Both the position numbers and the translations under genes were made by a program. From contig NZ_BAAADV010000003.1 of assembly GCF_039522665.1 (NCBI RefSeq), positions 124,001-188,000 on the forward strand: 64,000 nucleotides of DNA. The letters are read 5' to 3'. The notes under the pieces are model-generated. The model was not told the DNA's origin. It ran no database searches and saw nothing but the letters and a program-made list of their open reading frames with translations. This document shows, piece after piece, positions 1 through 64,000 of this stretch (its first letter is position 1; each line of letters begins with the position of its first letter). The DNA comes from Natronoarchaeum mannanilyticum. GTDB lineage: Archaea > Halobacteriota > Halobacteria > Halobacteriales > Natronoarchaeaceae.

Positions 1-118
1 GATGGCGACCGAGACGATGACGGCTGAGTGAGGGGCCTGTAGCGAAACAGGAAGGTCTGCGAGAGCGCGCTCGCCCGGATGACGAAAGGGTAAACGGGAG
101 GACGGACAATCCACCGGC
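1..118 (+). other. Window edge and mch upstream region
   Basis: The first bases could be the 3' end of a gene lying to the left: frame 1 reads an acidic tail DGDRDDDG and stops at 25-27, while a second frame stops at 29-31. Neither can be assigned. The rest leads into mch, with a weak TATA-like stretch (GGGTAAAC) near 88-95, about 27 nt before the mch ATG. Confidence 0.3.
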
Positions 119-1051
119 ATGGAGAGTCTCAACCGGATGGCGATCGAGCTGGTCGACGAGGCGCTGGACTTCGCCGAGGAGCTCGACATCGGCGCGCACG
201 AACTCGACAACGAGGCGACGGTGCTGGACTTCGGCGTCGAGTTCCCCGGCGGCGTCGAGGCCGGACTGCTGCTCGCGGAGATCCAGACCGCCGGGCTGGC
301 GACCGTCCAGACGCGGATGGACGAGGTCGCCGGCGCGCCGATCCCCCACGTCGAGCTGTCGACCGACCACCCCGCGCTGGCGCTGCTGTGCTCCCAGAAG
401 GCGGGCTGGGAGCTCAGCGCCGACGGATTCGAGGGACTGGGCAGCGGCCCGGCCCGCGCGCTGGTCGGCGAGGAAGAGGAGTTCGCCCGCGTGGGCTACC
501 ACGACGCGTTCGATCTCACGGTGCTGGCCCTCGAGAGCGACGAGTTACCCGACGAAGCCGTCGCCGAGCAGGTCGCGCGCATGGCCGACGTCGAGACCAG
601 CGGCGTGTTCCTGCCGACGTTCCCGACGGCGAGCGTCGTCGGGAGCGTGACGACGGCCGCGCGCGCCGCCGAACTCGCCGCGTTCCGACTCTCGGAGCTG
701 GGCTACGATCCGGTGGATCTCGCCGGCGCGACGGCGAGCGCACCGATGCCGCCGGTCGCGGGCGACGAGGAGACCGCGCTCGGCCGGACCAACGACGCGC
801 TGGCCTACGGCGGGCAGGTCCACCTCACGGTCGAATCGGAGTTCGACCGCTTCGACGAGGTCGTCTCGACGGCGACCGACGAGTACGGTCGGCCGTTCGC
901 GGACATCTTCGCGGAGGCCGACTGGGACTTCTACGACGTCGAAGAGAGCGTCTTCGCGCCCGCGCAGGTGACGGTCGACGTGCTCGGCGGCTCGACCGAG
1001 GTGTACGGCGCGACCGACGAGGAGCTGCTCGCCGAGAGCTTCGACCTCTAA
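119..1051 (+). CDS. mch: Methenyltetrahydromethanopterin cyclohydrolase
   Basis: A 310-residue protein of the usual Mch length. It interconverts the methenyl and N5-formyl forms of the pterin C1 carrier in the cytosol. The N-terminus (SLNRMAIELVDEAL), the segment around residues 165-180 (FLPTFPTASVVGSVTTAARA) and PPVAGDEETALGRTNDALAYG near 205-225 are characteristic of Mch. Halophilic archaea keep Mch without methanogenesis, so a role in C1 metabolism is likely. The next gene starts 2 nt after its stop, which suggests translational coupling. Confidence 0.95.
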   Translation: MESLNRMAIELVDEALDFAEELDIGAHELDNEATVLDFGVEFPGGVEAGLLLAEIQTAGLATVQTRMDEVAGAPIPHVELSTDHPALALLCSQKAGWELSADGFEGLGSGPARALVGEEEEFARVGYHDAFDLTVLALESDELPDEAVAEQVARMADVETSGVFLPTFPTASVVGSVTTAARAAELAAFRLSELGYDPVDLAGATASAPMPPVAGDEETALGRTNDALAYGGQVHLTVESEFDRFDEVVSTATDEYGRPFADIFAEADWDFYDVEESVFAPAQVTVDVLGGSTEVYGATDEELLAESFDL

Positions 1052-1052
1052 C

Positions 1053-1571
1053 GTGACGACGCAACAGTTCAAACCGGTTCCCGAACCGCCAGAATCGCTG
1101 GAGAGAGTTGAGGAAGCGCGGCGGGCCGTCCCCCTGGTGCCCGACCCCCAGGCGGACTGCTGTGCGCGCCTGCAGGACCGGATCGGGTCGGGTAGTCGGC
1201 AGGACGCCGAAGCACAAGGCGCGTCGAGCCCTGTCTCGCTAACTCGACAGGACGCCGAGACGTGGCTCACGTTCCTCCGCGCGCTCGAACTCGTCGAGCG
1301 CAAGCAGAGCGGCTACGCGCGAACCCGTCACGACATCGATCGGGACGAACTGGCGTCGGCGTTCCGCGAGCGCGTCGTCGGCGCCGACGCGGCGCTGGAC
1401 GCCGCAGCGGGACAGTCGGGGGACGCCGCCGTCGAAGCCGCCTTCGAGGCCGTCCGCGATAGCGTTCCGGAGTGGGAGCGGCGGCGCCACGACGACTGGG
1501 AGTCGGTGTGGCGCGATCGGACGGAGCGACTGCTGGAGTGGGGCGACCTCTTCGGCGTCGATACGTCGTAA
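1053..1571 (+). CDS. Hypothetical protein coupled to mch
   Basis: A 172-residue soluble, acidic protein with a GTG start directly after the mch TAA (1 nt between). It has no transmembrane segment and no catalytic motif I recognise. Residues about 65-100 (LTRQDAETWLTFLRALELVE then a charged turn) look helical and could form a winged-helix-like unit, but this is only an impression. The tight spacing suggests co-expression with mch. There is no reason to think it takes part in the cyclohydrolase reaction. Confidence 0.7.
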   Translation: MTTQQFKPVPEPPESLERVEEARRAVPLVPDPQADCCARLQDRIGSGSRQDAEAQGASSPVSLTRQDAETWLTFLRALELVERKQSGYARTRHDIDRDELASAFRERVVGADAALDAAAGQSGDAAVEAAFEAVRDSVPEWERRRHDDWESVWRDRTERLLEWGDLFGVDTS

Positions 1572-1638
1572 CTGGGAGCAATACGTCGTAGCCGGGGAGC
1601 ATCGACGACCGGAACGACGCGGCGCGTCGGGACCGAGC

Positions 1639-1664
1639 GACACCCACACACCACCGGTTCAAGT
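1639..1664 (+). repeat. ORB-like repeat, copy 1
   Basis: 26-bp repeat with core ACACACCACCGGTTCAAG. It is identical over 26 bp to 1816-1841 and, in the opposite orientation, to 3764-3789. It is probably a binding site for the adjacent Orc1/Cdc6 protein. Confidence 0.7.
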
Positions 1665-1815
1665 GCGAACCGAACGAGGGAGGGGGTCCATCGTGGGGGC
1701 GACGAATCGGTCCCCCAGCGAATTATTGATCCGAGAAGGGCGACGAGATCGAACTCCGCAGGAAACGAGAGGCCGGATACCGCGGTCGTCGAAGGTCCGA
1801 CTACACCGTATCGAG

Positions 1816-1841
1816 GACACCCACACACCACCGGTTCAAGT
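1816..1841 (+). repeat. ORB-like repeat, copy 2
   Basis: Exact second copy of the 26-bp repeat, in the same orientation as copy 1, 40 bp beyond the 3' end of the orc gene. Confidence 0.7.
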
Positions 1842-1880
1842 CCGCGGCGTCAGGACGGAAGGGAGGGTCCCGAGCACCCC

Positions 1881-3098
1881 TCACGACTGCGGCGCGCGCC
1901 GCTTCAGATCCGCCACGATGTCGTCGAAGTCGCCGACGTCTTCGAGCGCGTCGAGGGCGGCGGTCGTCGGAACCTCCAGCGCGTACTCGTAGTAGTTGCC
2001 GCGAGCGCCGGCGTTGCGCTCGTGGCGTTCGAGGACGCTCTGCATCGTCAGGTCGCCGAGGTGGTCGTGGACCGATCGCTTGGTGATCGGATCGACGGCG
2101 AGGTGATCGCAGTACCGGCGGTACCGCGGGTACAGGTCGCGCATCCGAACCGGCGTCTCGTCGCGGGTGGCGTGAGCGGTGACCGCTAGCAACACGAGGT
2201 GGCCGTGGACCGTCAGCTGGCGCATCCCCTCCTGAACGCGTTCGGTTTCGATGACGTTCCGAGCCGTGCGGACGTGGGACTCCGCGATCGCCTCGGCGTC
2301 GTCGTTGCTCGCGAGCTCGCCCGCCCGAAGCAGTAGCGTGATCGCCTGTCGAGCGCTCCCGGTGTCCTGGGCGGCGATCGCGGCACAGAGCGGGATGACG
2401 TCCTGGTCGAGCGCGTCGTCGCGGATCGCCAGCTCGGCGCGCGACCGGAGGATCTGGCGCAGCTCGCCGGCGTCGTACGGCGAGAAGTGTAGCTCCTCCT
2501 CGCAGAGCGTGTCCTTGACTTTCGGCGAGAGCTGATCCCGAAAGGCGAAGTTGTTCGAGATGCCGATGAGGCCGGGCTTGACGGATTCGAGGTAGCCGTT
2601 CGATCGAGCGCGCGGGAGTTCGTAGAGGATGTCGTCGTCGGTGCCGATGTTGTCGATCTCGTCGAGGACGATCAGCACCGTCCCGCCGATCGACTCCAGT
2701 TCGTCGTACAGCATGTCGAAGACGGTCGCTTCGGGATACCCCGTCGTGCTGATCTGGCGCCCCGGACCGCGCAGCTCGTTGACGAGGTGGACCGCGATCT
2801 GGTACGACGAGTTGAGCGTGTTGCAGTTGACGTGGACGATCGAGAGGTCGACGTCGTCGTACTGCCGGCAGTCGGCCGCAAGCTCCGAAAGCAGGTACTC
2901 GGTCGCCGCGGTCTTGCCGACGCCGGTCTTGCCGTAGAGGAAGATGTTGTTGGGTTGCCAGCCGTCGACGACCGGCTGCAGGGCGTCGGTGTACGCGTCG
3001 AGTTCCTCGTCGCGAGCCTCCAGCGATTCCGGTTCGTAGTCGTCGCGGAGCGCGTCCTTCTCCTCGAAGATCGACCGCCGACGAGTGAACCGGCCCAT
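1881..3098 (-). CDS. Orc1/Cdc6-family replication initiator
   Basis: A 405-residue AAA+ initiator. It shows Walker A GKTGVGKT (residues 56-63), Walker B VLIVLDEID (141-149), a sensor-1-like GISNN (179-183) and a sensor-2-like GSAR (247-250). The C-terminal third (about 300-395) is the winged-helix DNA-binding domain expected in this family. Archaeal Orc1/Cdc6 proteins bind origin recognition boxes next to their own genes and load the MCM helicase. Repeats on both sides of this gene fit that arrangement. A TATA-like TTTAAATA lies about 65 nt upstream of the ATG on the minus strand. Haloarchaea encode many Orc paralogues and I cannot say which one this is. Confidence 0.95.
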   Translation of the reverse strand: MGRFTRRRSIFEEKDALRDDYEPESLEARDEELDAYTDALQPVVDGWQPNNIFLYGKTGVGKTAATEYLLSELAADCRQYDDVDLSIVHVNCNTLNSSYQIAVHLVNELRGPGRQISTTGYPEATVFDMLYDELESIGGTVLIVLDEIDNIGTDDDILYELPRARSNGYLESVKPGLIGISNNFAFRDQLSPKVKDTLCEEELHFSPYDAGELRQILRSRAELAIRDDALDQDVIPLCAAIAAQDTGSARQAITLLLRAGELASNDDAEAIAESHVRTARNVIETERVQEGMRQLTVHGHLVLLAVTAHATRDETPVRMRDLYPRYRRYCDHLAVDPITKRSVHDHLGDLTMQSVLERHERNAGARGNYYEYALEVPTTAALDALEDVGDFDDIVADLKRRAPQS

Positions 3099-3129
3099 GC
3101 GTCTAGCAGTCAGCCATCATCTGATAAAG

Positions 3130-3141
3130 CCACCGGTTCAA
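3130..3141 (+). repeat. ORB-like half site
   Basis: CCACCGGTTCAA matches the core of the 26-bp repeat but lacks the CA-rich flank. It lies 32 bp upstream of the orc start. Confidence 0.45.
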
Positions 3142-3172
3142 CTGGTTCGAGTCTAGCAACTATATTTAAAAC

Positions 3173-3193
3173 AACACACACCACCGATTCGAA
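3173..3193 (+). repeat. ORB-like repeat, variant
   Basis: AACACACACCACCGATTCGAA is a diverged copy (GATTCGAA for GGTTCAAG) in the same orientation as copies 1 and 2. It adjoins the AT-rich patch. Confidence 0.6.
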
Positions 3194-3511
3194 TGCGCGG
3201 CTGGCCAGTCGCCGCAGAATTCGGTCCGGGCGATTCGGTGTGCGTCGAACCGAACGCCCCGCGAGAGGGGTCGTTCGCCCCGCCTCGAAGACCTATCGTC
3301 GCCGCGGTCCACGGGTCCGCGACGAGGGAGACTTGTGTCCGTTGCCTCCTCCCCGTTTTCAATACGTCGAATTGCTTCCGCCGGGAGACTGTCCTCTGGA
3401 CGCCGATCGGTATCGACCTGGGCCTGATCCAGTAGCTCTCCATCGGAATCGAGACGTGCTGTCAGTGACTCAGTGCGTTCCCCGAGGTTCCGTACACTCG
3501 GTCCGCCACGC

Positions 3512-3539
3512 ACTCGAATCGGTGGTGTGGGGGGAGTCC
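3512..3539 (-). repeat. ORB-like repeat, inverted variant with G tract
   Basis: ACTCGAATCGGTGGTGTGG followed by GGGGAGTCC: the diverged core in inverted orientation with a G-rich extension. A G tract next to the core is common in haloarchaeal ORBs. Confidence 0.6.
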
Positions 3540-3543
3540 CGCA

Positions 3544-3563
3544 CACTCGAACCGATGGTGCCC
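3544..3563 (-). repeat. ORB-like repeat, weak inverted variant
   Basis: CACTCGAACCGATGGTGCCC is a weaker inverted match immediately after the previous copy. Confidence 0.45.
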
Positions 3564-3579
3564 CTTGTGACTCCGCCGC

Positions 3580-3600
3580 ACTTGAATCGGTGGTGTGTGA
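3580..3600 (-). repeat. ORB-like repeat, inverted
   Basis: ACTTGAATCGGTGGTGTGTGA with one mismatch in the core relative to the exact copies, in inverted orientation. Confidence 0.6.
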
Positions 3601-3763
3601 GAGCAGATACAGCAGCGATCGACCACGTGAAAGACGTGGCAACCTAGACGGAACGAACGACGGAACAGCGAATCGGAACCGGCGAGATCGCGGGTCGTTC
3701 GACGGAATCGGAAGCGGAGGCCAGTGTGACGCCAGACCACCCACCCCAGCAAAACGCCGCTGG

Positions 3764-3790
3764 ACTTGAACCGGTGGTGTGTGGGTGTCC
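3764..3790 (-). repeat. ORB-like repeat, exact inverted copy
   Basis: The reverse complement of 3764-3789 is identical over 26 bp to 1639-1664 and 1816-1841. It is the distal boundary of the repeat array. Confidence 0.7.
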
Positions 3791-3879
3791 TCGATGGCGG
3801 CGAGACGGCCGAGCGAACGGTGACGTCGAGACGAAAAGTAGCCTCGAATCGAACGGCGGGAATCGTGTCCTGCCGGCCG

Positions 3880-4797
3880 TTACTTGTACTGCTGACAGAC
3901 GCGCCGGATACCTTCCTCGAAGTCGATCTGTGGCTCCCAGCCGGTCGCCTCTCGCATCTTCGAGGGGTCCGCGCAGGTATCGTGGACGTACACGTCCTCG
4001 GGGATCGGGTTCTCGACGTACTCGGGCTCGACGTCCGTTCCCAGCTCGTCGTTGAGCAGATCGACGACCGTGTTGAAATCGTAGGCCTCGCCGGTGCCGA
4101 GATTATACACGCCGTCCAGTTCGTGCTCGGCCGCCAGCACCAGCCCGCGCACGATGTCCGAGACGTGCGTGAAATCCCGCGTCTGCGCGCCGTCGCCGTA
4201 GATTTTGGGCGCCTCGCCGTTGGCGATGTCGTCGGCGAACTGCGCGATCACGTTCGCGTACTCGCCCTTGTGTTCTTCCGCGCCGCCGTAGCCCTGATAC
4301 ACCGAGAAAAACCGCATCCCCGCTGCCGTCAGGTCGTAGTGGTTCGAGAAATACTCCGCGTAGCTCTCCCGGGCCATCTTCGAGGCCTCGTACCCCGTGT
4401 TGACCGTCACGTCCATGTCCTCGGGCGAGGGCTCGGTCCGGCTGCCGTAGATCGACGACGTCGAGGCGTACACGACCGTCTCGCAGCCGTCGGCTTTGGC
4501 CTGCTCGACGACGTTGACGAACCCTTCGACGTTGACGCGCGCGCCCGTCGTCGGGTCGTCCTCGTGCATCGCGTACGACGACAGCGCCGCCAGGTGGAAC
4601 ACCACGTCCACGTCCGTCGGCAGGTTACCGTCGAGCACGCTCGCTTCGCGGTACTCGACGGCATCGTCGAGGTTTTCCGGGGTTCCCAGATAGCCGTCAT
4701 CGACCACCACCACGTCGTTCTCGGCGGCCAGCTCGTTCGCCAGGTTCGACCCGATGAAGCCAGCGCCGCCCGTCACCAGAATCCGCTTGCCTTGCAT
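3880..4797 (-). CDS. NAD-dependent sugar-nucleotide epimerase/dehydratase
   Basis: Extended short-chain dehydrogenase of 305 residues, resembling UDP-glucose 4-epimerase. The N-terminal Rossmann motif is VTGGAGFIGS (residues 8-17). The catalytic Ser lies in YASTSSIYG (110-118) and the YxxxK pair is Y136/K140. HLAALSS near 68-74 is also typical. The start is set at MQGKRIL rather than six codons upstream because the Rossmann strand begins at once. It probably supplies sugars for cell-surface glycosylation. The exact substrate cannot be told, and no other glycan gene is nearby. Confidence 0.85.
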   Translation of the reverse strand: MQGKRILVTGGAGFIGSNLANELAAENDVVVVDDGYLGTPENLDDAVEYREASVLDGNLPTDVDVVFHLAALSSYAMHEDDPTTGARVNVEGFVNVVEQAKADGCETVVYASTSSIYGSRTEPSPEDMDVTVNTGYEASKMARESYAEYFSNHYDLTAAGMRFFSVYQGYGGAEEHKGEYANVIAQFADDIANGEAPKIYGDGAQTRDFTHVSDIVRGLVLAAEHELDGVYNLGTGEAYDFNTVVDLLNDELGTDVEPEYVENPIPEDVYVHDTCADPSKMREATGWEPQIDFEEGIRRVCQQYK

Positions 4798-4894
4798 TGT
4801 TTGAGGAACCCCCACGGAACGTCAAAAGGTTACCTACACGAGAACGTCGAAGTGACAGCGAACAGGCGTCGTAGCGACCCCGGAACCCGAACGT

Positions 4895-5575
4895 TTACTC
4901 CGCGAAATCGACGCCTCCGATCTCGAAGCGCGCGCCACCTTCTCGGCTCTCTTCGACGGTGATCGTCCAGCCGTGGGCGTCTACGATCCGGCGGACGATC
5001 GCGAGGCCGAGGCCGCTCCGGTCGTCGTCGGTCGAGTAGCCCGACTCGAACGCCTGCTCCGGATCGGTCATCTCGAAGCCCTCACCGTCGTCAGCCACGT
5101 AGAACCCCCGCGTCCCGTTGCGCTCGACCAGGCCGACTCGAACTACCTCCTCGGCCGGCCCGTGCTCGACCGCGTTCTGGAACAGGTTCTCCAGTAGGAG
5201 TCGCAGTCCGCCGGGATCGGCCTCGATCCGGAGGTGCTCCTCTCGGAGCGACTCGTCGACGCGAAGCGATACCCCCAGTTCATCGACCGACAGCCACGCG
5301 CTCTCGGCGACCGACTCGATATCGGTCGGGCTCACGTCGTCGAACTGCCGACCGGTGCGGGCGAGCGTCACGACGTCCTCGACCAGCTGCTCGGAGTTGT
5401 CCAGAACGGCCACCGTCCGCTCGATGTGTTCGTCGTCGTCGTGCTGGCGCCGCGCCAGCTCCAGCGAGCTTCGCGCGGTCGTGAGCAAGTTCGACAGGTC
5501 GTGAGAGAGGACCTGCGCGACCTCCTCGAGAACCTCGTCTTCTTCGACATCCGTCCCAACCAGTTCGTTCCCCAT
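4895..5575 (-). CDS. Sensor-less histidine kinase
   Basis: A 226-residue HisKA plus HATPase_c protein with no sensor or membrane domain. The H-box is VLSHDLSNLLTTA near residue 25, the N-box LLENLFQNAVEHG, and the G-boxes DDGEGF and GLGLAIVRRIV. The start at MGNELVG is chosen because a TATA-like ATTATGTTAG lies about 27-35 nt upstream on the minus strand, fitting a leaderless transcript. Without a sensor domain it probably receives its signal from a partner protein. No response regulator lies beside it. Confidence 0.85.
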   Translation of the reverse strand: MGNELVGTDVEEDEVLEEVAQVLSHDLSNLLTTARSSLELARRQHDDDEHIERTVAVLDNSEQLVEDVVTLARTGRQFDDVSPTDIESVAESAWLSVDELGVSLRVDESLREEHLRIEADPGGLRLLLENLFQNAVEHGPAEEVVRVGLVERNGTRGFYVADDGEGFEMTDPEQAFESGYSTDDDRSGLGLAIVRRIVDAHGWTITVEESREGGARFEIGGVDFAE

Positions 5576-5792
5576 CCAATAGTTCGAACGTTCACTCCAA
5601 CTAACATAATGTCGACGAAGCCCCTGATTGTTGCCCCCACTTCGCATTCGATGTCCCGGCCAAGTAGCGTATTTCCGTCCGACATCCAATCCGAGCGGCG
5701 TATCCACGGATTAGCGGCCGGCTGCCGTGTATCCGCACATCACCAGACCGATGCGAACGACTCTTCACCGATCGAACTGATGCCCGAACCGT

Positions 5793-6347
5793 ATGTGGCC
5801 CTGGGGACACGCCGCCGTCGGGTATCTGCTGTACGCCGCGTCGGTTCGACGCCGCAGCGGCCTCCGCCCGGCCGGCGGACCGGTCGTCTGGCTCGCGATC
5901 GGCACGCAGGCACCGGATCTGGTCGACAAGCCGCTCGCGTGGACCGCGGGCGTGCTACCGACCGGTCGGTCGCTCGCCCACGCGCTCCCCATCGTCGTCC
6001 CGCTCCTTGCAGTGGGCTACCTGTTCGCCAGACGCCGCGGCCGCGACGAGTGGGCGTTCGCGTTCAGTCTCGGCTACCTCGCGCACGTCCTCGCGGACGC
6101 GCTGCCCTCGCTGGTCTGGGGCGACCCGGCGTACGCCCGGTTCCTGCTGTGGCCGCTCCTGACGCTGCCGCCCTACGACGAATCGAAGTCGTTCCTCGCG
6201 CATCTGACGAGCATCGAGCCGACGGGGTATCTCGCGGTCCAGTTCGCGCTGACCGCGATCGCCGCCGCAGTCTGGTGGCGCGACGGGCGGCCCGGGCTCG
6301 ACGTGCTCGCCGCGGCGTGGCGACGCCTCGGGCCGGCTGGTTCCTGA
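5793..6347 (+). CDS. DUF457/YdjM-like membrane protein
   Basis: A 184-residue membrane protein with about four hydrophobic segments. It begins with WPWGHAAVGYLLY, and histidines and aspartates recur at segment ends (TQAPDLVDKP, LAHALP, YLAHVLADALP). This pattern fits the YdjM/DUF457 family of predicted metal-dependent membrane hydrolases. The biochemical role is unknown. A short GC-rich tract with two identical hairpin repeats follows its stop. Confidence 0.7.
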   Translation: MWPWGHAAVGYLLYAASVRRRSGLRPAGGPVVWLAIGTQAPDLVDKPLAWTAGVLPTGRSLAHALPIVVPLLAVGYLFARRRGRDEWAFAFSLGYLAHVLADALPSLVWGDPAYARFLLWPLLTLPPYDESKSFLAHLTSIEPTGYLAVQFALTAIAAAVWWRDGRPGLDVLAAAWRRLGPAGS

Positions 6348-6380
6348 CGCCGTCGCCCGTCCGCTGCGTTCGACGGCCCC

Positions 6381-6405
6381 GCCGCGGCGTCCCGACGCCG
6401 CCGCG
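6381..6405. repeat. Palindromic hairpin repeat, copy 1
   Basis: 25-bp repeat containing the perfect inverted repeat GCGGCGTC-CC-GACGCCGC. An identical 25-bp copy lies at 6424-6448 and a 21-bp match at 50063-50083. It sits just after the 3' end of the DUF457-like gene and may act in termination or RNA stability. Confidence 0.7.
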
Positions 6406-6423
6406 CGTTCGGCTCGACGGTAG

Positions 6424-6448
6424 GCCGCGGCGTCCCGACGCCGCCGCG
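6424..6448. repeat. Palindromic hairpin repeat, copy 2
   Basis: Exact direct copy of 6381-6405, offset by 43 bp, ending about 20 bp before the TATA-like box of the next gene. Confidence 0.7.
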
Positions 6449-6465
6449 TCACGGGGTGACAAACT

Positions 6466-6474
6466 CTTTTATTA
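6466..6474 (+). promoter_or_regulatory. TATA-like box of the PhoU/RCK_C gene
   Basis: CTTTTATTA centred about 25 nt before the ATG at 6495. This supports a leaderless transcript and that start codon. Confidence 0.55.
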
Positions 6475-6494
6475 CGGGCGCGAAAGCTTCCCCT

Positions 6495-7703
6495 ATGGGT
6501 CCCTACGAGGGCGACGTCTCGTCGGAGTCGATCGACTACGAGCCGGTCAGCGTGAAGGACGTCCTCGTGGAGATGAAAGACACCTCCGAGCTGCTGATCG
6601 ATCTGTCGTACTCCGCGGTGCTCCACGGGAGCGAGGCTATCGCCCGCGAGGTGCTCACCTTGGAAGAGAAGATGGGGGTCCTCCAGATGCGCGCGCGGAT
6701 GAGCCTGATGATGGCCGCGCGCAACCCCTCCGACACCGAGCGACTGGCGCCGGTGCTGGGCGTCGTCGGCGGCGCCCAGAAGATCAGCGACGCCGCCGGC
6801 GACGTCGCCAAGATCGTCATCGAGGAGATGGGGCTGCCCGAGGCGATGCGGGCGGCGATCCCCGAGGCCGTCGAGATGCTGGTCCGGGGCACCGTCGCCC
6901 GCGACTCCGAGTTCGCCGGCCGCACGCTCGAAGACGTCAACCTCGAATCCCGAACGGGCGTCCGCGTCATCGCGATCCGACGGGGGCCGGAGTGGATTCT
7001 CAACCCCGGTCCCGAAACTATGGTCGAGTCCGCCGACGTCGTCATCCTGCGCGGCCCCGACCAGTCGATCGCGGACGTGTACGAGACGTACACCGGCGAG
7101 GCCTACGAACCGCCGGAGGTCGACGAGCCCGGCGTCGACGACCTGGACCGCGCGGTCGACTCGATCGTCCACATGAAGAACCTCAGCGAGCTCGCGGTCG
7201 ACCTGGCCTACAGCAGCATCCTCTTCGACAATGTCGAGCTCGCGGAGGAGGTCCGGAACCTCGAAGTGGAGGTCGACGCCCTCCAGTCCCGCTTCGAGGC
7301 GTGGACGCTCCGGGCCGCCGCCGACGCCGATGACCCCGTCGCGCTGCGCGGGCTGATCCGGCTCGGCATCGCGACCGAGGTGATCAGCGACGCCGCCCTG
7401 GAGATCAGCGAGGGCGTCCTCCGGGACATCGAGGTCCATCCCGTCGTCGAACTCGCGGTCAAGGAGAGCGACGAGATTATCTCCCGAGTGGAGATCGAAC
7501 CGGGGAGCCCGCTGGTCGGCACGGACGTCGTCGAGGGGATCCCCGACACCGAGGTGAGCATGAGCGTCATCGCGATCCGCCGACCCGACGAAGGCTGGCT
7601 GCTCGTCGCCGACGCCGAGACCGAGCTGGCCGCCGGCGACGTGCTGATCGCCAAGGGAACGCGCACGTCTGCCGAGACGTTCGAGAAGCTGGCGAGCGCC
7701 TGA
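6495..7703 (+). CDS. Duplicated PhoU / RCK_C (TrkA-C) regulatory protein
   Basis: A 402-residue soluble protein built as an internal duplication: PhoU-like helical unit (about 10-95), RCK_C unit (about 100-195), then a second PhoU-like unit (about 210-305) and a second RCK_C (about 310-400). The repeat is visible in MKDTSELLIDLSYSAVL versus MKNLSELAVDLAYSSIL and in VIAIRRGPEWIL versus VIAIRRPDEGWLL. RCK_C domains bind small ligands and gate ion transporters. The nearby MgtE-type genes on the opposite strand make a role in cation transport control plausible, though not shown. Confidence 0.85.
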   Translation: MGPYEGDVSSESIDYEPVSVKDVLVEMKDTSELLIDLSYSAVLHGSEAIAREVLTLEEKMGVLQMRARMSLMMAARNPSDTERLAPVLGVVGGAQKISDAAGDVAKIVIEEMGLPEAMRAAIPEAVEMLVRGTVARDSEFAGRTLEDVNLESRTGVRVIAIRRGPEWILNPGPETMVESADVVILRGPDQSIADVYETYTGEAYEPPEVDEPGVDDLDRAVDSIVHMKNLSELAVDLAYSSILFDNVELAEEVRNLEVEVDALQSRFEAWTLRAAADADDPVALRGLIRLGIATEVISDAALEISEGVLRDIEVHPVVELAVKESDEIISRVEIEPGSPLVGTDVVEGIPDTEVSMSVIAIRRPDEGWLLVADAETELAAGDVLIAKGTRTSAETFEKLASA

Positions 7704-7868
7704 ATTCTGCTACCGTTCTAGCCCCGACAGTAGATAGTGGCGCAGTTTCTTTATCCAGAAGTTTGCTCGAGACTGAATTAAGTGAGTCCATTAAGTGCAC
7801 GTTCGAACTGAACACAAGAACGTTTGTTGAATAACAGAAGAAGAACCAACCCTGCGCAGGCTCGCGCG
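7704..7868. other. AT-richer intergenic region
   Basis: A 165-bp stretch between convergent genes, clearly richer in A and T than its surroundings. I see no gene in it; it probably holds terminators for both neighbours. Confidence 0.4.
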
Positions 7869-8123
7869 CTATTCGTTGTCCTCGTCGACGGTGTACAGGT
7901 ATTTCATGAAGTACGCCAGCAGTATGAGCGCAGCACCAACCAGAGGAATATGGTGTATCGCATAGCCGTGTGTTTGGACGGCCAGCACCCAGAACAGGAC
8001 CATCAGGCTACCCATGAACCCGATGAGCCCCTGCGCAACGAGAACGCCCGTAACGATGCTATTCTCAAACCGCCCCGCGGGGAACTGTAATATGCGATTT
8101 GCACCGGCTTGATCTTCGGGCAT
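7869..8123 (-). CDS. Small two-helix membrane protein
   Basis: An 84-residue protein beginning MPEDQAGANR. It has two hydrophobic segments (about 23-49 and 58-75) and a charged C-terminus. The start is supported by a TATA-like GTTTAACAC about 27 nt upstream on the minus strand. I do not recognise the family. The gene and its flanks are AT-richer than the neighbourhood, which may mean later acquisition. It runs in the same direction as the two MgtE-type genes to its right but has its own promoter. Confidence 0.7.
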   Translation of the reverse strand: MPEDQAGANRILQFPAGRFENSIVTGVLVAQGLIGFMGSLMVLFWVLAVQTHGYAIHHIPLVGAALILLAYFMKYLYTVDEDNE

Positions 8124-8248
8124 AGTAATGGAAAATGGCCAAATAGTGTTAAACGTTACCGCACCACGCCGAAGCACTACATCCCATACTGAACAGGAAT
8201 TTCGAGAGAACTCTGAATAATAAACCGCAGTTCCGACTACTGCGAACG

Positions 8249-8824
8249 TCACCGCAACACGGTCAGCGCCACGGCGAACAGGATGACGACGCCCAGCACG
8301 TCGGTGACGTTCGTGACGACCGGGATCGTCGTCTCGTCGGGATCGACGCCGAACCGGTAGGACGCGTACGTCGCGCCGATGCTCAGCCCCGACGCGACGA
8401 GCGCGAGCAGCATGCCGCTGCCCAGCGAGATCACCAGCAGGTCGACCAGTCCCATCGGCTCGCCGAGCAGGTGGCCGATCGCGAACGCCGCGAGGCCGGT
8501 GACGCCGAACACCGTCGCCGCGAGCGCGAGCGTCGCGAGCACGTCGACCCACAGCACCGGGTCGCGAGGATCGAACGAGAGGGTACCGAGGTGGAGCCGC
8601 GTCGAGAGCCGCGCGCTCAGGATCGCCCCGAGGTTCCCGCCAGTACCGATCATCACGGGGACGAGCACGGCCAGCACCCGGTACTCCGCCAGGAACGCCG
8701 CGTAGGTGTCGAGCACGAGGCCCGAGCCGAGTTCGAGCACGCTCAGCGCGGCCAGCAGCGGCACCATCCGGCGCACGATACCGGGAATGGTCCAGGCACC
8801 GACGCCGTCGGCCGCCGAGCTCAT
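8249..8824 (-). CDS. MgtE-type divalent cation transporter, half-size unit B
   Basis: A 191-residue integral membrane protein corresponding to one MgtE membrane domain, with about five helices. The segment MIGTGGNLGAILSARLSTR matches the conserved GN-containing motif of the family, and FGVDPDETTIPVVTNVTDV carries the conserved acidic/Asn ion-path residues. It lacks the cytosolic N and CBS domains of bacterial MgtE. It follows its paralogue by 31 nt, so the two are probably co-transcribed and form a heterodimer resembling the two-domain SLC41 proteins. Confidence 0.85.
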   Translation of the reverse strand: MSSAADGVGAWTIPGIVRRMVPLLAALSVLELGSGLVLDTYAAFLAEYRVLAVLVPVMIGTGGNLGAILSARLSTRLHLGTLSFDPRDPVLWVDVLATLALAATVFGVTGLAAFAIGHLLGEPMGLVDLLVISLGSGMLLALVASGLSIGATYASYRFGVDPDETTIPVVTNVTDVLGVVILFAVALTVLR

Positions 8825-8855
8825 CGTGACACCACCCCAGATGTCGGCGTCCGGA

Positions 8856-9431
8856 TCACAGCACCACCCCCACGGACACGAGCGCGACGTACAGGAAGAA
8901 GACGCCGAAGATGTCGCCGATCGTCGTGACGATCGGGCCGACCAGGTTGTCCGGATCCATCCCGCGCTCGTAGCTCGCGAAGATCAGCGTCAGCAGTCCC
9001 GCGATCAGCACGACCGCCGTCAGCGTCCCCGCGATGAGCAGGATGGCGATCAACTGTACGAGACTCGCCGAGTCGCGCCCGAGCAGCGCCAGCAGCGCCC
9101 ACGACGCCGTCGCGATGAACACCGAGATCGCGACGCCGTTGACGTACGACGCGATTACGGCGTTGACGAGCCGCTGTTGCCACTCGAACTCCGGTTCGAG
9201 CAGCCCCTGGTGGATGCCGCTGGCGACGCGAGCGCCCAGCGAGCCGTACACGTTCCCGCGGGTCGCCAGAAACGCGGGCAGAAGCAACCACATCCCCGGA
9301 AACTGCTCGAATGCCCGTGTCATCGCGTCCGATCCCAGAACGGTGCCGGCGATCAGTCCGCCGACGAGGCTGGCCAGCAGGACGGGCAGGGACTCCCGGT
9401 AGACCTGCCAGACCTCCCGGCGAACGTCCAT
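8856..9431 (-). CDS. MgtE-type divalent cation transporter, half-size unit A
   Basis: First gene of the pair, also 191 residues with about five helices. Conserved signatures are LPAFLATRGNVYGSLGARVA and GMDPDNLVGPIVTTIGDI. It transports Mg2+ or a related ion, presumably across the cytoplasmic membrane. A TATA-like GGTTTAACATT on the minus strand lies about 27 nt upstream of the ATG. Equal length and parallel motifs show that it and its neighbour arose by duplication. Confidence 0.85.
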   Translation of the reverse strand: MDVRREVWQVYRESLPVLLASLVGGLIAGTVLGSDAMTRAFEQFPGMWLLLPAFLATRGNVYGSLGARVASGIHQGLLEPEFEWQQRLVNAVIASYVNGVAISVFIATASWALLALLGRDSASLVQLIAILLIAGTLTAVVLIAGLLTLIFASYERGMDPDNLVGPIVTTIGDIFGVFFLYVALVSVGVVL

Positions 9432-9549
9432 ACCCGACTGTCACCCAGTCGAATGTTAAACCTAACGAGCGTCCGCGGGGGCATATAGACGCCGAAGCGC
9501 GGGTCAGACGCCGACGCGTGGGCGCGGCATCCAGACGCCAAAAACGGGG

Positions 9550-11280
9550 CTACTCCGCCGGATGCACGTCCGTAACAGTCCCGACACCCTTGCTCTGACC
9601 CTCTCGAAAGACGAACCGCTGGCCCTCCTCGACGAGGTACGGCCGGAACTTGAACCGGACCGTCGCGTTGCCCTTGTCGCCGGGCAGCAGCGTCCCGCCC
9701 TCGGGATAAAAGGCCGCGGCCTCGCTGATAGTCTCTAAGTGCACGACCGGCTCGTACCCGTCGTCGATCCGCGTCGGGTGGTTGAGCACCATCACCTCGG
9801 CCTCGAACTCGCGGACCGCGGTCGGCTCCGAGTCACGCGGGACCAGCACCATGCCGCGCTCGACCTCCGCCTCGGGGACGCCCTTGAGCGCGATGCCGAC
9901 GATCCGGCCGGCCTCGGCGTGGTCCACGCGGTGGTAGTGCATCTCGATCGACCGGGCCTCGACCTCCCGGAACTGGCCGTCGGCCATCGGCCCGAGCAGA
10001 AGCTCGTCGCCCGCTTCGATCTCGCCGGACATGATCGTCCCCGAGGCGACCGCCCCGACGCCGGTGACGTTGTACGTGCGGTCGACGTACATCCGGAACT
10101 CGCCGTCGGCGCCGGCGGTCTTGGGCAGGCGCTCGAACAGCTCGTCGAGCACGTCGACGCCCTCCATCTCGACGGCGCTGGTGGTGACGATCGGCACGAC
10201 CGTCTCGCCGATCTCCTCGACGGCGGCGTCGACGCCGTGGCGGTCGATCCGCAGCGGCGAGCGGTCGGCCTCCCGGAGCATCCGCTCGATCTCGCGCTCG
10301 ACTTCGAGCAGGCGGTCCTCCGAGACCACGTCTGCCTTGGTGATCGCGACGATCGTCGGCAGGTCGGTCGCGAGCAACACGCCGAGGTGTTCGCGGGTCG
10401 TCTTCGTGGGGCCGTCGTCGGCCGCCACCGTCAGCAGGCCGTAGTCGAGCTTCTGGCCGACCAGCCCGCGGATCGTCGTCCGGAGCCACGGCTCGTGGCC
10501 CACGGTGTCGACGAACGACACCAGCCGGTCGGACTCCTCGACGATGCGCGCGCGATCGGACTTGCGGTGGGGGTTGTCCATCCGAACCGGGCCCTCGTCG
10601 TCGAAGCCGTACACGGCGTACGACAGGTCCGCCGAGAGGCCGCGTTCGACCTCGTGGGGCTGGACATCGAGGTAGCCTCGCGTCCCGCCCTCGCCGTCGT
10701 CGGCCTGGCCGGTCACGAGCGACCCGACGAGCGTGCTCTTGCCGTGGTCGACGTGTCCCGCGGTGCCGACGACGATGTGGCTGTCGTCGACGTCCAGAAT
10801 GCCGCCCTCTCGGATCGTCGCGACGCCGACCAGACCCGTCGTCGCCTCCCCGGCGGCAGTATCCCCGCGGCCGCCGTCACCCCGTCCGCCGTCACCGCGC
10901 GGCCCGTTACCCCCCGCGTCGCCCGGCGGCGATCGGTTCGGCGCGGTGCCCTCTGTGGCGTCCGCCGGATCGACGCCCCACGTCTGGACATCCTCGATGT
11001 GGGCGCCGGCCTCTTCGGCCAGCAGGCTCAGCACGTCCATCGACTCGGAGAACTGCTCGGGCGGGATGCCGGCCAGCCCACCCTCGTCGGTGACGCCCAC
11101 GACGTACGTCGCCTCGCCGTCGCCCGAGAGGACGCGGTGCCGGAGCTGGGCCGCCAGGCTCTCGCGGCGACCGTCCGACAGGTGCACGTCGCGCTGGAGT
11201 CGCTCCTTGAACTCGACGCTGCCGCCTTCCCGCTCGCCGCGCTCTATCGCCCGCTCGAGCGCGGCCCGGTCGGGGCTCAT
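9550..11280 (-). CDS. GTPBP1/2-like translational GTPase
   Basis: A 576-residue elongation-factor-type GTPase. An N-terminal region of about 110 residues precedes a Gly/Arg/Asp-rich linker (about 115-145). The G domain follows with P-loop GHVDHGKS (175-182), DTVGHEPW (258-265) and TKAD in place of NKxD (314-317). The C-terminal half matches EF-Tu beta-barrel domains. The family resembles eukaryotic GTPBP1, linked to ribosome rescue or mRNA turnover; the archaeal role is unclear. The start at MSPDRA is preferred to one nine codons upstream because a TATA-like stretch lies about 25 nt before it. Confidence 0.85.
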   Translation of the reverse strand: MSPDRAALERAIERGEREGGSVEFKERLQRDVHLSDGRRESLAAQLRHRVLSGDGEATYVVGVTDEGGLAGIPPEQFSESMDVLSLLAEEAGAHIEDVQTWGVDPADATEGTAPNRSPPGDAGGNGPRGDGGRGDGGRGDTAAGEATTGLVGVATIREGGILDVDDSHIVVGTAGHVDHGKSTLVGSLVTGQADDGEGGTRGYLDVQPHEVERGLSADLSYAVYGFDDEGPVRMDNPHRKSDRARIVEESDRLVSFVDTVGHEPWLRTTIRGLVGQKLDYGLLTVAADDGPTKTTREHLGVLLATDLPTIVAITKADVVSEDRLLEVEREIERMLREADRSPLRIDRHGVDAAVEEIGETVVPIVTTSAVEMEGVDVLDELFERLPKTAGADGEFRMYVDRTYNVTGVGAVASGTIMSGEIEAGDELLLGPMADGQFREVEARSIEMHYHRVDHAEAGRIVGIALKGVPEAEVERGMVLVPRDSEPTAVREFEAEVMVLNHPTRIDDGYEPVVHLETISEAAAFYPEGGTLLPGDKGNATVRFKFRPYLVEEGQRFVFREGQSKGVGTVTDVHPAE

Positions 11281-11413
11281 ATCCCCGGATTGGGGAACCG
11301 TTACCAAAAGACTTCCTGCCGGCAGAGAGTGTCACGCACGATTTTGCCCGGCCGAGACGCCGCCTCGCGGATTGCGGACGGCAAGGACGACGCGCCGCGG
11401 GCCGTACCCGAAC

Positions 11414-12583
11414 TCACCCCTCGACGAACCGAACCCCGTCGAGATCGACCCGGAGGCCACCGCCGTCGCTCTCGTTCAGCGAGAGCCGCCAGCCGTGAGC
11501 CTCGGCGATCGCGCGTGCGGTCGACAGTCCCAATCCGGGACGCGCCTGCTCGGTCGAGTACCCCGCTTCGAGCGCCCGCTCGCGCTGGTCCTCGGGGATG
11601 CCGGGCCCGTCGTCGGCGACGAACAGCCCCGTCTCGGTGGCGCCGACGGTGATCGTCACTGCGGCGTCGCCCGACGAGTCGTCCGCGGCATCGTCGGTCG
11701 ATCCGTACTCGACGGCGTTTTCGAAGAGGCGCTCGAACAGTTCGAGGAGGTGGTTGTACTGCCCCGCGACGTGCTGGAGATCCTCGACGACGAGCGTCGC
11801 GTCGGACGCCTCCAGCTCTCCCCAGCACGAGCGAACCAGCGAGTCGACGTCGATCGACTCGAACCGCTCGATCCGCTTGCCCATGCGGGCCATCGTGACG
11901 ACGCTGTCGCCGATCTCTCCGATCTCCGCGAGCGCCTCGTCGACGTGCTCGAAGTACTCATCGTCGCCGTCGCGCCGCGCGCGTTCGAGGTACCCTCGGG
12001 CGATCGTCAGGGGGTTCTGGAGGTCGTGGCTGACGACGCTCGCGACCTCCTCGATCCGCTCGTCGGGGTCGCGGACGCCGTCGGGTCGAAACTCGCCGGC
12101 GCCGTTCTCGCGCGACGGGGCTGTACCGGCGTCCTCCACGGCGACAGTGTCGGCGCCGCCGTCGGTCGCCTGTTCGACGGCGGCCGCCTCGTCGACCTGC
12201 GAACTGACCGCCACGGCCGTGTGAATCCGGTGAGCCAGCAGCGTGAACTGCGCGGGACGGCCCTTCTGGAGGTACGCGGCCGCGCCGGCGTCGAGCGCGC
12301 GCTCGACGAGCGCCTCGTTGTTCCGCGCGGTGAAGAGAAGGCAGGGCACGCCGGGAGCGCGCTCGCGGACGCGCTCGACCAGCTCGATGCCGTCGCCCGC
12401 ACCCAGATCCAGATCCGTGACGACGCAGTCCACGTCGCCGACCGCCAGTCGATCGAGCGCGGCGTCGGGATCGCCGATCGTGGTCACGTCCAGCGAATCG
12501 TCCGCCGCCGCGAGGTACTCGGCGGTCAGCGCGGCGAACTCCTCGTCGTCGTCGACGTGCAGGACGGTGACCGATTCTCGCAT
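11414..12583 (-). CDS. Receiver-histidine kinase (response regulator fused to HisKA/HATPase)
   Basis: A 389-residue protein. The N-terminal receiver keeps its key residues: acidic pair D11/D12, phosphoacceptor D57 (VVTDLDL) and K107. A low-complexity linker of about 40 residues leads to HisKA (VSHDLQNPL, H186) and HATPase_c (N-box ELFERLFENAVEYG; G-boxes DDGPGIP and GLGLSTARAI). Receiver-first kinases of this type are common in haloarchaea and pass signals from another kinase. It has no DNA-binding or membrane domain. Confidence 0.9.
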   Translation of the reverse strand: MRESVTVLHVDDDEEFAALTAEYLAAADDSLDVTTIGDPDAALDRLAVGDVDCVVTDLDLGAGDGIELVERVRERAPGVPCLLFTARNNEALVERALDAGAAAYLQKGRPAQFTLLAHRIHTAVAVSSQVDEAAAVEQATDGGADTVAVEDAGTAPSRENGAGEFRPDGVRDPDERIEEVASVVSHDLQNPLTIARGYLERARRDGDDEYFEHVDEALAEIGEIGDSVVTMARMGKRIERFESIDVDSLVRSCWGELEASDATLVVEDLQHVAGQYNHLLELFERLFENAVEYGSTDDAADDSSGDAAVTITVGATETGLFVADDGPGIPEDQRERALEAGYSTEQARPGLGLSTARAIAEAHGWRLSLNESDGGGLRVDLDGVRFVEG

Positions 12584-12707
12584 CTATCCCAGAATGCCGC
12601 CCCGGCTACATATCTCTTATTGCGATACATTTCTCTCCAGATACTACATTTACTTACCGACTAATTACGGGTATTATCGTCCCTAACGAGAGAAAACAGC
12701 CGGACGG

Positions 12708-13322
12708 CTATCCGTCGTCGGTCAGCGTCTCGTAGGCGCGGTTCACCCGCTTGAACGCCTCCTCGCTGCCCTCATCGGTGTCCGGGTGAACCGTCTTCAC
12801 TTTCTGCCGGTAGGCTTCCTTGATCCGGGCCCGGTCGGCGTCGGGCGTCACGCCGAGCACCCGGGCGGCCTCGGCCGGCGTCGGCCCCTCGGCGGCCGCC
12901 TGCCCGCCGCCGTTGCGGGCTCGCTGGCCGCGTGGGCCGCCCCTCCTGCGGCTCCCGCCACCCTCGGCGTCGCCGCGCTGGCCGCTACCGCGGCGAGCGC
13001 TGTCCCGGCCGACGCCGGCGAACGGCCCGCGGGCGTCGCGGAACCGCTGCTCGCGCGGCCCGGCGCCGAAGCCGCCCCGGGACTGCTCCCGGCGCTCGTA
13101 CTCGCCGGCAGCGGCGCGCCGGCGGACGCGATCGGCCATCCGGCCCGAGGCGTGGTACCACACGAGGTACGACGCCAGCCCGAACGCGGCGGCGATCGTG
13201 AGGAAAAACAGGCTAAAGCGAAGCGCGAGGACGAACTGCAGGACGGCCATGACGCCGAAGACGCCGGCCAGGGCCATCAGGAGCGGCGATCGCTGCACGG
13301 ATGGGCGTACGTGCTCCAGCAT
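12708..13322 (-). CDS. Membrane-anchored J-domain protein
   Basis: A 204-residue protein with two N-terminal hydrophobic segments (about 14-34 and 36-50), a basic Arg/Gly-rich middle (about 65-140) and a C-terminal J domain (148-204). The HPD tripeptide that stimulates DnaK is at 179-181 (TVHPDTD). The layout is reversed relative to DnaJ, where the J domain is N-terminal. It probably recruits DnaK to the membrane. Confidence 0.85.
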   Translation of the reverse strand: MLEHVRPSVQRSPLLMALAGVFGVMAVLQFVLALRFSLFFLTIAAAFGLASYLVWYHASGRMADRVRRRAAAGEYERREQSRGGFGAGPREQRFRDARGPFAGVGRDSARRGSGQRGDAEGGGSRRRGGPRGQRARNGGGQAAAEGPTPAEAARVLGVTPDADRARIKEAYRQKVKTVHPDTDEGSEEAFKRVNRAYETLTDDG

Positions 13323-13380
13323 TCAAATACTCTCGTGCGCCCCGGAGATCCGCCGGAAGTCTCGTTTCGAGCGGCTCGGC

Positions 13381-13426
13381 GGAACGGACGTTCGACGCCC
13401 GGAGGAACGGACGTTCGACGCCCGGA
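13381..13426. repeat. Two tandem 23-bp repeats
   Basis: Two exact copies of a 23-bp unit (GGAACGGACGTTCGACGCCC plus GGA), followed by a degenerate third (GGAACAGTTCGACGGCCACA). They lie in the 134-bp gap between the start of the J-domain gene and the 3' end of the padR-like gene. Confidence 0.75.
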
Positions 13427-13456
13427 GGAACAGTTCGACGGCCACAGGAACGATTT

Positions 13457-13753
13457 TCAGCTCTCGAGGCGGACGGAGCTCAGCTTCGCGCGTTCCCACT
13501 CGTGGCGCTGCCTGAGGCGGTGAAACCCCTTCTCGGTCAGCGAGTAGTAGTTCGTCCGACTGTCGAGCCGGCCCTTCTCGACGTAGCCCTCCTCGACGAG
13601 CGTATCCAGATTCGGATAGACGTTTCCGCGGTTCACGTCCGTCGCTGCCTCGGCTTCGAAGCGCGCTTTGATATCCTGTCCCGACGGTCGATCCGCACTC
13701 GCGATGATGAACAGGAGGTCCCGCTGAAACGCCGTCCTGTCGAACAGTGCCAT
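13457..13753 (-). CDS. PadR-family transcriptional regulator
   Basis: A 98-residue winged-helix protein. MALFDRTAFQRDLLFIIAS forms the first helices, GNVYPNLDTLVEEGYVEKG the recognition helix and wing, and RTNYYSLTEKGFHRL the second wing. The start is placed at MALFDRT because a TATA-like TAAATAACG lies about 27 nt upstream on the minus strand; the reading frame is open further upstream but does not look coding. PadR proteins usually repress a neighbouring gene or themselves. Confidence 0.85.
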   Translation of the reverse strand: MALFDRTAFQRDLLFIIASADRPSGQDIKARFEAEAATDVNRGNVYPNLDTLVEEGYVEKGRLDSRTNYYSLTEKGFHRLRQRHEWERAKLSSVRLES

Positions 13754-13809
13754 ACGCTCACTGCCACGATTCGCATTATCGTTATTTAGCTTCTGAAACG
13801 ACGACCGAA

Positions 13810-13830
13810 CTGTTACTCGGTAAATAACAG
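13810..13830. promoter_or_regulatory. Candidate operator dyad upstream of the padR-like gene
   Basis: CTGTTA, nine bases, TAACAG: a 6-bp inverted repeat about 57 bp upstream of the regulator's ATG and 30 bp upstream of its TATA-like box. The position suits an operator, but it is a short dyad and unproven. Confidence 0.3.
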
Positions 13831-13900
13831 TTTCCGAATCCGAGTGATCGAGCCGGGTTGACCGGCACGCCGTCGTGCGGTAGTAACTGCGCACCGCCCG

Positions 13901-15154
13901 TCAGACCGGCTCGCCGAACGCGTACACCGTGCTGTGGCCGGTCACCTCGACCTCCAGGAACTCGCCGACCTCGACGCCGCGCTCGCCGGCGTTCTGGACG
14001 ATGATCTGGCGGTAGGCGCCGTCGCGGCACTTCACGGAGTCGCCGGTACCCTCCTCGACGGCGAGCACCTCGCGCGTCTCGCCGACCATCGCGTCGTAGG
14101 CCTCGGCGACGATCTCCTGCTTGAGTTCGGACATCTCCTTCGAGCGGTCCTTCTTGACCTGTCCGCCCAGACCCTTCAGGTCGGCTGCGTCGGTGCCGGG
14201 GCGCTTGGAGAATCTGGTCACGTTGACCTTCTCGGGGCGGGTCTCTCTGAACAGGGCCATGCTCTGTGCGTGGTCGCGGTCGGTCTCGCTGGGGAAGCCG
14301 ACGATGAAGTCCGTCGAGAGCGTCCAGTAGTCAAGCCGGTCGTCGAAGGTTTCGACGACTTCGACGAACTCCTCGACCTGGTGCTGGCGGCGCATGTCCC
14401 CGAGCACGTCGTTCGAGCCCGACTGGACGGGCGCGTGGATGAAGTTGTACAGCTCGTCGTGCTCGGCGAACACGTCGGCCAGCTCCTCGCGGATGCCGTG
14501 GATCCCCTTCGGGTTGGCCATGCCGACTCGAACCCGAAAGTCGCCGTCGATCTCCGAGCAGATGCGATCGAGCAGGCGGTGGAGCTTGCGCTCGCCCTCG
14601 TCCCAGCCGTAGACGCCGGTGTCCTGGCCGGTGATGCGGATTTCTTTGGCGCCCGCGTGAACGAGCGCGCGAGCCTTCTCGACGTTCTCCTCGACCGGCG
14701 GCGAGTCGATCTTGCCGGTCGCGTGCTTCGTGATGCAGTACGAACAGTCGCTCATGCAGCCGCGAGCGATCGGCAGGATGCCGACGACGCCGTCGAGGAT
14801 CGGCTCGGTGCCCGCCGTGGTGGTCGGACACTCGCCGTTGCCGACGGCGTTTGGCACCTCGTCCCAGTGGAGCACGCGGGCGTCGATCCCGGCTTCGTCG
14901 AACTCCTCGCCCTGCGCGATCGCCATGCAGCCCGTGACGATCAGATCGGCCGTCTCTTCCTGAAGTTCCTCGGCGCGGCGGAGCATGTTGCGCTCGGTTT
15001 TCTCGACGACGGTACAGGAGTTCATGATGGCGACGTCCGCCTCGGACGGCCCCTCGACGGGTCGGTGGCCCGCGTCGCGCAGCTTGCGCTCGATCTGCCG
15101 GCTCTCACCCCGGTTCGACGTACAGCCGTAGGTCTCGATGTGGTAGCGGGCCAT
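13901..15154 (-). CDS. tRNA (t6A37) methylthiotransferase, e-MtaB type
   Basis: A 417-residue radical-SAM methylthiotransferase that converts t6A37 to ms2t6A37 in tRNAs reading ANN codons. The N-terminal UPF0004 domain has Fe-S cysteines C11, C47 and C76. The radical-SAM motif CxxxCxxC is C133/C137/C140 (RGCMSDCSYC). A C-terminal TRAM-like domain ends the protein. The start at MARYHIETYGC is chosen because UPF0004 domains begin there. Confidence 0.9.
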   Translation of the reverse strand: MARYHIETYGCTSNRGESRQIERKLRDAGHRPVEGPSEADVAIMNSCTVVEKTERNMLRRAEELQEETADLIVTGCMAIAQGEEFDEAGIDARVLHWDEVPNAVGNGECPTTTAGTEPILDGVVGILPIARGCMSDCSYCITKHATGKIDSPPVEENVEKARALVHAGAKEIRITGQDTGVYGWDEGERKLHRLLDRICSEIDGDFRVRVGMANPKGIHGIREELADVFAEHDELYNFIHAPVQSGSNDVLGDMRRQHQVEEFVEVVETFDDRLDYWTLSTDFIVGFPSETDRDHAQSMALFRETRPEKVNVTRFSKRPGTDAADLKGLGGQVKKDRSKEMSELKQEIVAEAYDAMVGETREVLAVEEGTGDSVKCRDGAYRQIIVQNAGERGVEVGEFLEVEVTGHSTVYAFGEPV

Positions 15155-15357
15155 CGCGTCGTCACCGAATGGGGGCCGCGCGGCAAAAAGCGCGACGAAA
15201 CCACCCGGGCGTACTGGAGGCACCCATTGCCGAAAACAAAACTTCTCCCCTCGTCTGGAAATCGGCGATTTGGGATCGAACATCGTCGATGAGGAAGAAT
15301 TTCTACTTCAGAGAGTGGTATGAAAATATAAGTAGTTGGTCCCACCATACTGATAGT
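15155..15357. other. Divergent promoter region
   Basis: A 203-bp region between the e-MtaB and PGF-CTERM gene starts. It becomes AT-rich towards the right and contains the promoter listed next; no gene seen. Confidence 0.5.
15323..15332 (+). promoter_or_regulatory. TATA box of the PGF-CTERM surface protein gene
   Basis: AAAATATAAG, a strong haloarchaeal TATA match whose centre lies about 30 nt before the ATG at 15358. Confidence 0.65.
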
Positions 15358-17298
15358 ATGGCTGAAAGGAAGTTCACAGTGACAACCGGCGCGGCGACGT
15401 CCGCGATACTCGTCGCCGTGCTCGTGGTGAGTATCATCGGCGCGGCCGGGACGAACGGGGCCGCCCAATCGAACATCGACGGCGCGACGATCCAGTCGGC
15501 CGAGGACGTCGAAACGGCCGACGAGATCTACGTCGAGGAGGACGGCGACGCCGTGCTCGTCTACCAGACCGAGGAGGACGGCGACGACGACGATAGCGAC
15601 CTCCGAACGATGGACATCGGGATGTCCGCCAGCGAGGGGCTGGCCCACGTCCTCATCGAGAGCGACTCCGAAGAGCTCGAGGAGAACGCCAGCGGCGGCC
15701 TGACGCTGCTGCTCGAACAGGACCGGTTCGCCGGTAACGGCACCTTCAGCATGGACCGACCCGAGGAACTGGAGTCGCTGGCGCTCGACGTGACCGCCGA
15801 GCGAACCAGCGAGACCAACACGTTCGACGCCGACTTCCAGGCCTCCGTCCCCAACGAGGGCGACGCCGCTCAGCTCCAGTCGTTCCAGACGAGCGGCGAC
15901 ATGAGCATGACGGCCGACACGTTCGCCACGAGCGGCGAGTTCGAGGCCGAAGCCGCGATCCCGACCGACGTCGCGTACGGCGTGAGCGTCGAGGACACCG
16001 GCTCGGGCTACAGCATGGACATCGACCGTACCGAGCCGGTCAGCGAGTTCCAGGCCGGCAGCTGGGAGGACCGTGACGCGGCCAAGCAGACCCTCGAAAG
16101 TCAGTTCGGCGGCATGGCCGAGCAGTTCGGCGGCACCAGTACCGTGACGATCGACGACTACTCCTTCGAGGAGTCCAGCACCGGCTACACGCTTGACATC
16201 TCCTACACGGTCGAGTACGAGAACGTCAAGGACGGCGTCGCGAATCAGCTGGAGACCCAGCTCGCCCAGGACGAACAGCTCGACCTGAGCGAGGAGGAAG
16301 CCGGCGCGGTCGCACAGAGCATCGTCGACGTCGAGCTCCGGACGCTCGAAGCGAACGTCGAGACGTCCGACACCGGCGCCACGGGTAGCTGGGAAGCCGA
16401 GATCGGCAACTACGGCGATGCGCTCGATTCGACGCTCGAGATCGCCGAGAGCCAGTCGACCGACGAGAACGTCACCGAGAGCATCCAGCAGGTGCGGACG
16501 ATGTTCGAGGCCCAGCAGGCCGCGGACCTGCGCCAGACGGTCGAGTGGTCCGCGAACATGACCGCCGGCGAGGAGACGATCGACGTCGGCGCCGACGTCT
16601 CCAGCGACTCCGAGAACTGGGCCGCGTACGTCGACGAGCTCCAGGACCGCGGCGTCGACGCCGCCCAGAACGACGTCTCGATGGATCTCCACGCCGAAAC
16701 GGACGGCGGGGAGCTCAGCGCGGACATGTCGATGAGCGTCGAGCAGGAGGACCTCGTCGGCACGATGGTCGACTCGGTCATCCAGTCGGCGTCCCAGGAC
16801 CCGACGACCGGCGAGGAGACCGAACGCGTCCTCCAGCAGCTCAAAAACTCCGAGTTCCAGACCGGCAAGATCGACGTCGGCGTCGACTCCGACAGCGTCA
16901 CGATCGAGGCCGGCGCCAAGTTCGACAACATGTCGGCGCTGGGCGATCAGGTCAACCAGGCGTTCGGCGGCCACACCGTCACGCAGATCGCGGGCGATCT
17001 CGGGGACGGCGACACCAGCGAGATGCACGTCCACGTCGACGGACTCGTCGAGTCCGGCGCGAGCGAGGAGGAGGTCAGCGAACTCGCGATCGCCAGCTCC
17101 TCGACCGAGATTCACACCGGCGGCGACTGGGACCGCTCGTTCAACACGATGGACACCGATAGCGCGAAGCAGTTCCTCGGGCTGAACGACGATAGCGAAA
17201 GCGACGAGGAATCCGACTCCAGCGTGCCCGGCTTCGGCCCGGCCGCCGCAACCGTCGCGCTGGCCGGCGCCGCGCTGCTGGCCCGTCGCCGAGCCTGA
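15358..17298 (+). CDS. PGF-CTERM surface protein
   Basis: A 646-residue secreted protein. It has an N-terminal signal/anchor (about 1-40, hydrophobic TSAILVAVLVVSIIGAAG), a very acidic extracellular body, and a C-terminal PGFGPAAATVALAGAALLAR followed by RRA. That tail is the PGF-CTERM signal removed by archaeosortase ArtA, after which the protein is lipid-anchored in the envelope. The body contains recurring beta-rich stretches and no enzymatic motif. It is strongly expressed to judge by its TATA box. The function is unknown. Confidence 0.85.
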   Translation: MAERKFTVTTGAATSAILVAVLVVSIIGAAGTNGAAQSNIDGATIQSAEDVETADEIYVEEDGDAVLVYQTEEDGDDDDSDLRTMDIGMSASEGLAHVLIESDSEELEENASGGLTLLLEQDRFAGNGTFSMDRPEELESLALDVTAERTSETNTFDADFQASVPNEGDAAQLQSFQTSGDMSMTADTFATSGEFEAEAAIPTDVAYGVSVEDTGSGYSMDIDRTEPVSEFQAGSWEDRDAAKQTLESQFGGMAEQFGGTSTVTIDDYSFEESSTGYTLDISYTVEYENVKDGVANQLETQLAQDEQLDLSEEEAGAVAQSIVDVELRTLEANVETSDTGATGSWEAEIGNYGDALDSTLEIAESQSTDENVTESIQQVRTMFEAQQAADLRQTVEWSANMTAGEETIDVGADVSSDSENWAAYVDELQDRGVDAAQNDVSMDLHAETDGGELSADMSMSVEQEDLVGTMVDSVIQSASQDPTTGEETERVLQQLKNSEFQTGKIDVGVDSDSVTIEAGAKFDNMSALGDQVNQAFGGHTVTQIAGDLGDGDTSEMHVHVDGLVESGASEEEVSELAIASSSTEIHTGGDWDRSFNTMDTDSAKQFLGLNDDSESDEESDSSVPGFGPAAATVALAGAALLARRRA

Positions 17299-17329
17299 AA
17301 ACGAGACCGCAAACTGCAGCTGACCGATC

Positions 17330-17335
17330 TTTTTT
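17330..17335 (+). terminator. Poly-T terminator
   Basis: T6 tract 32 bp after the stop of the PGF-CTERM gene and just before the deoC stop on the other strand. Confidence 0.45.
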
Positions 17336-17341
17336 CGCGCG

Positions 17342-18007
17342 TTACGCTCGCTCGTCGAGGTACTCCGCCGCGATTTTCGCGCCGCTGCTGGCGCCGATCC
17401 GCTCGGCGCCGGCGTCGAGCAGCTCCCGGGCGCGCTCGTAGCTCCCGATCCCGCCGCTGGCTTTCACGGGGCGGTACTCCGCGAGCAGTTCTACGTCGTG
17501 GACGGTCGCGCCGCCCGAGATGGCCGGGTCAGCAGGCTCGGCGAACCCGGTCGCTGTCTTGAGGTAGTCGGCGTCCGCCTCGACGGCCAGTTCTGCGATC
17601 CGTCGGAGTTCGGCGTCGTCGAGCAGCGGCGCCTCGACGATCACCTTCACCGGCGCGGCGACGGCGGCGACGATCTCCGCGAGCTCCTCGCGCACGGCGT
17701 CGTCCTCGCCGGCGCGCAGGCGGCCGACGTTCGCCACTACGTCTACCTCGTCCGCGCCGGCGCGCACGGCGTCGACCGCGGTCTCGACCTTGATCCCGGT
17801 CGGCTCCTGGCCGTGGGGAAATCCCGCGACGGTGACGAGCCGTACGTCGGACGCGTATTCGGCGGCTTCGGGGACGTAACACGACGGTATACAGGCGTTC
17901 GTGCCGTACTCCGCGGCCTCGTCGAGCACTCGCCGGACGTCCGCGGGCGTCGTCTCGGGCCCGAGCACGGTGTGGTCGATGCGCTCGGGGAAGTCGGCGT
18001 ACTCCAT
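17342..18007 (-). CDS. deoC: Deoxyribose-phosphate aldolase
   Basis: A 221-residue class I aldolase that cleaves 2-deoxyribose-5-phosphate to acetaldehyde and glyceraldehyde-3-phosphate. The Schiff-base lysine is K150 in DYLKTATGF. Supporting residues are D89 (DEVDVVAN), K121 (VKVIVEAP) and K182 (VKASGGI). It is divergent from the ribose-1,5-bisphosphate isomerase gene and belongs with the nucleoside-salvage genes to its right. Confidence 0.95.
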
Positions 18008-18112
18008 GGAGCCGTCGAGAGCGGCCAGCGAGAAAAACCCGCAGGTCGAGGGCGACCGAGGCGTCCCGCGCCGGCCCGATATGTTTTATCACGCTAGTCC
18101 GTACCACATCGC

Positions 18113-19219
18113 ATGCCGGACGACGAGCCCGCCGTCGATGCCGACGACGGCTCGGCCGATCGCGCCGATACCGATCCAGCCTGTCGCGCCGACGCCGAGT
18201 CGGACGACCGCGCCGACGCCGATCCGGCCCTGCACCCCGACGTCGAGGCGACGGCGGCGGCGATCGCCGAGATGGAGATCCGCGGTGCGGTCGCGATCGC
18301 GGACGCCGCGGCGGCGGCGCTGGCGACCCAGGCCGAGGCGAGCGACGCCGAGACGACGGACGGGCTCCGCGAGGAGCTACGCGCCGCAGCCCGCCGACTC
18401 CACGACACCCGACCGACGGCGGTGAGCCTGCCGAACGCGCTCCGGTACGTGTTCAAGGATCTCGAGGCGACCACCGCAGCTAGCGGCAGTCGCGGCGCGG
18501 ACGAGCTCCGCGCGACGGTCGTCGACCGCGCGGCGGAGTTCCGGAAGTCGGTCGCGGCGGCCCAGTCGAAGCTCGGCCGCATCGGCGCCAACCGGCTCCG
18601 GGACGGCGACACCGTCATGACGCACTGTCACTCGACGGACGCGCTGGCCTGCGTCGAGGGCGCGATCGAGGACGGCAAGGAGATCGAAGCGGTCGTCAAG
18701 GAGACCCGCCCGCGCAAGCAGGGCCACATCACCGCCCGACAGCTCCGTGAGTGGAACGTTCCCGTGACACTGATCGTCGACAGCGCGGCGCGACGCCACC
18801 TCAGCAGAGTCGATCACGTCATCGTCGGCGCCGACAGCATCGCCGCCGACGGGTCGGTGATCAACAAGGTCGGCACGAGCGGGCTGGCGGTCGTCGCTCG
18901 CGAGCAGGGCGTCCCCGTGATGGTCGCCGCGGCGACGGTCAAGCTCCACCCCGAGACGCTGACCGGCCACACCGTCGAGATCGAGCGTCGCGCCGAGAGC
19001 GAAGTGCTCGCCGACGAGGAGCGGGCGGCTATCGTCGACGCCGACGAGCGCGGAGAGGTCGACGAGGACTTCGCCGTCGACAACCCCGCGTTCGACGTGA
19101 CGCCGCCGCGGTTCGTCGACGCCATCGTCACCGAGCGGGGCCAGTTCCCGCCCGAGAGCGTCGTGACGCTGATGCGCGAGCTGTTCGGCGAGGACGTCGC
19201 TGCGCCGTGGACCCGGTAG
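18113..19219 (+). CDS. Ribose-1,5-bisphosphate isomerase
   Basis: A 368-residue member of the eIF2B-alpha/MtnA fold family. It isomerises ribose-1,5-bisphosphate to ribulose-1,5-bisphosphate. Candidate catalytic residues are C172 (THCHSTD) and D241 (VGADSIAADGS); their 69-residue spacing equals that of the catalytic Cys/Asp pair described in the Thermococcus enzyme (C133/D202). The first 42 residues are an acidic, repetitive extension (RADTDP, RADAES, RADADP) absent from thermophile homologues. A TATA-like ATGTTTTATC precedes the ATG. A rival reading as a generic eIF2B-like subunit is less likely given the gene context. Confidence 0.9.
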   Translation: MPDDEPAVDADDGSADRADTDPACRADAESDDRADADPALHPDVEATAAAIAEMEIRGAVAIADAAAAALATQAEASDAETTDGLREELRAAARRLHDTRPTAVSLPNALRYVFKDLEATTAASGSRGADELRATVVDRAAEFRKSVAAAQSKLGRIGANRLRDGDTVMTHCHSTDALACVEGAIEDGKEIEAVVKETRPRKQGHITARQLREWNVPVTLIVDSAARRHLSRVDHVIVGADSIAADGSVINKVGTSGLAVVAREQGVPVMVAAATVKLHPETLTGHTVEIERRAESEVLADEERAAIVDADERGEVDEDFAVDNPAFDVTPPRFVDAIVTERGQFPPESVVTLMRELFGEDVAAPWTR

Positions 19220-19345
19220 CGCCGTGAGTGCGATCACGCGCGGCCAACATGGCTTGCCGCTGCAAGTTTTCTATCTGGTGTTCGCCAGTAATTAAAGCGC
19301 ACCCAACCGGAAGGTTTTCACCCTTGCCGTTCGCGTACGTCAGAT

Positions 19346-20176
19346 ATGGTCTTACCGGAAGGGCTGGCGATACCGCCGCTGCCGTACGCGATCGGACTCG
19401 TCGTGGGGGTGATCGGCGTCGTCGGACTCGTCCACCTTCTCCGACCGCCGGTGACGAACTGGACGGTCGTCGCGCTGTCGCCGTGGATGGCGATCGGCGG
19501 CGTCCTCCACGGGCTCGAGCGACTGGGGACGTTCCCCGGCGCGGTCGAGCCGCTGTTCGGCGCGCCCGCGGTGTACGCGACGATGGCGATCGTCACCGGA
19601 CTGGCGTGGGCGTTCGCCGGCGTCTCGGCCGAGATCCGTACCCACGGCTCGACCGACCGGACGCTCGGGACGATCGGCACGGCGGTGCTGATCACCTTCG
19701 CGGTGTTCTCGGTGTACCAGGGGATCAACAACGGGACGCTCTCGCCGTTCTGGCCGGTGATCGCCATCGTCGTTTCGGGCGTCGTGACGGCGGTAGCGTG
19801 GCTGTTCGTGAGCCTCGCGTTCACCGAGTCGGCCTCGGTCACCGGCGCGACGGGCGTCGTCGTGATCGCCGCCCACGCGATCGACGGCGTCTCGACGGCG
19901 ATCGGCTACGACGTGATCGCGGGCGTCGCCGAGCGGACGCCGCTCTCGCGGCTCATCCTGGAAGCGGGGGCCGCGCTGCCGACCGCGGAGCTGATGGGCG
20001 CGGGCTGGCTGTTCGTGTTCGTCAAGCTGTTCATCGCGGGCGCCGTCGTCGTGCTGTTCCGCGAGTACGTCGAGGAAGAGCCGACGCAGGCCCGCATGAT
20101 TCTGGCGCTGGTCGCGGCAGTCGGACTCGGCCCCGGGATCCAGAATCTGCTGGTGTTCGCGATCGGGGGATTCTAG
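19346..20176 (+). CDS. DUF63 family membrane protein
   Basis: A 276-residue polytopic membrane protein with about seven or eight helices. FSVYQGINNG, AAHAIDGVSTAIGYD and VFVKLFIAGAVVVLF are typical of archaeal DUF63 proteins. The function is unknown. It lies between two genes of the pentose-phosphate cluster and has its own upstream spacing of 126 bp. Confidence 0.85.
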   Translation: MVLPEGLAIPPLPYAIGLVVGVIGVVGLVHLLRPPVTNWTVVALSPWMAIGGVLHGLERLGTFPGAVEPLFGAPAVYATMAIVTGLAWAFAGVSAEIRTHGSTDRTLGTIGTAVLITFAVFSVYQGINNGTLSPFWPVIAIVVSGVVTAVAWLFVSLAFTESASVTGATGVVVIAAHAIDGVSTAIGYDVIAGVAERTPLSRLILEAGAALPTAELMGAGWLFVFVKLFIAGAVVVLFREYVEEEPTQARMILALVAAVGLGPGIQNLLVFAIGGF

Positions 20177-20223
20177 GGCCCGACAGCGTTTTCTCTCGGC
20201 GCACTCAGTTTCGAACAGACCGC

Positions 20224-21093
20224 ATGGCGCGCGTTCTCACCGCCGGCCACGTCAACTGGGACGTGACGCTGGCGCTCGATCGGCTCCCCCGTCCCGACGG
20301 GGAATCCCTCGTCACGGCGCAGTACCGCTCGGGCGGCGGGAGCGCCGCCAACGTGGCGGTCGCGCTGGCCGGACTCGACGTCGAAACGAGCGTGATCGGC
20401 AGCGTCGGCGACGACGAGAACGGGCTACTCGTCCGCCGGGAACTGGACGACGCCGGCGTCGGCATCGACGGGCTCGCGACGGTCGCGGACGCCGTGACGT
20501 CGGTGAAGTACCTGCTGATCGCCGACGACGGCGAGGTGGCCATGCTGGGCAACGACGGCGTCAACGAGGCGGTCGGTCCCGAGGACGTCGACTCCGAACG
20601 CGTCCGAAGCGTCGATCACCTCCACCTCACGAGCCAGCGCCCCGAAACCGCCGCCAGACTCGCCGAAATCGCGGCCGACGCCGGCGTCCCGGTGAGCTTC
20701 GATCCCGGCCGCCGGCTGCCCGATCGGGACTTCTCGCGGACGTTCGAGCTCGCCGACCTGGTGTTCTGTAACGATCGCGAGGCCGCCGCCGTCGCCGACC
20801 TGGCCGAGTCGCTGGCGGCCGACTGCACGGTGGTCGTCAAGCGCGGCGCCGACGGCGCCGCGGCGCTGGACGCCGAGGAGACCTGGCACCACGCCGGCTT
20901 CGGCGTCGACCCGGTCGACACCAGCGGGGCGGGGGACGCCTTCGCGGCGGGCTTTCTGGCGGCCCGGCTCGACGACGCCGATCGCGAGCGGGCGCTCACG
21001 GTCGGCAACGCCTGCGGCGCGCTCGCGGCCGAGCGAACGGGCGCGCGGACCGACCTCTCGTGGGGCGAGGTCGAGGACGTGCTCGGAGAGTAA
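20224..21093 (+). CDS. PfkB-family sugar kinase, candidate ribose-1-phosphate kinase
   Basis: A 289-residue ribokinase-fold enzyme. SGGGSAANVAVALAGL (about 39-54) is the first PfkB signature, and DTSGAGDAFAAGFLAARL near 238-255 is the second, with the anion hole and catalytic Asp. In halophilic archaea PfkB proteins found with nucleoside phosphorylase and ribose-1,5-bisphosphate isomerase act as ribose-1-phosphate kinases, which is the reading favoured here. Ribokinase or another sugar kinase is the alternative. Confidence 0.85.
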   Translation: MARVLTAGHVNWDVTLALDRLPRPDGESLVTAQYRSGGGSAANVAVALAGLDVETSVIGSVGDDENGLLVRRELDDAGVGIDGLATVADAVTSVKYLLIADDGEVAMLGNDGVNEAVGPEDVDSERVRSVDHLHLTSQRPETAARLAEIAADAGVPVSFDPGRRLPDRDFSRTFELADLVFCNDREAAAVADLAESLAADCTVVVKRGADGAAALDAEETWHHAGFGVDPVDTSGAGDAFAAGFLAARLDDADRERALTVGNACGALAAERTGARTDLSWGEVEDVLGE

Positions 21094-21112
21094 GTCGGAC
21101 TGCAAGCGCGCG

Positions 21113-21118
21113 TTTTTT
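21113..21118 (+). terminator. Poly-T tract between kinase and phosphorylase genes
   Basis: T6, 19 bp after the PfkB stop and 25 bp before the next ATG. It may terminate the kinase transcript or lie in the next promoter. Confidence 0.3.
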
Positions 21119-21143
21119 CTCCCGCATGGACGAACAGGTTCCC

Positions 21144-21869
21144 ATGGCGAAACAACCGCACCTGCTGGTCGAACCGGGAGATCTCGAAGACGTCGCGCTG
21201 CTGCCGGGCGATCCCGGACGCGTCGACCGGATCGCCGGTCACTGCGACAGCTCCGAGGTCGTCGCCGAGAACCGCGAGTACAAGGTCGTCAACGCCGAGT
21301 ACGACGGGACGCCGCTGACGATCTGCTCGACGGGGATCGGCTCGCCCTCCGCCGCCATCGCGGTCGAGGAGTTGGCCGCGGTCGGCGTCGACGCCGTGCT
21401 CCGGGTCGGCACCACGGGGGCGCTCCAGTCGGGCATCGAGATCGGCGACATGGTCGTCGCGACCGGCGCCGCCAAGGACGAGGGAACGACGGGGCGCTAC
21501 GAGTCCGACACCTACCCCGCGGTCCCGGACTACGAGGTGCTCTCGGGGCTGGTCGACGCCGCGGAGGCCAACGACGAGGACGTCCACGTCGGGCCGGTCG
21601 CCACCGACGACGCGTTCTACGCCGAGACCGACGAGTACGTCGAGGCCTGGGAGTCGGCCGGCGTGCTCGCCGTCGAGATGGAGGCCGCCGCGATCTTCAC
21701 GCTCGCGCGCCGGAAGGGCCTGCGCTCGGGCGCGATCTGCACGGTCGACGGCAACCTCGTCGAGGGGACCCAGAAGGGCGAGACCGACGACGACGAGCTA
21801 CCCGAGAAGGCGAAGAACAACGTCGAGCGGGCGATCGACATCGCGCTCGACGCCGCGGCGTCGCTCTGA
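21144..21869 (+). CDS. Nucleoside phosphorylase, uridine phosphorylase-like
   Basis: A 241-residue PNP/UDP-family enzyme that releases a base and ribose-1-phosphate from a nucleoside. It shows LLPGDPGRVDRIAG (phosphate binding), LRVGTTGALQ and AVEMEAAAIFTLA (ribose and base site). An in-frame ATG six codons upstream (21126) is an alternative start; the one used begins at MAKQPHLLVEPGD, the usual haloarchaeal N-terminus. Product ribose-1-phosphate would feed the neighbouring PfkB kinase. Confidence 0.9.
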   Translation: MAKQPHLLVEPGDLEDVALLPGDPGRVDRIAGHCDSSEVVAENREYKVVNAEYDGTPLTICSTGIGSPSAAIAVEELAAVGVDAVLRVGTTGALQSGIEIGDMVVATGAAKDEGTTGRYESDTYPAVPDYEVLSGLVDAAEANDEDVHVGPVATDDAFYAETDEYVEAWESAGVLAVEMEAAAIFTLARRKGLRSGAICTVDGNLVEGTQKGETDDDELPEKAKNNVERAIDIALDAAASL

Positions 21870-21941
21870 GGCGCCGCCGTCCGAGGCGAGTTGCGCTACG
21901 GCGTCGAGACGCCGATTCGGACACGGGGCGCGAAAACGACG

Positions 21942-22154
21942 CTAGAAGACGTACTCGTCGTCGTGGCCCATCATCCCGTCGTCCTCGAATCCCGCATCCT
22001 CGTCGTCCATCGGGCCGCTGGTCTTGTACGCCTTCAGCCCCGTCGAGAGGAGTTCCTCGACGGCTTCTTCGCGGGTTACGAACTCGTCCTGTTCGACCAT
22101 CTGCGCGATCTGCATCTCGAGCTGCTCGGGGACCGTGATCTCGACGTTCGCCAT
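21942..22154 (-). CDS. Small ribbon-helix-helix-type protein
   Basis: A 70-residue protein. [19 protein letters not shown] then [17 protein letters not shown] (about 2-41) fits a ribbon-helix-helix DNA-binding fold, followed by an acidic, Met-rich tail. It resembles small halobacterial RHH-like proteins of unknown role (DUF7120 type). TATA box GTATTTAAGC (22181-22190, minus strand) lies about 27 nt upstream. Confidence 0.75.
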
Positions 22155-22180
22155 CTGACAGCTATGGTTTCGGGGAAGGG

Positions 22181-22190
22181 GTATTTAAGC
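22181..22190 (-). promoter_or_regulatory. TATA box of the RHH gene
   Basis: Read on the minus strand as GCTTAAATAC, 27-36 nt before the ATG. Confidence 0.6.
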
Positions 22191-22342
22191 GTTGGTGCGA
22201 ACTCGGACGACGATATCGCGGTCGACCGGGGCGGGCAGCCGACGCGAAGCCGAACACGGTAGGGGGTGTGAAAGTCCCGCACGGCGACGGGGTGCCATCG
22301 AAGCGCTTATTGGCGCACTCGCCGTTTTCCACCGTAGTAACC

Positions 22343-22873
22343 ATGGCAGAGAAACCGGCCTCGATGTACCGGAATATCGATAAGCCGCCCTACACCCGCA
22401 AGGAGTTCATGGGCGGCATCCCCGGCTCGAAGATCGCACAGCACCAGATGGGCGACCTCCAATCGGACCCCGAGGACTATCCCGTCCAGATCAGCCTCGT
22501 CACCGAGGAGGAGGTCCAGCTCCGCCACGGCTCGCTGGAGGCCTCCCGGCTGTCGGCGAACCGCCACCTCATCAAGGAACTCGGCGAGGGCAACTACAAG
22601 ATGATCCTCCGCAAGTTCCCCCACCACGTCATCCGGGAGAACAAGCAGGCGACCGGCGCCGGTGCGGACCGCGTTTCCGACGGGATGCGCCAGGCGTTCG
22701 GCAAGATCGTCGGCACCGCCGCCCGCATCCCCGAGGGCGACCGCATCTTCACCGCCTACTGCACCGTCGAGCAGGCCTCCGTCGTCAAAGAAGCCTTCCG
22801 CCGGTCGTACAACAAGCTCTCCCCGCCGTGTCGCATCGTCGTCGAGCGCGGCGAGGACAAGCTCGTCTCCTGA
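22343..22873 (+). CDS. rpl10e: 50S ribosomal protein L10e (uL16)
   Basis: A 176-residue ribosomal protein of the L16/L10e family, located near the peptidyl transferase centre and 5S r[23 protein letters not shown] and [19 protein letters not shown] are typical of archaeal L10e. A TATA-like GCTTATTG (22305-22312) lies about 35 nt upstream. It stands alone rather than in a ribosomal operon. Confidence 0.95.
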
Positions 22874-22892
22874 GGCCGGTCGGCGCCGCTCG

Positions 22893-22897
22893 TTTTT
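22893..22897 (+). terminator. Poly-T terminator of rpl10e
   Basis: T5 tract 19 bp after the stop codon, preceded by a GC-rich stretch. Confidence 0.4.
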
Positions 22898-23112
22898 CCG
22901 CAGTTGGTACTCGCACCGACGTCGTTCACCAGACCGTTCCGCGCCGTCCGCCACGACCGACCGCGACGCGCTGCTCGCGACGCAAGTTTACGGCAAGTAT
23001 TACTCGCTATCCGGAAAGTACCGGACGGCGCGGACGTAAAATGGAGTCTTACCAACGCGAACGCCCAGTAATGGTTCTCATTACTATGGGTATCACCCGC
23101 GATGCAAGCAGT

Positions 23113-23262
23113 ATGTCAGTGCTCGACCGGTTGCTCGGAGCCGAAACGGGCGCGGATCAGTCGGTGGTCTGCGAGTGTCGACGGTGCGGCACGTCCGTGG
23201 AGCCGACCGTCGTCGTCTGTCCCGAGTGCGGCGCCCGCGACGTCGTTCGCTACGAAATATAG
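23113..23262 (+). CDS. Small zinc-ribbon protein
   Basis: A 49-residue protein with two CxxC knuckles (CRRC and CPEC, plus an extra Cys in VVCEC), as in rubredoxin-like zinc ribbons. The start at MSVLDRLLG gives the usual small halophile form; in-frame ATGs upstream (23041, 23086) are possible. It may bind RNA, DNA or protein; the role is unknown. It ends 3 bp before the stop of the convergent DJ-1-like gene. Confidence 0.7.
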   Translation: MSVLDRLLGAETGADQSVVCECRRCGTSVEPTVVVCPECGARDVVRYEI

Positions 23263-23265
23263 TCC

Positions 23266-23955
23266 TCAATCCGCCTGGACGCCGAGCGCGCGCTGGAGTT
23301 CCGTCGCGCCGGCGCGGGAGGACTCCGGCCCGCGCGCCGTTATCAGGTCACCGTCGACGGTGACGCTCTCCTCGGCGTCGAGTTCAGCGTCCCACTCGGC
23401 GCCGACCGCTTTCACCTCGTCCTCGACGTAGTAGGGGAGCTTCCGGCCGTCGGGCATGTTGTCGTTCTCGTCGACGATGTCCTCCTCCCAGTCGTTGGGG
23501 AAGCCGGTGATCTCCCGGCCGTCGACGAGGATGTCGCCGTCGCTGTCCCGCGTGAAGGCGAGGATGCCGACCGCGTGGCAGACGACCATCGCCTTGCCGT
23601 CGTCGCCCTCGACGGCCTCGCGCAGCAGCGCGCGGGCGTGGTGATCCTGGTTGACGTCCCACTCGGTGCCGTGGCCGCCGGGGAACACGACGGCGTCGTA
23701 GTTGTCCGCCGACGCCTTCGCGATCGGCATCGGGTTCGCCATGCGCTCGTCGTTCCTGTGGACGTCCTTGACGCGCTCGGCGGTCTCCTCGCCGACCGTG
23801 TCGGGGTCGACCGATCGGTCGTCGACGACCGGCTCGCCGCCGCTCGGCGTCGCGACGTCGATGTCGACCCCGGCGTCGGACAGCAGTTCCAGCGGCGTCA
23901 CGCATTCTTCGCCCCAGTACCCCTCCTCGCTGACGACGAACAGAGCGGATGTCAT
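23266..23955 (-). CDS. DJ-1/PfpI superfamily protein, Hsp31-like
   Basis: A 229-residue protein of the class I glutamine-amidotransferase-like fold. The nucleophile elbow is MVVCHAVG with C126 and H127; acidic residue E16 or E17 (GYWGEECV) is placed as in Hsp31-type members. Relatives are glyoxalase III-type deglycases or chaperones. The sequence alone cannot decide between these. Confidence 0.8.
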   Translation of the reverse strand: MTSALFVVSEEGYWGEECVTPLELLSDAGVDIDVATPSGGEPVVDDRSVDPDTVGEETAERVKDVHRNDERMANPMPIAKASADNYDAVVFPGGHGTEWDVNQDHHARALLREAVEGDDGKAMVVCHAVGILAFTRDSDGDILVDGREITGFPNDWEEDIVDENDNMPDGRKLPYYVEDEVKAVGAEWDAELDAEESVTVDGDLITARGPESSRAGATELQRALGVQAD

Positions 23956-24097
23956 CACCGTACGGTACGGCGAGCGATTCAATAAATGGCCGTCACCGCC
24001 CGGTCGCTGGCCGCGGCCGACGCACCCAAAAGGATCGGATCGCGGGACGCCGCGTCGCACGGCAAATTCGGGATACGGCGGCCGCCTGCCGACGCGG

Positions 24098-26623
24098 TCA
24101 CCGGACCCGCAAGGCGACCGCCAGACAGGCGACGCCGACGGCGAGTAACGCGGCGCCGACGAGCAGGAACTGCGCGACGGCCGCGGCGCCGCCGGCGGCG
24201 AGACTCGCGACCCCGGCCGCACCGGCGACGGGCGCGAGAACCCGCCGCCGGGCTTCCTCCGCGGCGATCTCTCGAAGTTCGGCGTCGTCGCGCGGCTCCG
24301 CCCGGTCGTCGGCCGCCGCGGCGAGGTCGCGCACGTTCTCGATCTCGGCGTCGAGCGACGACGTCGCCTCTCGAGCCTCCGACGCCGTCTCCCGGGCTTC
24401 CGACGCGTCGTCCCGCGCGGATTCAGCCGTCGCTTCGACCCCGTCGACGTCCGTTCTGACTGCATCCACGTCTTCCCGCACCGCACCGAGGTCCTCGCGG
24501 ACGGCCGCCAGCGCCTCGGCGTCGGCGGCACCGTCGAGCGCGGACTCGGCGGCGTCGATCCGCCCTTCGAGGTCGTCGACGGTCGTCTCCAGCGCGGCGA
24601 CCGTCTCGTCGAGGTCGCCGAGCGCGTCGATCCGCTCGTCGTGATCGTCGACCCGCTCCGCGAGACCGTCGGTCCGCTCGATCAGCTCGTCGACGCGTCC
24701 CTCGACCGCGTCGAGCCGCGATGCGGCGTCCTCCACCGACTCACGGAGCGCGTCGTCGTTTTCAGCATCGTCGACGTCGTCGGCCAGTTCGTCTACCTCG
24801 TCGGCGACGTCGTCGACGCGCGCGCTAACCGTCGCCAGGTCGCTCCGTAGCTCCGCCACCGCAGCCGCGTCGGCGAGGTCGTCGAGATCGTCCGACAGCG
24901 ACGCCGTCCGGCCTCGGACCGTTTCGACGGTCTCGTCGAGCGTCGCGACCTCGTCCTCGATCGACTCGACGGTCCCGCCGATCGCGTCGACGTCCTCGTC
25001 GATCGTTTCGACGTCGTTCTCGACGTTCTCGACCGACGCTTCCTGTTCGTCGACGCGCTCGCCTAGAGCGTCCAGGCGGTCGGTCGCGGCCGCGAGATCC
25101 TCGGCGAGCTCGTCGCTCGCCGCGTCCTCGCCCCCGATCCGATCGGCCAGGCTCTCGACGTCGGCCGACAGCTCGTCCACGCGGGTCGAGAGGTCGTCGA
25201 GATCGGACTCGACGTCGTCGACGGCTTCCGAGCGCGCCGTGACGTCCGCGAGATCGTCGACGCGCTCGGTCAGCGCGTCGACCCGATCGCCGTCTCTGGC
25301 GGAGACGTCCGTTTCACGAGCGTCGGCGAGCTCGTCCACGCGACCCGAGAGCTCTGCAATTTCGGATTCGAGGTCGTCGACCGCCGCGCGAAGCTCGGTG
25401 TTCACGTCCGCGGCGGCGGACGAATCGGCCGAAACAGACGGCGAGGAACCGGAATCGCCGTCATCGTCCGCCCCGGTCTCGCCGCCTTCACCTCCGGTCG
25501 CGCCGTCGCCGAAGTCCGTGATCGTCGCCTCCGACCTGTCGGCGCCGGCCGGCGCCGCGACGTCGTCGGACGCCGCGGGCTCCTCCGCAGGCAAGGTCGA
25601 CGCCGCAGCCAGCGCCGGCTCGAACGCGGCGTCGTCGAGCGCGCGGTCGGGCGTCGCCGCGTCGGCGTCGCGCTCGGTCGCGGCGACGAGCGCGCCGCGG
25701 GCGGCCGCAGTGCGGGGATCGTCGGCGACCGCGACGTCGCCGAACTCGAACGGCAGATCGATGTCCGCGAGCGCGTCGGCCAGCGCGGGCGCGACGCCGT
25801 CGGGAACTGCAGCGTCGCCGGCGACCGCGACCGGCAGCGGACCGTCGCGATCGATGGCGTCCGCCGGGAGATTCCGGGCGAGCTGCTCGGCGACGTACGA
25901 GAGCAGGTTCTCGTAGTACACCGAGAGCACGCCGCCGACGCCGTCGCTGCTGGGGTGTTCGAGGTCGAACGCGTCGCGCTCGGCCGCGACGTTTTCGATC
26001 GGCCGGTCGGTCGCCTCGGCGACCTGCTCGTCGATCCAGCGCCCGCCGCGGGCGAGGCCGACGCGGGCGACCGGGGCGCCCCGATCGAGCAGGACGGCGT
26101 CGGTGGTGCCCGCGCCGAGCGCGATCGCCAGGCCCGTGTACTCCTCGCCGGCGAGTGCGGCGTAGCCGACCGCGGTCGCCCGGTCGATCGGCGCGGGATC
26201 GTAGCCGAGAGCGGTCAGCCGGTCGTCCAGCGTCCGCCGGTGATAGAGCGCGTCTCCGCCGGCGTCGACGGGATCGGGGGGCACGGCGTAGCCGATCGGC
26301 TCGCCCTCGTCCTCGGGACTGCCCGCCACCTGGGCGACGAGCAGTTCGAGCAGGTCCGCACCAGCCTCCCGATCGCCAGTCAGGATTCCCGAGGGCAGGA
26401 GTTCCTCGGTCGTCGCGTTGAACATGTCCGCGAAGTCCGCGGCGGCGTCGCCGACGGCGAACGCGCTGTCGCCGCGCTCGACGTACTCGGCGTCGGCGCT
26501 CGAAAGCATCTCCAGCACCATCTCGTCGGTCGGGAGTTCCACGTACGCGGCGCGCTCCGCGTCGGTCGCGCCATCGCGCGCCACGACCGCGTGGCGCGCA
26601 TCCACGTCGAGTCCGGTTGCCAT
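24098..26623 (-). CDS. Actin-like ATPase fused to a long coiled coil and C-terminal membrane anchor
   Basis: An 841-residue protein with three parts. Residues 1-320 have an actin/Hsp70-type ATPase pattern: GLDVDARHAVVARDG (phosphate 1), IALGAGTTDAVLLDRG (phosphate 2, 167-182) and VAVAGDAAVPDG (adenosine loop, 265-276). Residues about 330-405 are an Ala/Asp-rich linker. About 410-785 is a continuous heptad-like coiled coil (VDDLESEIAELSGRVDEL and many similar turns). The last 50 residues (RRRVLAPVAG onward) hold one or two membrane helices. Haloarchaeal actin homologues such as volactin and salactin are single-domain proteins of about 340 residues. This looks like a membrane-tethered cytoskeletal or partition protein; that role is inferred. 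Confidence 0.75.
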   Translation of the reverse strand: MATGLDVDARHAVVARDGATDAERAAYVELPTDEMVLEMLSSADAEYVERGDSAFAVGDAAADFADMFNATTEELLPSGILTGDREAGADLLELLVAQVAGSPEDEGEPIGYAVPPDPVDAGGDALYHRRTLDDRLTALGYDPAPIDRATAVGYAALAGEEYTGLAIALGAGTTDAVLLDRGAPVARVGLARGGRWIDEQVAEATDRPIENVAAERDAFDLEHPSSDGVGGVLSVYYENLLSYVAEQLARNLPADAIDRDGPLPVAVAGDAAVPDGVAPALADALADIDLPFEFGDVAVADDPRTAAARGALVAATERDADAATPDRALDDAAFEPALAAASTLPAEEPAASDDVAAPAGADRSEATITDFGDGATGGEGGETGADDDGDSGSSPSVSADSSAAADVNTELRAAVDDLESEIAELSGRVDELADARETDVSARDGDRVDALTERVDDLADVTARSEAVDDVESDLDDLSTRVDELSADVESLADRIGGEDAASDELAEDLAAATDRLDALGERVDEQEASVENVENDVETIDEDVDAIGGTVESIEDEVATLDETVETVRGRTASLSDDLDDLADAAAVAELRSDLATVSARVDDVADEVDELADDVDDAENDDALRESVEDAASRLDAVEGRVDELIERTDGLAERVDDHDERIDALGDLDETVAALETTVDDLEGRIDAAESALDGAADAEALAAVREDLGAVREDVDAVRTDVDGVEATAESARDDASEARETASEAREATSSLDAEIENVRDLAAAADDRAEPRDDAELREIAAEEARRRVLAPVAGAAGVASLAAGGAAAVAQFLLVGAALLAVGVACLAVALRVR

Positions 26624-26678
26624 CTGTTACCGCAGACTACTGTGGCCGGGTGTAATGGTTGTTGTGCCGGTCGCGGGC

Positions 26679-26726
26679 GCGAGCGTCGCTGGGCTCCCGG
26701 AAGCGAACGTCGCTGGGCTCCGGGGG
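26679..26726. repeat. Two tandem 24-bp repeats
   Basis: Units GCGAGCGTCGCTGGGCTCCC.. and GCGAACGTCGCTGGGCTCCG.. differ at a few positions. They lie between the start of the actin-like fusion gene and the end of the lipoprotein gene. Confidence 0.6.
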
Positions 26727-26730
26727 AGAA

Positions 26731-27345
26731 TCAGCCCTCGGGATCGATCCGACGCCGCGCGGTGTCGAACTTCCCTTGCGTGTCGGTGACGCGCAACTCG
26801 ACAGACAATCCCTCCGCACTCTCCTCCTCCAGCCGGTACTCGATCTCGCGGCCGACCCCGTAGGCGTCGCCGATCGACCAGTCGAACGCGGCGATGGCGC
26901 CGTCGACGACGCGCGAGGGGCCGGCGTCGAAGCGAACGACGTCCCCGACCGCAGGGCTCTCGGGGTCGTACGCGAAGCGGGCGAGCGGGCGATCCGTCCG
27001 GGACGCCGCGAGGCGGTACTCGTAGTCGCTCTCCTGATCGGGATAGCGACGCACCGAAACGTCGACCCAGCGCCGCTCGCCGGCGTCGAGGCCGACGACG
27101 TCCGAGTACGTCTCGAACACCTCTCCCTCCGCTTCGCCCGTGGTCCACGCGAGGTCGACGGCCACCTCGACGTGGCCCCCGTCGCCGCCGTTCTCGACGC
27201 GGACGCGCATCGTCGCTTCGCCCTCGACGGCCTCGGTCAGTTCTCTATCGAGAACCTCGACGCCGGTCGACTCGGAGTCCGTACAGCCGGCGATCCCGGC
27301 GGTCGCCGCGGCCGAAGCGGCCGCGAGCAGGGAGCGGCGGCGCAT
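26731..27345 (-). CDS. Tat-exported lipoprotein with PKD-like domain
   Basis: A 204-residue protein. The N-terminus MRRRSLLAAASAAATAGIAGC carries a twin-arginine and lipobox with C21, so it is exported folded and lipid-anchored. The C-terminal half (about 118-200) resembles a PKD fold (VGDVVRFDAG, AAFDWSIGD, VELRVTD). The middle (about 40-110) is another beta domain. Ligand unknown. It is upstream of the actin-like fusion on the same strand, about 107 bp apart. Confidence 0.8.
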   Translation of the reverse strand: MRRRSLLAAASAAATAGIAGCTDSESTGVEVLDRELTEAVEGEATMRVRVENGGDGGHVEVAVDLAWTTGEAEGEVFETYSDVVGLDAGERRWVDVSVRRYPDQESDYEYRLAASRTDRPLARFAYDPESPAVGDVVRFDAGPSRVVDGAIAAFDWSIGDAYGVGREIEYRLEEESAEGLSVELRVTDTQGKFDTARRRIDPEG

Positions 27346-27428
27346 GACGGAGTTACCTTCCTCCCAAGTATCATAAGTGTTCTGTCGAATTCCGGCAGTC
27401 GTGTCCGCTACCGACCGAACGTCGATTC

Positions 27429-28115
27429 TCAGTCTCCGGACGGCTCGGCCTCGACGGCGGTGACGATGCCGAACAGGGCGGTGCGAACGTCTCGAACGTC
27501 GAGTCCGGCCGCCGCCACGTGGTCGAGGGGCTCCTGCGTCAGCCGGCAGCCCATCGACTCGTAGTGGGCGTCGGCCCGCCAGTCCTGGAGCCGGCCGATC
27601 GGTTCGACGTCGCTGCGGCCGTGTTCCAGCAGGAGGATCTGCCCGCTCGGCTTACAAACCCGGTCCATCTCGCGCAGCGCGGCGACCGGGTCGGGGAAGG
27701 TGCAGGTCGACAGCGACGAGATCACGGTATCGAAGCTGTCGGCCTCGAACGCCAGCGCCTGGGCGTCCATCTCGTGCAGTTCGCCGTCCAGGTCGAGTCC
27801 GTCGAGTTGCTGGCGTGCGCCCGCCAGCATCTCCGGACTGACGTCGATCCCGACGAGGTCGACATCCGGCGGGAGGTACGGGAAGTTCACGCCCGTCCCG
27901 CAGGCGACGTCGAGCACGCGGCCCGAGGCCTGCGAGAAGAGCGGCTCGCGGTACCGACCCGTGACCAGGCGATCGAGCCAGTCGAGGCGGGCGAACCAGC
28001 TCGCGCGATCGGCGTAGGTGTCGCGGATCTCGTCGGTCGACATCGGGCGGCCGTCGCCGGGGGCGTCCGGGCTACCGGCGGGGTCGGACGCGTCGGGGGT
28101 CGCTGAATCGCTCAT
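27429..28115 (-). CDS. Class I SAM-dependent methyltransferase
   Basis: A 228-residue methyltransferase. Motif I is VLDVACGTGVNFPYLPP, motif II region VGIDVSPEMLAGARQQL, and post-motif FDTVISSLSTCTF. An acidic/Pro-rich N-terminal tail precedes it. The overall form resembles the UbiE/phospholipid methyltransferase group, but the substrate cannot be told. Confidence 0.8.
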   Translation of the reverse strand: MSDSATPDASDPAGSPDAPGDGRPMSTDEIRDTYADRASWFARLDWLDRLVTGRYREPLFSQASGRVLDVACGTGVNFPYLPPDVDLVGIDVSPEMLAGARQQLDGLDLDGELHEMDAQALAFEADSFDTVISSLSTCTFPDPVAALREMDRVCKPSGQILLLEHGRSDVEPIGRLQDWRADAHYESMGCRLTQEPLDHVAAAGLDVRDVRTALFGIVTAVEAEPSGD

Positions 28116-28349
28116 CGTGGTTCGTCGTAGTACGCCCGGACGAATTAATACCGTAGCCGAACTTCAGCGCGTGAAGCGCCGGATCGGCGTCCCGCCCCGG
28201 CCGCGGAGCGATGGCGTCTCGATCCAACCGCGGAACGAGGGCGTCCCGCTCCGAGGTGCCGCGGCCGCGCCGACGCCGCCACGGCGTCCAGATTCGCCCC
28301 GCGGGGCCGACCGCTGCCGTTTTACGGACTCGTCGGCTACGAATCGCCA
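28116..28349. other. Divergent intergenic region with degenerate repeats
   Basis: A 234-bp region between divergent genes. About 28170-28255 holds two to three degenerate ~27-bp tandem units, for example CCGCGGAGCGATGGCGTCTC and CCGCGGAACGAGGGCGTCCC. A TATA-like GTTTTACG near 28318-28325 serves the gene to the right. No gene seen. Confidence 0.5.
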
Positions 28350-29420
28350 ATGAGCAAGCCGAGTCCGGAAGTCTACGAGGAGGGGAAGGGGATGGACGCC
28401 CACAACAAGGTGATGCGGGAGATCCGCTCCGAAAAGGACGCCACCTACGACCCCCACGAGCCGACGCGCGTGTGGATCGACGAGGACAACACGCCCGACG
28501 GCGTCTACCAGAGCCTGACGATCATCCTCAACACGGGCGGCTGTCGGTGGGCCCGCGCCGGCGGCTGCACGATGTGTGGCTACGTCGCCGAGTCCGTCGA
28601 GGGCGGCAGCGTCGCCCACGACGCGATGATGGACCAGATCGACGTCTGTCTCGACCACGAGGCGGAGAACGCCGACGAGAAATCGGGGCTCATCAAGATC
28701 TACACCAGCGGCTCGTTCCTCGACGAGCGGGAGGTCGCCGCCGAGACGCGGCAGGCCATCGCCGAGACGTTCGGCGACCGCGAGCGGATCGTCGTCGAGA
28801 GCCTGCCCGACTTCGTCGAGCGCGAGAAGATCGAGGATTTCACCGAGCAGGGCCTGGAGACCGACGTCGCGGTCGGCCTGGAGACCGCGACCGACCGCGT
28901 GCGCCACGACTGCGTCAACAAGTACTTCGACTACGAGCAGTTCGTCGAGGCCAGCGAGGAGGCCGACGCGGCCGGCGCGGGGATCAAGGCGTACCTCCTG
29001 ATGAAGCCGCCGTTCCTCTCCGAGCAGGAGGCGATCGACGACATGATCAGCTCGATCGAGCGCTGCGCCGAGCACGCCCACACCGTCTCGATGAACCCCT
29101 GTAACGTCCAGCGCTACACGATGGTCGACGAGCTACACTTCCGGGACGGCTACCGCCCGCCGTGGCTCTGGAGCGTCGCTCACGTGTTAGAAGAGACCGC
29201 CGACGTCGACGCCATCGTCGTCTCCGATCCCGTCGGCCACGGCAGCGACCGGGGCCCGCACAACTGCGGCGAGTGCGACGACCGCGTCCAGCGGGCGATC
29301 AAGGACTTCGACCTCCGGCAGGACCCCTCGGTGTTCGAGCAGGTCACCTGTGACTGTGAACACACGTGGGAGGCCGTCCGCGAGCGCGAGACGACGTTCA
29401 ACCTCCCGCTGGCGCGCTGA
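28350..29420 (+). CDS. raSEA: Archaeosine biosynthesis radical SAM protein RaSEA
   Basis: A 356-residue radical-SAM protein that, with ArcS, converts lysine-modified preQ0 at tRNA position 15 to archaeosine. The Fe-S cysteines are C65, C73 and C76 in a CX7CX2C spacing (GGCRWARAGGCTMCGY), which is the family's elongated motif. LKAYLLMKPPFLSEQEAI-type and NPCNVQRYT segments fit the same family. It has its own promoter; ArcS is not in the window. Confidence 0.9.
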   Translation: MSKPSPEVYEEGKGMDAHNKVMREIRSEKDATYDPHEPTRVWIDEDNTPDGVYQSLTIILNTGGCRWARAGGCTMCGYVAESVEGGSVAHDAMMDQIDVCLDHEAENADEKSGLIKIYTSGSFLDEREVAAETRQAIAETFGDRERIVVESLPDFVEREKIEDFTEQGLETDVAVGLETATDRVRHDCVNKYFDYEQFVEASEEADAAGAGIKAYLLMKPPFLSEQEAIDDMISSIERCAEHAHTVSMNPCNVQRYTMVDELHFRDGYRPPWLWSVAHVLEETADVDAIVVSDPVGHGSDRGPHNCGECDDRVQRAIKDFDLRQDPSVFEQVTCDCEHTWEAVRERETTFNLPLAR

Positions 29421-29598
29421 GAAGACGGCGTCGCCGAGACGGTGGCGGACGCCACCGACGTAGACGCCGGACGACCCCACCGAAGTAGACGACAAACGGA
29501 GCGTAGCAACCCTCTTCTTCTCGGTATGTGGCTCGTACTAATGAGCACGTACGCTCCAGCGTCGGACACAGCGCGGCGCGACGCCGCCGCGAGATGCC

Positions 29599-29748
29599 AT
29601 GGACGGAACTGACGGGAACCAGCCCTCGCCGGTCGACCCGGGGGAGACCGAACTGGTGTATCGCTCCGACGGACGGATAGAGCTGCGAGTGCAGGACGCC
29701 GCGGGGCAGTGGATCACGACGGACTCGCCGGTCGAGGTTCGGCGCTGA
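29599..29748 (+). CDS. Small conserved-looking halophile protein
   Basis: A 49-residue acidic protein, MDGTDGNQPSPVDPGETELV onward. The layout (short acidic head, then a beta-like RIELRVQDAAGQWITTDSPV) resembles very small haloarchaeal proteins of unknown role (DUF7331 type). Codon use is normal for the region. It has no membrane or metal motif. Confidence is limited by its length. Confidence 0.5.
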   Translation: MDGTDGNQPSPVDPGETELVYRSDGRIELRVQDAAGQWITTDSPVEVRR

Positions 29749-29785
29749 TCGGTGGCGGCCGGATAGGGACACCGGGCGGTCCCGC

Positions 29786-32700
29786 TCAGGTGGGGTGCTG
29801 CTCGACGCGCGCCCGCGGCACCTCCAGAACGACCCGCGTGCCGCCGGAGGGCGCCTCCTCGAAGGAGAGTTCGCCGCCGGACTGGGTGACCACCCAGTTG
29901 ACCAGCCACAGGCCGAGGCCGCTCGCGTGACGCAGCTGGGTGATTTCGCGGTCCTCCGCGAGCAACTCGCGTTCCTCTGCGGGAATGCCGGGTCCGTCGT
30001 CGGTGACGGCGATCCGGACCCGCTCGGCGCGCTCGTCGACCGAGATGTCGACCGACGGGCGGTCGCCGTCGTTGTGGACGATCGCGTTCTCGACGACGTG
30101 GTAGATCGCCGTCCTGAGCATGCTGTCCGCGAGCGCGTCGGCGCGGTCGGGGAGCGAGGTCGTCACGTCGACGTCGTCGAACTCCTCGCCGACGCGGTCG
30201 ACGATCGACTCGACCGCGGCGACGACGTCGACCGATCCCGGCTCGGCGTCGTCGCGGTCGAGCGTCCGCTCGACCGTGCGGGTCTTCTCGGCGAGCGCGA
30301 TCAGTTCGTCCGCGCGCTCCTGGATCGTCGCCGCGTACTCCGAGCCCTCCTCGACCATCGCGTCGAGCATCTCCGCGCAGCCTTTCACGATGTTCATCCC
30401 GTTGCGGAGGTCGTGGCGCAGCACCCGGTTGAGCACCTCGACGCGCTGTCGCTGGCGGTTGCGCTCGGTGACGTCGGTGTAGACGCCGTAGGTCGTCGTA
30501 CCGTCGACGTCGACCGGAACGACCGTCAGCACGAAGTCCCTGAGGCCGGAGGCGGTCTGGCGCTTCACTTCCGTCTCGACGAGTTCGCCGTCCGCGCCGC
30601 GCGCGCCGAGCTCCGCCGCCCGGTCGCGGTTCTCCGGGGGGACGATGTGCTGGTTGATCGGTTCGCCCCGGAGCTGCTCGGCGTCGAAGCCGAACACGCG
30701 CTCGAACGCCGGGTTGACGTCGATGACGGTCGATTGCCCGTCACTCTGGCGGACGCTGGCGACCGGGTCCGGGACGTTCTCGAACAGCGCGGCGAATCGA
30801 TCGCGCTCCTCGCGGAGCTCGCTCTCGAACCGGACCCGCTCGACGGCGTTCGCGACGTGTGAGAGCAGCAGCTCGGCGATCTCGGCGTCTTCCGCGTCGA
30901 ACGACCCGACGTCGTCGGTCGCGACCTGGAACACGCCGGCGTCGCCGACGGGCACCGAGAGCAGCGATCGGATCGCCCCCGCGTCGTCGCCGCGCTCGCG
31001 GCGGTCGTCGATCACCAGCGTCTCGCCGTCGCGGCGCGTCCGGTCGTACGCGCGCCGATCGAGCCGACCGTCCGCGCCGACGGCGCCGTCGATCGGCGAG
31101 CCGTCGGCCACGAACGCGCTCGTCGTCTCGCCGTCGATCGTCCGGATCGTGCAGGCGTCGACGCCGAACACGTCGCGGGCGGCGTCGACGGCCAGATCGA
31201 AGATCGTCCCCACCGAGCGGCTCTCCTCCAGTTGCGTCGCGACGCGGTGGACGCTCTCGATCTTGCGCTTTCGCTCGCGGAGCGCCCGCTCCATTCGCTT
31301 TCGCTCGCTAATGTCTCTGACTGTGCCGACGCTGCCCGTGAACTCCTCGCCCGGCAGCAAGGACATGTTGACCTCACAGGGGATCCGCTCGCCGTCCTCG
31401 GCGACGATCGTCACCTCGTAGGACTCGACGTCGGCCTCGTCGGCGGCGAGCAACCGCTCGAGTCGTCGTTCGCCGCGCTCGATGTCCTCGTCGCGCATGA
31501 TCTTCGAGACGTGCGCTCCCAGCAGCTCGTCCCGGTCGTACCCCGTCATCTCGGCGACGGCGTCGTTGATCTCAGTGTAGTACCCCTGCTCGTCGAGCGC
31601 GTACAGCCCGTCGCCGACGGCGTCGAGCAGCCGCTCGCGGCGTTCGAGTTCGTGCTTGCGCTCGGCTCGTTCGAGCGCCGTCTCCGCGGCGGCGCCGACG
31701 ACCGTCGCCAGATACCTGTCCGTCTCGTCGAAAGCATCGGTGTCGGAGCTGGCAAAGGAAAGCACCCCGTGATCGCCCAGCGGCTGGACGAGCAGGCTCG
31801 CCGCGTCGACGCCCTCGAACTCGCCCGCGTCCTCGTAGACGACCTGCTGGCCGACGTCGAACGCGCGCCAGAGCGGCCCCTCGTCGCGCAACAGCGACTC
31901 GACCGTCCCGGCGTCCCAGCCGTCCGCCGCGCTGGCGACGGGCACGAGCGCGTCGGCGTCCTCGTCGTGGAGCCGGAACGCCGCGAGCGGGTAGTGCAAC
32001 ACGTCCGCCGCGGCGTCCGTGACGATCTCGGCGACGTCCCGCCGGGAGTTCGCGCCGATCAGGTCCCGGGACATCTCCTGGAGCGTCTCCAGGGCGGCGA
32101 CGCGCTGGGTGCGGTCGGTGACGTCGCGAACGAACGACAGCGCGCCGACGACCTCGCCGCTCTCGTCGGTCAGCGGCGTGTTGTGCCACTCGCAGGTGAT
32201 CCGGTCGCCCGACGCCGTGACGTTCTCGTTGACGATGTGAGTGACCCGTCCGTCGCCGATCAGGCCGTCCCAGATATCGCCGACGGCGTCGCGCTCGTCC
32301 TCGGGGACGATCAGGTCCGGACCGGGGCGTCCCATCGCGTTCTCGGCGGTGTAGCCGAACAGCTCCTCCGCCGCGGGGTTCCAGTTGGCGACCGTGAACT
32401 CGGTCGTCCACTCGATGAGAGCCAGCGGCGACTGCTTGATCAGCAGCGAGAGACGGTTGCGCTCGGCGACCGCGGTATCGCTCGCCGCTTCCCTCGCCGA
32501 GTCGTCGAGTACGCCCCGAATGCGATCGACCAGCTCCGCGTCGGCATCGCGCCGCGGGACGTACCCCGCCGCGCCGGCCGCCAGCGCCCGCCCGGCGAGC
32601 GACTCGTCGCCCGTGGCCGGACAGAGCAACACCGGGACGCCCGCACCCTCGAGCCGGTCGAGCAACGACAGGCCGTCGGGCCCCGGCGGGTCGTGGGCCG

Positions 32701-32860
32701 CGACGACGGCGTCGATCCCGTCCGCCTCGACCGCGGCGACGGTATCGTCGGCGTCCGACGCCGTCGCTACCGCGTAGCCCGCTCGCCGGAGCGGGCCCGC
32801 CAGCTGCGATAGCACGTCCTGATCCTCTGCCGCGCAGAGGATCGTGATAGCCTCTGACAT
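29786..32860 (-). CDS. Multi-domain PAS/GAF histidine kinase with degenerate receiver
   Basis: A 1024-residue cytosolic kinase: receiver-like domain (about 1-120), PAS (about 140-265), GAF (about 280-410), PAS (about 420-530), GAF (about 550-690), PAS (about 700-815), then HisKA with RVLRHDLRNGMNIVKG and HATPase_c (VVENAIVHN, DDGPGIP, GLGLWLVNWVV). The receiver lacks the phosphoacceptor: VVAAHDPPGPDG has Ala where Asp is expected, and the conserved Lys is replaced (YVPRRD). It therefore probably signals without phosphorylation at that domain. The start is set at MSEAITIL. Confidence 0.9.
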   Translation of the reverse strand: MSEAITILCAAEDQDVLSQLAGPLRRAGYAVATASDADDTVAAVEADGIDAVVAAHDPPGPDGLSLLDRLEGAGVPVLLCPATGDESLAGRALAAGAAGYVPRRDADAELVDRIRGVLDDSAREAASDTAVAERNRLSLLIKQSPLALIEWTTEFTVANWNPAAEELFGYTAENAMGRPGPDLIVPEDERDAVGDIWDGLIGDGRVTHIVNENVTASGDRITCEWHNTPLTDESGEVVGALSFVRDVTDRTQRVAALETLQEMSRDLIGANSRRDVAEIVTDAAADVLHYPLAAFRLHDEDADALVPVASAADGWDAGTVESLLRDEGPLWRAFDVGQQVVYEDAGEFEGVDAASLLVQPLGDHGVLSFASSDTDAFDETDRYLATVVGAAAETALERAERKHELERRERLLDAVGDGLYALDEQGYYTEINDAVAEMTGYDRDELLGAHVSKIMRDEDIERGERRLERLLAADEADVESYEVTIVAEDGERIPCEVNMSLLPGEEFTGSVGTVRDISERKRMERALRERKRKIESVHRVATQLEESRSVGTIFDLAVDAARDVFGVDACTIRTIDGETTSAFVADGSPIDGAVGADGRLDRRAYDRTRRDGETLVIDDRRERGDDAGAIRSLLSVPVGDAGVFQVATDDVGSFDAEDAEIAELLLSHVANAVERVRFESELREERDRFAALFENVPDPVASVRQSDGQSTVIDVNPAFERVFGFDAEQLRGEPINQHIVPPENRDRAAELGARGADGELVETEVKRQTASGLRDFVLTVVPVDVDGTTTYGVYTDVTERNRQRQRVEVLNRVLRHDLRNGMNIVKGCAEMLDAMVEEGSEYAATIQERADELIALAEKTRTVERTLDRDDAEPGSVDVVAAVESIVDRVGEEFDDVDVTTSLPDRADALADSMLRTAIYHVVENAIVHNDGDRPSVDISVDERAERVRIAVTDDGPGIPAEERELLAEDREITQLRHASGLGLWLVNWVVTQSGGELSFEEAPSGGTRVVLEVPRARVEQHPT

Positions 32861-33023
32861 GAGACGAATCGGCCGGTTCGTCACCACCCACGAACCAGCC
32901 CGACTTTAATCTTGGCAGAATATATAAACGAGGATATAAAAAGAATTCCGGCAGTTCCGGCGACGCGATCCGGGGGTGTCCCGTCGGCGCCACTCGCCAC
33001 GATTCCGCACCGCGTCGTCGGCG

Positions 33024-33704
33024 CTACTCCGCCGCGAAACCCCGGAGGACGCCCTGCCCGTCGGTTCGACCGACGTCCGGCAGCGTCGCGCGCTCGGGGT
33101 GTGGCATCAGCACGGCGACGTGTTCGCGCTCGCCGAGGATGCCCGCGACGTTGTCCTTCGAGCCGTTAGGATTGGCAGCCTCGGTCGCTTCGCCGTCGGC
33201 GTCGCAGTAGCGGAACAGGACCCGATCCTCCTCGCGGAGCGTCTCCAGGCGGTCGTCGGTGATCTCGAAGCGGCCCTCGCCGTGGGCGATCGGCACCTCG
33301 ATCACCTCGCCTTCCTCGTAGGCCGCGGTCCAGGGCGTGTCGGCGTTCTCGACGCGCAGGTGGACGTGCTCGCACTGGAAGCGGGCGCTCCGGTTGGTCG
33401 TGAACGCGCCGTCGGTCAGCCCGGACTCCGAACCGATCTGGGCGCCGTTGCAGACGCCCAGCACGGGCACGCCGTCCTCGGCGGCCGCCCGCACCTCGTC
33501 CATGATCGGCGAGCGGGCCGCCATCGCGCCGGCGCGGAGGTAATCGCCGTACGAAAAGCCGCCGGGCAGCATCACGCCCGTCGTGTCTTCGGGGAGACCG
33601 TCCTCGTGCCAGACGATCTCGGCGTCGACGTCCAGATGGTCGAGGGCGCGCTCGGCGTCCCGGTCGCAGTTCGATCCGCCGAACCTGATGATCGAGACCG
33701 TCAT
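33024..33704 (-). CDS. purQ: Phosphoribosylformylglycinamidine synthase subunit PurQ
   Basis: A 226-residue class I glutamine amidotransferase that supplies ammonia to PurL in purine synthesis. The nucleophile is C85 in VLGVCNGAQIG; the His/Glu of the triad are in LMPHPERA near the C-terminus. GGSNCDRDAERAL at the N-terminus is typical of PurQ. It lies 3 bp downstream of purS, so the two are co-transcribed. Confidence 0.95.
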   Translation of the reverse strand: MTVSIIRFGGSNCDRDAERALDHLDVDAEIVWHEDGLPEDTTGVMLPGGFSYGDYLRAGAMAARSPIMDEVRAAAEDGVPVLGVCNGAQIGSESGLTDGAFTTNRSARFQCEHVHLRVENADTPWTAAYEEGEVIEVPIAHGEGRFEITDDRLETLREEDRVLFRYCDADGEATEAANPNGSKDNVAGILGEREHVAVLMPHPERATLPDVGRTDGQGVLRGFAAE

Positions 33705-33707
33705 TCC

Positions 33708-33959
33708 TTATCGCTCCTCGACCTCGACGTCGTAGTCGTGGATCGTCGGGTTCGCGAGCAGCCGCTCGGCCATCTCCTCGACGCGCTCGGCGGCGGCCTC
33801 TTTCGAGTCGGCCTCAAGGTCGATCTCGAACCGGTCGGCCGAGCGCAGCGACTCCAGCTCGAAGCCCAGCCGCTCGAGCGCGCGCTGGGTCGTCTCGGCT
33901 TCCGGGTCGAGCACGCCCGTCTTCAGGCGCACGGTGACCGTGGCGGTGTAGGCAGTCAT
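33708..33959 (-). CDS. purS: Phosphoribosylformylglycinamidine synthase subunit PurS
   Basis: An 83-residue protein of the usual PurS size. It bridges PurQ and PurL in the FGAM synthase complex. TVTVRLKTGVLDPEAETTQR and the ending NPTIHDYDVEVEE are characteristic. First gene of the purS-purQ unit. purL is not in the window. Confidence 0.95.
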   Translation of the reverse strand: MTAYTATVTVRLKTGVLDPEAETTQRALERLGFELESLRSADRFEIDLEADSKEAAAERVEEMAERLLANPTIHDYDVEVEER

Positions 33960-34132
33960 CGCCAGTAGTTGGGAGACCGTGCGCAAAAACGTTTGTGACT
34001 TCGCGCCCGTATGCACGTACGTGGGTATCGACGCGGCCGCCGCGGCGCCGCGCGCCGACGCATCGGCGACGGACGACGACCGCCGCTCGGCGTGGTATCG
34101 AATTGCACGCGCGACAGACCGGCGAAAACAAG

Positions 34133-34140
34133 CCTTTTAC
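34133..34140 (+). promoter_or_regulatory. TATA-like box of the purU transcript
   Basis: CCTTTTAC about 28 nt before the ATG of the short leader reading frame at 34165. It implies that the transcript begins at that leader rather than at purU. Confidence 0.5.
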
Positions 34141-34164
34141 CCGCCGCCGATCAGACATAGCCTG

Positions 34165-34203
34165 ATGACGGACACCGATCCCGCGCGGAGGTGGTCGCGA
34201 TGA
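34165..34203 (+). CDS. Possible 12-residue leader peptide overlapping purU
   Basis: MTDTDPARRWSR, ending TGA at 34201-34203 and overlapping the purU ATG by 2 nt (ATGA). It starts where a leaderless transcript from the upstream TATA-like box would begin. A Shine-Dalgarno-like GGAGGTG (34187-34193) inside it is 6 nt before the purU start. This suggests translational coupling or leader control. The unit is short and could be chance. Confidence 0.4.
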   Translation: MTDTDPARRWSR

Positions 34204-35186
34204 CGAACGAGCTGACCGAGATCACGGTTATCGGAGACGACTCCACGGGAATCGTCGCGCAGTTCACCTCCCTGCTGTTCGAGCGCGGGATCAACATCGA
34301 GGACATCGACCAGGCGGTCCGGGACGGCCTGTTCCGGATGACCACGACCGTCGACACCAGCGAGATGGTCTGCACGGAGGAGAAGCTCCGCGAGGACCTG
34401 CTGGAGCTGGGCGACGAACTCGACGTCGACGTGCAGGTGCGATTTCCCGCCGACCGCGAGACCCAGCAGATCGCGGTGCTCGTCACCAAGGAGTCCCACT
34501 GTCTCGAGGCGCTGTTCGAGGCCTGGACCAACGACGAGCTGGGCGCGGACATCTCGGTCGTGATCGGCAACCACGACGACCTCCAGCCGCTCGCGGAGCA
34601 GTACGGCGTCCCGTTCCACGACGTCGGCGACGAGAAAGGCACGCCCGACGAGGAGGAGCTGCTGGACCTGCTCGCGGAGTACGACGCCGACCTGATCGTG
34701 CTCGCGCGCTACATGCGGATCCTCAGCCCGAACGTCGTGTTCCGCTACGAGGACCGGATCATCAACATCCACCCGAGCCTGCTGCCGGCGTTCCCCGGCG
34801 CCCGGGCCTACGAGCAGGCGGTCCAGGAGGGCGTCCGCATCGCGGGCGTCACGGCCCACTACGTCACGACCGACCTGGACCAGGGCCCGATCATCACCCA
34901 GCGGGCCTGCGACGTCCGAGACGACGACACCCGCGCGGACCTCAAGCAGCGCGGCCAGCCCCTCGAAGCCGACGCGCTGCTCGAAGCCGTGCGCCTGCAC
35001 CTGAACAACGACGTCTCGGTCCACCGCGGCCGCACCAGCCTCCGCGACGACGCCGACGGCTACCAGCTCGGCCTGACCCGAGACGCCCAGCGGGCCAACC
35101 CCGACCGGCCGGTCGACGGCCTCGGCGACGCGCTGAGCGAGGGCGGCGACGGCGCCGAGATCACGACCGAGTCCGACGACGACTGA
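34200..35186 (+). CDS. purU: Formyltetrahydrofolate deformylase
   Basis: A 328-residue enzyme that releases formate from 10-formyl-tetrahydrofolate. An N-terminal ACT domain (about 1-85, ITVIGDDSTGIVAQFTSLL) precedes the formyltransferase fold with IGNHDDL (catalytic Asn), NIHPSLLPAFPGA (His) and VTTDLDQGPII (Asp). An acidic C-terminal tail of about 45 residues is extra. Formate could feed a PurT-type reaction, in keeping with purS/purQ and purC nearby. The ATG at 34200 is favoured over the GTG at 34191 because of the Shine-Dalgarno. Confidence 0.95.
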   Translation: MTNELTEITVIGDDSTGIVAQFTSLLFERGINIEDIDQAVRDGLFRMTTTVDTSEMVCTEEKLREDLLELGDELDVDVQVRFPADRETQQIAVLVTKESHCLEALFEAWTNDELGADISVVIGNHDDLQPLAEQYGVPFHDVGDEKGTPDEEELLDLLAEYDADLIVLARYMRILSPNVVFRYEDRIINIHPSLLPAFPGARAYEQAVQEGVRIAGVTAHYVTTDLDQGPIITQRACDVRDDDTRADLKQRGQPLEADALLEAVRLHLNNDVSVHRGRTSLRDDADGYQLGLTRDAQRANPDRPVDGLGDALSEGGDGAEITTESDDD

Positions 35187-35203
35187 TCGCGGCGCGGCAG
35201 CAT

Positions 35204-35207
35204 CTTT
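35204..35207 (+). terminator. Short T-tract after purU
   Basis: T4 tract 17 bp beyond the purU stop after a GC-rich stretch; weak evidence for termination. Confidence 0.3.
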
Positions 35208-35337
35208 TCGCGCACCTCGTACTCCGAGTGGCGACGCAGAGGAATGGCCGCCGGAACGTAGCGGAAACGAGACGACGATCGAGAGAAGCAACCGCCGAGC
35301 GAAGAATAAGCCGTCGGTCGATGGGAGCAGGCCGCCG

Positions 35338-35526
35338 TCAGTTCGCGTCGTCGAACTCCGCCGCGCAGGCCTCGCTACAGAAGTGGCGATGGTAGGCCTT
35401 GCCGTCCTCGACCCGCGTCCGGACGACGTGGTTCGGGTCCTCCACGATCGGCTCGCCGCAGACCTCGCAGTTCGGCGCCTCGTCCTCGTCGATGTCCTCC
35501 TCGAGCTCCGATGTCGGGTCCACCAT
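35338..35526 (-). CDS. Small zinc-binding protein with two Cys pairs
   Basis: A 62-residue protein. CEVCGEPIV and HRHFCSEACAAEF give four Cys and a His arranged as in TRASH/YHS-like or DUF7576-type zinc fingers. The N-terminal 20 residues are acidic. Partner unknown. The start at MVDPTSELEED is preferred because the longer frame adds only a few atypical residues. Confidence 0.75.
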   Translation of the reverse strand: MVDPTSELEEDIDEDEAPNCEVCGEPIVEDPNHVVRTRVEDGKAYHRHFCSEACAAEFDDAN

Positions 35527-35622
35527 TTGTTCACAGGGAGGGTGCTGGCGCACTATAAGGATTGCATTTCCGGCGGCATCGCAAAATTCGCCGCGCCGAG
35601 CCGGCTCCGACCGCGCGACCGT

Positions 35623-36648
35623 TCAGAGCTCCCGCGCCGCGGCGACGGCGTCCTCGATCGGCGGCGCGTCGAACAGTTCGCGGCCGACGTAGGCGTTGGC
35701 GCCGGCGGCGTAGATATCCCGCGCAACCTGAATCACGTCGTCGTCGAGCGACTCGGGCTGGACCTCACAGAGCGGACGCCAGTCGGCGACGTCCTCCTCT
35801 TTCGCGCGTTCCTTCGCGGCGTCGACGGCGTCGACCCACTCCGGCTGGGTGCGCTTGTGGTACTGCCGGATGACCTCCTTCGAGAGCTGCTGGCCGTCGT
35901 AGGAAAAGCGGTTCTCGTCGAGCGTCCCGACGACGTCGGCGACGCGGATCTCGCCCTCGAAATACAGGCACTCGATCTTGCCGTCCTCGTGGGTCATGTC
36001 GGCCTCGGCGGCGCGCTCGGTGACGATCCGGTTCACTTCGCGGGCGGTGGCTTCGAGATCCTCGATATCGGCCGCGCCGGCGATCCGGTCGGCCTCCTCG
36101 CGCGAGAGGTAGCGGTCCGACTCCTCGTACTTCGTGGAGAACTCGACGACCGGCTCGTCGAGGTCGACGGCCTCGTCGGGCCACTCCTCGAACCCGAGGT
36201 CGTGGTCGGCGGGCTCGGTGCGCCCGCGCAGGCTCGATCCGACGGGGACGCGATTTCTGAAGACGATCTCCAGGGGGACGAGATAGTTCTCGCCCGCCTG
36301 ATCGTGATAGGCGTCGTAGTCGTAATCCCGACCGTCGTGGGGCAGGTCGGGCACCTGCGTCAGGTCGATCGCCATCTCGCGCGGCGCGGCGTCGACGTCG
36401 TCGAGCGGGACGGCCTCGTCGGCGTCCCCGGGAACCACTCCGCGGTAGTGCGTCGGGACGCCTTCGGATTCCAGCAGCTCGAAGTTGAACGCGCCCATCG
36501 CGCAGAGGCTCTCTCCTTTCTCGGGGATCTCGTCGGGCATCTTGCCCCAGTCGAACACCGAGTAGTCGTCGGTAAAGCGGAACGCGCCGCGGCCCAGCTC
36601 CCCCGCCGAGGGCTCGACCTCGACGCGGAACTCCTTGACGCTCGTCAT
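35623..36648 (-). CDS. purC: Phosphoribosylaminoimidazole-succinocarboxamide synthase
   Basis: A 341-residue SAICAR synthetase, which joins aspartate to CAIR in purine synthesis. FRFTDDYSVFDWGKMPDEIP (N-terminal ATP region), PLEIVFRNRVPVGSS and TLDENRFSYDGQQLSKEVIR are family signatures. It is about 100 residues longer than most bacterial PurC, as is usual for halophiles. The start at MTSVKEFRVEVE is chosen because the upstream extension is low-quality sequence. Confidence 0.95.
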   Translation of the reverse strand: MTSVKEFRVEVEPSAGELGRGAFRFTDDYSVFDWGKMPDEIPEKGESLCAMGAFNFELLESEGVPTHYRGVVPGDADEAVPLDDVDAAPREMAIDLTQVPDLPHDGRDYDYDAYHDQAGENYLVPLEIVFRNRVPVGSSLRGRTEPADHDLGFEEWPDEAVDLDEPVVEFSTKYEESDRYLSREEADRIAGAADIEDLEATAREVNRIVTERAAEADMTHEDGKIECLYFEGEIRVADVVGTLDENRFSYDGQQLSKEVIRQYHKRTQPEWVDAVDAAKERAKEEDVADWRPLCEVQPESLDDDVIQVARDIYAAGANAYVGRELFDAPPIEDAVAAAREL

Positions 36649-36763
36649 AGTTGGACTCCCGAATCGGCGGCCTATGTACCTGCCGAAATTTCGAGCAAGG
36701 GGACTAGGATCAGGTGGACGTGCTTCGAAGAGAGCATCGATCGACGGCGACGACGTGAACACC

Positions 36764-37033
36764 ACGCCCGAAGCCCTCGCGCCCGTCCGGTCGCGCGACT
36801 CGCTGCGCGCTTCAGTCGCTTCGCTCCTTCCAGTGCTTGCTTCGTCGTGCTTCCCGGACGACCGCTCGCCCTTCGAGTCCGCCAGGCCCTGGATTGATCA
36901 GCCGGCCCCTGGCGGACTCGAAGGGCGAGGCCGGCTCGGCGGTTCCCGGGCGACGCAAGCACTGGAGCGACTGATAGGGAGCGAAGCGCGCAGCGAGCCC
37001 CGGAACCCCGAGCCGGCCGAGGGCTTCGGGCGT
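36764..37033. repeat. 270-bp imperfect palindrome
   Basis: Outer arms 36764-36779 and 37018-37033 are exact 16-bp inverted copies. The innermost arms 36865-36886 and 36908-36929 are exact 22-bp inverted copies (CTCGCCCTTCGAGTCCGCCA..) around a 21-bp loop. Between them, CTCGCTGCGCGCTTC and CCAGTGCTTGC recur inverted, so similarity extends over almost the whole length. RNA from either strand would fold into a long hairpin. It may be a miniature element, a structured RNA or a remnant of an inverted duplication. Confidence 0.75.
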
Positions 37034-37103
37034 AGTAGTCACCGTACGAGCAACAGCGAACGCCAGTCCAACAACGCACCATCCTAGCCGGTATCACCGC
37101 ACG

Positions 37104-37110
37104 TTTTTAA
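37104..37110 (+). promoter_or_regulatory. TATA-like box of cofH
   Basis: TTTTTAA, about 27 nt before the ATG at 37135; supports a leaderless cofH transcript. Confidence 0.5.
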
Positions 37111-37134
37111 CGGTGGACCGTCGTTCGATACGTG

Positions 37135-38523
37135 ATGGAGAAGGGCGAGGGGGACGTGCCCGACGAGGTCGAGTTCGAGCGCGTCCCCGAGACCGACCAG
37201 TCGTTCGAGAACGCGCTGGCGAAGGCGCGCGACGGCGAGCGGCTGTCGGTCGACGACGCGATCGAACTGCTGACCACCGGCACGGACGAGGAGGGGATCG
37301 ACCGGCAGCGGAAAGAGCGGGTGCTGGAAGCCGCGGATCGGCGCCGCGCCGAGATCGTCGGCGAGGAGGTGACGTTCGTCGCGAACCTCAACAACAACGT
37401 CACGACCGCGTGCAACGTGGGGTGCAAGTTCTGCAACTTCAAGGACGCCGCACAGCGCTTCGAGACCGAGTACGACGGCGAGAACCCGGGGTTCACCAAG
37501 ACGCCCGCCGAGTCCCGCGAGATCGTCGCGGACGCCGCCGAGATGGGCGTCTACGAGGTCTGCTCGGTGTCGGGACTGCATCCGGCGTTCGCGCTCGACG
37601 ACGAGCACCGCGAGATCCTCGAGGCCGCCGAGAATCCCAAGGAGGTCAACTACCGACCGCCCGCGGACTACGAGACGAGTCCGGGGACGTACGTCGACCA
37701 GATCGCGGCGATGAGCGTCGGCGGCGTCCACGTCCACTCGATGACGCCCGAGGAGGCCTACCACGCGAAGCGGGGCACCGACTGGAGCTACGAGGAGGTG
37801 TTCCGACGGCTGAAAGACGCCGGCCTCGACAGCGTGCCGGGCACCGCCGCCGAGATCCTCGTCGAGGAGGTCCGCGACGTGATCTGCCCCGGCAAGATCG
37901 GCACCGAGGAGTGGATGGACGCCATGGAGGCCGCCGCGAACGTCGGGCTGGATCTCACGTCGACGATCATGTACGGCCACGTCGAGAACGAGGCCCACCG
38001 CGCGCTCCACCTGCAGCGGATCCGAGAACTCCAGGACCGGACGGGCGCGATCACCGAGTTCGTCCCGCTATCCTTTATCCACCAGAACACGCCGCTGTAC
38101 GAGCAGGGACTGGTAGAGGGCGGCGCGTCGCGCGACGAGGACGAACTGATGGTCGCCGTCGGCCGGCTATTCCTGGACAACGTCGACCATATCCAGTCCT
38201 CGTGGGTAAAGTACGGCGACGAGCACGGGCTGAAGCTACTCAACTGCGGCGCCGACGACTTCATGGGGACGATCCTCTCCGAGGAGATCACCAAGCGCGC
38301 CGGCGGCGACTACGGCGAGGTCCGCACCTTCGAGCAGTACGTCGAGATGATCACCTCGATCGGCAGAGTCCCCGTCGAGCGCTCGACGGACTACCGGCAG
38401 CGCCGCCGGATCGATCCCGACGACCCGCCGTTCGGGCCGGAACTCGGGCCGCGCGCCGACGGGACGCCGCTGTTCGAGCGCGAGTCGGCCGACGACGCCG
38501 CGGCGATCGACGCCGACGACTGA
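37135..38523 (+). CDS. cofH: 5-amino-6-(D-ribitylamino)uracil--L-tyrosine 4-hydroxyphenyl transferase CofH
   Basis: A 462-residue radical-SAM enzyme for Fo, the deazaflavin core of coenzyme F420. The Fe-S motif is CNVGCKFCNFKD (CxxxCxxC near residues 98-105). Family segments are VCSVSGLHPAF, GTAAEILVEEVRDVICPGK and SWVKYG. It works with CofG (39232-40386). An extra ~55-residue N-terminal part and acidic tail are normal for halophiles. The ATG at 37135 is favoured over a GTG one codon earlier. Confidence 0.95.
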   Translation: MEKGEGDVPDEVEFERVPETDQSFENALAKARDGERLSVDDAIELLTTGTDEEGIDRQRKERVLEAADRRRAEIVGEEVTFVANLNNNVTTACNVGCKFCNFKDAAQRFETEYDGENPGFTKTPAESREIVADAAEMGVYEVCSVSGLHPAFALDDEHREILEAAENPKEVNYRPPADYETSPGTYVDQIAAMSVGGVHVHSMTPEEAYHAKRGTDWSYEEVFRRLKDAGLDSVPGTAAEILVEEVRDVICPGKIGTEEWMDAMEAAANVGLDLTSTIMYGHVENEAHRALHLQRIRELQDRTGAITEFVPLSFIHQNTPLYEQGLVEGGASRDEDELMVAVGRLFLDNVDHIQSSWVKYGDEHGLKLLNCGADDFMGTILSEEITKRAGGDYGEVRTFEQYVEMITSIGRVPVERSTDYRQRRRIDPDDPPFGPELGPRADGTPLFERESADDAAAIDADD

Positions 38524-38606
38524 CGTCGCCTAACGGTTGCGGGGCGACGACGCGTCGGGGCGAACGCATTTTATCGCGGTCGTGGACGACTAGCGTGGGT
38601 GATTAG

Positions 38607-39200
38607 ATGGCACACGACCTGCTCATGCTCGTCGGCGACTACGTGGAAGACTGGGAAGTGATCGTCCCCTACCAGGCGCTCCAGGCGGTCGGCCACGAGG
38701 TCGACGCGGTCTGTCCCGACAAGGAAGAGGGCGACACCGTCGCGACCGCGGTCCACGACTTCACGGGCGAACAGACCTACAGCGAGAAGCCGGGCCACAC
38801 GTTCGAGCTCTCGGCGACGTTCGACGACATCGACGCCGAGGCGTACGACGGCCTGGTCATCCCCGGCGGGCGCGCGCCGGAGTATCTGCGCACCTACGAC
38901 GAGGTGATCGAGTGCGTGCAGCACTTCTTCGAGGAGGACAAGCCCGTCGCGGCGCTCTGTCACGCGCCACAGCTGCTCAACGCGGCCGGCGTCATCGAAG
39001 GCCGGGCGCTGACGTCCTACCCGGCAGTCAGGGCCGAAGTCGAGTCCGGCGGCGGCGAGTGGCACGACGGCGTCACGGTCGACGGCAATCTGGTGACCGG
39101 CCGGGTGTTCACCGACCACGTCGAGTGGATCTCGGAGTTCCTCGACGTGCTCGGCACCGACGTCCAGCACGGCGAACCGATGCCCGCGAGCGACGACTGA
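38607..39200 (+). CDS. DJ-1/PfpI family protein
   Basis: A 197-residue protein with nucleophile elbow [10 protein letters not shown] (Cys about 114) and acidic residue in [31 protein letters not shown] is typical of PfpI/YhbO-type members. Possible activities include deglycase or protease-like stress functions. It sits between cofH and cofG, though no role in F420 synthesis is known for this family. Confidence 0.85.
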
Positions 39201-39231
39201 GCGGGACGCCGAAACTCCTTCCGGCGACGCA

Positions 39232-40386
39232 TCAGTCGTCCGCCGGGACCGGCTCGCCGGCCAGCACGCCGCGATAGCGCTCGCCGGCGTCGTCCTGAGC
39301 GTCGATGGCATCCCGGATCGTCGGCGAGAGCCAGTCGTCGCCCGGCGCCGGCTCGCCCGCGAAGCTGTCGGTCCGCAGCCCCTCGGGCAGGAATCGCTCG
39401 TACACCGGCAGGCGCTCGCGGAGCGGGACGTCGCCGTGCTCGGCGACGGCCTCCAGCTCCCGCAGCGCGGGCCACTCGTAGTCCGGGTTGATGTAGTCGT
39501 CCGTGATCGGCGAGACGCCGCCGAGATCGTCGATCCCGCAGTCGACCAGTTCGCGGGCCGGCGCGAGGTTCGGCGGCACCTGCACCGAGACCTCTTCGGG
39601 CAGCGCCGCGCGGGCCATCGCGACGACGCGGCGCATCGTGTCGAGCTCCGGAGACCCGCCGCTCCAGCGCTCGTTTTCCACTACTGGCTGGACGATCACT
39701 TCCTGAACGTGACCGTAGCGCTCGTGCATCTCGCGGATCGCCAGCAGGCTCTCGGCGCGATCGCGCCAGTCCTCGCCGAGGCCGACCAAGATACCGGTAG
39801 TAAAGGGGACCGACAGCTTGCCGGCATTTTTGATCGTGTTGAGTCGCTGGCCGGGGTTCTTCCGGCGCCGGCCTGCGTGGGCGTCGACGTCCGCGGTCGT
39901 CTCCAGCATCACGCCCATGCTGGCGTTGACGTCCGCGACCGTCGCCATCTGCTCGTAGGTCTGGTCGCCGGGGTTGCTGTGGGGGAGCAGTCCCTCGTCG
40001 AGGGCGATCTCGCAGACCTCGCGGAGGTACTCGTGGATCGAGTCGTGGCCCCACGAATCGAGCTGGTCGTGGACCTGTTCGTAGCGGTCGTCCGGATCGT
40101 CGCCGAAGGTAAACAGCGCCTCCGTGCAGCCGGCGTCGGCGCCCATCTGCAGGGTTTCGCGAACCTCGTCGGTGCTCATCAGCGTCGCCTCGCCCGGCGG
40201 GTCGAAGTACGTGCAGTAGGTGCAGGTGTACCGACACGCGGTCGTGAGCGGGACGAACACGTTCCGCGCGAAGGACAGTTCGGGAGCCGGATCGACGTCG
40301 TCGGGACCGACGTCGAGCAGCGACGCCACGTCCGCCTCGTCGATCGTCACGTCGACGCCGTACTCCTCGGCCCCCGGAATCATCAT
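39232..40386 (-). CDS. cofG: 7,8-didemethyl-8-hydroxy-5-deazariboflavin synthase CofG
   Basis: A 384-residue radical-SAM enzyme that closes the deazaflavin ring after CofH. The Fe-S motif is CRYTCTYCTYFD. Family segments include EALFTFGDDPDDRY, LLPHSNPGDQTYEQM and NPGQRLNTIKNAGKLSVPFT. Two adjacent ATG codons are available; a TATA-like TTTATC lies 27 nt before the first. It converges with the DJ-1-like gene. Confidence 0.95.
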   Translation of the reverse strand: MMIPGAEEYGVDVTIDEADVASLLDVGPDDVDPAPELSFARNVFVPLTTACRYTCTYCTYFDPPGEATLMSTDEVRETLQMGADAGCTEALFTFGDDPDDRYEQVHDQLDSWGHDSIHEYLREVCEIALDEGLLPHSNPGDQTYEQMATVADVNASMGVMLETTADVDAHAGRRRKNPGQRLNTIKNAGKLSVPFTTGILVGLGEDWRDRAESLLAIREMHERYGHVQEVIVQPVVENERWSGGSPELDTMRRVVAMARAALPEEVSVQVPPNLAPARELVDCGIDDLGGVSPITDDYINPDYEWPALRELEAVAEHGDVPLRERLPVYERFLPEGLRTDSFAGEPAPGDDWLSPTIRDAIDAQDDAGERYRGVLAGEPVPADD

Positions 40387-40471
40387 CGGAAGGAGTGCGC
40401 GCTCCCCGATAAAGGTTCGACTTCGGGGCGGGACGAAATGGCAAGGTCGAAACGCAGACGGCGGCGCGGCG

Positions 40472-41941
40472 CTACCGCGGCGGGTAGTGGTCGTGCCAGG
40501 GGTTCGCCCGTTCGAGCGCGCCCGAGGCCGCCAGCACGGTCTCGTCGTCGAAGCGGTCGCCGATCAGTTGCATCCCGACGGGGAGTCCGTCGTCGGTCAG
40601 CCCGGCCGGCGCCGAGGCGGCGGGATGGCCGGTGAAGTTGATCGGGTAGGTGAGACACCAGCCGATCAGCGGATCGACGTCCTCGCCGTCGATCTCGGTC
40701 GGCCCGACGGTGCCGCCTTTGCCCTCGGTGTTCTCGACCGGCGGGACGGCCAGCGTCGGCGTCACCAGCAGATCGTACTGCTCGAAGACGTCCTGGACGG
40801 CGTCGTACACCCGCGTCCGGACGTGGTCGTCGCGCTTGTACTCGAGCAGACTCATGTCGCGGGTGTCCTCCAGCAGGTCGACGAGCTCGGGGACCATCTC
40901 GTCGCGGTGGTCGCCCAGCAGGTCCATCCCCTCGTCTTTGAACCCCTCGATCGCGGAGTGGTAGAGCCCGGCGATCTGGCGCAGCCAGATGTCGGCCAGC
41001 TCCTGCTGGTCGACGTCGATGCCGAGGTCGACCCGCTCGACGGTCGCGCCGGCGTCCTCGAAGGCGTCGACGGCGTCGTCGACCACGTCGCGGACGCGCT
41101 CGTCGACCGGGAACACGTCGAAGTCCGGGCTGTACGCGATCGAGAGCCCCTCGACGCCCCGGTGGACGGCGCCGCGGTAGTCCGGATCCTCGTCTGGGAC
41201 AGACAGCGGATCGCGCGGGTCGGGACCGGCCATCACGTCGAGCATCAGGGCGGCGTCCTCGACGGTGCGCGCGATCGGCCCGGCGTGGATCATCGGCGTG
41301 TGCGAGAGGAATGCGTCCGGGCGGATCGCCTGCGCGACCCGACCGTAGGACGCCTTCAGCCCGTAGACGCCCGAGAACGACGCCGGGATCCGGACCGACC
41401 CGCCGCCGTCCGAGCCCTGCGCGATCGGGACCAGCCCGTCGGCCACCGCGGCGGCCGAACCGCCCGACGACCCGCCCGCGTTGCGCTCCAGGTCGAACGG
41501 GGTGCTGGTCGGGCCGAACAGCAGGTTGTCGGTCGTCCCCTTGTGGCCGAACGACGGCGTGTTCGTCTTGCCCACGACGATCGCGCCGGCCTCCTCCAGG
41601 CGCCGGACGTAGGTGGCAGTCTCCTCGGGGACGAACTCCTCGAACGGCGCCGACCCCATCGTGTTGCGGACGCCGGCCTTGAAGTCGAACAGGTCCTTGA
41701 TCGCGATCGGCACCCCGTGGAGCGGGCCGAGCGGCTCGCCGGCCGCGACGGCCTCGTCGGCTTCCCGCGCCCGCTCCATCGCCGCCTCTTCGAGCAGCGT
41801 CACGAACGCGTTGATGTCGTCGTTGCGCTCCCGGATCCGTTCGAAGCTGGCTTCGACGGCTTCCTGAGCGGTCAGGTCGCCGCTCCGGATTCGGGCGGCC
41901 ATCTCCGTCGCTGACGTGTACGCGAGGTTATCTTCCCCCAT
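40472..41941 (-). CDS. Amidase-signature enzyme
   Basis: A 489-residue amidase. The Ser-cisSer-Lys triad is visible as K82 ([10 protein letters not shown]), S158 ([10 protein letters not shown]) and S182 ([11 protein letters not shown]), with the usual 24-residue spacing of the serines. GatA-like overall, but a lone gene without GatB/GatC, so a hydrolase of small amides is the safer call. It stands between cofG and cofC on the same strand. Confidence 0.85.
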
Positions 41942-42042
41942 GTGTCACGATGACACGATACTAGCACTAATTTCTAGCAGTCCCGAACGATCCCATCGAC
42001 GCCCGAAACGACGCGCGACCGCGCCGCGTCGGCCCGAGAATC

Positions 42043-42657
42043 CTATCGGCGCACGCCGGCTCGACCGCCCTCGACCGCCAGCTCGAACCCGGCGTCACGA
42101 AGCCACGCCGTCGCACGGCCGTCGCCGTGCAACAGCAACTCGACCAGATCCGCGCGCTCGTCGACGTCCGTCGACAGCCGGTGGGAGTCGACGACCGCGA
42201 CGTCGGCGTCGATCTCCGCGGCGATCCGCCGGTGGTCGCGGTAGGAGAGCCCGTGGTAGTCGACGCGAAACTCGGGGTGGCGGACGACGAGCGCGTTCGT
42301 CCCGCCGCCGCGTCCAGGTACGATCGCCACCTCGGCGTCGGCGTCGAACAGATCCGCGAGCGCGTCGCCGGTCGCGAGGCCCAGATCGGCCATCACGACG
42401 GCGGCGGGCGACTCGGGAGCGGCGTCTGCGAGAGCGTCGTTGACGGCGGGCGTCAGCGCGCGGTCGTCGACCCGGACGGGCGCGTCGACGTCGATCGGCG
42501 CCGTCGAGAGCACCGTCGGCTCGCCGCCGGCGGCGCGGACCGCCGCGAGGACGTCGTCGAGCATCGCGCGTGCGAGCGCCGAGCGCTCGCGCTCGTCGAG
42601 CAGGTCGGCGAGGCGAGTCTTCGGGCGCTCGGCGTCGAACGGGACGAGGACGCGCAT
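42043..42657 (-). CDS. cofC: 2-phospho-L-lactate guanylyltransferase
   Basis: A 204-residue nucleotidyltransferase that activates 2-phospholactate (or phosphoenolpyruvate) with GTP for F420 assembly. MRVLVPFDAERPKTRLADLL is the nucleotide-binding N-terminus and VVMADLGLATGDAL and VPGRGGGTNALVVRH are further signatures. With cofH and cofG it makes this a partial F420 locus; cofD and cofE are not in the window. Confidence 0.95.
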   Translation of the reverse strand: MRVLVPFDAERPKTRLADLLDERERSALARAMLDDVLAAVRAAGGEPTVLSTAPIDVDAPVRVDDRALTPAVNDALADAAPESPAAVVMADLGLATGDALADLFDADAEVAIVPGRGGGTNALVVRHPEFRVDYHGLSYRDHRRIAAEIDADVAVVDSHRLSTDVDERADLVELLLHGDGRATAWLRDAGFELAVEGGRAGVRR

Positions 42658-42696
42658 GCCCTCGCTTCGACGGGCGGGAAAAAGGGAGTTCCGGAG

Positions 42697-43500
42697 TTAC
42701 CCGAGCTTGTCGTAGTCGTCGCCCTGGCGCTGGTAGAGCAGGTAGCCGACGCCGGCGAGCACGAGCAGCGCGACCAGCCCGGCGCCGCCGTACAGCAGCA
42801 TGCTGCGCGTCTGGGCGCTGGACTGGGAGCTCTCGGCCTCGTCGGCGGCGTCCTGGGCGTTCTGGACGGCGCGGTCGAAGTCGCCGTTCTCGTAGAAGCC
42901 GACGGCGTTGTCGAGAGCGTCCTGGGCGGCCGACACGTCGGCGCCGTTGCTTTCGGCGTCCTCGATCGCGGCTTCGGCGTCCTCGATGGCGTTGCGAGCC
43001 TCCTTGCTATCGGCGGTGTAGTGGTGGGCGTCGTAGCTGTCGATGGTGGTGGTGCCGCCGCCCGATCGGACCTCGGTGAACTCGGTCACGGTGAACCGCT
43101 CCTCGGGCTCGTAGCTCCACTCGGCGACCTCGGGGACGGTCCCCATGACGGTCACTTCGATCTCGTCCATGTCATCGCTGGAGCTGACCGCGTAGTCGAA
43201 CGAGTCGCCGCCGAAGTTCTGCGAGTCGGCGATCTGGTCGCCGTCGACGCCGTAGGCCGTCACGGTCCAGCTGGCGTTGGTCAGGTTCGTCTGCCCCTCC
43301 AGCGTCCAGTCGGACGGCGTGTCGCCGGCGTACAGATCAGACAGCGTGTACGTTACTGAGACTTCCTCTCCGACTTCCGCTTCTTCGGGGACGCCGTCGG
43401 CGTCGACCGATGCGACAGCTGCCGCCGGGGAGACCGCGGCGACCGCGACCGCGAAAACGAGCAGCAGCGTTCCGAGCTTAGAATAGTGGTTCGAGTTCAT
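42697..43500 (-). CDS. Secreted membrane-anchored protein overlapping cetZ
   Basis: A 267-residue protein with a signal peptide (about 1-27, LGTLLLVFAVAVAAVSPAAA). An extracellular beta-rich domain follows (about 30-160), then a helical, coiled-coil-like segment of EDAEAAIEDAESN type (about 170-225), a transmembrane helix (about 235-255) and a short cytosolic tail YQRQGDDYDKLG. Its start lies inside the 3' end of cetZ (23-nt overlap), so translation is probably coupled. I know no named family. A role linking CetZ to the envelope is an inference from position. Confidence 0.75.
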   Translation of the reverse strand: MNSNHYSKLGTLLLVFAVAVAAVSPAAAVASVDADGVPEEAEVGEEVSVTYTLSDLYAGDTPSDWTLEGQTNLTNASWTVTAYGVDGDQIADSQNFGGDSFDYAVSSSDDMDEIEVTVMGTVPEVAEWSYEPEERFTVTEFTEVRSGGGTTTIDSYDAHHYTADSKEARNAIEDAEAAIEDAESNGADVSAAQDALDNAVGFYENGDFDRAVQNAQDAADEAESSQSSAQTRSMLLYGGAGLVALLVLAGVGYLLYQRQGDDYDKLG

Positions 43501-44656
43501 CGTCGTCATCTTCGACTAGCGTCTCTAAATTATCGTCGCTTTCCTGGCGAATCTCCTCGATGTTGTCCTGGGCCTCGATGGCAACCTGCTGGAGCTCCTT
43601 GATGCGGGGGACGTTGGTGACGCCCGACAGGAGGATCACGCTGGCCACGAAGTTCGAGTCGGGGACCGGGTAGTCGCCGCCCCGAACCTCCATGCTGCCG
43701 GTCTGCTCCTCGAGCCACTTCCGCCCGCGCTCTATCCCCTTCCGGTTGAGATGCTGGGGCGGACCGCTCATGACCAGCAGCGCGCGCTCGGCGCCGTCGA
43801 TCTCGCAGGGCAGCGTGAGCCGGCCGAGCGCCGCCTTCCGGACGAGACTGGTGATCCGGTTGGTCGTGTGCGCCGTGTCGACCTGGTCGTCCTCGCCGCC
43901 GGTGAAGCGCGAGAGCAGACCGCTGTCGTCGCCGCTGTTCTCGACTTCCTCGCGAGCGTAGCCGACCGTCGAGACGCCGCCGCCCGACAGCGTGTTGATG
44001 ATCTCGCTGGAGTCGACGACGCTTTCCGCGACCTCGTCGCCCTGGTTGATCTCGCCGGCGCCGAAGAGGATGCCGAAGCGCTTGACGATCTCGTCGTTGA
44101 TCTCCTCGTAGCCGCTCTCGACGGACTCGCCGGACTGTCGCCAGGAGTCGTTGTCGAACACGAGCAGATTGTCGACCTCCCGGACGAACGTCTGGAAGGA
44201 GCGAGCCGCGTTGAGCGTGTAGATCCCGCCCTCGTCGCTGCCGGGCAGCACGCCCAGCCCGTAGACGGGTTCGGTGTAGATCCGCTTGAGATGCTTCGCG
44301 ATGACGGGGGCGCCGCCGCTGCCGGTGCCGCCGCCCATCCCCGCGACGATCAGGAAGGCGTCGACCTCGTGGACCGGGATCCCGTCGATGGCACCCTGGA
44401 CTTCGTCGATGTCCTCCTCCGCGATCTCGGCGCCGAGCTCGTTGTCGGCGCCGACGCCGTGTCCCTTGACGCGGGACTGTCCGATCAGGACTCGATTTTC
44501 CTGGGGAACTTTCTCCAGCCCCATCAGGTCCGCCTTGGCGGTATTAACCGCCACCGCGGACCGGACGATCCCGCTGTGGGTGCGCTCGTCGTACTCCAAG
44601 AATTTGTCGACGATTTTCCCACCCGCCTGTCCGAAGCCGATCATCGCCAGTTTCAT
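43478..44656 (-). CDS. cetZ: CetZ tubulin-like cell-shape protein
   Basis: A 392-residue tubulin/FtsZ-superfamily GTPase. The N-terminus MKLAMIGFGQAGGKIVDKF is typical of CetZ1. The nucleotide signature is GGGTGSG (108-114), with GIYTLNAARSFQTFV and GEINQGDEVAESVVD (T7-like catalytic loop). CetZ1 controls rod formation and motility in Haloferax. The acidic C-terminus DDDDELEPLF is conserved in the group. An ATG nine codons upstream (44683) fits a leaderless start from the TATA at 44701-44710 and cannot be excluded. Confidence 0.9.
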   Translation of the reverse strand: MKLAMIGFGQAGGKIVDKFLEYDERTHSGIVRSAVAVNTAKADLMGLEKVPQENRVLIGQSRVKGHGVGADNELGAEIAEEDIDEVQGAIDGIPVHEVDAFLIVAGMGGGTGSGGAPVIAKHLKRIYTEPVYGLGVLPGSDEGGIYTLNAARSFQTFVREVDNLLVFDNDSWRQSGESVESGYEEINDEIVKRFGILFGAGEINQGDEVAESVVDSSEIINTLSGGGVSTVGYAREEVENSGDDSGLLSRFTGGEDDQVDTAHTTNRITSLVRKAALGRLTLPCEIDGAERALLVMSGPPQHLNRKGIERGRKWLEEQTGSMEVRGGDYPVPDSNFVASVILLSGVTNVPRIKELQQVAIEAQDNIEEIRQESDDNLETLVEDDDDELEPLF

Positions 44657-44700
44657 TGTTGGTATCCGGGTCTCCGTTGGCATGAGAACAGAGTCATTAA

Positions 44701-44710
44701 GGATATAAGC
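44701..44710 (-). promoter_or_regulatory. Proximal cetZ TATA box
   Basis: GCTTATATCC on the minus strand, 45-54 nt before the favoured cetZ ATG and about 25 nt before the alternative ATG at 44683. Confidence 0.5.
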
Positions 44711-44827
44711 CTTGTGATGGGGAAGGTAAATCGCAACCGATCAGCAGGTTTTAATCGCAAGACTGCGGCGCCCCGACCGCGTTTTACTGGCGTTTCAGAA
44801 CGATTACTTTAGCGCCTGCAGTTGTGC

Positions 44828-44837
44828 TATATAAAAC
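44828..44837 (-). promoter_or_regulatory. Distal TATA-like box upstream of cetZ
   Basis: GTTTTATATA on the minus strand, about 175 nt before cetZ; a second promoter would give a long leader. Confidence 0.4.
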
Positions 44838-44937
44838 AGGAACCAGGCCCCGTTTTAAGTAAAGAGCGACGAACCGCCCAGCGGCGACGCGATTCCTCGC
44901 CTCGAATGCGCGCGCCAGCCCGGTGGTCGCGTCGCCG

Positions 44938-45825
44938 CTATCCCGACAGGCCGAGATACTCCGAGAGCGTCGTGAGATCGTCCGGGTCGACGTCGAACGC
45001 CGTAACATCGTTCTCGACGACCGTGTTGTCGATCCGCAGCGACCTGGCCTGGTCCGGTCCCATCGGGACGAACGGCAGCGGGCCGGCAGCGGTCAGCCCG
45101 ATCTTGGCGAGCGCCATCGGCACCGGGAGGACGCGCACCGACTTGCCCTCCGCGCGGTAGGCGAGCCGGGTCACGTCCGCCAACGTCAGCACCTCGGGGC
45201 CGCCGATCTCGTAGACCTCGCCGGCCCGATCCTCGTCGATCGCGCAGTCGGCCAGCATCGGCGCGAGGTCGCCGACCCAGATCGGCTGGAACCGCGTCTT
45301 CCCGCCGCCCGGTAGTCCGGTGACGTACGGCGTCGTCAACATTTTCGTGAACCCGACGAACTCGCCGCCCTCGCCGAACACGACCGACGGCCGGACGATC
45401 ACCCAGTCCAGCGGGGCGTCCCGGACGACCTGCTCGGCCTGCCCTTTCGTCCGGAGGTAGGCGGTCGAGCCGTCCGGATCGGCGCCGAGCGCGCTCATCT
45501 GGACCACCCGGTCGACGCCGTGTTCCTCCGCGGCGTCGACGACGTTCTCGGTGCCGCCGAGGTGCACTTTCTCGTGGCCCGCGCCGCCGCGGGGCTTGAA
45601 CAGCGGCGACAGCGCGACCAGGTTGACGACCGTATCCTGCCCCTCGAAGGCGCCCTCGATCGAGTCGTAGGCCGTCACGTCGCCGGCGACCGAGTCGACG
45701 CCGTCGGGCAGCTCGGCGTCGCCGGGATCCCGCGAGAGCGCCGTGACGTCGTGTCCGCGGTCGTGCAGTTCGACGCAGAGATTCTGGCCGATGAAGCCCG
45801 TCCCGCCGACGACGAGAACGTTCAT
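44938..45825 (-). CDS. NDUFA9-like NAD(P)-binding protein
   Basis: A 295-residue atypical short-chain dehydrogenase. The Rossmann motif is VLVVGGTGFIGQNLC at the N-terminus. RVVQMSALGADPDGSTAYLR and WVIVRPSVVFGEGGEF are typical of the complex I NDUFA9-like group, which usually has no demonstrated reaction. TATA-like CTTTATGCTC lies about 27 nt upstream on the minus strand. Confidence 0.85.
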   Translation of the reverse strand: MNVLVVGGTGFIGQNLCVELHDRGHDVTALSRDPGDAELPDGVDSVAGDVTAYDSIEGAFEGQDTVVNLVALSPLFKPRGGAGHEKVHLGGTENVVDAAEEHGVDRVVQMSALGADPDGSTAYLRTKGQAEQVVRDAPLDWVIVRPSVVFGEGGEFVGFTKMLTTPYVTGLPGGGKTRFQPIWVGDLAPMLADCAIDEDRAGEVYEIGGPEVLTLADVTRLAYRAEGKSVRVLPVPMALAKIGLTAAGPLPFVPMGPDQARSLRIDNTVVENDVTAFDVDPDDLTTLSEYLGLSG

Positions 45826-45903
45826 AGTTCAAAGGTGTGTTCGCACGAGCATAAAGGTGATCGAGGCGGCCGTATCGTGGATTCCCGGGACGCCGGATGC
45901 GCA

Positions 45904-46131
45904 CTATTCGCTCGTAGAAATGACGCGGCGACCGACCAGAGTGACCGCCGCGAAGGTGACGCCGAAAGCGACGCCCTCGATCGCCGCCGTCCCGGGAGCA
46001 TCGCCCAGTGCAGTTCCGGTGATCGCCCACACCAGCGCCGTCACCACGAATAGCGTTGCGGCGTAGGCGAGCGCGTGTTCGCGAAGGTAGCGATCGACGG
46101 AACGGAAGGTTTCGGGGGCTCGCTCTAACAT
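45904..46131 (-). CDS. Small two-helix membrane protein
   Basis: A 75-residue protein with two hydrophobic segments (about 22-42 and 49-67), a basic/acidic N-terminal tail (RSVDRYLREHALAY) and a short C-terminal tail. Family not recognised. It lies upstream of the NDUFA9-like gene on the same strand. Confidence 0.65.
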   Translation of the reverse strand: MLERAPETFRSVDRYLREHALAYAATLFVVTALVWAITGTALGDAPGTAAIEGVAFGVTFAAVTLVGRRVISTSE

Positions 46132-46260
46132 TAACTATCCAACAGTCGGAGAGGGGCTACAAAGTCGTTCTGCCGACAACCGGGTGCCGAGCGGCCTCGG
46201 GCAGTCGGTTCCCGAGCGGCCTCCGACAGACAGTTGATCCGGGGGCCGAAAGCCGGTGGT

Positions 46261-46863
46261 ATGCTGCTCACGCTCGAAGGGATCGACGGCAGCGGGAAGA
46301 CGACCGTCTGGGAGGCACTACAGGACGTCTACCCCGACGCCGTCTTCACTCGCGAACCCACGAACACGTGGTACGGGGAGGCCGTCCAGCGGTCGATCGA
46401 GGACGACGACGCCGACCCGCTGGCCGAGCTCTTTCTGTACACCGCCGACCACGCCGCCCACCTCGCGCAGACGGTTCGCCCGGCGCTCGACCGGGGCGAA
46501 CTGGTGATCTCGGATCGGTACTCCGACTCCCGGTACGCCTACCAGGGGGCGACACTCGACGGGGAAGTTCCGAACGCGATGGACTACGTTCGCGGCATCC
46601 ACGAGCCGTTCACCCGGCCGCCGGACTACACGATCTACCTCGACGTCGACGCCGAGACGGCCGCCCGGCGCAGCGGGAAGACCAACAAGTTCGAGCAGGA
46701 CTCGTATCTCGCACGCGTCCGCGAGAACTACGAGCGACTGATCGACGCCGACCCCCACCGGTTCGTGCGCGTCGACGCCACCGAACCGCCGGAGGTCGTG
46801 CTCGAACGCGTCGAGGCCGCCGTCGCGGAGATCCTCTCGGACGAGGCGAACGGCGCCCCCTGA
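46261..46863 (+). CDS. tmk: Thymidylate kinase
   Basis: A 200-residue kinase that phosphorylates dTMP. The P-loop is [16 protein letters not shown], with TREPT and [16 protein letters not shown] (DRY motif) and a lid segment [12 protein letters not shown]. It is a stand-alone gene. Confidence 0.95.
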
Positions 46864-47030
46864 CGTGACCGGGGAGCTACGTTCCCCAATAATTACGACA
46901 TATATCGTGCGCGATGAACGTTTGATGAAAAATTTGTTCGCAACTTTTACTTTCCTATTGATAGAAGTTGCCGGTAAGAGACCGTCTGGTGCAGGTGACG
47001 AGATTACCCGCCAGTCGAGTACGATCATCC
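46864..47030. other. AT-rich promoter region
   Basis: A 167-bp region containing AT-rich patches (CATATATCGTG near 46898-46908, AAAAATTTG near 46926-46934), probably promoter elements of the next gene. No gene seen. Confidence 0.45.
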
Positions 47031-48368
47031 ATGGATTCGAGAGACGACACGAACGATACCGAACCGAGCGCGAACGACGCCGAAGAGGACCTGCCGACCG
47101 AAGTACCGGAAGACTCGGTGCTGTATAACGGGGACGAAGACGACGAGAACGACGCCGACGACTCCGGCGACGACTCCGGCAACGACTCGTCGATCAGCCG
47201 CCGCGCGGCGCTGGGCGTGCTTGGCGTCGGCGGCGTCGCCGGCGCCGGCGCGCTGGCGTTCGGCGGGGTCCTCGGCGGTGGTTCGGGCGCCGACGACGGC
47301 TCCGACGATCCCGACAGTTCGACGGCCACATCCGGTGACGAAGGCTCCGACGACGAGGACGCCGGCGGCGAAGCGACCGAGGGCCCCGACCCCGCGGTGT
47401 CGTTCGACAATCAGGCGTTTCAGGGCAACGGCGTGAACGTCAGCGCGACGACGCCCGGCGAGTACGCGCTCCTCGTTACCTACGGCGCCGACGGGGACAG
47501 CGTCGTGGCGGGGACCGCGGACGCGACCGATCTCGACGACGAGGGCGTCGCCGTCCGGTTCCAGAATGACGGCGGCGTCCCCGGCACTCACACGGCTCAC
47601 CTCCTCGAAGGCGACGCCGGCGGGTACGAGGGCGGCGACGCGCTCACCGCGGAGACGATCGGCAACGTCGCGGTCGCCGACACCGCGTTCGTCTCCGGCG
47701 AGGGCGACGACGCCGAGACCGAGGTCGGGTTCGCCGATCAGGCGCTCGGCAGCGGCAGCGGCGTCGAGATGGAGTTCACCACCCCCGACGGCCACTTCGT
47801 CATCCTGACCTACGACCGGGACGGCGTGCCCGTCGTCGCCGGCGCCGACGACGTCAGCGACCTCGACGGCGAGACGCGCGTCGTCGACGTCGTGGATCGG
47901 GACGGCGTCCCCGGCGAGCATACGGCCCACGTCCTCGCGAACGCGGACGGCAGCCAGTTCTACGTGCCCGGGGACGCGCTCTCGGACGCCACCGCGGACG
48001 TGGTGACCGCCTCCGCGACGGCGACCGTCTCCGGGGCCGACAACCCCGAGGCGTCCGTCTCGTTCGAGGACCAGGCGCTCGAGGAGGGGACGGTGACGCT
48101 GACGGCGACCGCGCCGGCGAAACACTTCGTGCTCGTCACGTACCGCAGCGGCGACGACCGCATCGTCGCGGGCGCCGAGGACGTGAGCGGACTCGACGGC
48201 GAGTCGATCACGTTCGACCTCCCGGACGACGGCGGTGTCGGCGGTCTCCACACCGCGTACATCATCTCCGAGGATGGCGGCAGCAAGCGGTACGCGGCCG
48301 GCGACGTGGCCTCCCAGTCGACGATCGGCGCCGCCAAAGTGGCCTCGACCGCGACCGTCAGCGAGTAA
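47031..48368 (+). CDS. Tat-exported or anchored protein with three DUF7282-type repeats
   Basis: A 445-residue protein. The first 55 residues are a very acidic tail. A twin-arginine segment SISRRAALGVLGVGGVAGAG starts at 54, with RR at 57-58, followed by a Gly/Ser/Asp-rich spacer. Three repeats of about 100 residues follow, each opening with SFDNQAFQ, GFADQALGS or SFEDQALEE and containing VIVTYDRDG/VAGADDVSDLDG-like and GxHTAHVL motifs. This repeat resembles the haloarchaeal DUF7282 beta domain. The twin-arginine segment set far behind the start is odd and may act as a membrane anchor. Function unknown. Confidence 0.8.
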   Translation: MDSRDDTNDTEPSANDAEEDLPTEVPEDSVLYNGDEDDENDADDSGDDSGNDSSISRRAALGVLGVGGVAGAGALAFGGVLGGGSGADDGSDDPDSSTATSGDEGSDDEDAGGEATEGPDPAVSFDNQAFQGNGVNVSATTPGEYALLVTYGADGDSVVAGTADATDLDDEGVAVRFQNDGGVPGTHTAHLLEGDAGGYEGGDALTAETIGNVAVADTAFVSGEGDDAETEVGFADQALGSGSGVEMEFTTPDGHFVILTYDRDGVPVVAGADDVSDLDGETRVVDVVDRDGVPGEHTAHVLANADGSQFYVPGDALSDATADVVTASATATVSGADNPEASVSFEDQALEEGTVTLTATAPAKHFVLVTYRSGDDRIVAGAEDVSGLDGESITFDLPDDGGVGGLHTAYIISEDGGSKRYAAGDVASQSTIGAAKVASTATVSE

Positions 48369-48396
48369 GCGGGCAGCTCCGCTCCGCGAGTCGATT

Positions 48397-48558
48397 TCAT
48401 GTGGGATGCTGGTGGCTGATCCGTTCGGCGACCACGCCGGGCACCGGCGTCCCGCAGTCCTTGCACTTCCAGGTCGAGGAGACCGTCCCGCGCTCCCTGT
48501 CGAGATCCTGCCTGTAGCGCAGCGTCGCGCCGCAGACACAGCGGTGGGTCGCTCCCAT
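48397..48558 (-). CDS. Small zinc-ribbon protein
   Basis: A 53-residue protein, MGATHRCVCGATLRYRQDLD onward, with CVC and CKDC knuckles forming a zinc ribbon and a C-terminal HQH. It is flanked by the DUF7282-type gene (convergent) and tiaS (divergent). Family not identified. Codon use fits the region. Confidence 0.65.
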   Translation of the reverse strand: MGATHRCVCGATLRYRQDLDRERGTVSSTWKCKDCGTPVPGVVAERISHQHPT

Positions 48559-48690
48559 ACGCGACCGAAGGCGGCGCGGCGGTAAAAGCGGCGTCCCGCG
48601 GCGCCGGGACCGGGTCGGTCGACGCCGACACCGGCGCAGGCACCGCCGAGGCGCAACACTGGTTACGCCGACCTACCTACGACGACGCGA

Positions 48691-49995
48691 ATGACCGTCA
48701 TCGGGATCGACGACACCGACTCCCGCGAGCGCGGGATGTGTACGACCTACGCCGCCAGCCGCCTCGCCGCCGAGATCGAGGCCGCGGGCGGCGCCGTCGA
48801 GCGCGTCCTGCTCGTGCGCCTGAACCCCGCCGTCGAGCACAAGACGCGGGGCAACGCCGCGCTGGCGGTCCACGCGGACGTCGATCCCGAACGCGGCTTC
48901 GAGATCGCACGCGAGTTGATCGCCGGCAGCGCCGAAGTCGAGGATCCGCGGACGAACCCCGGCCTCGTCGTCGCCGACCACGATCCCGACGCGGCGCCCG
49001 ACGCCGTCGCCGCGTTCGCCCGCGCGGCGGTCCGGGACCACCACGAGATTGCAGACGCCGAGGCGCTGATCGAGCGGGAGGGCTACGAGAGCGCCGGCTG
49101 GAAGAACGCCCGCGGGAAGATCGGCGCCCTCGCCGCGGTCGGCGCCTGGGCGGCCTTCGAGGAGTGGACCTACGAGCACGTCAGCTACCGCGAGCGAGCG
49201 CGCCGCGGGACGCCGCGCGACGTCGACCTCGATTCGGTGTTCGCGGCCGCCGACGAACGGTACCCCGAGGCCTGGGACACCGTCGATCGCGTCGAGGGCC
49301 AGGCCGTCTGCGTTCCCCGCGCGCCGGGACCGATCCTCCACGGCATCCGCGGCGACGACCCCGAGGCGATTCGAACTGTGGCCGCGGGGATCGAGAGCGA
49401 GCCCGTCGAGTCGTCCCAACTGTTCGTCACCAATCAGGGGACCGACGCCCACCTTCGGGACGCCGCTCTCGGAGCGGTCGAGGACGGCCGATCCTACCGC
49501 GTCGACGGGGCGGTCGTCGAGCCGCCGGAGACGCGCGAGGGGGGACACGTCTTTTTCGCCATCGAGCGCGCCGACGGCAACGAAAGCGCCGGCGCCGAGA
49601 GCGACGCCGACGTCCGTCTCGACTGCGCGGCGTTCGAGCCGACCAAGCGCTTCCGCGACCGGGTGCGCGCGCTCCGGGTCGGCGACCGGATCACCGCCTG
49701 CGGCGAGGTCGGCGACGGGACGCTCAAGCTAGAGAAGTTCGCGATCCGCGACCTGAACGACGCCGAACTCGCGACGCCGGACTGCCCCGACTGCGGCCGA
49801 TCGATGAAGAGCGCCGGCGCGGACCAGGGGTACCGCTGCCGGGACTGCGGGACGAGTCGGGACGGGAAGGTCGAGCGGCGTGTCGATCGGGAGCTCCAAG
49901 AGGGGTGGTACGAGGTGCCGCCCTGCGCTCGGCGCCACGTGGCGAAACCGCTGGTTCGGGGCGGCTTCGACGCGCCGATCCACCCCGAGCGGTGA
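48691..49995 (+). CDS. tiaS: tRNA(Ile2) 2-agmatinylcytidine synthetase
   Basis: A 434-residue enzyme that attaches agmatine to C34 of tRNA-Ile(CAU) so that it reads AUA. IGIDDTDSRERGMCTTYAA is the N-terminal kinase-like signature; RLNPAVEHKTRGNAALAV and WKNARGKIGALAAVGA are conserved. The C-terminal zinc ribbon has CPDCG and CRDCG (about 368-390). The size matches the family. Confidence 0.95.
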   Translation: MTVIGIDDTDSRERGMCTTYAASRLAAEIEAAGGAVERVLLVRLNPAVEHKTRGNAALAVHADVDPERGFEIARELIAGSAEVEDPRTNPGLVVADHDPDAAPDAVAAFARAAVRDHHEIADAEALIEREGYESAGWKNARGKIGALAAVGAWAAFEEWTYEHVSYRERARRGTPRDVDLDSVFAAADERYPEAWDTVDRVEGQAVCVPRAPGPILHGIRGDDPEAIRTVAAGIESEPVESSQLFVTNQGTDAHLRDAALGAVEDGRSYRVDGAVVEPPETREGGHVFFAIERADGNESAGAESDADVRLDCAAFEPTKRFRDRVRALRVGDRITACGEVGDGTLKLEKFAIRDLNDAELATPDCPDCGRSMKSAGADQGYRCRDCGTSRDGKVERRVDRELQEGWYEVPPCARRHVAKPLVRGGFDAPIHPER

Positions 49996-50046
49996 TTGCG
50001 TTCGGCGGTCCGTTGTTCGGCGGCTAGCCGCTCGGCGGTCGACAGT

Positions 50047-50772
50047 TCACGACGCCGACGCCGCCGCGGCGTCCCGACGCCGCATTCCGAGGCACCACGC
50101 CAGGCCTACGAACGCGGTTCCGAGCAGCGCGACGCTGTCGGGTGTGACGCCGATCACCGCGAGCGCGACCACGCCGATCCCGGTCGCGATGCCGAACGCG
50201 GCGGTCGCGGCGTCGTCGACCTGCGAGAGCGCGTACCAGGTGCCCGCGACGTACGCGGCCCCCAGCGCCGCCCCGGCGACGACGTCGACGAGATAGTGGA
50301 CGCCGAGCACGACCCGGGTCGCACAGACCAGCGTCACGATCGCTGCGGCGACGCCGTAGCGCCACCGGCGCGTCCGGACGGAGAGGCGCTGGGCGAGCAG
50401 CCCGTAGACGACCGTCGAGGTGACGGCGTGACCGCTCGGGAACCCGTAGCTGCTGGCGGTGCCGGTCGCGACGTACAGCGGCTCGACGAGTCCGGGGAAC
50501 TGGTCGGGCCGGGCGAGTCTGGTCGGCGGCCGGGGGAGCGTAAAGGCGTACTTCAGCGCGAACGCGAGCCCCAGCGCGCCGATCGTCAGTCCCGCGACCG
50601 TCATCACGGCGTTCCGATCGACGATCTCGTCGTCCGCGTACCAGTGGAGCCCCACGAGCAGGACGCCGACGAACCAGACGTCGCCCAGCTGCGTCGCCAG
50701 CGCCGCCAGCAGGGCGACGGCGTCGGGGAGCACGGATTCGATCGCGTCGAACGCGCCGATGCCTCTGGTCAT
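50047..50772 (-). CDS. PAP2-family membrane phosphatase
   Basis: A 241-residue membrane protein with about six helices. It carries the phosphatidic-acid-phosphatase signature: an upstream LPRPP segment, GFPSGHAVTSTVV, and TRVVLGVHYLVDVVAGA (R, H and D of the third motif). The substrate could be a lipid or polyprenyl phosphate. The final codons (RRRDAAAASAS) are encoded partly by a palindromic hairpin repeat. Confidence 0.85.
   Translation of the reverse strand: MTRGIGAFDAIESVLPDAVALLAALATQLGDVWFVGVLLVGLHWYADDEIVDRNAVMTVAGLTIGALGLAFALKYAFTLPRPPTRLARPDQFPGLVEPLYVATGTASSYGFPSGHAVTSTVVYGLLAQRLSVRTRRWRYGVAAAIVTLVCATRVVLGVHYLVDVVAGAALGAAYVAGTWYALSQVDDAATAAFGIATGIGVVALAVIGVTPDSVALLGTAFVGLAWCLGMRRRDAAAASAS
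50063..50083. repeat. Palindromic hairpin repeat, copy 3
   Basis: 21-bp exact match to 6381-6401, including GCGGCGTC-CC-GACGCCGC. It lies inside the 3' end of the PAP2 gene. Confidence 0.6.
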
Positions 50773-50841
50773 CGGGCGAGCGTTAGCGGCCGCAACACAA
50801 AGGTCCCGCGGCTACCGGCGAGGAGGTGGGAGTGGCCCGCG

Positions 50842-51990
50842 TCAGAGCGTCTTCATCCCGCTGCCGGTCAGCGGGACGACGACGTCGTCGTCCGGCGCGA
50901 CGACGCCGCGGCGACGATACTCGCGCAGCGCCGCGGTCGCCACCGCGCTGGTCGGCTCGACGTAGAAGCCGGCGCGGTGGAGCCGGTCGAGTTCGCCCTC
51001 GACGGCGTCGCCGTCGATCGCGATCGCGTCGCCGCCCGAATCGGCGATGGCGTCGAACAGCTGGGCCTCGCGGGCGGGCTCGGCGATCTGGATCCCGTCG
51101 GCGATCTCGTTGGTCGGGACGTCCTCGGACGACTCCAGGGCCGTCGTCAGCCGATTGCCCGGCTCGTCGTCATCGTCGTCGGCGTGGAGTTCGGCCGCGA
51201 TCGGAGCGTACCCGGCGGCCTGTCCGGCCAGCAGCTTCGGCACCCGGTCGACGTAGCCGGCCTCGCGCAGCGCACGGAACCCGCGGTACGCGCCGAGGAA
51301 CAGGGTGCCGTGGCCCAGCGGAAGCACGACGGCGTCGGGCGCCGACCAGTCGCGCTGGGCGGCGATCTCGTAGGCGAGCGTCGCCGTCCCGGCGTAGAAC
51401 GCGGGGTTCCAGGCGTGGCTGGCGTAGTACGCGTCTCCCTCGGACGCCGCGGCGACGCAGGCCTCGGTGACGGCCTCGCGGTCGCCCTCGATCCGCACAG
51501 GTCTAGCGCCCGCCCGCTGGATTGCCACCAGTTTGGACTGCTTGACGTCGTCGGGGACGTACACGTCGGCGTCGATGCCCGCGCGGGCCGCGTACGTCGC
51601 GATCGCGGCGCCGGCGTTGCCCGAGGAGTCCTCGACGACCTTGTCGACGCCGAGCGCGGCCGCCCGCGAGAGCGTCGTCGTCGCGCCGCGGTCCTTGAAG
51701 CTGCCCGTCGGGAACAGGTACTCCAGCTTGAACGCGGCGTCCCAGTCGTCGGCGTCGACGAGCGGGGTAAAGCCCTCGCCGAGCGTGACGAGGGGCGCCT
51801 CGGGCAGGAACGACTGGAACGCCCACAGCCCGAGATCGCGGTCGAGCGCCTTCGGCGCCGGCGCGGAGCCGCGGTCGGGGAGCGCAGGTTCGGCGTAGTC
51901 GAGCGGGTGGCCGCAGTCGCAGCGCCACGGCTCGTCGGCGCTCGCGGCGTAGGTGCGCCCGCAGTCCCGGCAGCGAAGGTCGGCGACCAT
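50842..51990 (-). CDS. PLP-dependent threonine synthase-like enzyme
   Basis: A 382-residue fold-type II PLP enzyme. The N-terminus has a rubredoxin-like zinc ribbon (CRDCGRTY, CDCGHPL). The PLP lysine lies in PTGSFKDRGATTTL and the phosphate loop is EDSSGNAGAAI. Such ribbon-bearing members make threonine from O-phosphohomoserine or are related lyases. The start overlaps the upstream aspartoacylase-like gene's stop by 1 nt. Confidence 0.85.
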   Translation of the reverse strand: MVADLRCRDCGRTYAASADEPWRCDCGHPLDYAEPALPDRGSAPAPKALDRDLGLWAFQSFLPEAPLVTLGEGFTPLVDADDWDAAFKLEYLFPTGSFKDRGATTTLSRAAALGVDKVVEDSSGNAGAAIATYAARAGIDADVYVPDDVKQSKLVAIQRAGARPVRIEGDREAVTEACVAAASEGDAYYASHAWNPAFYAGTATLAYEIAAQRDWSAPDAVVLPLGHGTLFLGAYRGFRALREAGYVDRVPKLLAGQAAGYAPIAAELHADDDDDEPGNRLTTALESSEDVPTNEIADGIQIAEPAREAQLFDAIADSGGDAIAIDGDAVEGELDRLHRAGFYVEPTSAVATAALREYRRRGVVAPDDDVVVPLTGSGMKTL

Positions 51991-52946
51991 CAGTACGTGT
52001 CCACGCTGGTGCCGACCGAGCAGACGTACTCGCCGGTCGCCACCTGCGGGAGCCGCCGGGTGCGCCAGAACACGCCGTCGCTGTCGGCGGTCACCCGCTC
52101 TTTCTCGGTGCCGAACACGTCGGTCACGGTAAACAGCGCGTCGCCGGCCGAGACGCGCTCGCCGAGGTCGACCTGAAAGTCGACGAGGCCGCCCGAAGGT
52201 GCGCCGAACTGCTCGAAGCCCGACGCCCGGACCTGGGCCTCGATCTCCGACTGGCCGTCGAGGAAGCCGTACTCCCGCAGCACGTTGAACACGCCCTCGA
52301 CGCCGAGTTCGATGCTGTGCTCGTCCCAGCCGACGGCGCCGCCGAGCTCGGGGTCGATCGTCGGGACGCCCTCGTCGGGCGCCGCGCGGGCGAGCTGGCC
52401 GTCGGGGCCCTTCTGGTCGAGGATGTAGCCGCAGCCGAACGTCTTGGCGAGTTCGAGACACTCGCGGTGGAGCCGGTGGCGCGAGCCGCAGCGCACCCGC
52501 GTCTCGTCGATCATCCGGCTGGTCGATCCCTGGTGGAGGTCGATCACCAGGTCGGCCGAGACCGCGGCGTCGAACGTCGCCTTCGCGATGCGCTCGCTCG
52601 ACGTCCCGTTCTCGTCGCCCGGGTACGCGCGGTTCATCTTCGTGTCGTCGATCGGGTTGCGGTGTTCGGCGACCTGGAAGGCGTGGTAGTTGACGATGCC
52701 GACGATCAGGATCTCGCCCGCCAGCTCGTCGGGATCGATCTGAGGTACCGCCCGCCGGACGACGCCGACGCCGTTGAGCTCGTCGCCGTCGCTCGCCGCC
52801 TGCACGTAGAGTCGCTTGCCGTCCCGGGCGCCGTTGATCACGGCGACCGGGAGCCCGACCGGGCTCCCGTCCCGGCTCTCGCCGACCTGCAGCCGCCCGG
52901 TGTCCATCTCACCGGGGGCCGCACTGGCCGTTCCCAGCGTTGTCAT
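51990..52946 (-). CDS. Succinylglutamate desuccinylase/aspartoacylase-family protein
   Basis: A 318-residue M14-like deacylase (COG3608 type). IDLHQGSTSRMIDE carries a likely zinc His, and IDPELGGAVGWDEHSIELG the catalytic acidic segment. The usual GxHGDE metal motif appears as AASDGDELNG, with Asp in place of His. The C-terminal ~90 residues are a biotinyl/lipoyl-like beta domain (VDLGERVSAGDALFTV). It overlaps the threonine synthase-like gene by 1 nt, so they form an operon. Confidence 0.8.
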   Translation of the reverse strand: MTTLGTASAAPGEMDTGRLQVGESRDGSPVGLPVAVINGARDGKRLYVQAASDGDELNGVGVVRRAVPQIDPDELAGEILIVGIVNYHAFQVAEHRNPIDDTKMNRAYPGDENGTSSERIAKATFDAAVSADLVIDLHQGSTSRMIDETRVRCGSRHRLHRECLELAKTFGCGYILDQKGPDGQLARAAPDEGVPTIDPELGGAVGWDEHSIELGVEGVFNVLREYGFLDGQSEIEAQVRASGFEQFGAPSGGLVDFQVDLGERVSAGDALFTVTDVFGTEKERVTADSDGVFWRTRRLPQVATGEYVCSVGTSVDTY

Positions 52947-53121
52947 TACACCAACTGGGCGGCCCCACGCTCTTTAGCGGTTCGGTCTCGGCACCCCGTC
53001 AGCCCCGGCGAGTTCGACCTCGTCGGGCGTTCGATGCCGACCGCGGACTGCCGGCCGCAGAACTCGAACAGCCAACGGAAGCCGAATCTATTTTCCTCCA
53101 CGCGTCCGCACGTCAGCGCAG

Positions 53122-54510
53122 ATGACGACCGAACCGGCCGAGGGCGAGGAGCCGGATATGTTCGACCCGTTTCGACAGTTCCTCGCGCTCGAACGGGACG
53201 TGCTGGTGCTCTCGGTGGCGATGTTCGCCTTTTCGCTGGGGTTTCAGATGACCAGCCGGTTCCTCCCGGAGTACCTGGTCGCGCTGGGCGGGGGCGGCCT
53301 CGTCGTCGGCGCCTACACCACGGTCGGCAACGTCATCTCTGCGATCTACCCCTACCCCGGCGGCGCCGTCTCCGACCGGATCGGCTCGCGGTACGCGCTC
53401 ACCCTGTTCGGCTTGCTCTCGACGCTCGGCTTCGCGCTGTGGCTCGTCGCGCCGCAACTCGGCGCGATTTCGCTGCCGGGAGCGACGATCCCGGCGTGGG
53501 TCTGGATCTTCGTCGGGCTCTTTCTCGCGCAGGCCTGGAAGTCGTTCGGGCTGGGCGCGACCTTTGCGGTCGTCAAGCAAGCGACCGAGCCGTCGAAACT
53601 GGCGGCGGGGTTCGCCAGCACCGAGACGTTTCGGCGGACGGCCTTTCTGATCGGCCCGGTGCTGGCCGCGGCGCTGCTCGGTCTGCATCCGGACTTCACG
53701 GCGAGCTTCCAGTACGTGCTCGCGGTGGCGGTCGCGTTCGGCGTCGTCGGCACGCTCGCCCAGCACTGCCTGTACGACGCCAGCGAGGACTCGATCGGCG
53801 GGAGCTTCGAGGGGATCGAGCGGATCCGCGCGGACCTCCGCGAGATGCCCGACGAGCTGGGGCCGCTGCTGATCGGCGATACTCTGGTCCGCTTTGCCAA
53901 CGGGATGGTGTACGCCTTCTTCATCCTCGTGGTGACGCAGTTTCTGGAGGTCGGCGTCGCGACGACGCTCTCGACCCCGCTGGGGACGTGGGGGATCGAC
54001 CTCTCGCCGGCGGCCTTCTTCGGCTATCTGCTGGGCGTCGAGATGGCCGTCGCGCTGCTGGTGATGGTACCGGCCGCGAAGGTCGCCGAGCGCGTCGGGC
54101 TGAAGCCCGTCGTCGCCGCCGGCTTTCTGGTGTACGCCGTCTTCCCGATCGTACTGATCGCCGCGCCGGCCAACCCGGCCGCGCTCGTCGCGATCTTCGC
54201 CTTCTCGGGGCTGCGCTTCGCCGGCCTCCCCTCCCACAAGGCGCTGATCGTCGGTCCCGCCGAGCGGGGCGCCGGCGGGCGTGTCACCGGCTCGTACTAC
54301 CTCCTCCGGAACGTCGTCGTCATTCCGAGCGGGCTGCTCGGCGGCGTGCTCTGGGCGGGACTCTCGAACCCGCTGACCGGAGCGACGCTGTTCGAGGGGA
54401 GTCCGACGGTGGCGTTCGGCGTCGCCACCGCGATCGGACTGGCCGGCACGGCGTACTTCGTCGCGTTCGGCGAGGAGTTCGGGACCTACGCCGACGGGAA
54501 CGGGGCCTGA
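53122..54510 (+). CDS. MFS transporter
   Basis: A 462-residue membrane protein with 12 predicted helices. GGAVSDRIGSRYALTLFGLL between helices 2 and 3 is the MFS loop motif, and a weaker equivalent, AAKVAERVGLKPVVAAG, occurs in the second half. Substrate unknown; the form resembles drug or small-molecule efflux members. Promoter near 53085-53095 (AATCTATTTTC). Confidence 0.85.
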   Translation: MTTEPAEGEEPDMFDPFRQFLALERDVLVLSVAMFAFSLGFQMTSRFLPEYLVALGGGGLVVGAYTTVGNVISAIYPYPGGAVSDRIGSRYALTLFGLLSTLGFALWLVAPQLGAISLPGATIPAWVWIFVGLFLAQAWKSFGLGATFAVVKQATEPSKLAAGFASTETFRRTAFLIGPVLAAALLGLHPDFTASFQYVLAVAVAFGVVGTLAQHCLYDASEDSIGGSFEGIERIRADLREMPDELGPLLIGDTLVRFANGMVYAFFILVVTQFLEVGVATTLSTPLGTWGIDLSPAAFFGYLLGVEMAVALLVMVPAAKVAERVGLKPVVAAGFLVYAVFPIVLIAAPANPAALVAIFAFSGLRFAGLPSHKALIVGPAERGAGGRVTGSYYLLRNVVVIPSGLLGGVLWAGLSNPLTGATLFEGSPTVAFGVATAIGLAGTAYFVAFGEEFGTYADGNGA

Positions 54511-54603
54511 TCGAGAGTCACGCGCCGGACGCCGATGCCGAACGCGCACCGACGCCGAGCCGGTTTCGACGCCACTTTGTTCCGGTGTCCCCTACCGCCG
54601 GCC

Positions 54604-55026
54604 GTGTCACGGGATCGGCGCGACGCCGACGGGGAATCGGCGTCGAGCGACGAGTCCGCGTTCGGAGCGCCCGCCGAGGAGAGCGCCGACGAGTTCGGCG
54701 CGGCGTCGGACGAGAATTCGGACGGCTTCGGCGCGGCGTCGAACCCGGATTTCGAGAACGGCGAGCCGTCGGACGGCAGCGACAAGGACCAGCTCGTCGC
54801 GTTCGCGCGAGAGCTCGGCGTCGAGCGCAACGTCAAGTGGGCGCTCGCGCTCGGCGCGGCGTTCGCGGCGCTGCTGTACGTCGTGTTCGTGGTGATTCCA
54901 GCCGAGACGACCCAGTCGCCCGTGCTGTATCTCGGGCTCGCTTTCGTCGTGTTCTTCGCGACGTCGCTGTCGCTGACGATTCTCTTTACGGCCGTCTCGG
55001 CGTGGCGACGCGCACGCGAACTGTGA
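54604..55026 (+). CDS. Two-helix membrane protein with acidic N-terminal domain
   Basis: A 140-residue protein from a GTG start. The first 65 residues are Asp/Ser/Glu-rich with an imperfect repeat (DEFGAASDENSDGFGAASNP). Two transmembrane helices (about 81-99 and 107-129) end in ARREL-like basic residues. Family not recognised. The GTG at 54604 is preferred because the upstream extension is not acidic. Confidence 0.6.
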   Translation: MSRDRRDADGESASSDESAFGAPAEESADEFGAASDENSDGFGAASNPDFENGEPSDGSDKDQLVAFARELGVERNVKWALALGAAFAALLYVVFVVIPAETTQSPVLYLGLAFVVFFATSLSLTILFTAVSAWRRAREL

Positions 55027-55204
55027 CCGCGTCACGGTTCGACCCGCCGACCTCGCCGGACCGGTCACGCATCAGCTCTACCTAGACATATCGACAGAAA
55101 TCCTAAGCGTTCGCGCGGTATTCTGGACGCTCGTCCGGGAGTCCGCCGGAAAGCAACGCCCCGAACGGCAATGTTTTTCCCCTACGGTATGAAAGCGTAT
55201 GCGT

Positions 55205-56344
55205 ATGTCCGACGAGGTCAAGAAAGGGCTCGAGGGCGTCCTCGTCGCGGAATCAGGACTCAGCCACATCGACGGCGACGTCGGTCGGCTGATCTACCGC
55301 GGCTACGCCATCGAGGACCTGGCCCGCGACGCGAGCTACGAAGAGGTGCTGTATCTGCTCTGGCACGGGGAGCTCCCCGACGCCGACGAACTCGAGGAGT
55401 TCCGCGCGGCGATGGTGAGCGAGCGCTCCGTCGACGACGCCGTGCTCCAGACGGTCCGGGACCTCGCCGACGCCGACGAGGATCCGATGGCGGCGATCCG
55501 CACGGCGGTGTCCCAGCTCTCCGCGTACGACCCAGAGGGGAGCGGCCACGACGCCGAGGACCACGAGTCGATCCTCCGAAAGGGTCGGCGCATCACGGCC
55601 AAGCTCCCGACGATCCTCGCGGCCTTTTCGCGCGTCCGGGACGGCGAGGAGCCGATCGAGCCCCGCGACGACCTCGACCACGCCGAGAACTTCCTCTACA
55701 TGCTCAACGGCGAGGAGCCCGACGACGTGCTCGCCGAGACGTTCGACATGGCGCTGGTGCTCCACGCGGACCACGGGCTCAACGCCTCGACGTTCTCCGC
55801 GATGGTCACCGCGAGCACGCTCGCGGACGTCCACAGCTCGGTCACGAGCGCCATCGGCACGCTCAGCGGCGGGCTCCACGGCGGCGCCAACCAGAACGTC
55901 ATGCGGGTGCTCAAGGAGGTCGACGACGCCGAACAGGACCCCATCGACTGGGTCAAGCAGGCCCTCGACGAGGGGCGGCGCGTCCCCGGGTTCGGCCACC
56001 GTGTCTACGACGTCAAGGACCCCCGCGCGAAGATCCTCGGCGCGAAGTCAGAGGAACTCGGCGAGGCCGCCGGCGACCGAAAGTGGTACGAGATGAGCGC
56101 CAAGATCGAGGAGTACATCTCCGAGGAGAAGGGCCTCGCGCCCAACGTCGACTTCTACTCGGCGTCGACGTACTACCAGATGGGGATCCCGATCGACCTC
56201 TACACCCCCATCTTCGCGATGAGTCGCGTCGGCGGCTGGGTCGCCCACGTCAGCGAGTACCTCGAGGACAATCGCCTGATCCGGCCGCGCGCTCGTTACG
56301 TCGGCCCCGAGGACCAGGAGTTCGTTCCGATCGACGAGCGGTAA
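55205..56344 (+). CDS. citZ: Citrate synthase
   Basis: A 379-residue citrate synthase, first enzyme of the TCA cycle. Active-site segments are VLHADHGLNASTF, GGLHGGANQNVM and VPGFGHRVYDVKDPR, with DFYSASTYYQMGIP near the C-terminus. The start at MSDEVKKGLEGVLV matches the usual halophile N-terminus; an ATG two codons upstream is possible. Confidence 0.95.
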   Translation: MSDEVKKGLEGVLVAESGLSHIDGDVGRLIYRGYAIEDLARDASYEEVLYLLWHGELPDADELEEFRAAMVSERSVDDAVLQTVRDLADADEDPMAAIRTAVSQLSAYDPEGSGHDAEDHESILRKGRRITAKLPTILAAFSRVRDGEEPIEPRDDLDHAENFLYMLNGEEPDDVLAETFDMALVLHADHGLNASTFSAMVTASTLADVHSSVTSAIGTLSGGLHGGANQNVMRVLKEVDDAEQDPIDWVKQALDEGRRVPGFGHRVYDVKDPRAKILGAKSEELGEAAGDRKWYEMSAKIEEYISEEKGLAPNVDFYSASTYYQMGIPIDLYTPIFAMSRVGGWVAHVSEYLEDNRLIRPRARYVGPEDQEFVPIDER

Positions 56345-56479
56345 CCGGATCGCGGCTTCTCCATATTCACTCGCCGATCAGCGGCGCCGAACGGCGGTCC
56401 CGCTCTGAGGCGCTGGTGAACCTCTTTTCTTCATCCGCGATTCGGCGCGACGTCCGCGCAGCAGTGCAAATGTAGCGCT

Positions 56480-56689
56480 TCACCCCTTGTTCAACGGGTC
56501 GAATGCGTAGTACGCCACAGTCATCATGATACCCAACGAAACAGCGTTCAGAATTCCGATATCGTCGAATAGCGGGCTGACAACGAGCAGTCCTACCGCT
56601 GATCCGACACCGCCGAGGAGAGCGAACCCACTGCGAGACCCGGCCTGTGCCCACTCCTCAAAACGGATGTAGAACTGCGGAGCCCCCAT
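56480..56689 (-). CDS. Small two-helix membrane protein
   Basis: A 69-residue protein, MGAPQFYIRFEEWAQAGSRS onward, with two hydrophobic stretches (about 22-40 and 45-61). AT-rich flanks and a TATA-like CTTTTGTG about 25-32 nt upstream on the minus strand support it. The family is unknown. Its base composition is lower in GC than neighbours, as with the gene at 7869-8123. Confidence 0.65.
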   Translation of the reverse strand: MGAPQFYIRFEEWAQAGSRSGFALLGGVGSAVGLLVVSPLFDDIGILNAVSLGIMMTVAYYAFDPLNKG

Positions 56690-56847
56690 CGTATTTGCAA
56701 TTGCTGTTCGATCACAAAAGATCCTACGTCCGAGAGTACATTCGTCCGTGGATTTCGCTCTGTGCGGCGTCTGCACTCACCGATAGGTAGCCCGAACTTG
56801 TCCCCCGACGAGAAGTCGACAGCGCCGCCGGTCCGCCCGAACTCCGA

Positions 56848-58353
56848 TCAGATCCCCAGCAGCCCTGCGTAGTAGGGACTGACGAACGCCTCGATCGCCC
56901 CGGCGACCAGAAAGACCAGCGCCAGGCCGATCAGGATTCGGTAGGCGCGAGCGACCGCGCTCGCGAGATCGGCGCGATCGGCCCGGCCCGTCGCCGCCCG
57001 GACGCCGACGCCGCCGAGGTGTAGACCGACCGCGCCCGCGACGATCAGCCCGGGGATCTCGACGACGCCGTGGGGAGCGACGAACGTCAGCAGTTCGACT
57101 GGGTCGACCTCGATCCGCGCGAGCGCGCCGAGAAACAGGCCGTTGAACAGCAGCGACGCCACCGTCGGGATGCCGCCGAGGAAGCCCGCGTACGCCTGCG
57201 CGACGCCGACCTGCCAGTTGTTAGCGGCGAGATTGAGAAAGGCGGCCGGCGGAAACCAGCCGGCGAGCCGCGCCGTGATCGACGCCTGGAGGACTCCGTC
57301 GACGCCGGCAGCGAACCGCCAGCCGGCTAGCCCGCCGAGCGCGAACACCGCCCCGCTCGCGGCCTGGAGCAGCGGTCGAGCGACGACGAACCGACGCAGC
57401 GCCGCGGCGCCGCGGCGGAACTCGTCGGTCAGCCGCTCGCGGATCGTCCCCCGCGCTTTCGGCGACTGGGGCATTCGGCCGGTCGCGTGCTCGGCGTACA
57501 GCGCCGTCTTGACGAACGCGAGCAGCGGGAACACGACCAGCAGGCCGATCGGCGAGCCGACCGCCGACATGCCGACGGACGACAGCCCCGCCGAGAGCAT
57601 CGCCAGCACGAGCAGGACGCCGAGCGACACCAGCAGGTAGACGACGGCGTCCGCGGGGTTCGACCGGGCGTAGCCGACGCTGCGCCGGACGCCCGCGACG
57701 GCGCCGACGCCGTCGACGACGACCGCCTGCCGCGCGAACAGGAAAACGAGGCGGACGGCGAGCAGGGCGACCAGAAGCGCGGGGAGCAACGCGAACGCGA
57801 GCAGCGCCGACGCCGCGCCGGCGCCGAGGCCTGCCGCCAACCCGCCGATCGAGACGCCGATGACGACGGCCATCGCGAGCAGCTGGAGGACGAGTAGCGC
57901 CACGAAGGTGACGGCGTCGCGAGCGATCCCCTCGACGCCCGCGCGGATGGGGTCGCGACCCCGAAGCACGCCGTACACCGCGTGGACCTGCCCGGCGCCG
58001 ACCACGGCGTTGGCGAGCAAGGAGACGACGATCGCGACGAGGCCCGTCGCGGCGAACACGGCGAGCAGTTCTGGCGTCACGGCCGCCTCGGCTGCGGCCT
58101 CGAGCCCCGCAGTCGATCCCTCGTACGACGCCGGGTCGTCGATCTGGACCGGCCCGATCGCCCGAAGTTCCTCGCGGATCGGCGCGAGGTTTCCCTGCGC
58201 CGAGAGCGTCAGATACGCCGCCGCGACGCCGACGAGCCAGGCGGTCTGGACGAGCGCGGCCGTCGAGGCGCCGAGCAGATAGTAGGGGAGGACTCCGGAG
58301 GGCCGGGACCGGTACCCGCGAAACGCGGCGCGGACGGCGTCACCGATGTGCAT
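56848..58353 (-). CDS. SpoIIM/DUF95-type membrane protein
   Basis: A 501-residue polytopic protein with about nine or ten helices. The C-terminal ~180 residues match the stage II sporulation protein M family (NNWQVGVAQAYAGFLGGIPT, VAPHGVVEIPGLIVAGAVGL). The N-terminal half is a DUF4013-like or related membrane module. In archaea the family has no sporulation role and probably acts in membrane remodelling. It is 77 bp downstream of the preceding gene in the same direction, so possibly an operon. Confidence 0.75.
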   Translation of the reverse strand: MHIGDAVRAAFRGYRSRPSGVLPYYLLGASTAALVQTAWLVGVAAAYLTLSAQGNLAPIREELRAIGPVQIDDPASYEGSTAGLEAAAEAAVTPELLAVFAATGLVAIVVSLLANAVVGAGQVHAVYGVLRGRDPIRAGVEGIARDAVTFVALLVLQLLAMAVVIGVSIGGLAAGLGAGAASALLAFALLPALLVALLAVRLVFLFARQAVVVDGVGAVAGVRRSVGYARSNPADAVVYLLVSLGVLLVLAMLSAGLSSVGMSAVGSPIGLLVVFPLLAFVKTALYAEHATGRMPQSPKARGTIRERLTDEFRRGAAALRRFVVARPLLQAASGAVFALGGLAGWRFAAGVDGVLQASITARLAGWFPPAAFLNLAANNWQVGVAQAYAGFLGGIPTVASLLFNGLFLGALARIEVDPVELLTFVAPHGVVEIPGLIVAGAVGLHLGGVGVRAATGRADRADLASAVARAYRILIGLALVFLVAGAIEAFVSPYYAGLLGI

Positions 58354-58430
58354 AGTCGATATGTAGTCTGCCGACACTTCAGCGTTGATATAAAGCGGAC
58401 TGCAGATCCCTTCGGAACGGTCGTCCCGGT

Positions 58431-58955
58431 TCAGGCACGCTGTGGTCGCAATCGCCGGACCAACAGCGAGGCGACCACGGCGGCCCCGAGCAGGACGGCG
58501 AAGTTGAACGCCGCCTGCAACAGCGGTTCGTAGTCGGCGGCGACCCAGACGTCGATCGCGGTCGTGACGCTCGCGTAAAAGCGGTAGAGCGCGAACCCGC
58601 CGAACGCGACGGCGGCGGCGAGCCCGGCCCAGTAGAGCGTGGCGATCGGCCCGTCGTCGATCCGCGCGAGGCCGTCCGCCGCCCCGTCGGGGTCGCGATC
58701 GGCCGCCCCCGAACCGTCGGCGTCGGTTACGTCCTCGAAGAGCGCGTCCGGATCCGCGTCGTCGATCGTCGAGCGATCCCGTTCGTCGGCGTCGTGATGG
58801 GTGTCTGGCATTGGTTCGGTCGTCGCTGCGGTCTCGGTCGGTGCGTTCGCGGTGGGCTCGGTTTGCGCGTTCGTCCGATTCTCGTCGTCGGGGCGATCCT
58901 TCTGCCCGTCGTCGGCTGGAGCGGAGCGGTCGTCGGCGTCGGGCTCGTCGGTCAT
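58431..58955 (-). CDS. Acidic-tailed two-helix membrane protein
   Basis: A 174-residue protein. The first 100 residues are Asp/Thr/Ala-rich and disordered. Two transmembrane helices (about 108-127 and 146-163) lead to a basic end (VRRLRPQRA). Its ATG overlaps the stop of the upstream PGF-CTERM gene by 4 nt, which shows coupling. Family not recognised. Confidence 0.7.
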   Translation of the reverse strand: MTDEPDADDRSAPADDGQKDRPDDENRTNAQTEPTANAPTETAATTEPMPDTHHDADERDRSTIDDADPDALFEDVTDADGSGAADRDPDGAADGLARIDDGPIATLYWAGLAAAVAFGGFALYRFYASVTTAIDVWVAADYEPLLQAAFNFAVLLGAAVVASLLVRRLRPQRA

Positions 58956-60067
58956 CGGAATCGCCCCCGTCGGGCCGCCGCGATCAGTGCTCCGACCAGC
59001 GCCGCAACGCCGACTGCGACGCCGAAGCCGGGCTGGGAACTGTCGGCGGCGTCGGCACCGTTGTCTCCGGCATCGCCGGCAGCGCCGTCTGCGCCGTTGT
59101 CGGCGCCGCTATCGCCGTTGTCGCCGTTGTCGGCGCTCTCGAACTCGCCGTCGTCGGCGCTGAAGTCGTCCGATCGGAACTCGACGTCCTCCTCGGTGGT
59201 GTTTTCCCCGACCTCGCGGGTGGGATCGAGCTGGGCGGGTTCGCGCGCGTTGCCCACGATCGAGCCGTCGCGCCACAGCACGGCGTCGAGGTAGTAGTTG
59301 TAGTCGTCGGCGACCGTTAGCGTCGCTTCGGGCGTCGCGCTGCGGCCCGGGCCGAGCGTCTCGACGTCGATCGACTTGCGATCCGCGATCACGTTCGAGT
59401 CGGACTGGCGCGCCAGCAGCACGACGCGAAGATCGGATTCGGGGTCGTCGCCCGTGTTGGTGAGGTACGCCGAGACGTCGAGTTCGGCGCGGTCGTCCGA
59501 CACCTCTTCGACGCTGTACTCGACGACCGGGAACTCGCCGCCGCTGAACTCGGATCCGAAGCGGTGGAAGTCCACCGGCGTGTCGGCGTACGCCGGCGTC
59601 AGCGAGCCGACGTTGTTCAGAGCCGTGTGTCCCTCGACGATCCGACGGTCGGTCCGGTAGACGATCGTCTCCAGGCGATAGTCGCCCTGTCGGGCGACGG
59701 AGACGTTCGTCACGGTCGAAACCTCGCGGTCGCCCGAGACGTCCGGGACGTCCTGCCGGACGGTCGTCTCGACCATCCCCGTGTCCTCGTCGACCGCGCG
59801 ATACTCGATCGAGAGGTTCTCGGCTGCGCCGCCGCGGTGTTCGAGGCGCGCGTCGACCGCGAACGTTGCCGTCGCGCCGGAGATGTCGGCCGGCTGGACG
59901 GTTAGTTCGGTGAACGATACGCTGGAGGACTCGACGGCCGGTGCGGATCCGGGATCGTCGTCCGACGCCAGCACGCCCGGGACCAGAAGGGCGGCGAGCG
60001 CGGAGACGACGATCACGGCGCAGATCGCCCCGACGAGCGCCTTCTCTCGCTGCATACCGAGTGCCAT
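58952..60067 (-). CDS. PGF-CTERM surface protein (DUF7490-like)
   Basis: A 371-residue secreted protein. The N-terminal signal (KALVGAICAVIVVSALAALL) is followed by beta-rich repeats of CARDB-like type (about 45-275). An Asp/Asn/Gly linker (DNGDNGDSGADNG) ends in SSQPGFGVAVGVAALVGALI then RRGRFR, the PGF-CTERM signal for archaeosortase. The start at MALGMQREKA is chosen from two ATGs; a TATA-like AGTATTTACC lies about 20-25 nt upstream. Confidence 0.8.
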   Translation of the reverse strand: MALGMQREKALVGAICAVIVVSALAALLVPGVLASDDDPGSAPAVESSSVSFTELTVQPADISGATATFAVDARLEHRGGAAENLSIEYRAVDEDTGMVETTVRQDVPDVSGDREVSTVTNVSVARQGDYRLETIVYRTDRRIVEGHTALNNVGSLTPAYADTPVDFHRFGSEFSGGEFPVVEYSVEEVSDDRAELDVSAYLTNTGDDPESDLRVVLLARQSDSNVIADRKSIDVETLGPGRSATPEATLTVADDYNYYLDAVLWRDGSIVGNAREPAQLDPTREVGENTTEEDVEFRSDDFSADDGEFESADNGDNGDSGADNGADGAAGDAGDNGADAADSSQPGFGVAVGVAALVGALIAAARRGRFR

Positions 60068-60451
60068 GGAGAACCGCGGTAAATACTTTCTGAAAGATAG
60101 GATATTCAAACAACGCGGTTTCTATAGGCTCGAACACAGGTGAAACAGCAATCAAGTATCGGACGTCTGTCGCCGTCAAAATGCTATTACCCCACAAATG
60201 ACGCGCGTCGTTCAGGCGTCTGACGCGCCGATCGCCCCGACGACGTACCGCACTTTCACTTTCACTCCGCGTGGGCGGGGTTTATTATCCTCCGGTCGAC
60301 TGTTTGAGTTGCACGTCACACGCACCGTGCATCCCCATCCTCCATCCCCCTTACCCGCCACCAGTGACGACGCCGACCTGCGGGCGCCGGTAGACGCCGA
60401 AACCGCGCCGTCGGCAGTAGATAGATAACGGGCCCGACCCTACGCGGTCGC
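60068..60451. other. Intergenic region upstream of ilvA
   Basis: About 384 bp between divergent genes. A repeated CTTTCACTTTCACT (60253-60266) precedes a TATA-like TTTATTATC (60281-60289), which could drive a short transcript or an extended ilvA leader. A second TATA-like AGATAGATAAC near 60419-60429 lies about 27 nt before ilvA. No protein gene seen. Confidence 0.45.
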
Positions 60452-61663
60452 ATGCTCGAGGCCGACGACGTCGTCGAGGCCCACGACCGGGTCCGCGAGA
60501 CCTCCCGGTGGACGCCCCTGGAGTACTCGCACACGTTCTCGGATATGACCGGCGCGGACGTCCACCTCAAACTGGAGACGTTCCAGCGCACCGGCGCGTT
60601 CAAGATCCGCGGCGCGACCAACCGCATCGCGACGCTGTCGCCCGAGGACCGCGAGGCGGGCGTCGTGACGGCAAGCGCCGGCAACCACGCCCAGGGCGTC
60701 GCGCTGGCGGCGAGCCGCGCGGGCGTCGACAGCGTGGTCGTGATGCCGGAAGGCGCACCGATCTCGAAGGTGAAGGCGACGCGGAACTACGGCGCCGAGG
60801 TCGAACTCCACGGCGCCGACTACAGCGAGGCCGCAGAACGCGCCCACGAGATCGAACGCGAGGAGAACCGAACCTACGTCCACGCGTTCGACGACGAGGC
60901 GGTGATGGCCGGCCAGGGGACGATCGGACTCGAAATCGTCGAGGACTGCCCCGAGGTCGACACCGTCGTCGTGCCGATCGGCGGCGGCGGGCTGATCTCC
61001 GGCATCGCCACCGCGGTCAAGGACTTCGACGACGACGTGCGCGTGATCGGCGTCCAGGCCGAGGGCGCCGCCAGCGCCGCCCAGTCGCTCGAGAAGGGCG
61101 AGATCTACGAGCGCGAGTCGGTCGACACGATCGCCGACGGCATCGCCACGCGCCGGGTCGGCGATCGGACGTTCGACGTGATCCGAGAGCGCGTCGACGA
61201 GGTCGTCACGGTCTCGGACTCGGATATCGCGGTCGCCGTGATCTACCTGCTGGAGCGCTCGAAGACGCTGGTCGAGGGCGCCGGCGCGGTCCCGCTGGCG
61301 GCCCTGCTCGCCGAGCAGTTCGAGTACGTCGAGGACGAGGTGATCGTCCCCGTACTTTCGGGCGGCAACGTCGACCTGAACACGCTCTCGACGGTGATCG
61401 TACGGGGGCTCGTCGAGACGGGGCGGTACGTCAAGCTCCGCACCGTTCTGAAGGACAAGCCGGGTGCCCTCGAGGACCTGATCGACGTCATCGCCGCCCA
61501 CAAGGTCAACATCTACGCCATCCAGCACGACCGAACCTCGCGGGACATCGGGATGAACGCCGCCGAGGTCGAACTCGACCTCGAAACCAGAAGCCACGAA
61601 CACGTCGCCGAACTCGTCGCGGGGATGCGCGAGCGAGGGTACGAAGTGGAATTATTAGCGTAA
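60452..61663 (+). CDS. ilvA: Threonine ammonia-lyase
   Basis: A 403-residue PLP enzyme that converts threonine to 2-oxobutanoate through a reactive enamine. The PLP lysine lies in TGAFKIRGATNR, with ASAGNHAQGVALA and VVPIGGGGLISGIA as further signatures. The C-terminal ~80 residues form an ACT domain (LRTVLKDKPGALEDLIDVIA), so allosteric control is likely. ridA, which quenches its product, is 0.7 kb away. Confidence 0.95.
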   Translation: MLEADDVVEAHDRVRETSRWTPLEYSHTFSDMTGADVHLKLETFQRTGAFKIRGATNRIATLSPEDREAGVVTASAGNHAQGVALAASRAGVDSVVVMPEGAPISKVKATRNYGAEVELHGADYSEAAERAHEIEREENRTYVHAFDDEAVMAGQGTIGLEIVEDCPEVDTVVVPIGGGGLISGIATAVKDFDDDVRVIGVQAEGAASAAQSLEKGEIYERESVDTIADGIATRRVGDRTFDVIRERVDEVVTVSDSDIAVAVIYLLERSKTLVEGAGAVPLAALLAEQFEYVEDEVIVPVLSGGNVDLNTLSTVIVRGLVETGRYVKLRTVLKDKPGALEDLIDVIAAHKVNIYAIQHDRTSRDIGMNAAEVELDLETRSHEHVAELVAGMRERGYEVELLA

Positions 61664-61683
61664 CGGGCCCGCGCCGGAAGCGG

Positions 61684-61911
61684 TCACGAGCGCAGGTCCA
61701 GCACCGACCGCAACGCGTACGGCCAGAAGACGTAGACGGGAAACGCCACCGCGACGACGGCGAACGCCGCGACTCCGAACCACAGCAGCCCGCCGCCGAA
61801 CCGGTCGAGGACGAAGAGAACGTAGGGAACCAGCAACAGCGCGATGATGACGTTGAGCCGGCGTATTACTCTGGGGTCGCTTCGGTATCCGGGCGAGTCA
61901 GCGTCGCTCAT
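61684..61911 (-). CDS. Small two-helix membrane protein
   Basis: A 75-residue protein. A charged N-terminal tail (about 1-18) leads to two hydrophobic segments (about 21-35 and 42-66). Family not recognised. It starts 46 bp after the MazG-like gene ends, on the same strand. Confidence 0.65.
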   Translation of the reverse strand: MSDADSPGYRSDPRVIRRLNVIIALLLVPYVLFVLDRFGGGLLWFGVAAFAVVAVAFPVYVFWPYALRSVLDLRS

Positions 61912-61956
61912 AGCCGAACCCACTGCAGGTGACGACAAATGTTTTTGGGACGACAA

Positions 61957-62298
61957 CTACTTCTCGACGGCGTCGAGCACGATCCGCTCCTCGAATCGGC
62001 CGCGATCTTCGGCTTTCTCTGCCTGCAGTTTCCGCAGTTCGTCCTCGGAGACGTTTCGCCGCTCGCGGACGGCGTCGACGACCGCCAGCACGTCGGCCAG
62101 CTCCTCGAGTTCGCCGCTCTCACGGAACTCATCGGCCTCCTCGACGAGCTTCTCGGCCAGCAGCTCGGCGTACTCCTCGTCGTCCGCGACGCGCGCGATC
62201 GGCGTCTCGCCGTTCTCGCGGACGATCTCGGGGATGTCGTCGCGGACGAGCTTGCGGTACTCGCGGCGAGTCGACTCGCCGTCGTCTGATGGCGCCAT
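61957..62298 (-). CDS. MazG/HisE-like nucleoside triphosphate pyrophosphohydrolase
   Basis: A 113-residue helical protein. YRKLVRDDIPEIVRENGE is the characteristic N-terminus of COG4997-type pyrophosphohydrolases; EKLVEEADEFRES and ELADVLAVVDAVRERR carry the EExxE...D metal motif. It probably removes non-canonical NTPs. It is divergent from ridA. Confidence 0.85.
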   Translation of the reverse strand: MAPSDDGESTRREYRKLVRDDIPEIVRENGETPIARVADDEEYAELLAEKLVEEADEFRESGELEELADVLAVVDAVRERRNVSEDELRKLQAEKAEDRGRFEERIVLDAVEK

Positions 62299-62396
62299 CT
62301 CGGCGCGAACGTCTCGGCGTCGTCAGTAAGCGGTTTCGGTGGGACGCCGCGCCCGCACGTCGTGGTTTTAAGCCGCGCCGCACCCACTGTCCGGCC

Positions 62397-62777
62397 ATGA
62401 AACGCGTCATCAACACCACTGACGCCCCGCACGCCGTCGGCGCGTACAGCCAGGCGACGACGAACGGCGAGCTGCTGTTCACGGCCGGTCAGATCCCCCT
62501 GACGCCGGACGGCGAACTGCTCGACGACGAGCCGATCGCCGTCCAGACGCGCCAGGCGCTGGACAACGTCGTCGCCATTCTGGAGGCGGAGAACCTGAGC
62601 CCCGACGACGTGCTGAAGGTGACCGTCTACCTCGACGACATCGACGAGTTCGACGAGATGAACGAAACCTACAGCAACTACTTCCGGACTGACCCGCCGG
62701 CCCGCAGCGCCGTCGAGGTCGGCGCGCTCCCGAAGGGCGTCGGCATCGAGATCGAAGCCGTCGCCGCCCAGCCGTGA
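62397..62777 (+). CDS. ridA: RidA-family enamine/imine deaminase
   Basis: A 126-residue Rid protein. VINTTDAPHAVGAYSQA and RSAVEVGALPKGVGIEIEAV include the substrate-binding Arg and Glu. It hydrolyses 2-aminoacrylate and 2-aminocrotonate, products of PLP lyases such as the nearby IlvA. A TATA-like GGTTTTAAG near 62364-62372 lies about 27 nt upstream. Confidence 0.95.
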   Translation: MKRVINTTDAPHAVGAYSQATTNGELLFTAGQIPLTPDGELLDDEPIAVQTRQALDNVVAILEAENLSPDDVLKVTVYLDDIDEFDEMNETYSNYFRTDPPARSAVEVGALPKGVGIEIEAVAAQP

Positions 62778-62977
62778 ACCCCAGGGTCAAGGCCAGCGTC
62801 CTGTGGGGCGTCGTGGGCGCGATGACGTTTCTCGTGCTCCACCAGGCGTACCTGCTCCTCGACGGCGAGTTCACCTCGATCGAAGCCGTCGCCGCCGTGA
62901 CACTGCTGGTCGGGCTCGTCGCCGGCGTCGCCTCGTATCTCGCCGAGGGCTGGCTGGCGCGGAAAGAAAGGGTTTAA
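62774..62977 (+). CDS. Small two-helix membrane protein coupled to ridA
   Basis: A 67-residue protein from a GTG that overlaps the ridA stop (GTGA). It has two transmembrane helices (about 9-29 and 37-57) and a basic end (LARKERV). Translation is probably coupled to ridA. Its TAA lies inside the TATA box of the following tRNA gene. Family not recognised. Confidence 0.7.
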   Translation: MNPRVKASVLWGVVGAMTFLVLHQAYLLLDGEFTSIEAVAAVTLLVGLVAGVASYLAEGWLARKERV

Positions 62978-62978
62978 A
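62973..62978 (+). promoter_or_regulatory. TATA box of the tRNA-Ser gene
   Basis: TTTAAA, 27-32 nt before the tRNA 5' end. It includes the TAA stop of the preceding gene. Confidence 0.6.
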
Positions 62979-63004
62979 CGATCGACCCCGCTACTGCCGT
63001 ACGA

Positions 63005-63086
63005 GCCAGGATGGCCGAACGGCAAGGCGCACGCCTGGAAAGCGTGTTCCCTTTCGGGATTCGGGGTTCAAATCCCCGTCCTGGCG
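63005..63086 (+). tRNA. tRNA-Ser (GGA)
   Basis: An 82-nt tRNA. Acceptor GCCAGGA (63005-63011) pairs with TCCTGGC (63079-63085), discriminator G. The anticodon stem CACGC/GCGTG flanks loop CTGGAAA, giving anticodon GGA. A long variable arm (TTCCC..GGGAT) is the class II feature of tRNA-Ser. T arm CGGGG/CCCCG with loop TTCAAAT. No intron; CCA is not encoded. Confidence 0.95.
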
Positions 63087-63090
63087 TTTT
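63087..63090 (+). terminator. T-tract after tRNA-Ser
   Basis: TTTT directly after the discriminator base, typical for archaeal tRNA gene ends. Confidence 0.5.
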
Positions 63091-63144
63091 CTACTCGGTA
63101 CAATCGACGGTTTAGCGCGTCGTGATGCGAACGGCCACTGACGT

Positions 63145-64000
63145 TCACGATGGGGGCGCATCTCCAACCGACGCCTCGTCGTCGGCGCCGTTGACCGCAC
63201 AGCCGGTCACCTCGAACCTGGCGCCTCCCTCTTCGCTCTCCATCACGCTGATCTCCCAGCCGTGCGCGCCGGCGATGGCGTCGACGATGGCCAGCCCGAA
63301 GCCGGTGCCGTCCTCGTCGGTGGTGAAGCCGCGCTCGAACACGTCTTCGCGATGTTCCTCGGGGATTCCGGGCCCGTCGTCGGCGACGTAGAACCCCAAC
63401 TCGTCGTCGAGAGCACCTACGCGGATCGTCGCGTCATCGGCCCCGTGATCGAGCGAGTTGCGGAACAGGTTCTCCAGCATGCGGCGGAGCCGATCCTCGC
63501 TGGCGACGACCGTGACGTCCCCCTCGACGGCCAGCGTCGCGTCGTCGCCCTCGACGTAGTCCCAGGCGGCCCGCGCGACGGCGTCGAGATCGGCCGGTTC
63601 GGTTTCGGCGTCGTCGAGGCGCTGGCCCGACCGGGCGAACGAGAGGGCTTCCTCGATGATCGTGCGCATCCGCTCCAAGCTGTCGCCGACCATCTCCATT
63701 TCGCGTGCGTCGGACTTGCGCTGGAGCAGTTCGAGCGCGCTCTCGGCGACGGTCAGGGGGTTCCGGAGGTCGTGGGAGACGGTGCTGGCGAACTGCTCCA
63801 TGTGCTCGCTCTGGCGTTCGAGCTCGCGGCGCTGCTCGCGGCGGGTCGTCTCGTCCCGGAAGATCAGGAGGTAGCCGGTTCGCTCGGCGCGCTGGGACAG
63901 CGGCGAGACGTCGAGCAGGAAGTGGCGCCGCTCGCCGTCGATCGTGGCGGTGAGCTCGGCGGTCGATCGCCCGGTCGCCTCGCCGAAGTCGCCGGCGCCG
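63145..64000 (-). CDS. Histidine kinase, 5' part outside window
   Basis: The 3' part of a kinase gene whose start lies beyond the right edge; 284 codons are present. The visible N-terminal ~60 residues (LLDVSPLSQRAERTGYLLIF) are the end of a PAS domain. HisKA (STVSHDLRNPLTVAESALEL) and HATPase_c (MLENLFRNSLDHG, DDGPGIP, GFGLAIVDAIAGAHG) follow. An ATG at 63801 is internal, not the start. It resembles the other haloarchaeal kinases in this window. Confidence 0.9.
   Translation of the reverse strand, partial: GAGDFGEATGRSTAELTATIDGERRHFLLDVSPLSQRAERTGYLLIFRDETTRREQRRELERQSEHMEQFASTVSHDLRNPLTVAESALELLQRKSDAREMEMVGDSLERMRTIIEEALSFARSGQRLDDAETEPADLDAVARAAWDYVEGDDATLAVEGDVTVVASEDRLRRMLENLFRNSLDHGADDATIRVGALDDELGFYVADDGPGIPEEHREDVFERGFTTDEDGTGFGLAIVDAIAGAHGWEISVMESEEGGARFEVTGCAVNGADDEASVGDAPPS

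Follow-up and report, generated by a model that had tools for sequence, protein, structure and literature searches.

Volactin (VolA, HVO_2015, Pfam family PF25216) is a haloarchaeal actin-fold protein with a single domain of about 340-370 residues; it is very conserved and keeps the glutamate Glu152 and the motif TGGTSSP. Salactin (PF25229), also a haloarchaeal actin-fold protein, belongs to a separate Pfam family and clade, and has a disordered N-terminal tail without a coiled coil or a transmembrane (TM) helix. MamK and MreB are active ATPases that likewise have no fused coiled coil or TM hairpin. MreB reaches the membrane via RodZ or by its own membrane contacts. In Haloferax volcanii, volactin forms dynamic filaments that bridge the cytoplasm and contact the membrane by their tips alone, and the accessible part of that report names no anchor (PMC10869688).

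Here, we analysed a window of 64,000 nucleotides from Natronoarchaeum mannanilyticum that contains a gene for an 841-residue protein. Across the full Pfam model this protein belongs to the same family as volactin, but it adds a long coiled coil and a membrane anchor, and it loses the residues mentioned above. By its sequence it is a paralogue of volactin, and the same genome also encodes a normal volactin. The original prediction had described it as an actin-like ATPase with these two additions, and had called volactin and salactin single-domain proteins, which is correct for both; canonical volactins have 340-369 residues. MamK and MreB proved to be the nearest solved folds to its N-terminal domain.

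Domain layout and gene context

The features of the gene, which is on the minus strand (a point that the original prediction had left out), are collected in Table 1. It is a real gene, as indicated by the match to the full PF25216 model, its orthologues, and a dN/dS of about 0.2-0.5 between fused genes of its relatives.

Table 1. Features of the fused volactin gene, in window coordinates
Feature	Position	Strand	Basis
Whole gene, 841 aa: volactin-fold domain, coiled coil and membrane anchor	24098..26623	-	Single ORF translated from 26623 to 24098 with ATG start; Pfam
Actin-fold domain, residues 1-322 (PF25216 Volactin, 1-315)	25658..26623	-	Pfam, predicted structure, MamK/MreB similarity
Phosphate-1 motif, residues 4-11: GLDVDARH vs canonical GLDVGTMN; Asp6 kept, Gly-Thr lost	26591..26614	-	Alignment
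Arg148 at the site of canonical volactin's invariant Glu152 (aligned with MamK E143)	26180..26182	-	Alignment
Phosphate-2 motif region, residues 167-179: IALGAGTTDAVLL vs canonical ISFGAGMTNVCLA	26087..26125	-	Alignment
Adenosine motif region, residues 268-279: AGDAAVPDGVAP vs canonical TGGTSSPDGFEA; second Gly lost	25787..25822	-	Alignment
Acidic disordered linker, residues 323-401	25421..25657	-	AlphaFold pLDDT mostly <45, composition
Coiled coil of 374 residues (402-775); as a single uninterrupted coil it would measure about 55 nm	24299..25420	-	Periodicity, AlphaFold
Hydrophobic C-terminus, residues 795-841, flanked on either side by Arg-rich stretches (EEARRR..., ...RVR)	24101..24241	-	Hydrophobicity, model

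The actin fold predicted for the first 325 or so residues was borne out. The PF25216 match covers the complete model (1-321) with 247.8 bits and an E-value of 2.5e-73, where the Pfam gathering cut-off is 35, and the head shares about 35-38% identity with canonical volactins. With an alignment of 51 relatives, AlphaFold2 predicted residues 1-325 with confidence (pLDDT 91.5, pTM 0.90) as a two-lobed actin fold, which Foldseek matched to MreB and MamK with a probability of 1.00 and an E-value of about 1e-13. MamK was also the best sequence-profile match in the PDB (E 2e-12). The fold comparison that had been proposed thus gave an MreB/MamK-like and not an Hsp70-like result: the TM-score was 0.73 to the MamK filament (5ljv) and about 0.5 to Hsp70 ATPase domains.

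Several other identities were considered and rejected. A DnaK-like scaffold, which the original prediction had kept as an option, does not agree with this low TM-score; no Hsp70 family is among the Pfam matches listed for the window protein, and a coil stands where a substrate-binding domain would be expected. The suggested SMC-like scaffold was abandoned as well, because the matches to SMC, Rad50 and ASRP models reached only 52-64 bits against cut-offs from 300 to more than 700 (for the SMC models, 57 bits against 567) and aligned the coil region alone. Matches to apolipoproteins reflect coiled-coil similarity alone. As for salactin, PF25229 is absent among the 25 Pfam matches listed for the window protein, and salactins branch outside the clade of volactins and fused proteins with a support of 100/100.

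The long coiled coil was confirmed. Over 379 residues, the 3.5-residue hydrophobic periodicity lies 17.5 SD above shuffled sequences, proline is absent throughout residues 402-775, and the full-length AlphaFold model has a near-continuous helix in this region and an unstructured linker before it. Heptad periodicity is found in all 31 fused proteins compared (z 8-29). From species to species the coil region is 165 to 898 residues long; with 0.1485 nm for each residue, this corresponds to about 25-130 nm.

A membrane anchor of one or two TM helices had been expected at the C-terminus, and the anchor was supported: the hydrophobic segments span residues from about 795 to 841, the AlphaFold model has one confident helix (817-840), and the relatives show two hydrophobic segments. 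The region is probably a Gly/Ala-rich TM hairpin. Arginines on both flanks in a very acidic protein favour a hairpin that crosses the membrane twice and has its two ends in the cell. Conservation of the hydrophobic region amounts to a family signature, which in Natrialbaceae is AGGGGAGVVAGG. In 59 and 31 relatives searched for a free-standing hairpin protein, none was found; fused genes alone were matched.

On the minus strand at 23266-28115, genes for a methyltransferase, a PKD-like secreted protein, the fused volactin and a DJ-1/PfpI protein are consecutive and could form one transcript; this set of four was not seen in relatives. Near the fused gene, a large histidine kinase that combines multiple PAS/GAF domains with a response-regulator domain is encoded at 29786-32887 on the minus strand, and an ORF related to this kinase lies inside the 20-kb locus of one relative (L036). 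The orthologues in the window's family (f1) share a neighbourhood with rpl10e and a nucleoside phosphorylase, and many copies in Natrialbaceae are found close to a ribosomal protein L11-L10-P1 cluster. Across the fused-gene neighbourhoods, we found no shared partner gene and no conserved operon with volactin, which lies elsewhere in the genome.

Distribution and phylogeny

PF25216 is matched by two genes of the window genome: the fused gene and, on contig C4, a single-domain volactin. With the single window sequence as a query, no match was obtained in the named genomes, whereas an alignment of Natrialbaceae sequences gave matches; the domain of the long Natrialbaceae proteins was used as the query in the search of 392 genomes. 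The proposed search of haloarchaea found the fused architecture in at least 79 of the 392 sampled genomes of the order, and hence it is not unique to the window; canonical volactin is present in all 79. Family f7, whose named records are Natrinema, Natronorubrum, Haloterrigena, Natrialba, Natronococcus and others, and which is thus Natrialbaceae, accounts for 73 of them. The other six fused genes are from the window's family (G000, G003 and G005), f10 (G032 and G043) and f3 (G010). The matches fell into two clean populations: the 73 fused genes scored at least 291 bits with frames of 649-1564 aa, and the canonical volactins at most 263 bits, most being about 350 aa. Fused ORFs of 575-1313 aa were observed across many genera. 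Long 'volactin' matches in haloarchaeal genomes are therefore mostly not canonical volactin.

Canonical volactin occurs without a fused paralogue in 22 genomes of Natrialbaceae and in G001, from the window's own genus. No fused gene was found in the f5 genomes searched, on which its absence in H. volcanii rests. Outside haloarchaea we found no fused gene, and f19, f21 and f22, from other orders of the phylum, have single-domain volactin-family genes.

In a tree with salactin as the outgroup, the fused actin domains split into a clade of f1, f10 and f3 and a clade of f7, although a single clade of all fused genes was not rejected (AU test, p 0.57). Canonical volactins are extremely conserved, whereas the fused ones evolve much faster.

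Some unusual copies of canonical length or less were also observed. In G021, L040 (C1:1837300-1837539) is a canonical volactin remnant that covers only model positions 238-321, in a 153-aa frame with unrelated upstream residues. The genome is otherwise nearly complete, and its volactin gene is probably broken. Single-domain-length volactin-family genes of about 343 aa, annotated as hypothetical proteins, are carried on plasmid pHMA411 of Haloarcula marismortui (L133, 237915-238943) and on a 987-kb plasmid of Natrinema thermotolerans (L134), even though in H. volcanii volactin appears essential. In a non-haloarchaeal genome of the same phylum (G493, contig C75:129-701), a volactin-family gene is in pieces with internal stops.

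Degenerate nucleotide site and selection

We compared the nucleotide-site motifs of 27 canonical volactins and 31 fused proteins. In the canonical proteins, GLDVGTMN, PINEG, GISFGAGMTNV and VTGGTSSP are practically invariant. All 27 canonical volactins have the glutamate of PINEG, Glu152, and none of the 31 fused proteins does; the latter have Arg (11), Lys (11), Thr (6), Pro (2) or Ala (1) at this site. The second Gly of the adenosine motif TGGT is also lost in all 31, and the phosphate-1 Asp is kept in 30 of the 30 where it is aligned. The three motifs described in the original prediction are present in order, but in degenerate form and without the catalytic glutamate. Compared with the volactin family, which is single-domain and conserves GLDVGT, NEG and GGTSSP, the window protein has 841 residues with a coil and an anchor, and carries DVDAR for DVGTM, Arg148 for Glu152 and AGDAAVP for TGGTSSP (adenosine motif AGDAAVPDG in full).

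In a profile alignment, Glu152 of volactin aligns with E143 of MamK, and mutation of this conserved residue or of D161 abolishes the ATPase activity of MamK (PMC5059902). Because of this equivalence and the loss of the adenosine Gly-Gly, the alignment strongly suggests that the fused proteins have lost ATP hydrolysis; the claim extends to hydrolysis and not to nucleotide binding. The view of the protein as an ATPase, presumably forming filaments on its own, accordingly finds no support in the 31 sequences. At the position of the phosphate-2 Asp of MamK (D161), the 27 canonical volactins have a Ser.

The fused gene family is under purifying selection. In close pairs of relatives' fused genes, the actin domain had a dN/dS of 0.2-0.3 and the linker plus coil one of 0.28-0.5; the membrane segment, at 50 residues, is too short for a reliable estimate. 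Of 16 coil indels in the four closest pairs, 8 had a length divisible by seven (expected 2.3, p 0.0008); across all pairs compared, some of which share branches, the figure was 15 of 40. Such a preference is what selection for the heptad register would give.

Possible function and comparison with known systems

We propose, with a probability of about 0.5, that the fused protein is a volactin paralogue, deficient in hydrolysis and tethered to the membrane, which attaches to filaments of canonical volactin and links them to that membrane. The TM hairpin would anchor it in the cytoplasmic membrane so that the coiled coil and the actin head lie on the cytoplasmic side, and the coil would make it a dimer or higher oligomer. 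The head would contact canonical volactin as actins contact each other, in the simplest case at the filament end, and a docked protein that does not hydrolyse ATP would not turn over. The fused protein would then serve volactin filaments as a membrane anchor, cap or nucleation site on a long arm, whose length would differ between species from about 25 to 130 nm. This proposal is supported by the constant presence of canonical volactin beside the fused gene in all 79 genomes; by the loss of Glu152 and of the second Gly (each 31/31) with retention of the phosphate-1 Asp (30/30); by the heptad periodicity, the heptad-multiple indels and the dN/dS of 0.2-0.5; and by volactin filament tips that lie at the membrane with no anchor named in the accessible text (PMC10869688).

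The strongest objection is that the tips bind the membrane in H. volcanii and no f5 genome searched has the fused gene, which makes the fused protein a lineage-specific addition and not a general anchor. The absence of a conserved operon with volactin, the two genes being apart, and the 22 Natrialbaceae genomes and G001 with volactin alone also count against the proposed tether, and shared descent weakens it, since co-occurrence with volactin is then partly expected. Sequence blocks showed that the two fused clades retain different parts of the volactin surface, and no common contact face was located, which is a further argument against it. Finally, from the Ser at the D161 position, even canonical volactin may hydrolyse ATP differently; its chemistry may not follow MamK, and this too speaks against a hydrolysis-deficient tether.

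The fast-evolving head, its clade-specific surface and the lack of an operon link to volactin would suit a scaffold or mechanosensor unrelated to volactin filaments, in which the head binds another cytoplasmic partner and the coil and TM hairpin position this partner at the membrane, for example as a chemoreceptor-like or RodZ-like adaptor or in positioning the envelope or archaellum. Pseudo-actin domains of the GspL and FtsA/PilM type offer a precedent, as they bind non-actin partners at the membrane. The strict co-occurrence with canonical volactin, though partly expected from shared descent, argues the other way, and we consider such a scaffold rather unlikely. The same co-occurrence, the fused gene never being found without canonical volactin, makes it doubtful that the protein has kept nucleotide binding and, as an actin bound to the membrane, polymerises by itself into short MreB-like membrane filaments, independently of volactin and with the coil as a spacer. 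The complete and confidently predicted fold, the retained phosphate-1 Asp and the polymerisation of its nearest folds, MreB and MamK, favour self-polymerisation, but the catalytic Glu and adenosine Gly-Gly are lost in 31/31 and the phosphate-1 and phosphate-2 motifs are changed. A278D, which blocks polymerisation of MamK, maps to the loop that follows the long helix; this loop is close to canonical volactin in f7 but eroded in the window's own clade. Degenerate motifs, fast evolution and a patchy distribution could also mark a decaying volactin duplicate without a selected function; this is very improbable in view of the dN/dS of 0.2-0.5 in head and coil, the open frames of 575-1313 aa in many genera, the heptad-preserving indels and the conserved hairpin.

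The family is a concrete candidate for a filament-membrane link in haloarchaea other than Haloferax, and if the fused protein does act as a tether, a pseudo-actin would have evolved as an accessory of its own polymer. We suggest only tentatively the more specific idea of a dedicated pseudo-actin family that caps or nucleates the ends of an archaeal actin filament and serves as the tip anchor of that filament. In the openly available part of the literature, preprints excepted, we found no description of a volactin-derived pseudo-actin with a long coil and a membrane hairpin.

Eukaryotic Arp-type end proteins follow a logic comparable to that of such a tip anchor, which differs from them in its fused tether and membrane anchor. 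GspL, FtsA and PilM-type proteins use the actin fold as a membrane adaptor and not as a free filament former, and GspL is also fused to a TM helix; they are bacterial and belong to other families. GspL has a periplasmic domain and no coil of 55-130 nm, and FtsA has an amphipathic helix and serves FtsZ. Adaptors with an actin fold that attach to the membrane are known, as are volactin and MreB/MamK; what appears to be new, in the literature covered, is the combination of a volactin-derived pseudo-actin, a long coil and a membrane hairpin in one protein.

Follow-up and report, generated by a model that had tools for sequence, protein, structure and literature searches.

A predicted membrane protein encoded in overlap with cetZ1 as a candidate envelope partner of the archaeal tubulin CetZ1

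The cetZ1 locus and its overlapping gene

The window (the whole stretch of DNA that was analysed, 64,000 nucleotides from Natronoarchaeum mannanilyticum) carries on its reverse strand cetZ1 (43478..44656), which encodes a CetZ tubulin-superfamily GTPase of 392 aa with the C-terminus DELEPLF. The product matches the Pfam families PF21011 (CetZ_C, E 1.3e-83) and PF00091 (E 1.8e-33), and its nearest solved structure, matched over the full length, is 4b46 (E 5e-216), i.e. CetZ1 of H. volcanii (PMC9856176). With 720 bits against 4b46 compared to 315 bits against 4b45, the protein is nearer to H. volcanii CetZ1 than to CetZ2. A nolA-like gene for an NAD-dependent epimerase is located upstream (44938..45825, reverse strand; PF13460, E 4e-29; PF01370, E 5e-20), and cofC (42043..42657, reverse strand; PF01983, E 5e-37) follows as the next gene downstream of the overlapping gene described below; an amidase gene and a radical-SAM gene are found downstream as well. 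The window CetZ thus fulfils the criteria of the CetZ1 subfamily, which are a CetZ_C domain, a preference for CetZ1 over CetZ2, and nolA immediately upstream with F420 genes nearby. The locus also matches the published cetZ1 neighbourhood, for which Brown and Duggin (2023, PMC9856176) describe nolA upstream and genes for CofC and thymidylate kinase close by. The sections of that paper which bear on the neighbourhood name no membrane protein beside cetZ1, and it is possible that the gene described here is among the grey uncharacterised genes in its Figure 5. Elsewhere in the window, a 466-aa open reading frame on the forward strand (46968-48368) seems, by eye, to contain repeats of one domain.

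Between cetZ1 and cofC, on the same strand, lies a gene (42697..43500), identified by its open reading frame and its homologues, for a CetZ1-linked single-pass membrane protein of 267 aa, which we refer to as the partner. Its ATG at 43500 is located 23 nt inside cetZ1 (overlap 43478..43500), as the initial annotation had stated, and an alternative in-frame ATG at 43509 would give a protein of 270 aa and an overlap of 32 nt. Both candidate start codons lie out of frame within the part of cetZ1 that encodes the CetZ tail (DDDDELEPLF).

The partner contains two hydrophobic segments (residues 12-30 and 234-252). The first of these indicates a signal peptide of about residues 1-28 (43417..43500, reverse strand, like all features of the partner), for which no cleavage site was predicted by a program; A28 is identical across 49 aligned homologues. 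It is followed by a beta-sandwich domain (residues 30-160, 43021..43413), which is extramembrane if this topology holds, a helical region (residues 163-233, 42802..43014), a membrane helix of about residues 234-254 at the second hydropathy peak (42739..42801), and a cytosolic tail (residues 256-267, YQRQGDDYDKLG, 42700..42735), which stands out by a terminal pattern shared among CetZ1-adjacent homologues. We conclude that the partner is likely built of a signal peptide, an ectodomain, one membrane helix and a cytosolic tail, a topology that is inferred from sequence and not measured.

The AlphaFold2 model, which is based on only two sequences (mean pLDDT 66, pTM 0.47), has nine strands between residues 31 and 160, followed by helices at residues 163-184, 190-204 and 208-258, the last of which continues into or through the membrane segment. 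Sequence and model therefore uphold most of the build that had been proposed initially, namely the signal peptide, the extracellular beta domain, the single membrane helix and the cytosolic tail of 12 residues. The proposed coiled-coil stalk has to be corrected, since two short helices and one long helix running into the membrane describe a short bundle and not a proven coiled coil. In the PDB, pilins and adhesins contain Ig-like domains with the same sandwich arrangement (VIA Z up to 9.1); this resemblance is generic, with 2-15% identity, and no function follows from it. The top Foldseek match, Spo0M (E 1.6e-5), is generic as well, with TM-scores of about 0.3. No Pfam or NCBIfam match above cut-off was obtained for the window partner, a DUF4398 match was found in 11 of the 49 homologues (best E 1.7e-6), and a PDB sequence search gave nothing better than E 0.024. 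A mobile or viral origin was likewise discarded, as there was no phage match at E<=0.01 and the only plasmid match was the cetZ-partner pair itself.

Across the 49 partners, the tail carries more information per column (2.81 bits) than the membrane helix (2.27), the helical region (2.14), the beta domain (2.05) and the signal-peptide core (1.84). Only the overlap-encoded N-terminus exceeds it (3.23 bits per column), which we attribute to double coding.

Distribution of the pair and its overlapping start codon

Partner homologues are present in 167 of 293 genomes of the order Halobacteriales, a count that was equal in a single-sequence and a profile search, and CetZ1, for which we required E<=1e-150 against the window CetZ, occurs in 260. 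We read the gene behind cetZ in 88 CetZ1 loci, which cover all 78 genera with a match by at least one locus each; some of the sampled CetZs are divergent (62% identity in G043, 75% in G060) and perhaps not orthologous CetZ1. The partner adjoins cetZ1 in 50 of these loci (43 of 78 genera) and is missing from the other 38 (35 genera), including 21 of the 23 genera of family f7, and none of the 38 genomes appeared among the partner matches in the profile search of the order. No genus showed both states among the sampled loci, although a single genome represents most of the genera. Where at least 8 kb were available, cofC was located within 2 kb downstream in all loci with the partner (47/47) and in all loci without it (26/26). 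Since cofC is constant in both states, the partner gene comes and goes inside a fixed frame.

Three variants were observed among the partner-bearing loci. In L165 (G043, genus g29) the CetZ is only about 62% identical and has lost DELEPLF, and the partner starts at -11 and ends in PSRLR. The partner of L218 (G117) is split in two frames, which may reflect a pseudogene or a sequencing error. The partners of L159 and L160 (G026 and G038, genus g24) are larger, with 331-336 aa and the tail RDPLG.

The position of the start codon is highly constrained. Relative to the end of cetZ1, the partner starts at -23 in 34 of the 50 loci and at -32 in 11, so that 45 of 50 use exactly one of these two positions; -29, -11, +11 and +91 occur once each, and for the last of these an inner ATG gives the better reading. 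The one remaining locus has a broken gene whose first fragment begins at -23. An ATG at -23 or -32 is present in 47 of the 50 loci with the partner compared to 1 of the 38 without it. This ATG arises from a synonymous Asp codon of cetZ1: leaving out loci with another residue at the respective position, Asp is encoded by GAT at the 7th codon from the end in 36/49 loci with and 1/34 without the partner, and at the 10th codon in 26/48 and 0/37, respectively. Elsewhere in cetZ1, the share of GAT among Asp codons is 100/1190 (8.4%) in partner-bearing loci and 160/913 (17.5%) in the others. The CetZ tail itself, approximately DEL[ED][PS]LF, is kept with minor changes in both states (G043 excepted), which means that the codon difference between them is largely synonymous.

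Families f4, f5 and f7 each hold loci with and without the partner, and inside these families the ATG tracks the state of the partner with the exception of G237, G043 and G201. In G201 the partner starts at -29; in G060 the ATG is present though the partner was read from +11. The locus of G237 (L189, genus g76) has retained the overlapping ATG without a partner, which could represent a recent loss. Parsimony on a quick tree of the 88 rows gave six changes of partner presence, and only one independent pair for the codon link lies on well supported branches (six on all branches), so that a phylogenetic correction is underpowered. Because shared ancestry inflates such tests, Fisher values for the codon link do not represent independent trials.

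A chance overlap was rejected, since both the start position and the codon are conserved. The overlap likely couples the translation of cetZ1 and the partner gene, and the earlier suggestion that the two products are made in step is plausible in this respect; however, coupling is inferred from the overlap, without translation data. One or two synonymous changes in cetZ1 would abolish the partner start and leave CetZ1 untouched, and a cetZ1 deletion which covers the last 11 codons also removes the partner start codon.

The pair is not restricted to haloarchaea. Across 392 genomes of the phylum, a profile of 49 partners (the broken gene of L218 excluded) had matches in 120, of which 41 belong to the order and 79 do not. 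From these 79 we chose by eye 20 stronger and 20 weaker matches, one per genome, and 34 of these 40 are located directly behind a CetZ. In the stronger set this applies to 19 of 20, at a gap of -32 to +23 from a CetZ-type tubulin gene, with the twentieth at a contig edge; in the weaker set it applies to 15 of 20, and no CetZ lies inside the stretch in the other five (L282, L284, L286, L289 and L290). The genes read beside the pair outside haloarchaea are not nolA or cofC.

In the reverse direction, we selected 60 CetZ loci by CetZ_C score alone, 30 from each of two further classes. This sample comprises one CetZ per genome from the best-scoring genomes only, the classes were picked for having partner matches, and the 40-match set shares 13 genomes with it. 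An ORF with a signal peptide is located at -4 to +35 nt behind the CetZ in 55 of the 60 loci, and 53 of these ORFs show a C-terminal helix, with the remaining two (L296, L307) running off the contig first. The five misses comprise three contig ends (L313, L320, L326) and two loci without such an ORF (L293, L346). CetZ_C is present in 229 of 232 genomes of the class of G547, mostly in two copies per genome, and in 41 of 58 genomes of the second class.

The pair also occurs as a unit on plasmid NZ_CP100463.1 of Salinigranum marinum, where a CetZ gene (75% identity) overlaps by 32 nt a partner gene with the tail ETYDRLG; neither nolA nor cofC is annotated in the 16.5 kb around it. Conversely, seven other CetZ and two FtsZ loci show no such ORF within -60 to +120 nt of the gene, and CetZ1 locus L225, which was run alongside, does show it. 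These nine loci stem from four genomes (that of the window and three of family f6), and three of them offer less than 1 kb beyond the gene. The initial annotation would have been refuted by a pair unique to this genome; instead, the pair extends across Halobacteriales and into other classes of the phylum, a plasmid carries it as a unit, and its overlapping start is nearly confined to partner-bearing loci.

The cytosolic tail and partners without CetZ

The 12-residue tail of the window partner ends in YDKLG. Haloarchaeal partners mostly end in YDKLG or YDKLR, and elsewhere WDELG, WDKLG or RKRGIY-like ends are found. In the class of G547 all tails read WDELG where the end of the ORF was available; in the class of G405 most are RKRGIY/GVY or near variants, and the others WDKLG, DKLG plus one or two residues, or PPLG. 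We summarized the haloarchaeal ends by a pattern which was set post hoc from the tails, [KREPQ]L followed by at most one residue at the C-terminus. It fits 48 of the 49 CetZ1-adjacent haloarchaeal partners and none of the five haloarchaeal orphans, i.e. partners without a CetZ beside them; as background, 93 of the 548 acidic ORFs of these loci fit it, most of those partners being included in this count. Of the stronger remote loci only 8 of 20 fit this strict pattern, because one group ends in RKRGIY/GVY.

Four of the five orphans belong to family f6, in which a CetZ_C match is missing from nine genomes of genera g8 and g51. Four of these nine (G061, G077, G092 and G126) retain the partner, each directly upstream of cofC, with the tails QWSDR, WRDR (two genomes) and SDRFG. 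In G005 and G034 a nolA-like ORF is directly followed by cofC, with cetZ and partner both gone, and in G053, G069 and G085 the upstream side was not covered. The fifth orphan is a second partner copy in G201, which ends in PSEHR and has no CetZ in 12.7 kb. Genomes G022 and G115 of the same family f6 (genus g22), in which CetZ1 is present, retain the tail TYDKLR. As the tail losses amount to about two independent events, the link between tail and CetZ is suggestive and no proof. A remote partner-like ORF (L289, G384), which ends in KWDELR and has no CetZ in the roughly 5 kb to each side, hints in the opposite direction, since this orphan has kept its tail.

Candidate roles of the partner

The overlapping genes and their position side by side in many groups of the phylum make the partner a strong candidate for a tie between CetZ and the envelope, which had already been proposed for this gene and is supported as the best reading, without binding or phenotype data. 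We slightly favour a membrane adaptor dedicated to CetZ1, which would reach CetZ1 with its tail and the envelope with its ectodomain. In this view, cetZ1 and the overlapping gene would form an old two-gene module, and production of the partner would be coupled to that of CetZ1 by the overlap. The partner would be exported, with the beta-sandwich and the helical region outside, one helix as anchor and the short C-terminal tail on the cytosolic side. With this tail it would likely contact CetZ1 filaments or a CetZ1-associated factor, and the ectodomain would likely touch the S-layer or other envelope components. The partner might thereby hold CetZ1 at the envelope or determine its position there, much as FtsA, ZipA or SepF do for FtsZ. 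The sequences themselves establish the adjacency and overlap, a start codon that follows the partner, the pair on a plasmid, its absence from the other CetZ and FtsZ loci examined and the missing tail pattern in haloarchaeal orphans, together with a likely topology. Binding of CetZ1, its anchoring and a role in shape or motility are all inferred from sequence, as is the translational coupling. CetZ1 itself is located along the cell periphery (PMC12186497), and the way in which CetZs act on cell shape and motility is not understood (PMC9856176).

Several observations limit this reading. CetZ1 occurs without the partner in 38 of the 88 loci, so the partner is dispensable in many lineages, which counts against the adaptor role. 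Furthermore, CetZs are also prominent in vesicles of Hrr. lacusprofundi (PMC10927574); if its genus corresponds to the partner-less genus g7, a match that is not established, association with the envelope would be independent of the partner. The C-terminal motif of CetZ can be excluded as a partner-specific docking site, since it is similar with and without the partner and resembles that of other CetZs. This too counts against the adaptor, as do the different tail of one remote group and the tail that the orphan L289 has kept.

The partner differs in build from SepF, ZipA and FtsA. SepF, the archaeal membrane anchor of FtsZ (PMC8178401), would share the role of tying a tubulin-superfamily filament to the membrane. 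SepF is a cytosolic protein with an amphipathic helix, whereas the partner appears exported and membrane-spanning with a folded ectodomain, and no Pfam match to the SepF domain was found in the window partner or the homologue set, which argues against a SepF-type anchor. In bacteria, ZipA and FtsA are membrane partners that bind FtsZ; ZipA has its helix at the N-terminus and binds FtsZ through a cytosolic domain, and FtsA is actin-like. In contrast, the cytosolic part of the partner comprises only about 12 residues, and it has no Pfam match to an actin-like or ZipA FtsZ-binding domain, so it is not of the FtsA or ZipA type. If the role holds, the partner represents a new family in the known class of membrane partners of tubulin-family filaments.

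Among the alternatives, it remains possible that the partner acts in the CetZ1 pathway without being an anchor, either as an envelope sensor or regulator, or as a cargo positioned by CetZ1, in which case the tail might relay a state either to CetZ1 itself or to some third protein. The Ig-like ectodomain is typical of surface binding modules, and 38 of the 88 loci have CetZ1 but no partner, which would be more usual if the partner were a modulator and not the sole anchor. The absence of any signalling domain (Pfam, NCBIfam) and the short cytosolic part speak against this alternative but do not exclude it.

It is unlikely that the partner is a functionally independent envelope protein that merely shares the cetZ1 transcript, adjacency and overlap being an operon habit. 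In favour of this explanation, the gene survives upstream of cofC in the four f6 genomes without CetZ_C, which implies that it can be kept without CetZ. However, adjacency holds outside haloarchaea, where nolA and cofC were not the neighbours read, the plasmid carries the pair without either gene annotated, and the tail pattern is missing from the haloarchaeal orphans. An archaeosortase-type surface protein, in which the C-terminal helix and tail would be a sorting signal instead of an interaction tail, is very unlikely: a membrane helix with a short C-terminal tail does resemble such signals, but no NCBIfam C-terminal sorting model matches at E<=1, conservation falls on the very last residues of the protein, acidic and aromatic ones among them, and there is no PGF motif before the helix, so that the criteria for PGF-CTERM substrates are not met.

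Returning to the adaptor reading, a bolder version would regard the pair as an undescribed phylum-wide two-component system that connects CetZ1 across the membrane with the outer cell surface; here we see as much reason to doubt as to accept. The layout would then be integrin-like, with an Ig-like ectodomain, one helix and a short conserved tail serving an archaeal tubulin, a comparison that could equally well fail or hold. If true, a dedicated transmembrane partner would link an archaeal tubulin to the cell surface; to our knowledge, no FtsZ anchor reaches the cell surface with a folded ectodomain.

The literature searched, which covered few subscription papers and neither bioRxiv nor supplements, contains no description of the partner and names no membrane partner of CetZ1. 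In H. volcanii, HVO_2202 is cofC (PMC8305020) and HVO_2204 is CetZ1 (PMC10927574), and HVO_2203 should therefore, judged by its locus number alone, be the partner; it is not mentioned in the main text of a proteomics study of cell shape (PMC10869688). Genome G241 (genus g50), whose CetZ1 is 96.5% identical to 4b46, carries the partner at -32 with the tail TYDKLG.

Outside haloarchaea, two further genes recur immediately before cetZ within the stronger remote set, in 15 and 14 of the 20 loci by reading; in L253 they are located at 2960-3874 and 3871-4716, and homologues occur in other loci among L254-L272. One encodes a protein of about 300 aa without a Pfam match, the other a protein of 210-290 aa with a weak PRC-barrel match, and both may possibly be part of the CetZ module there.
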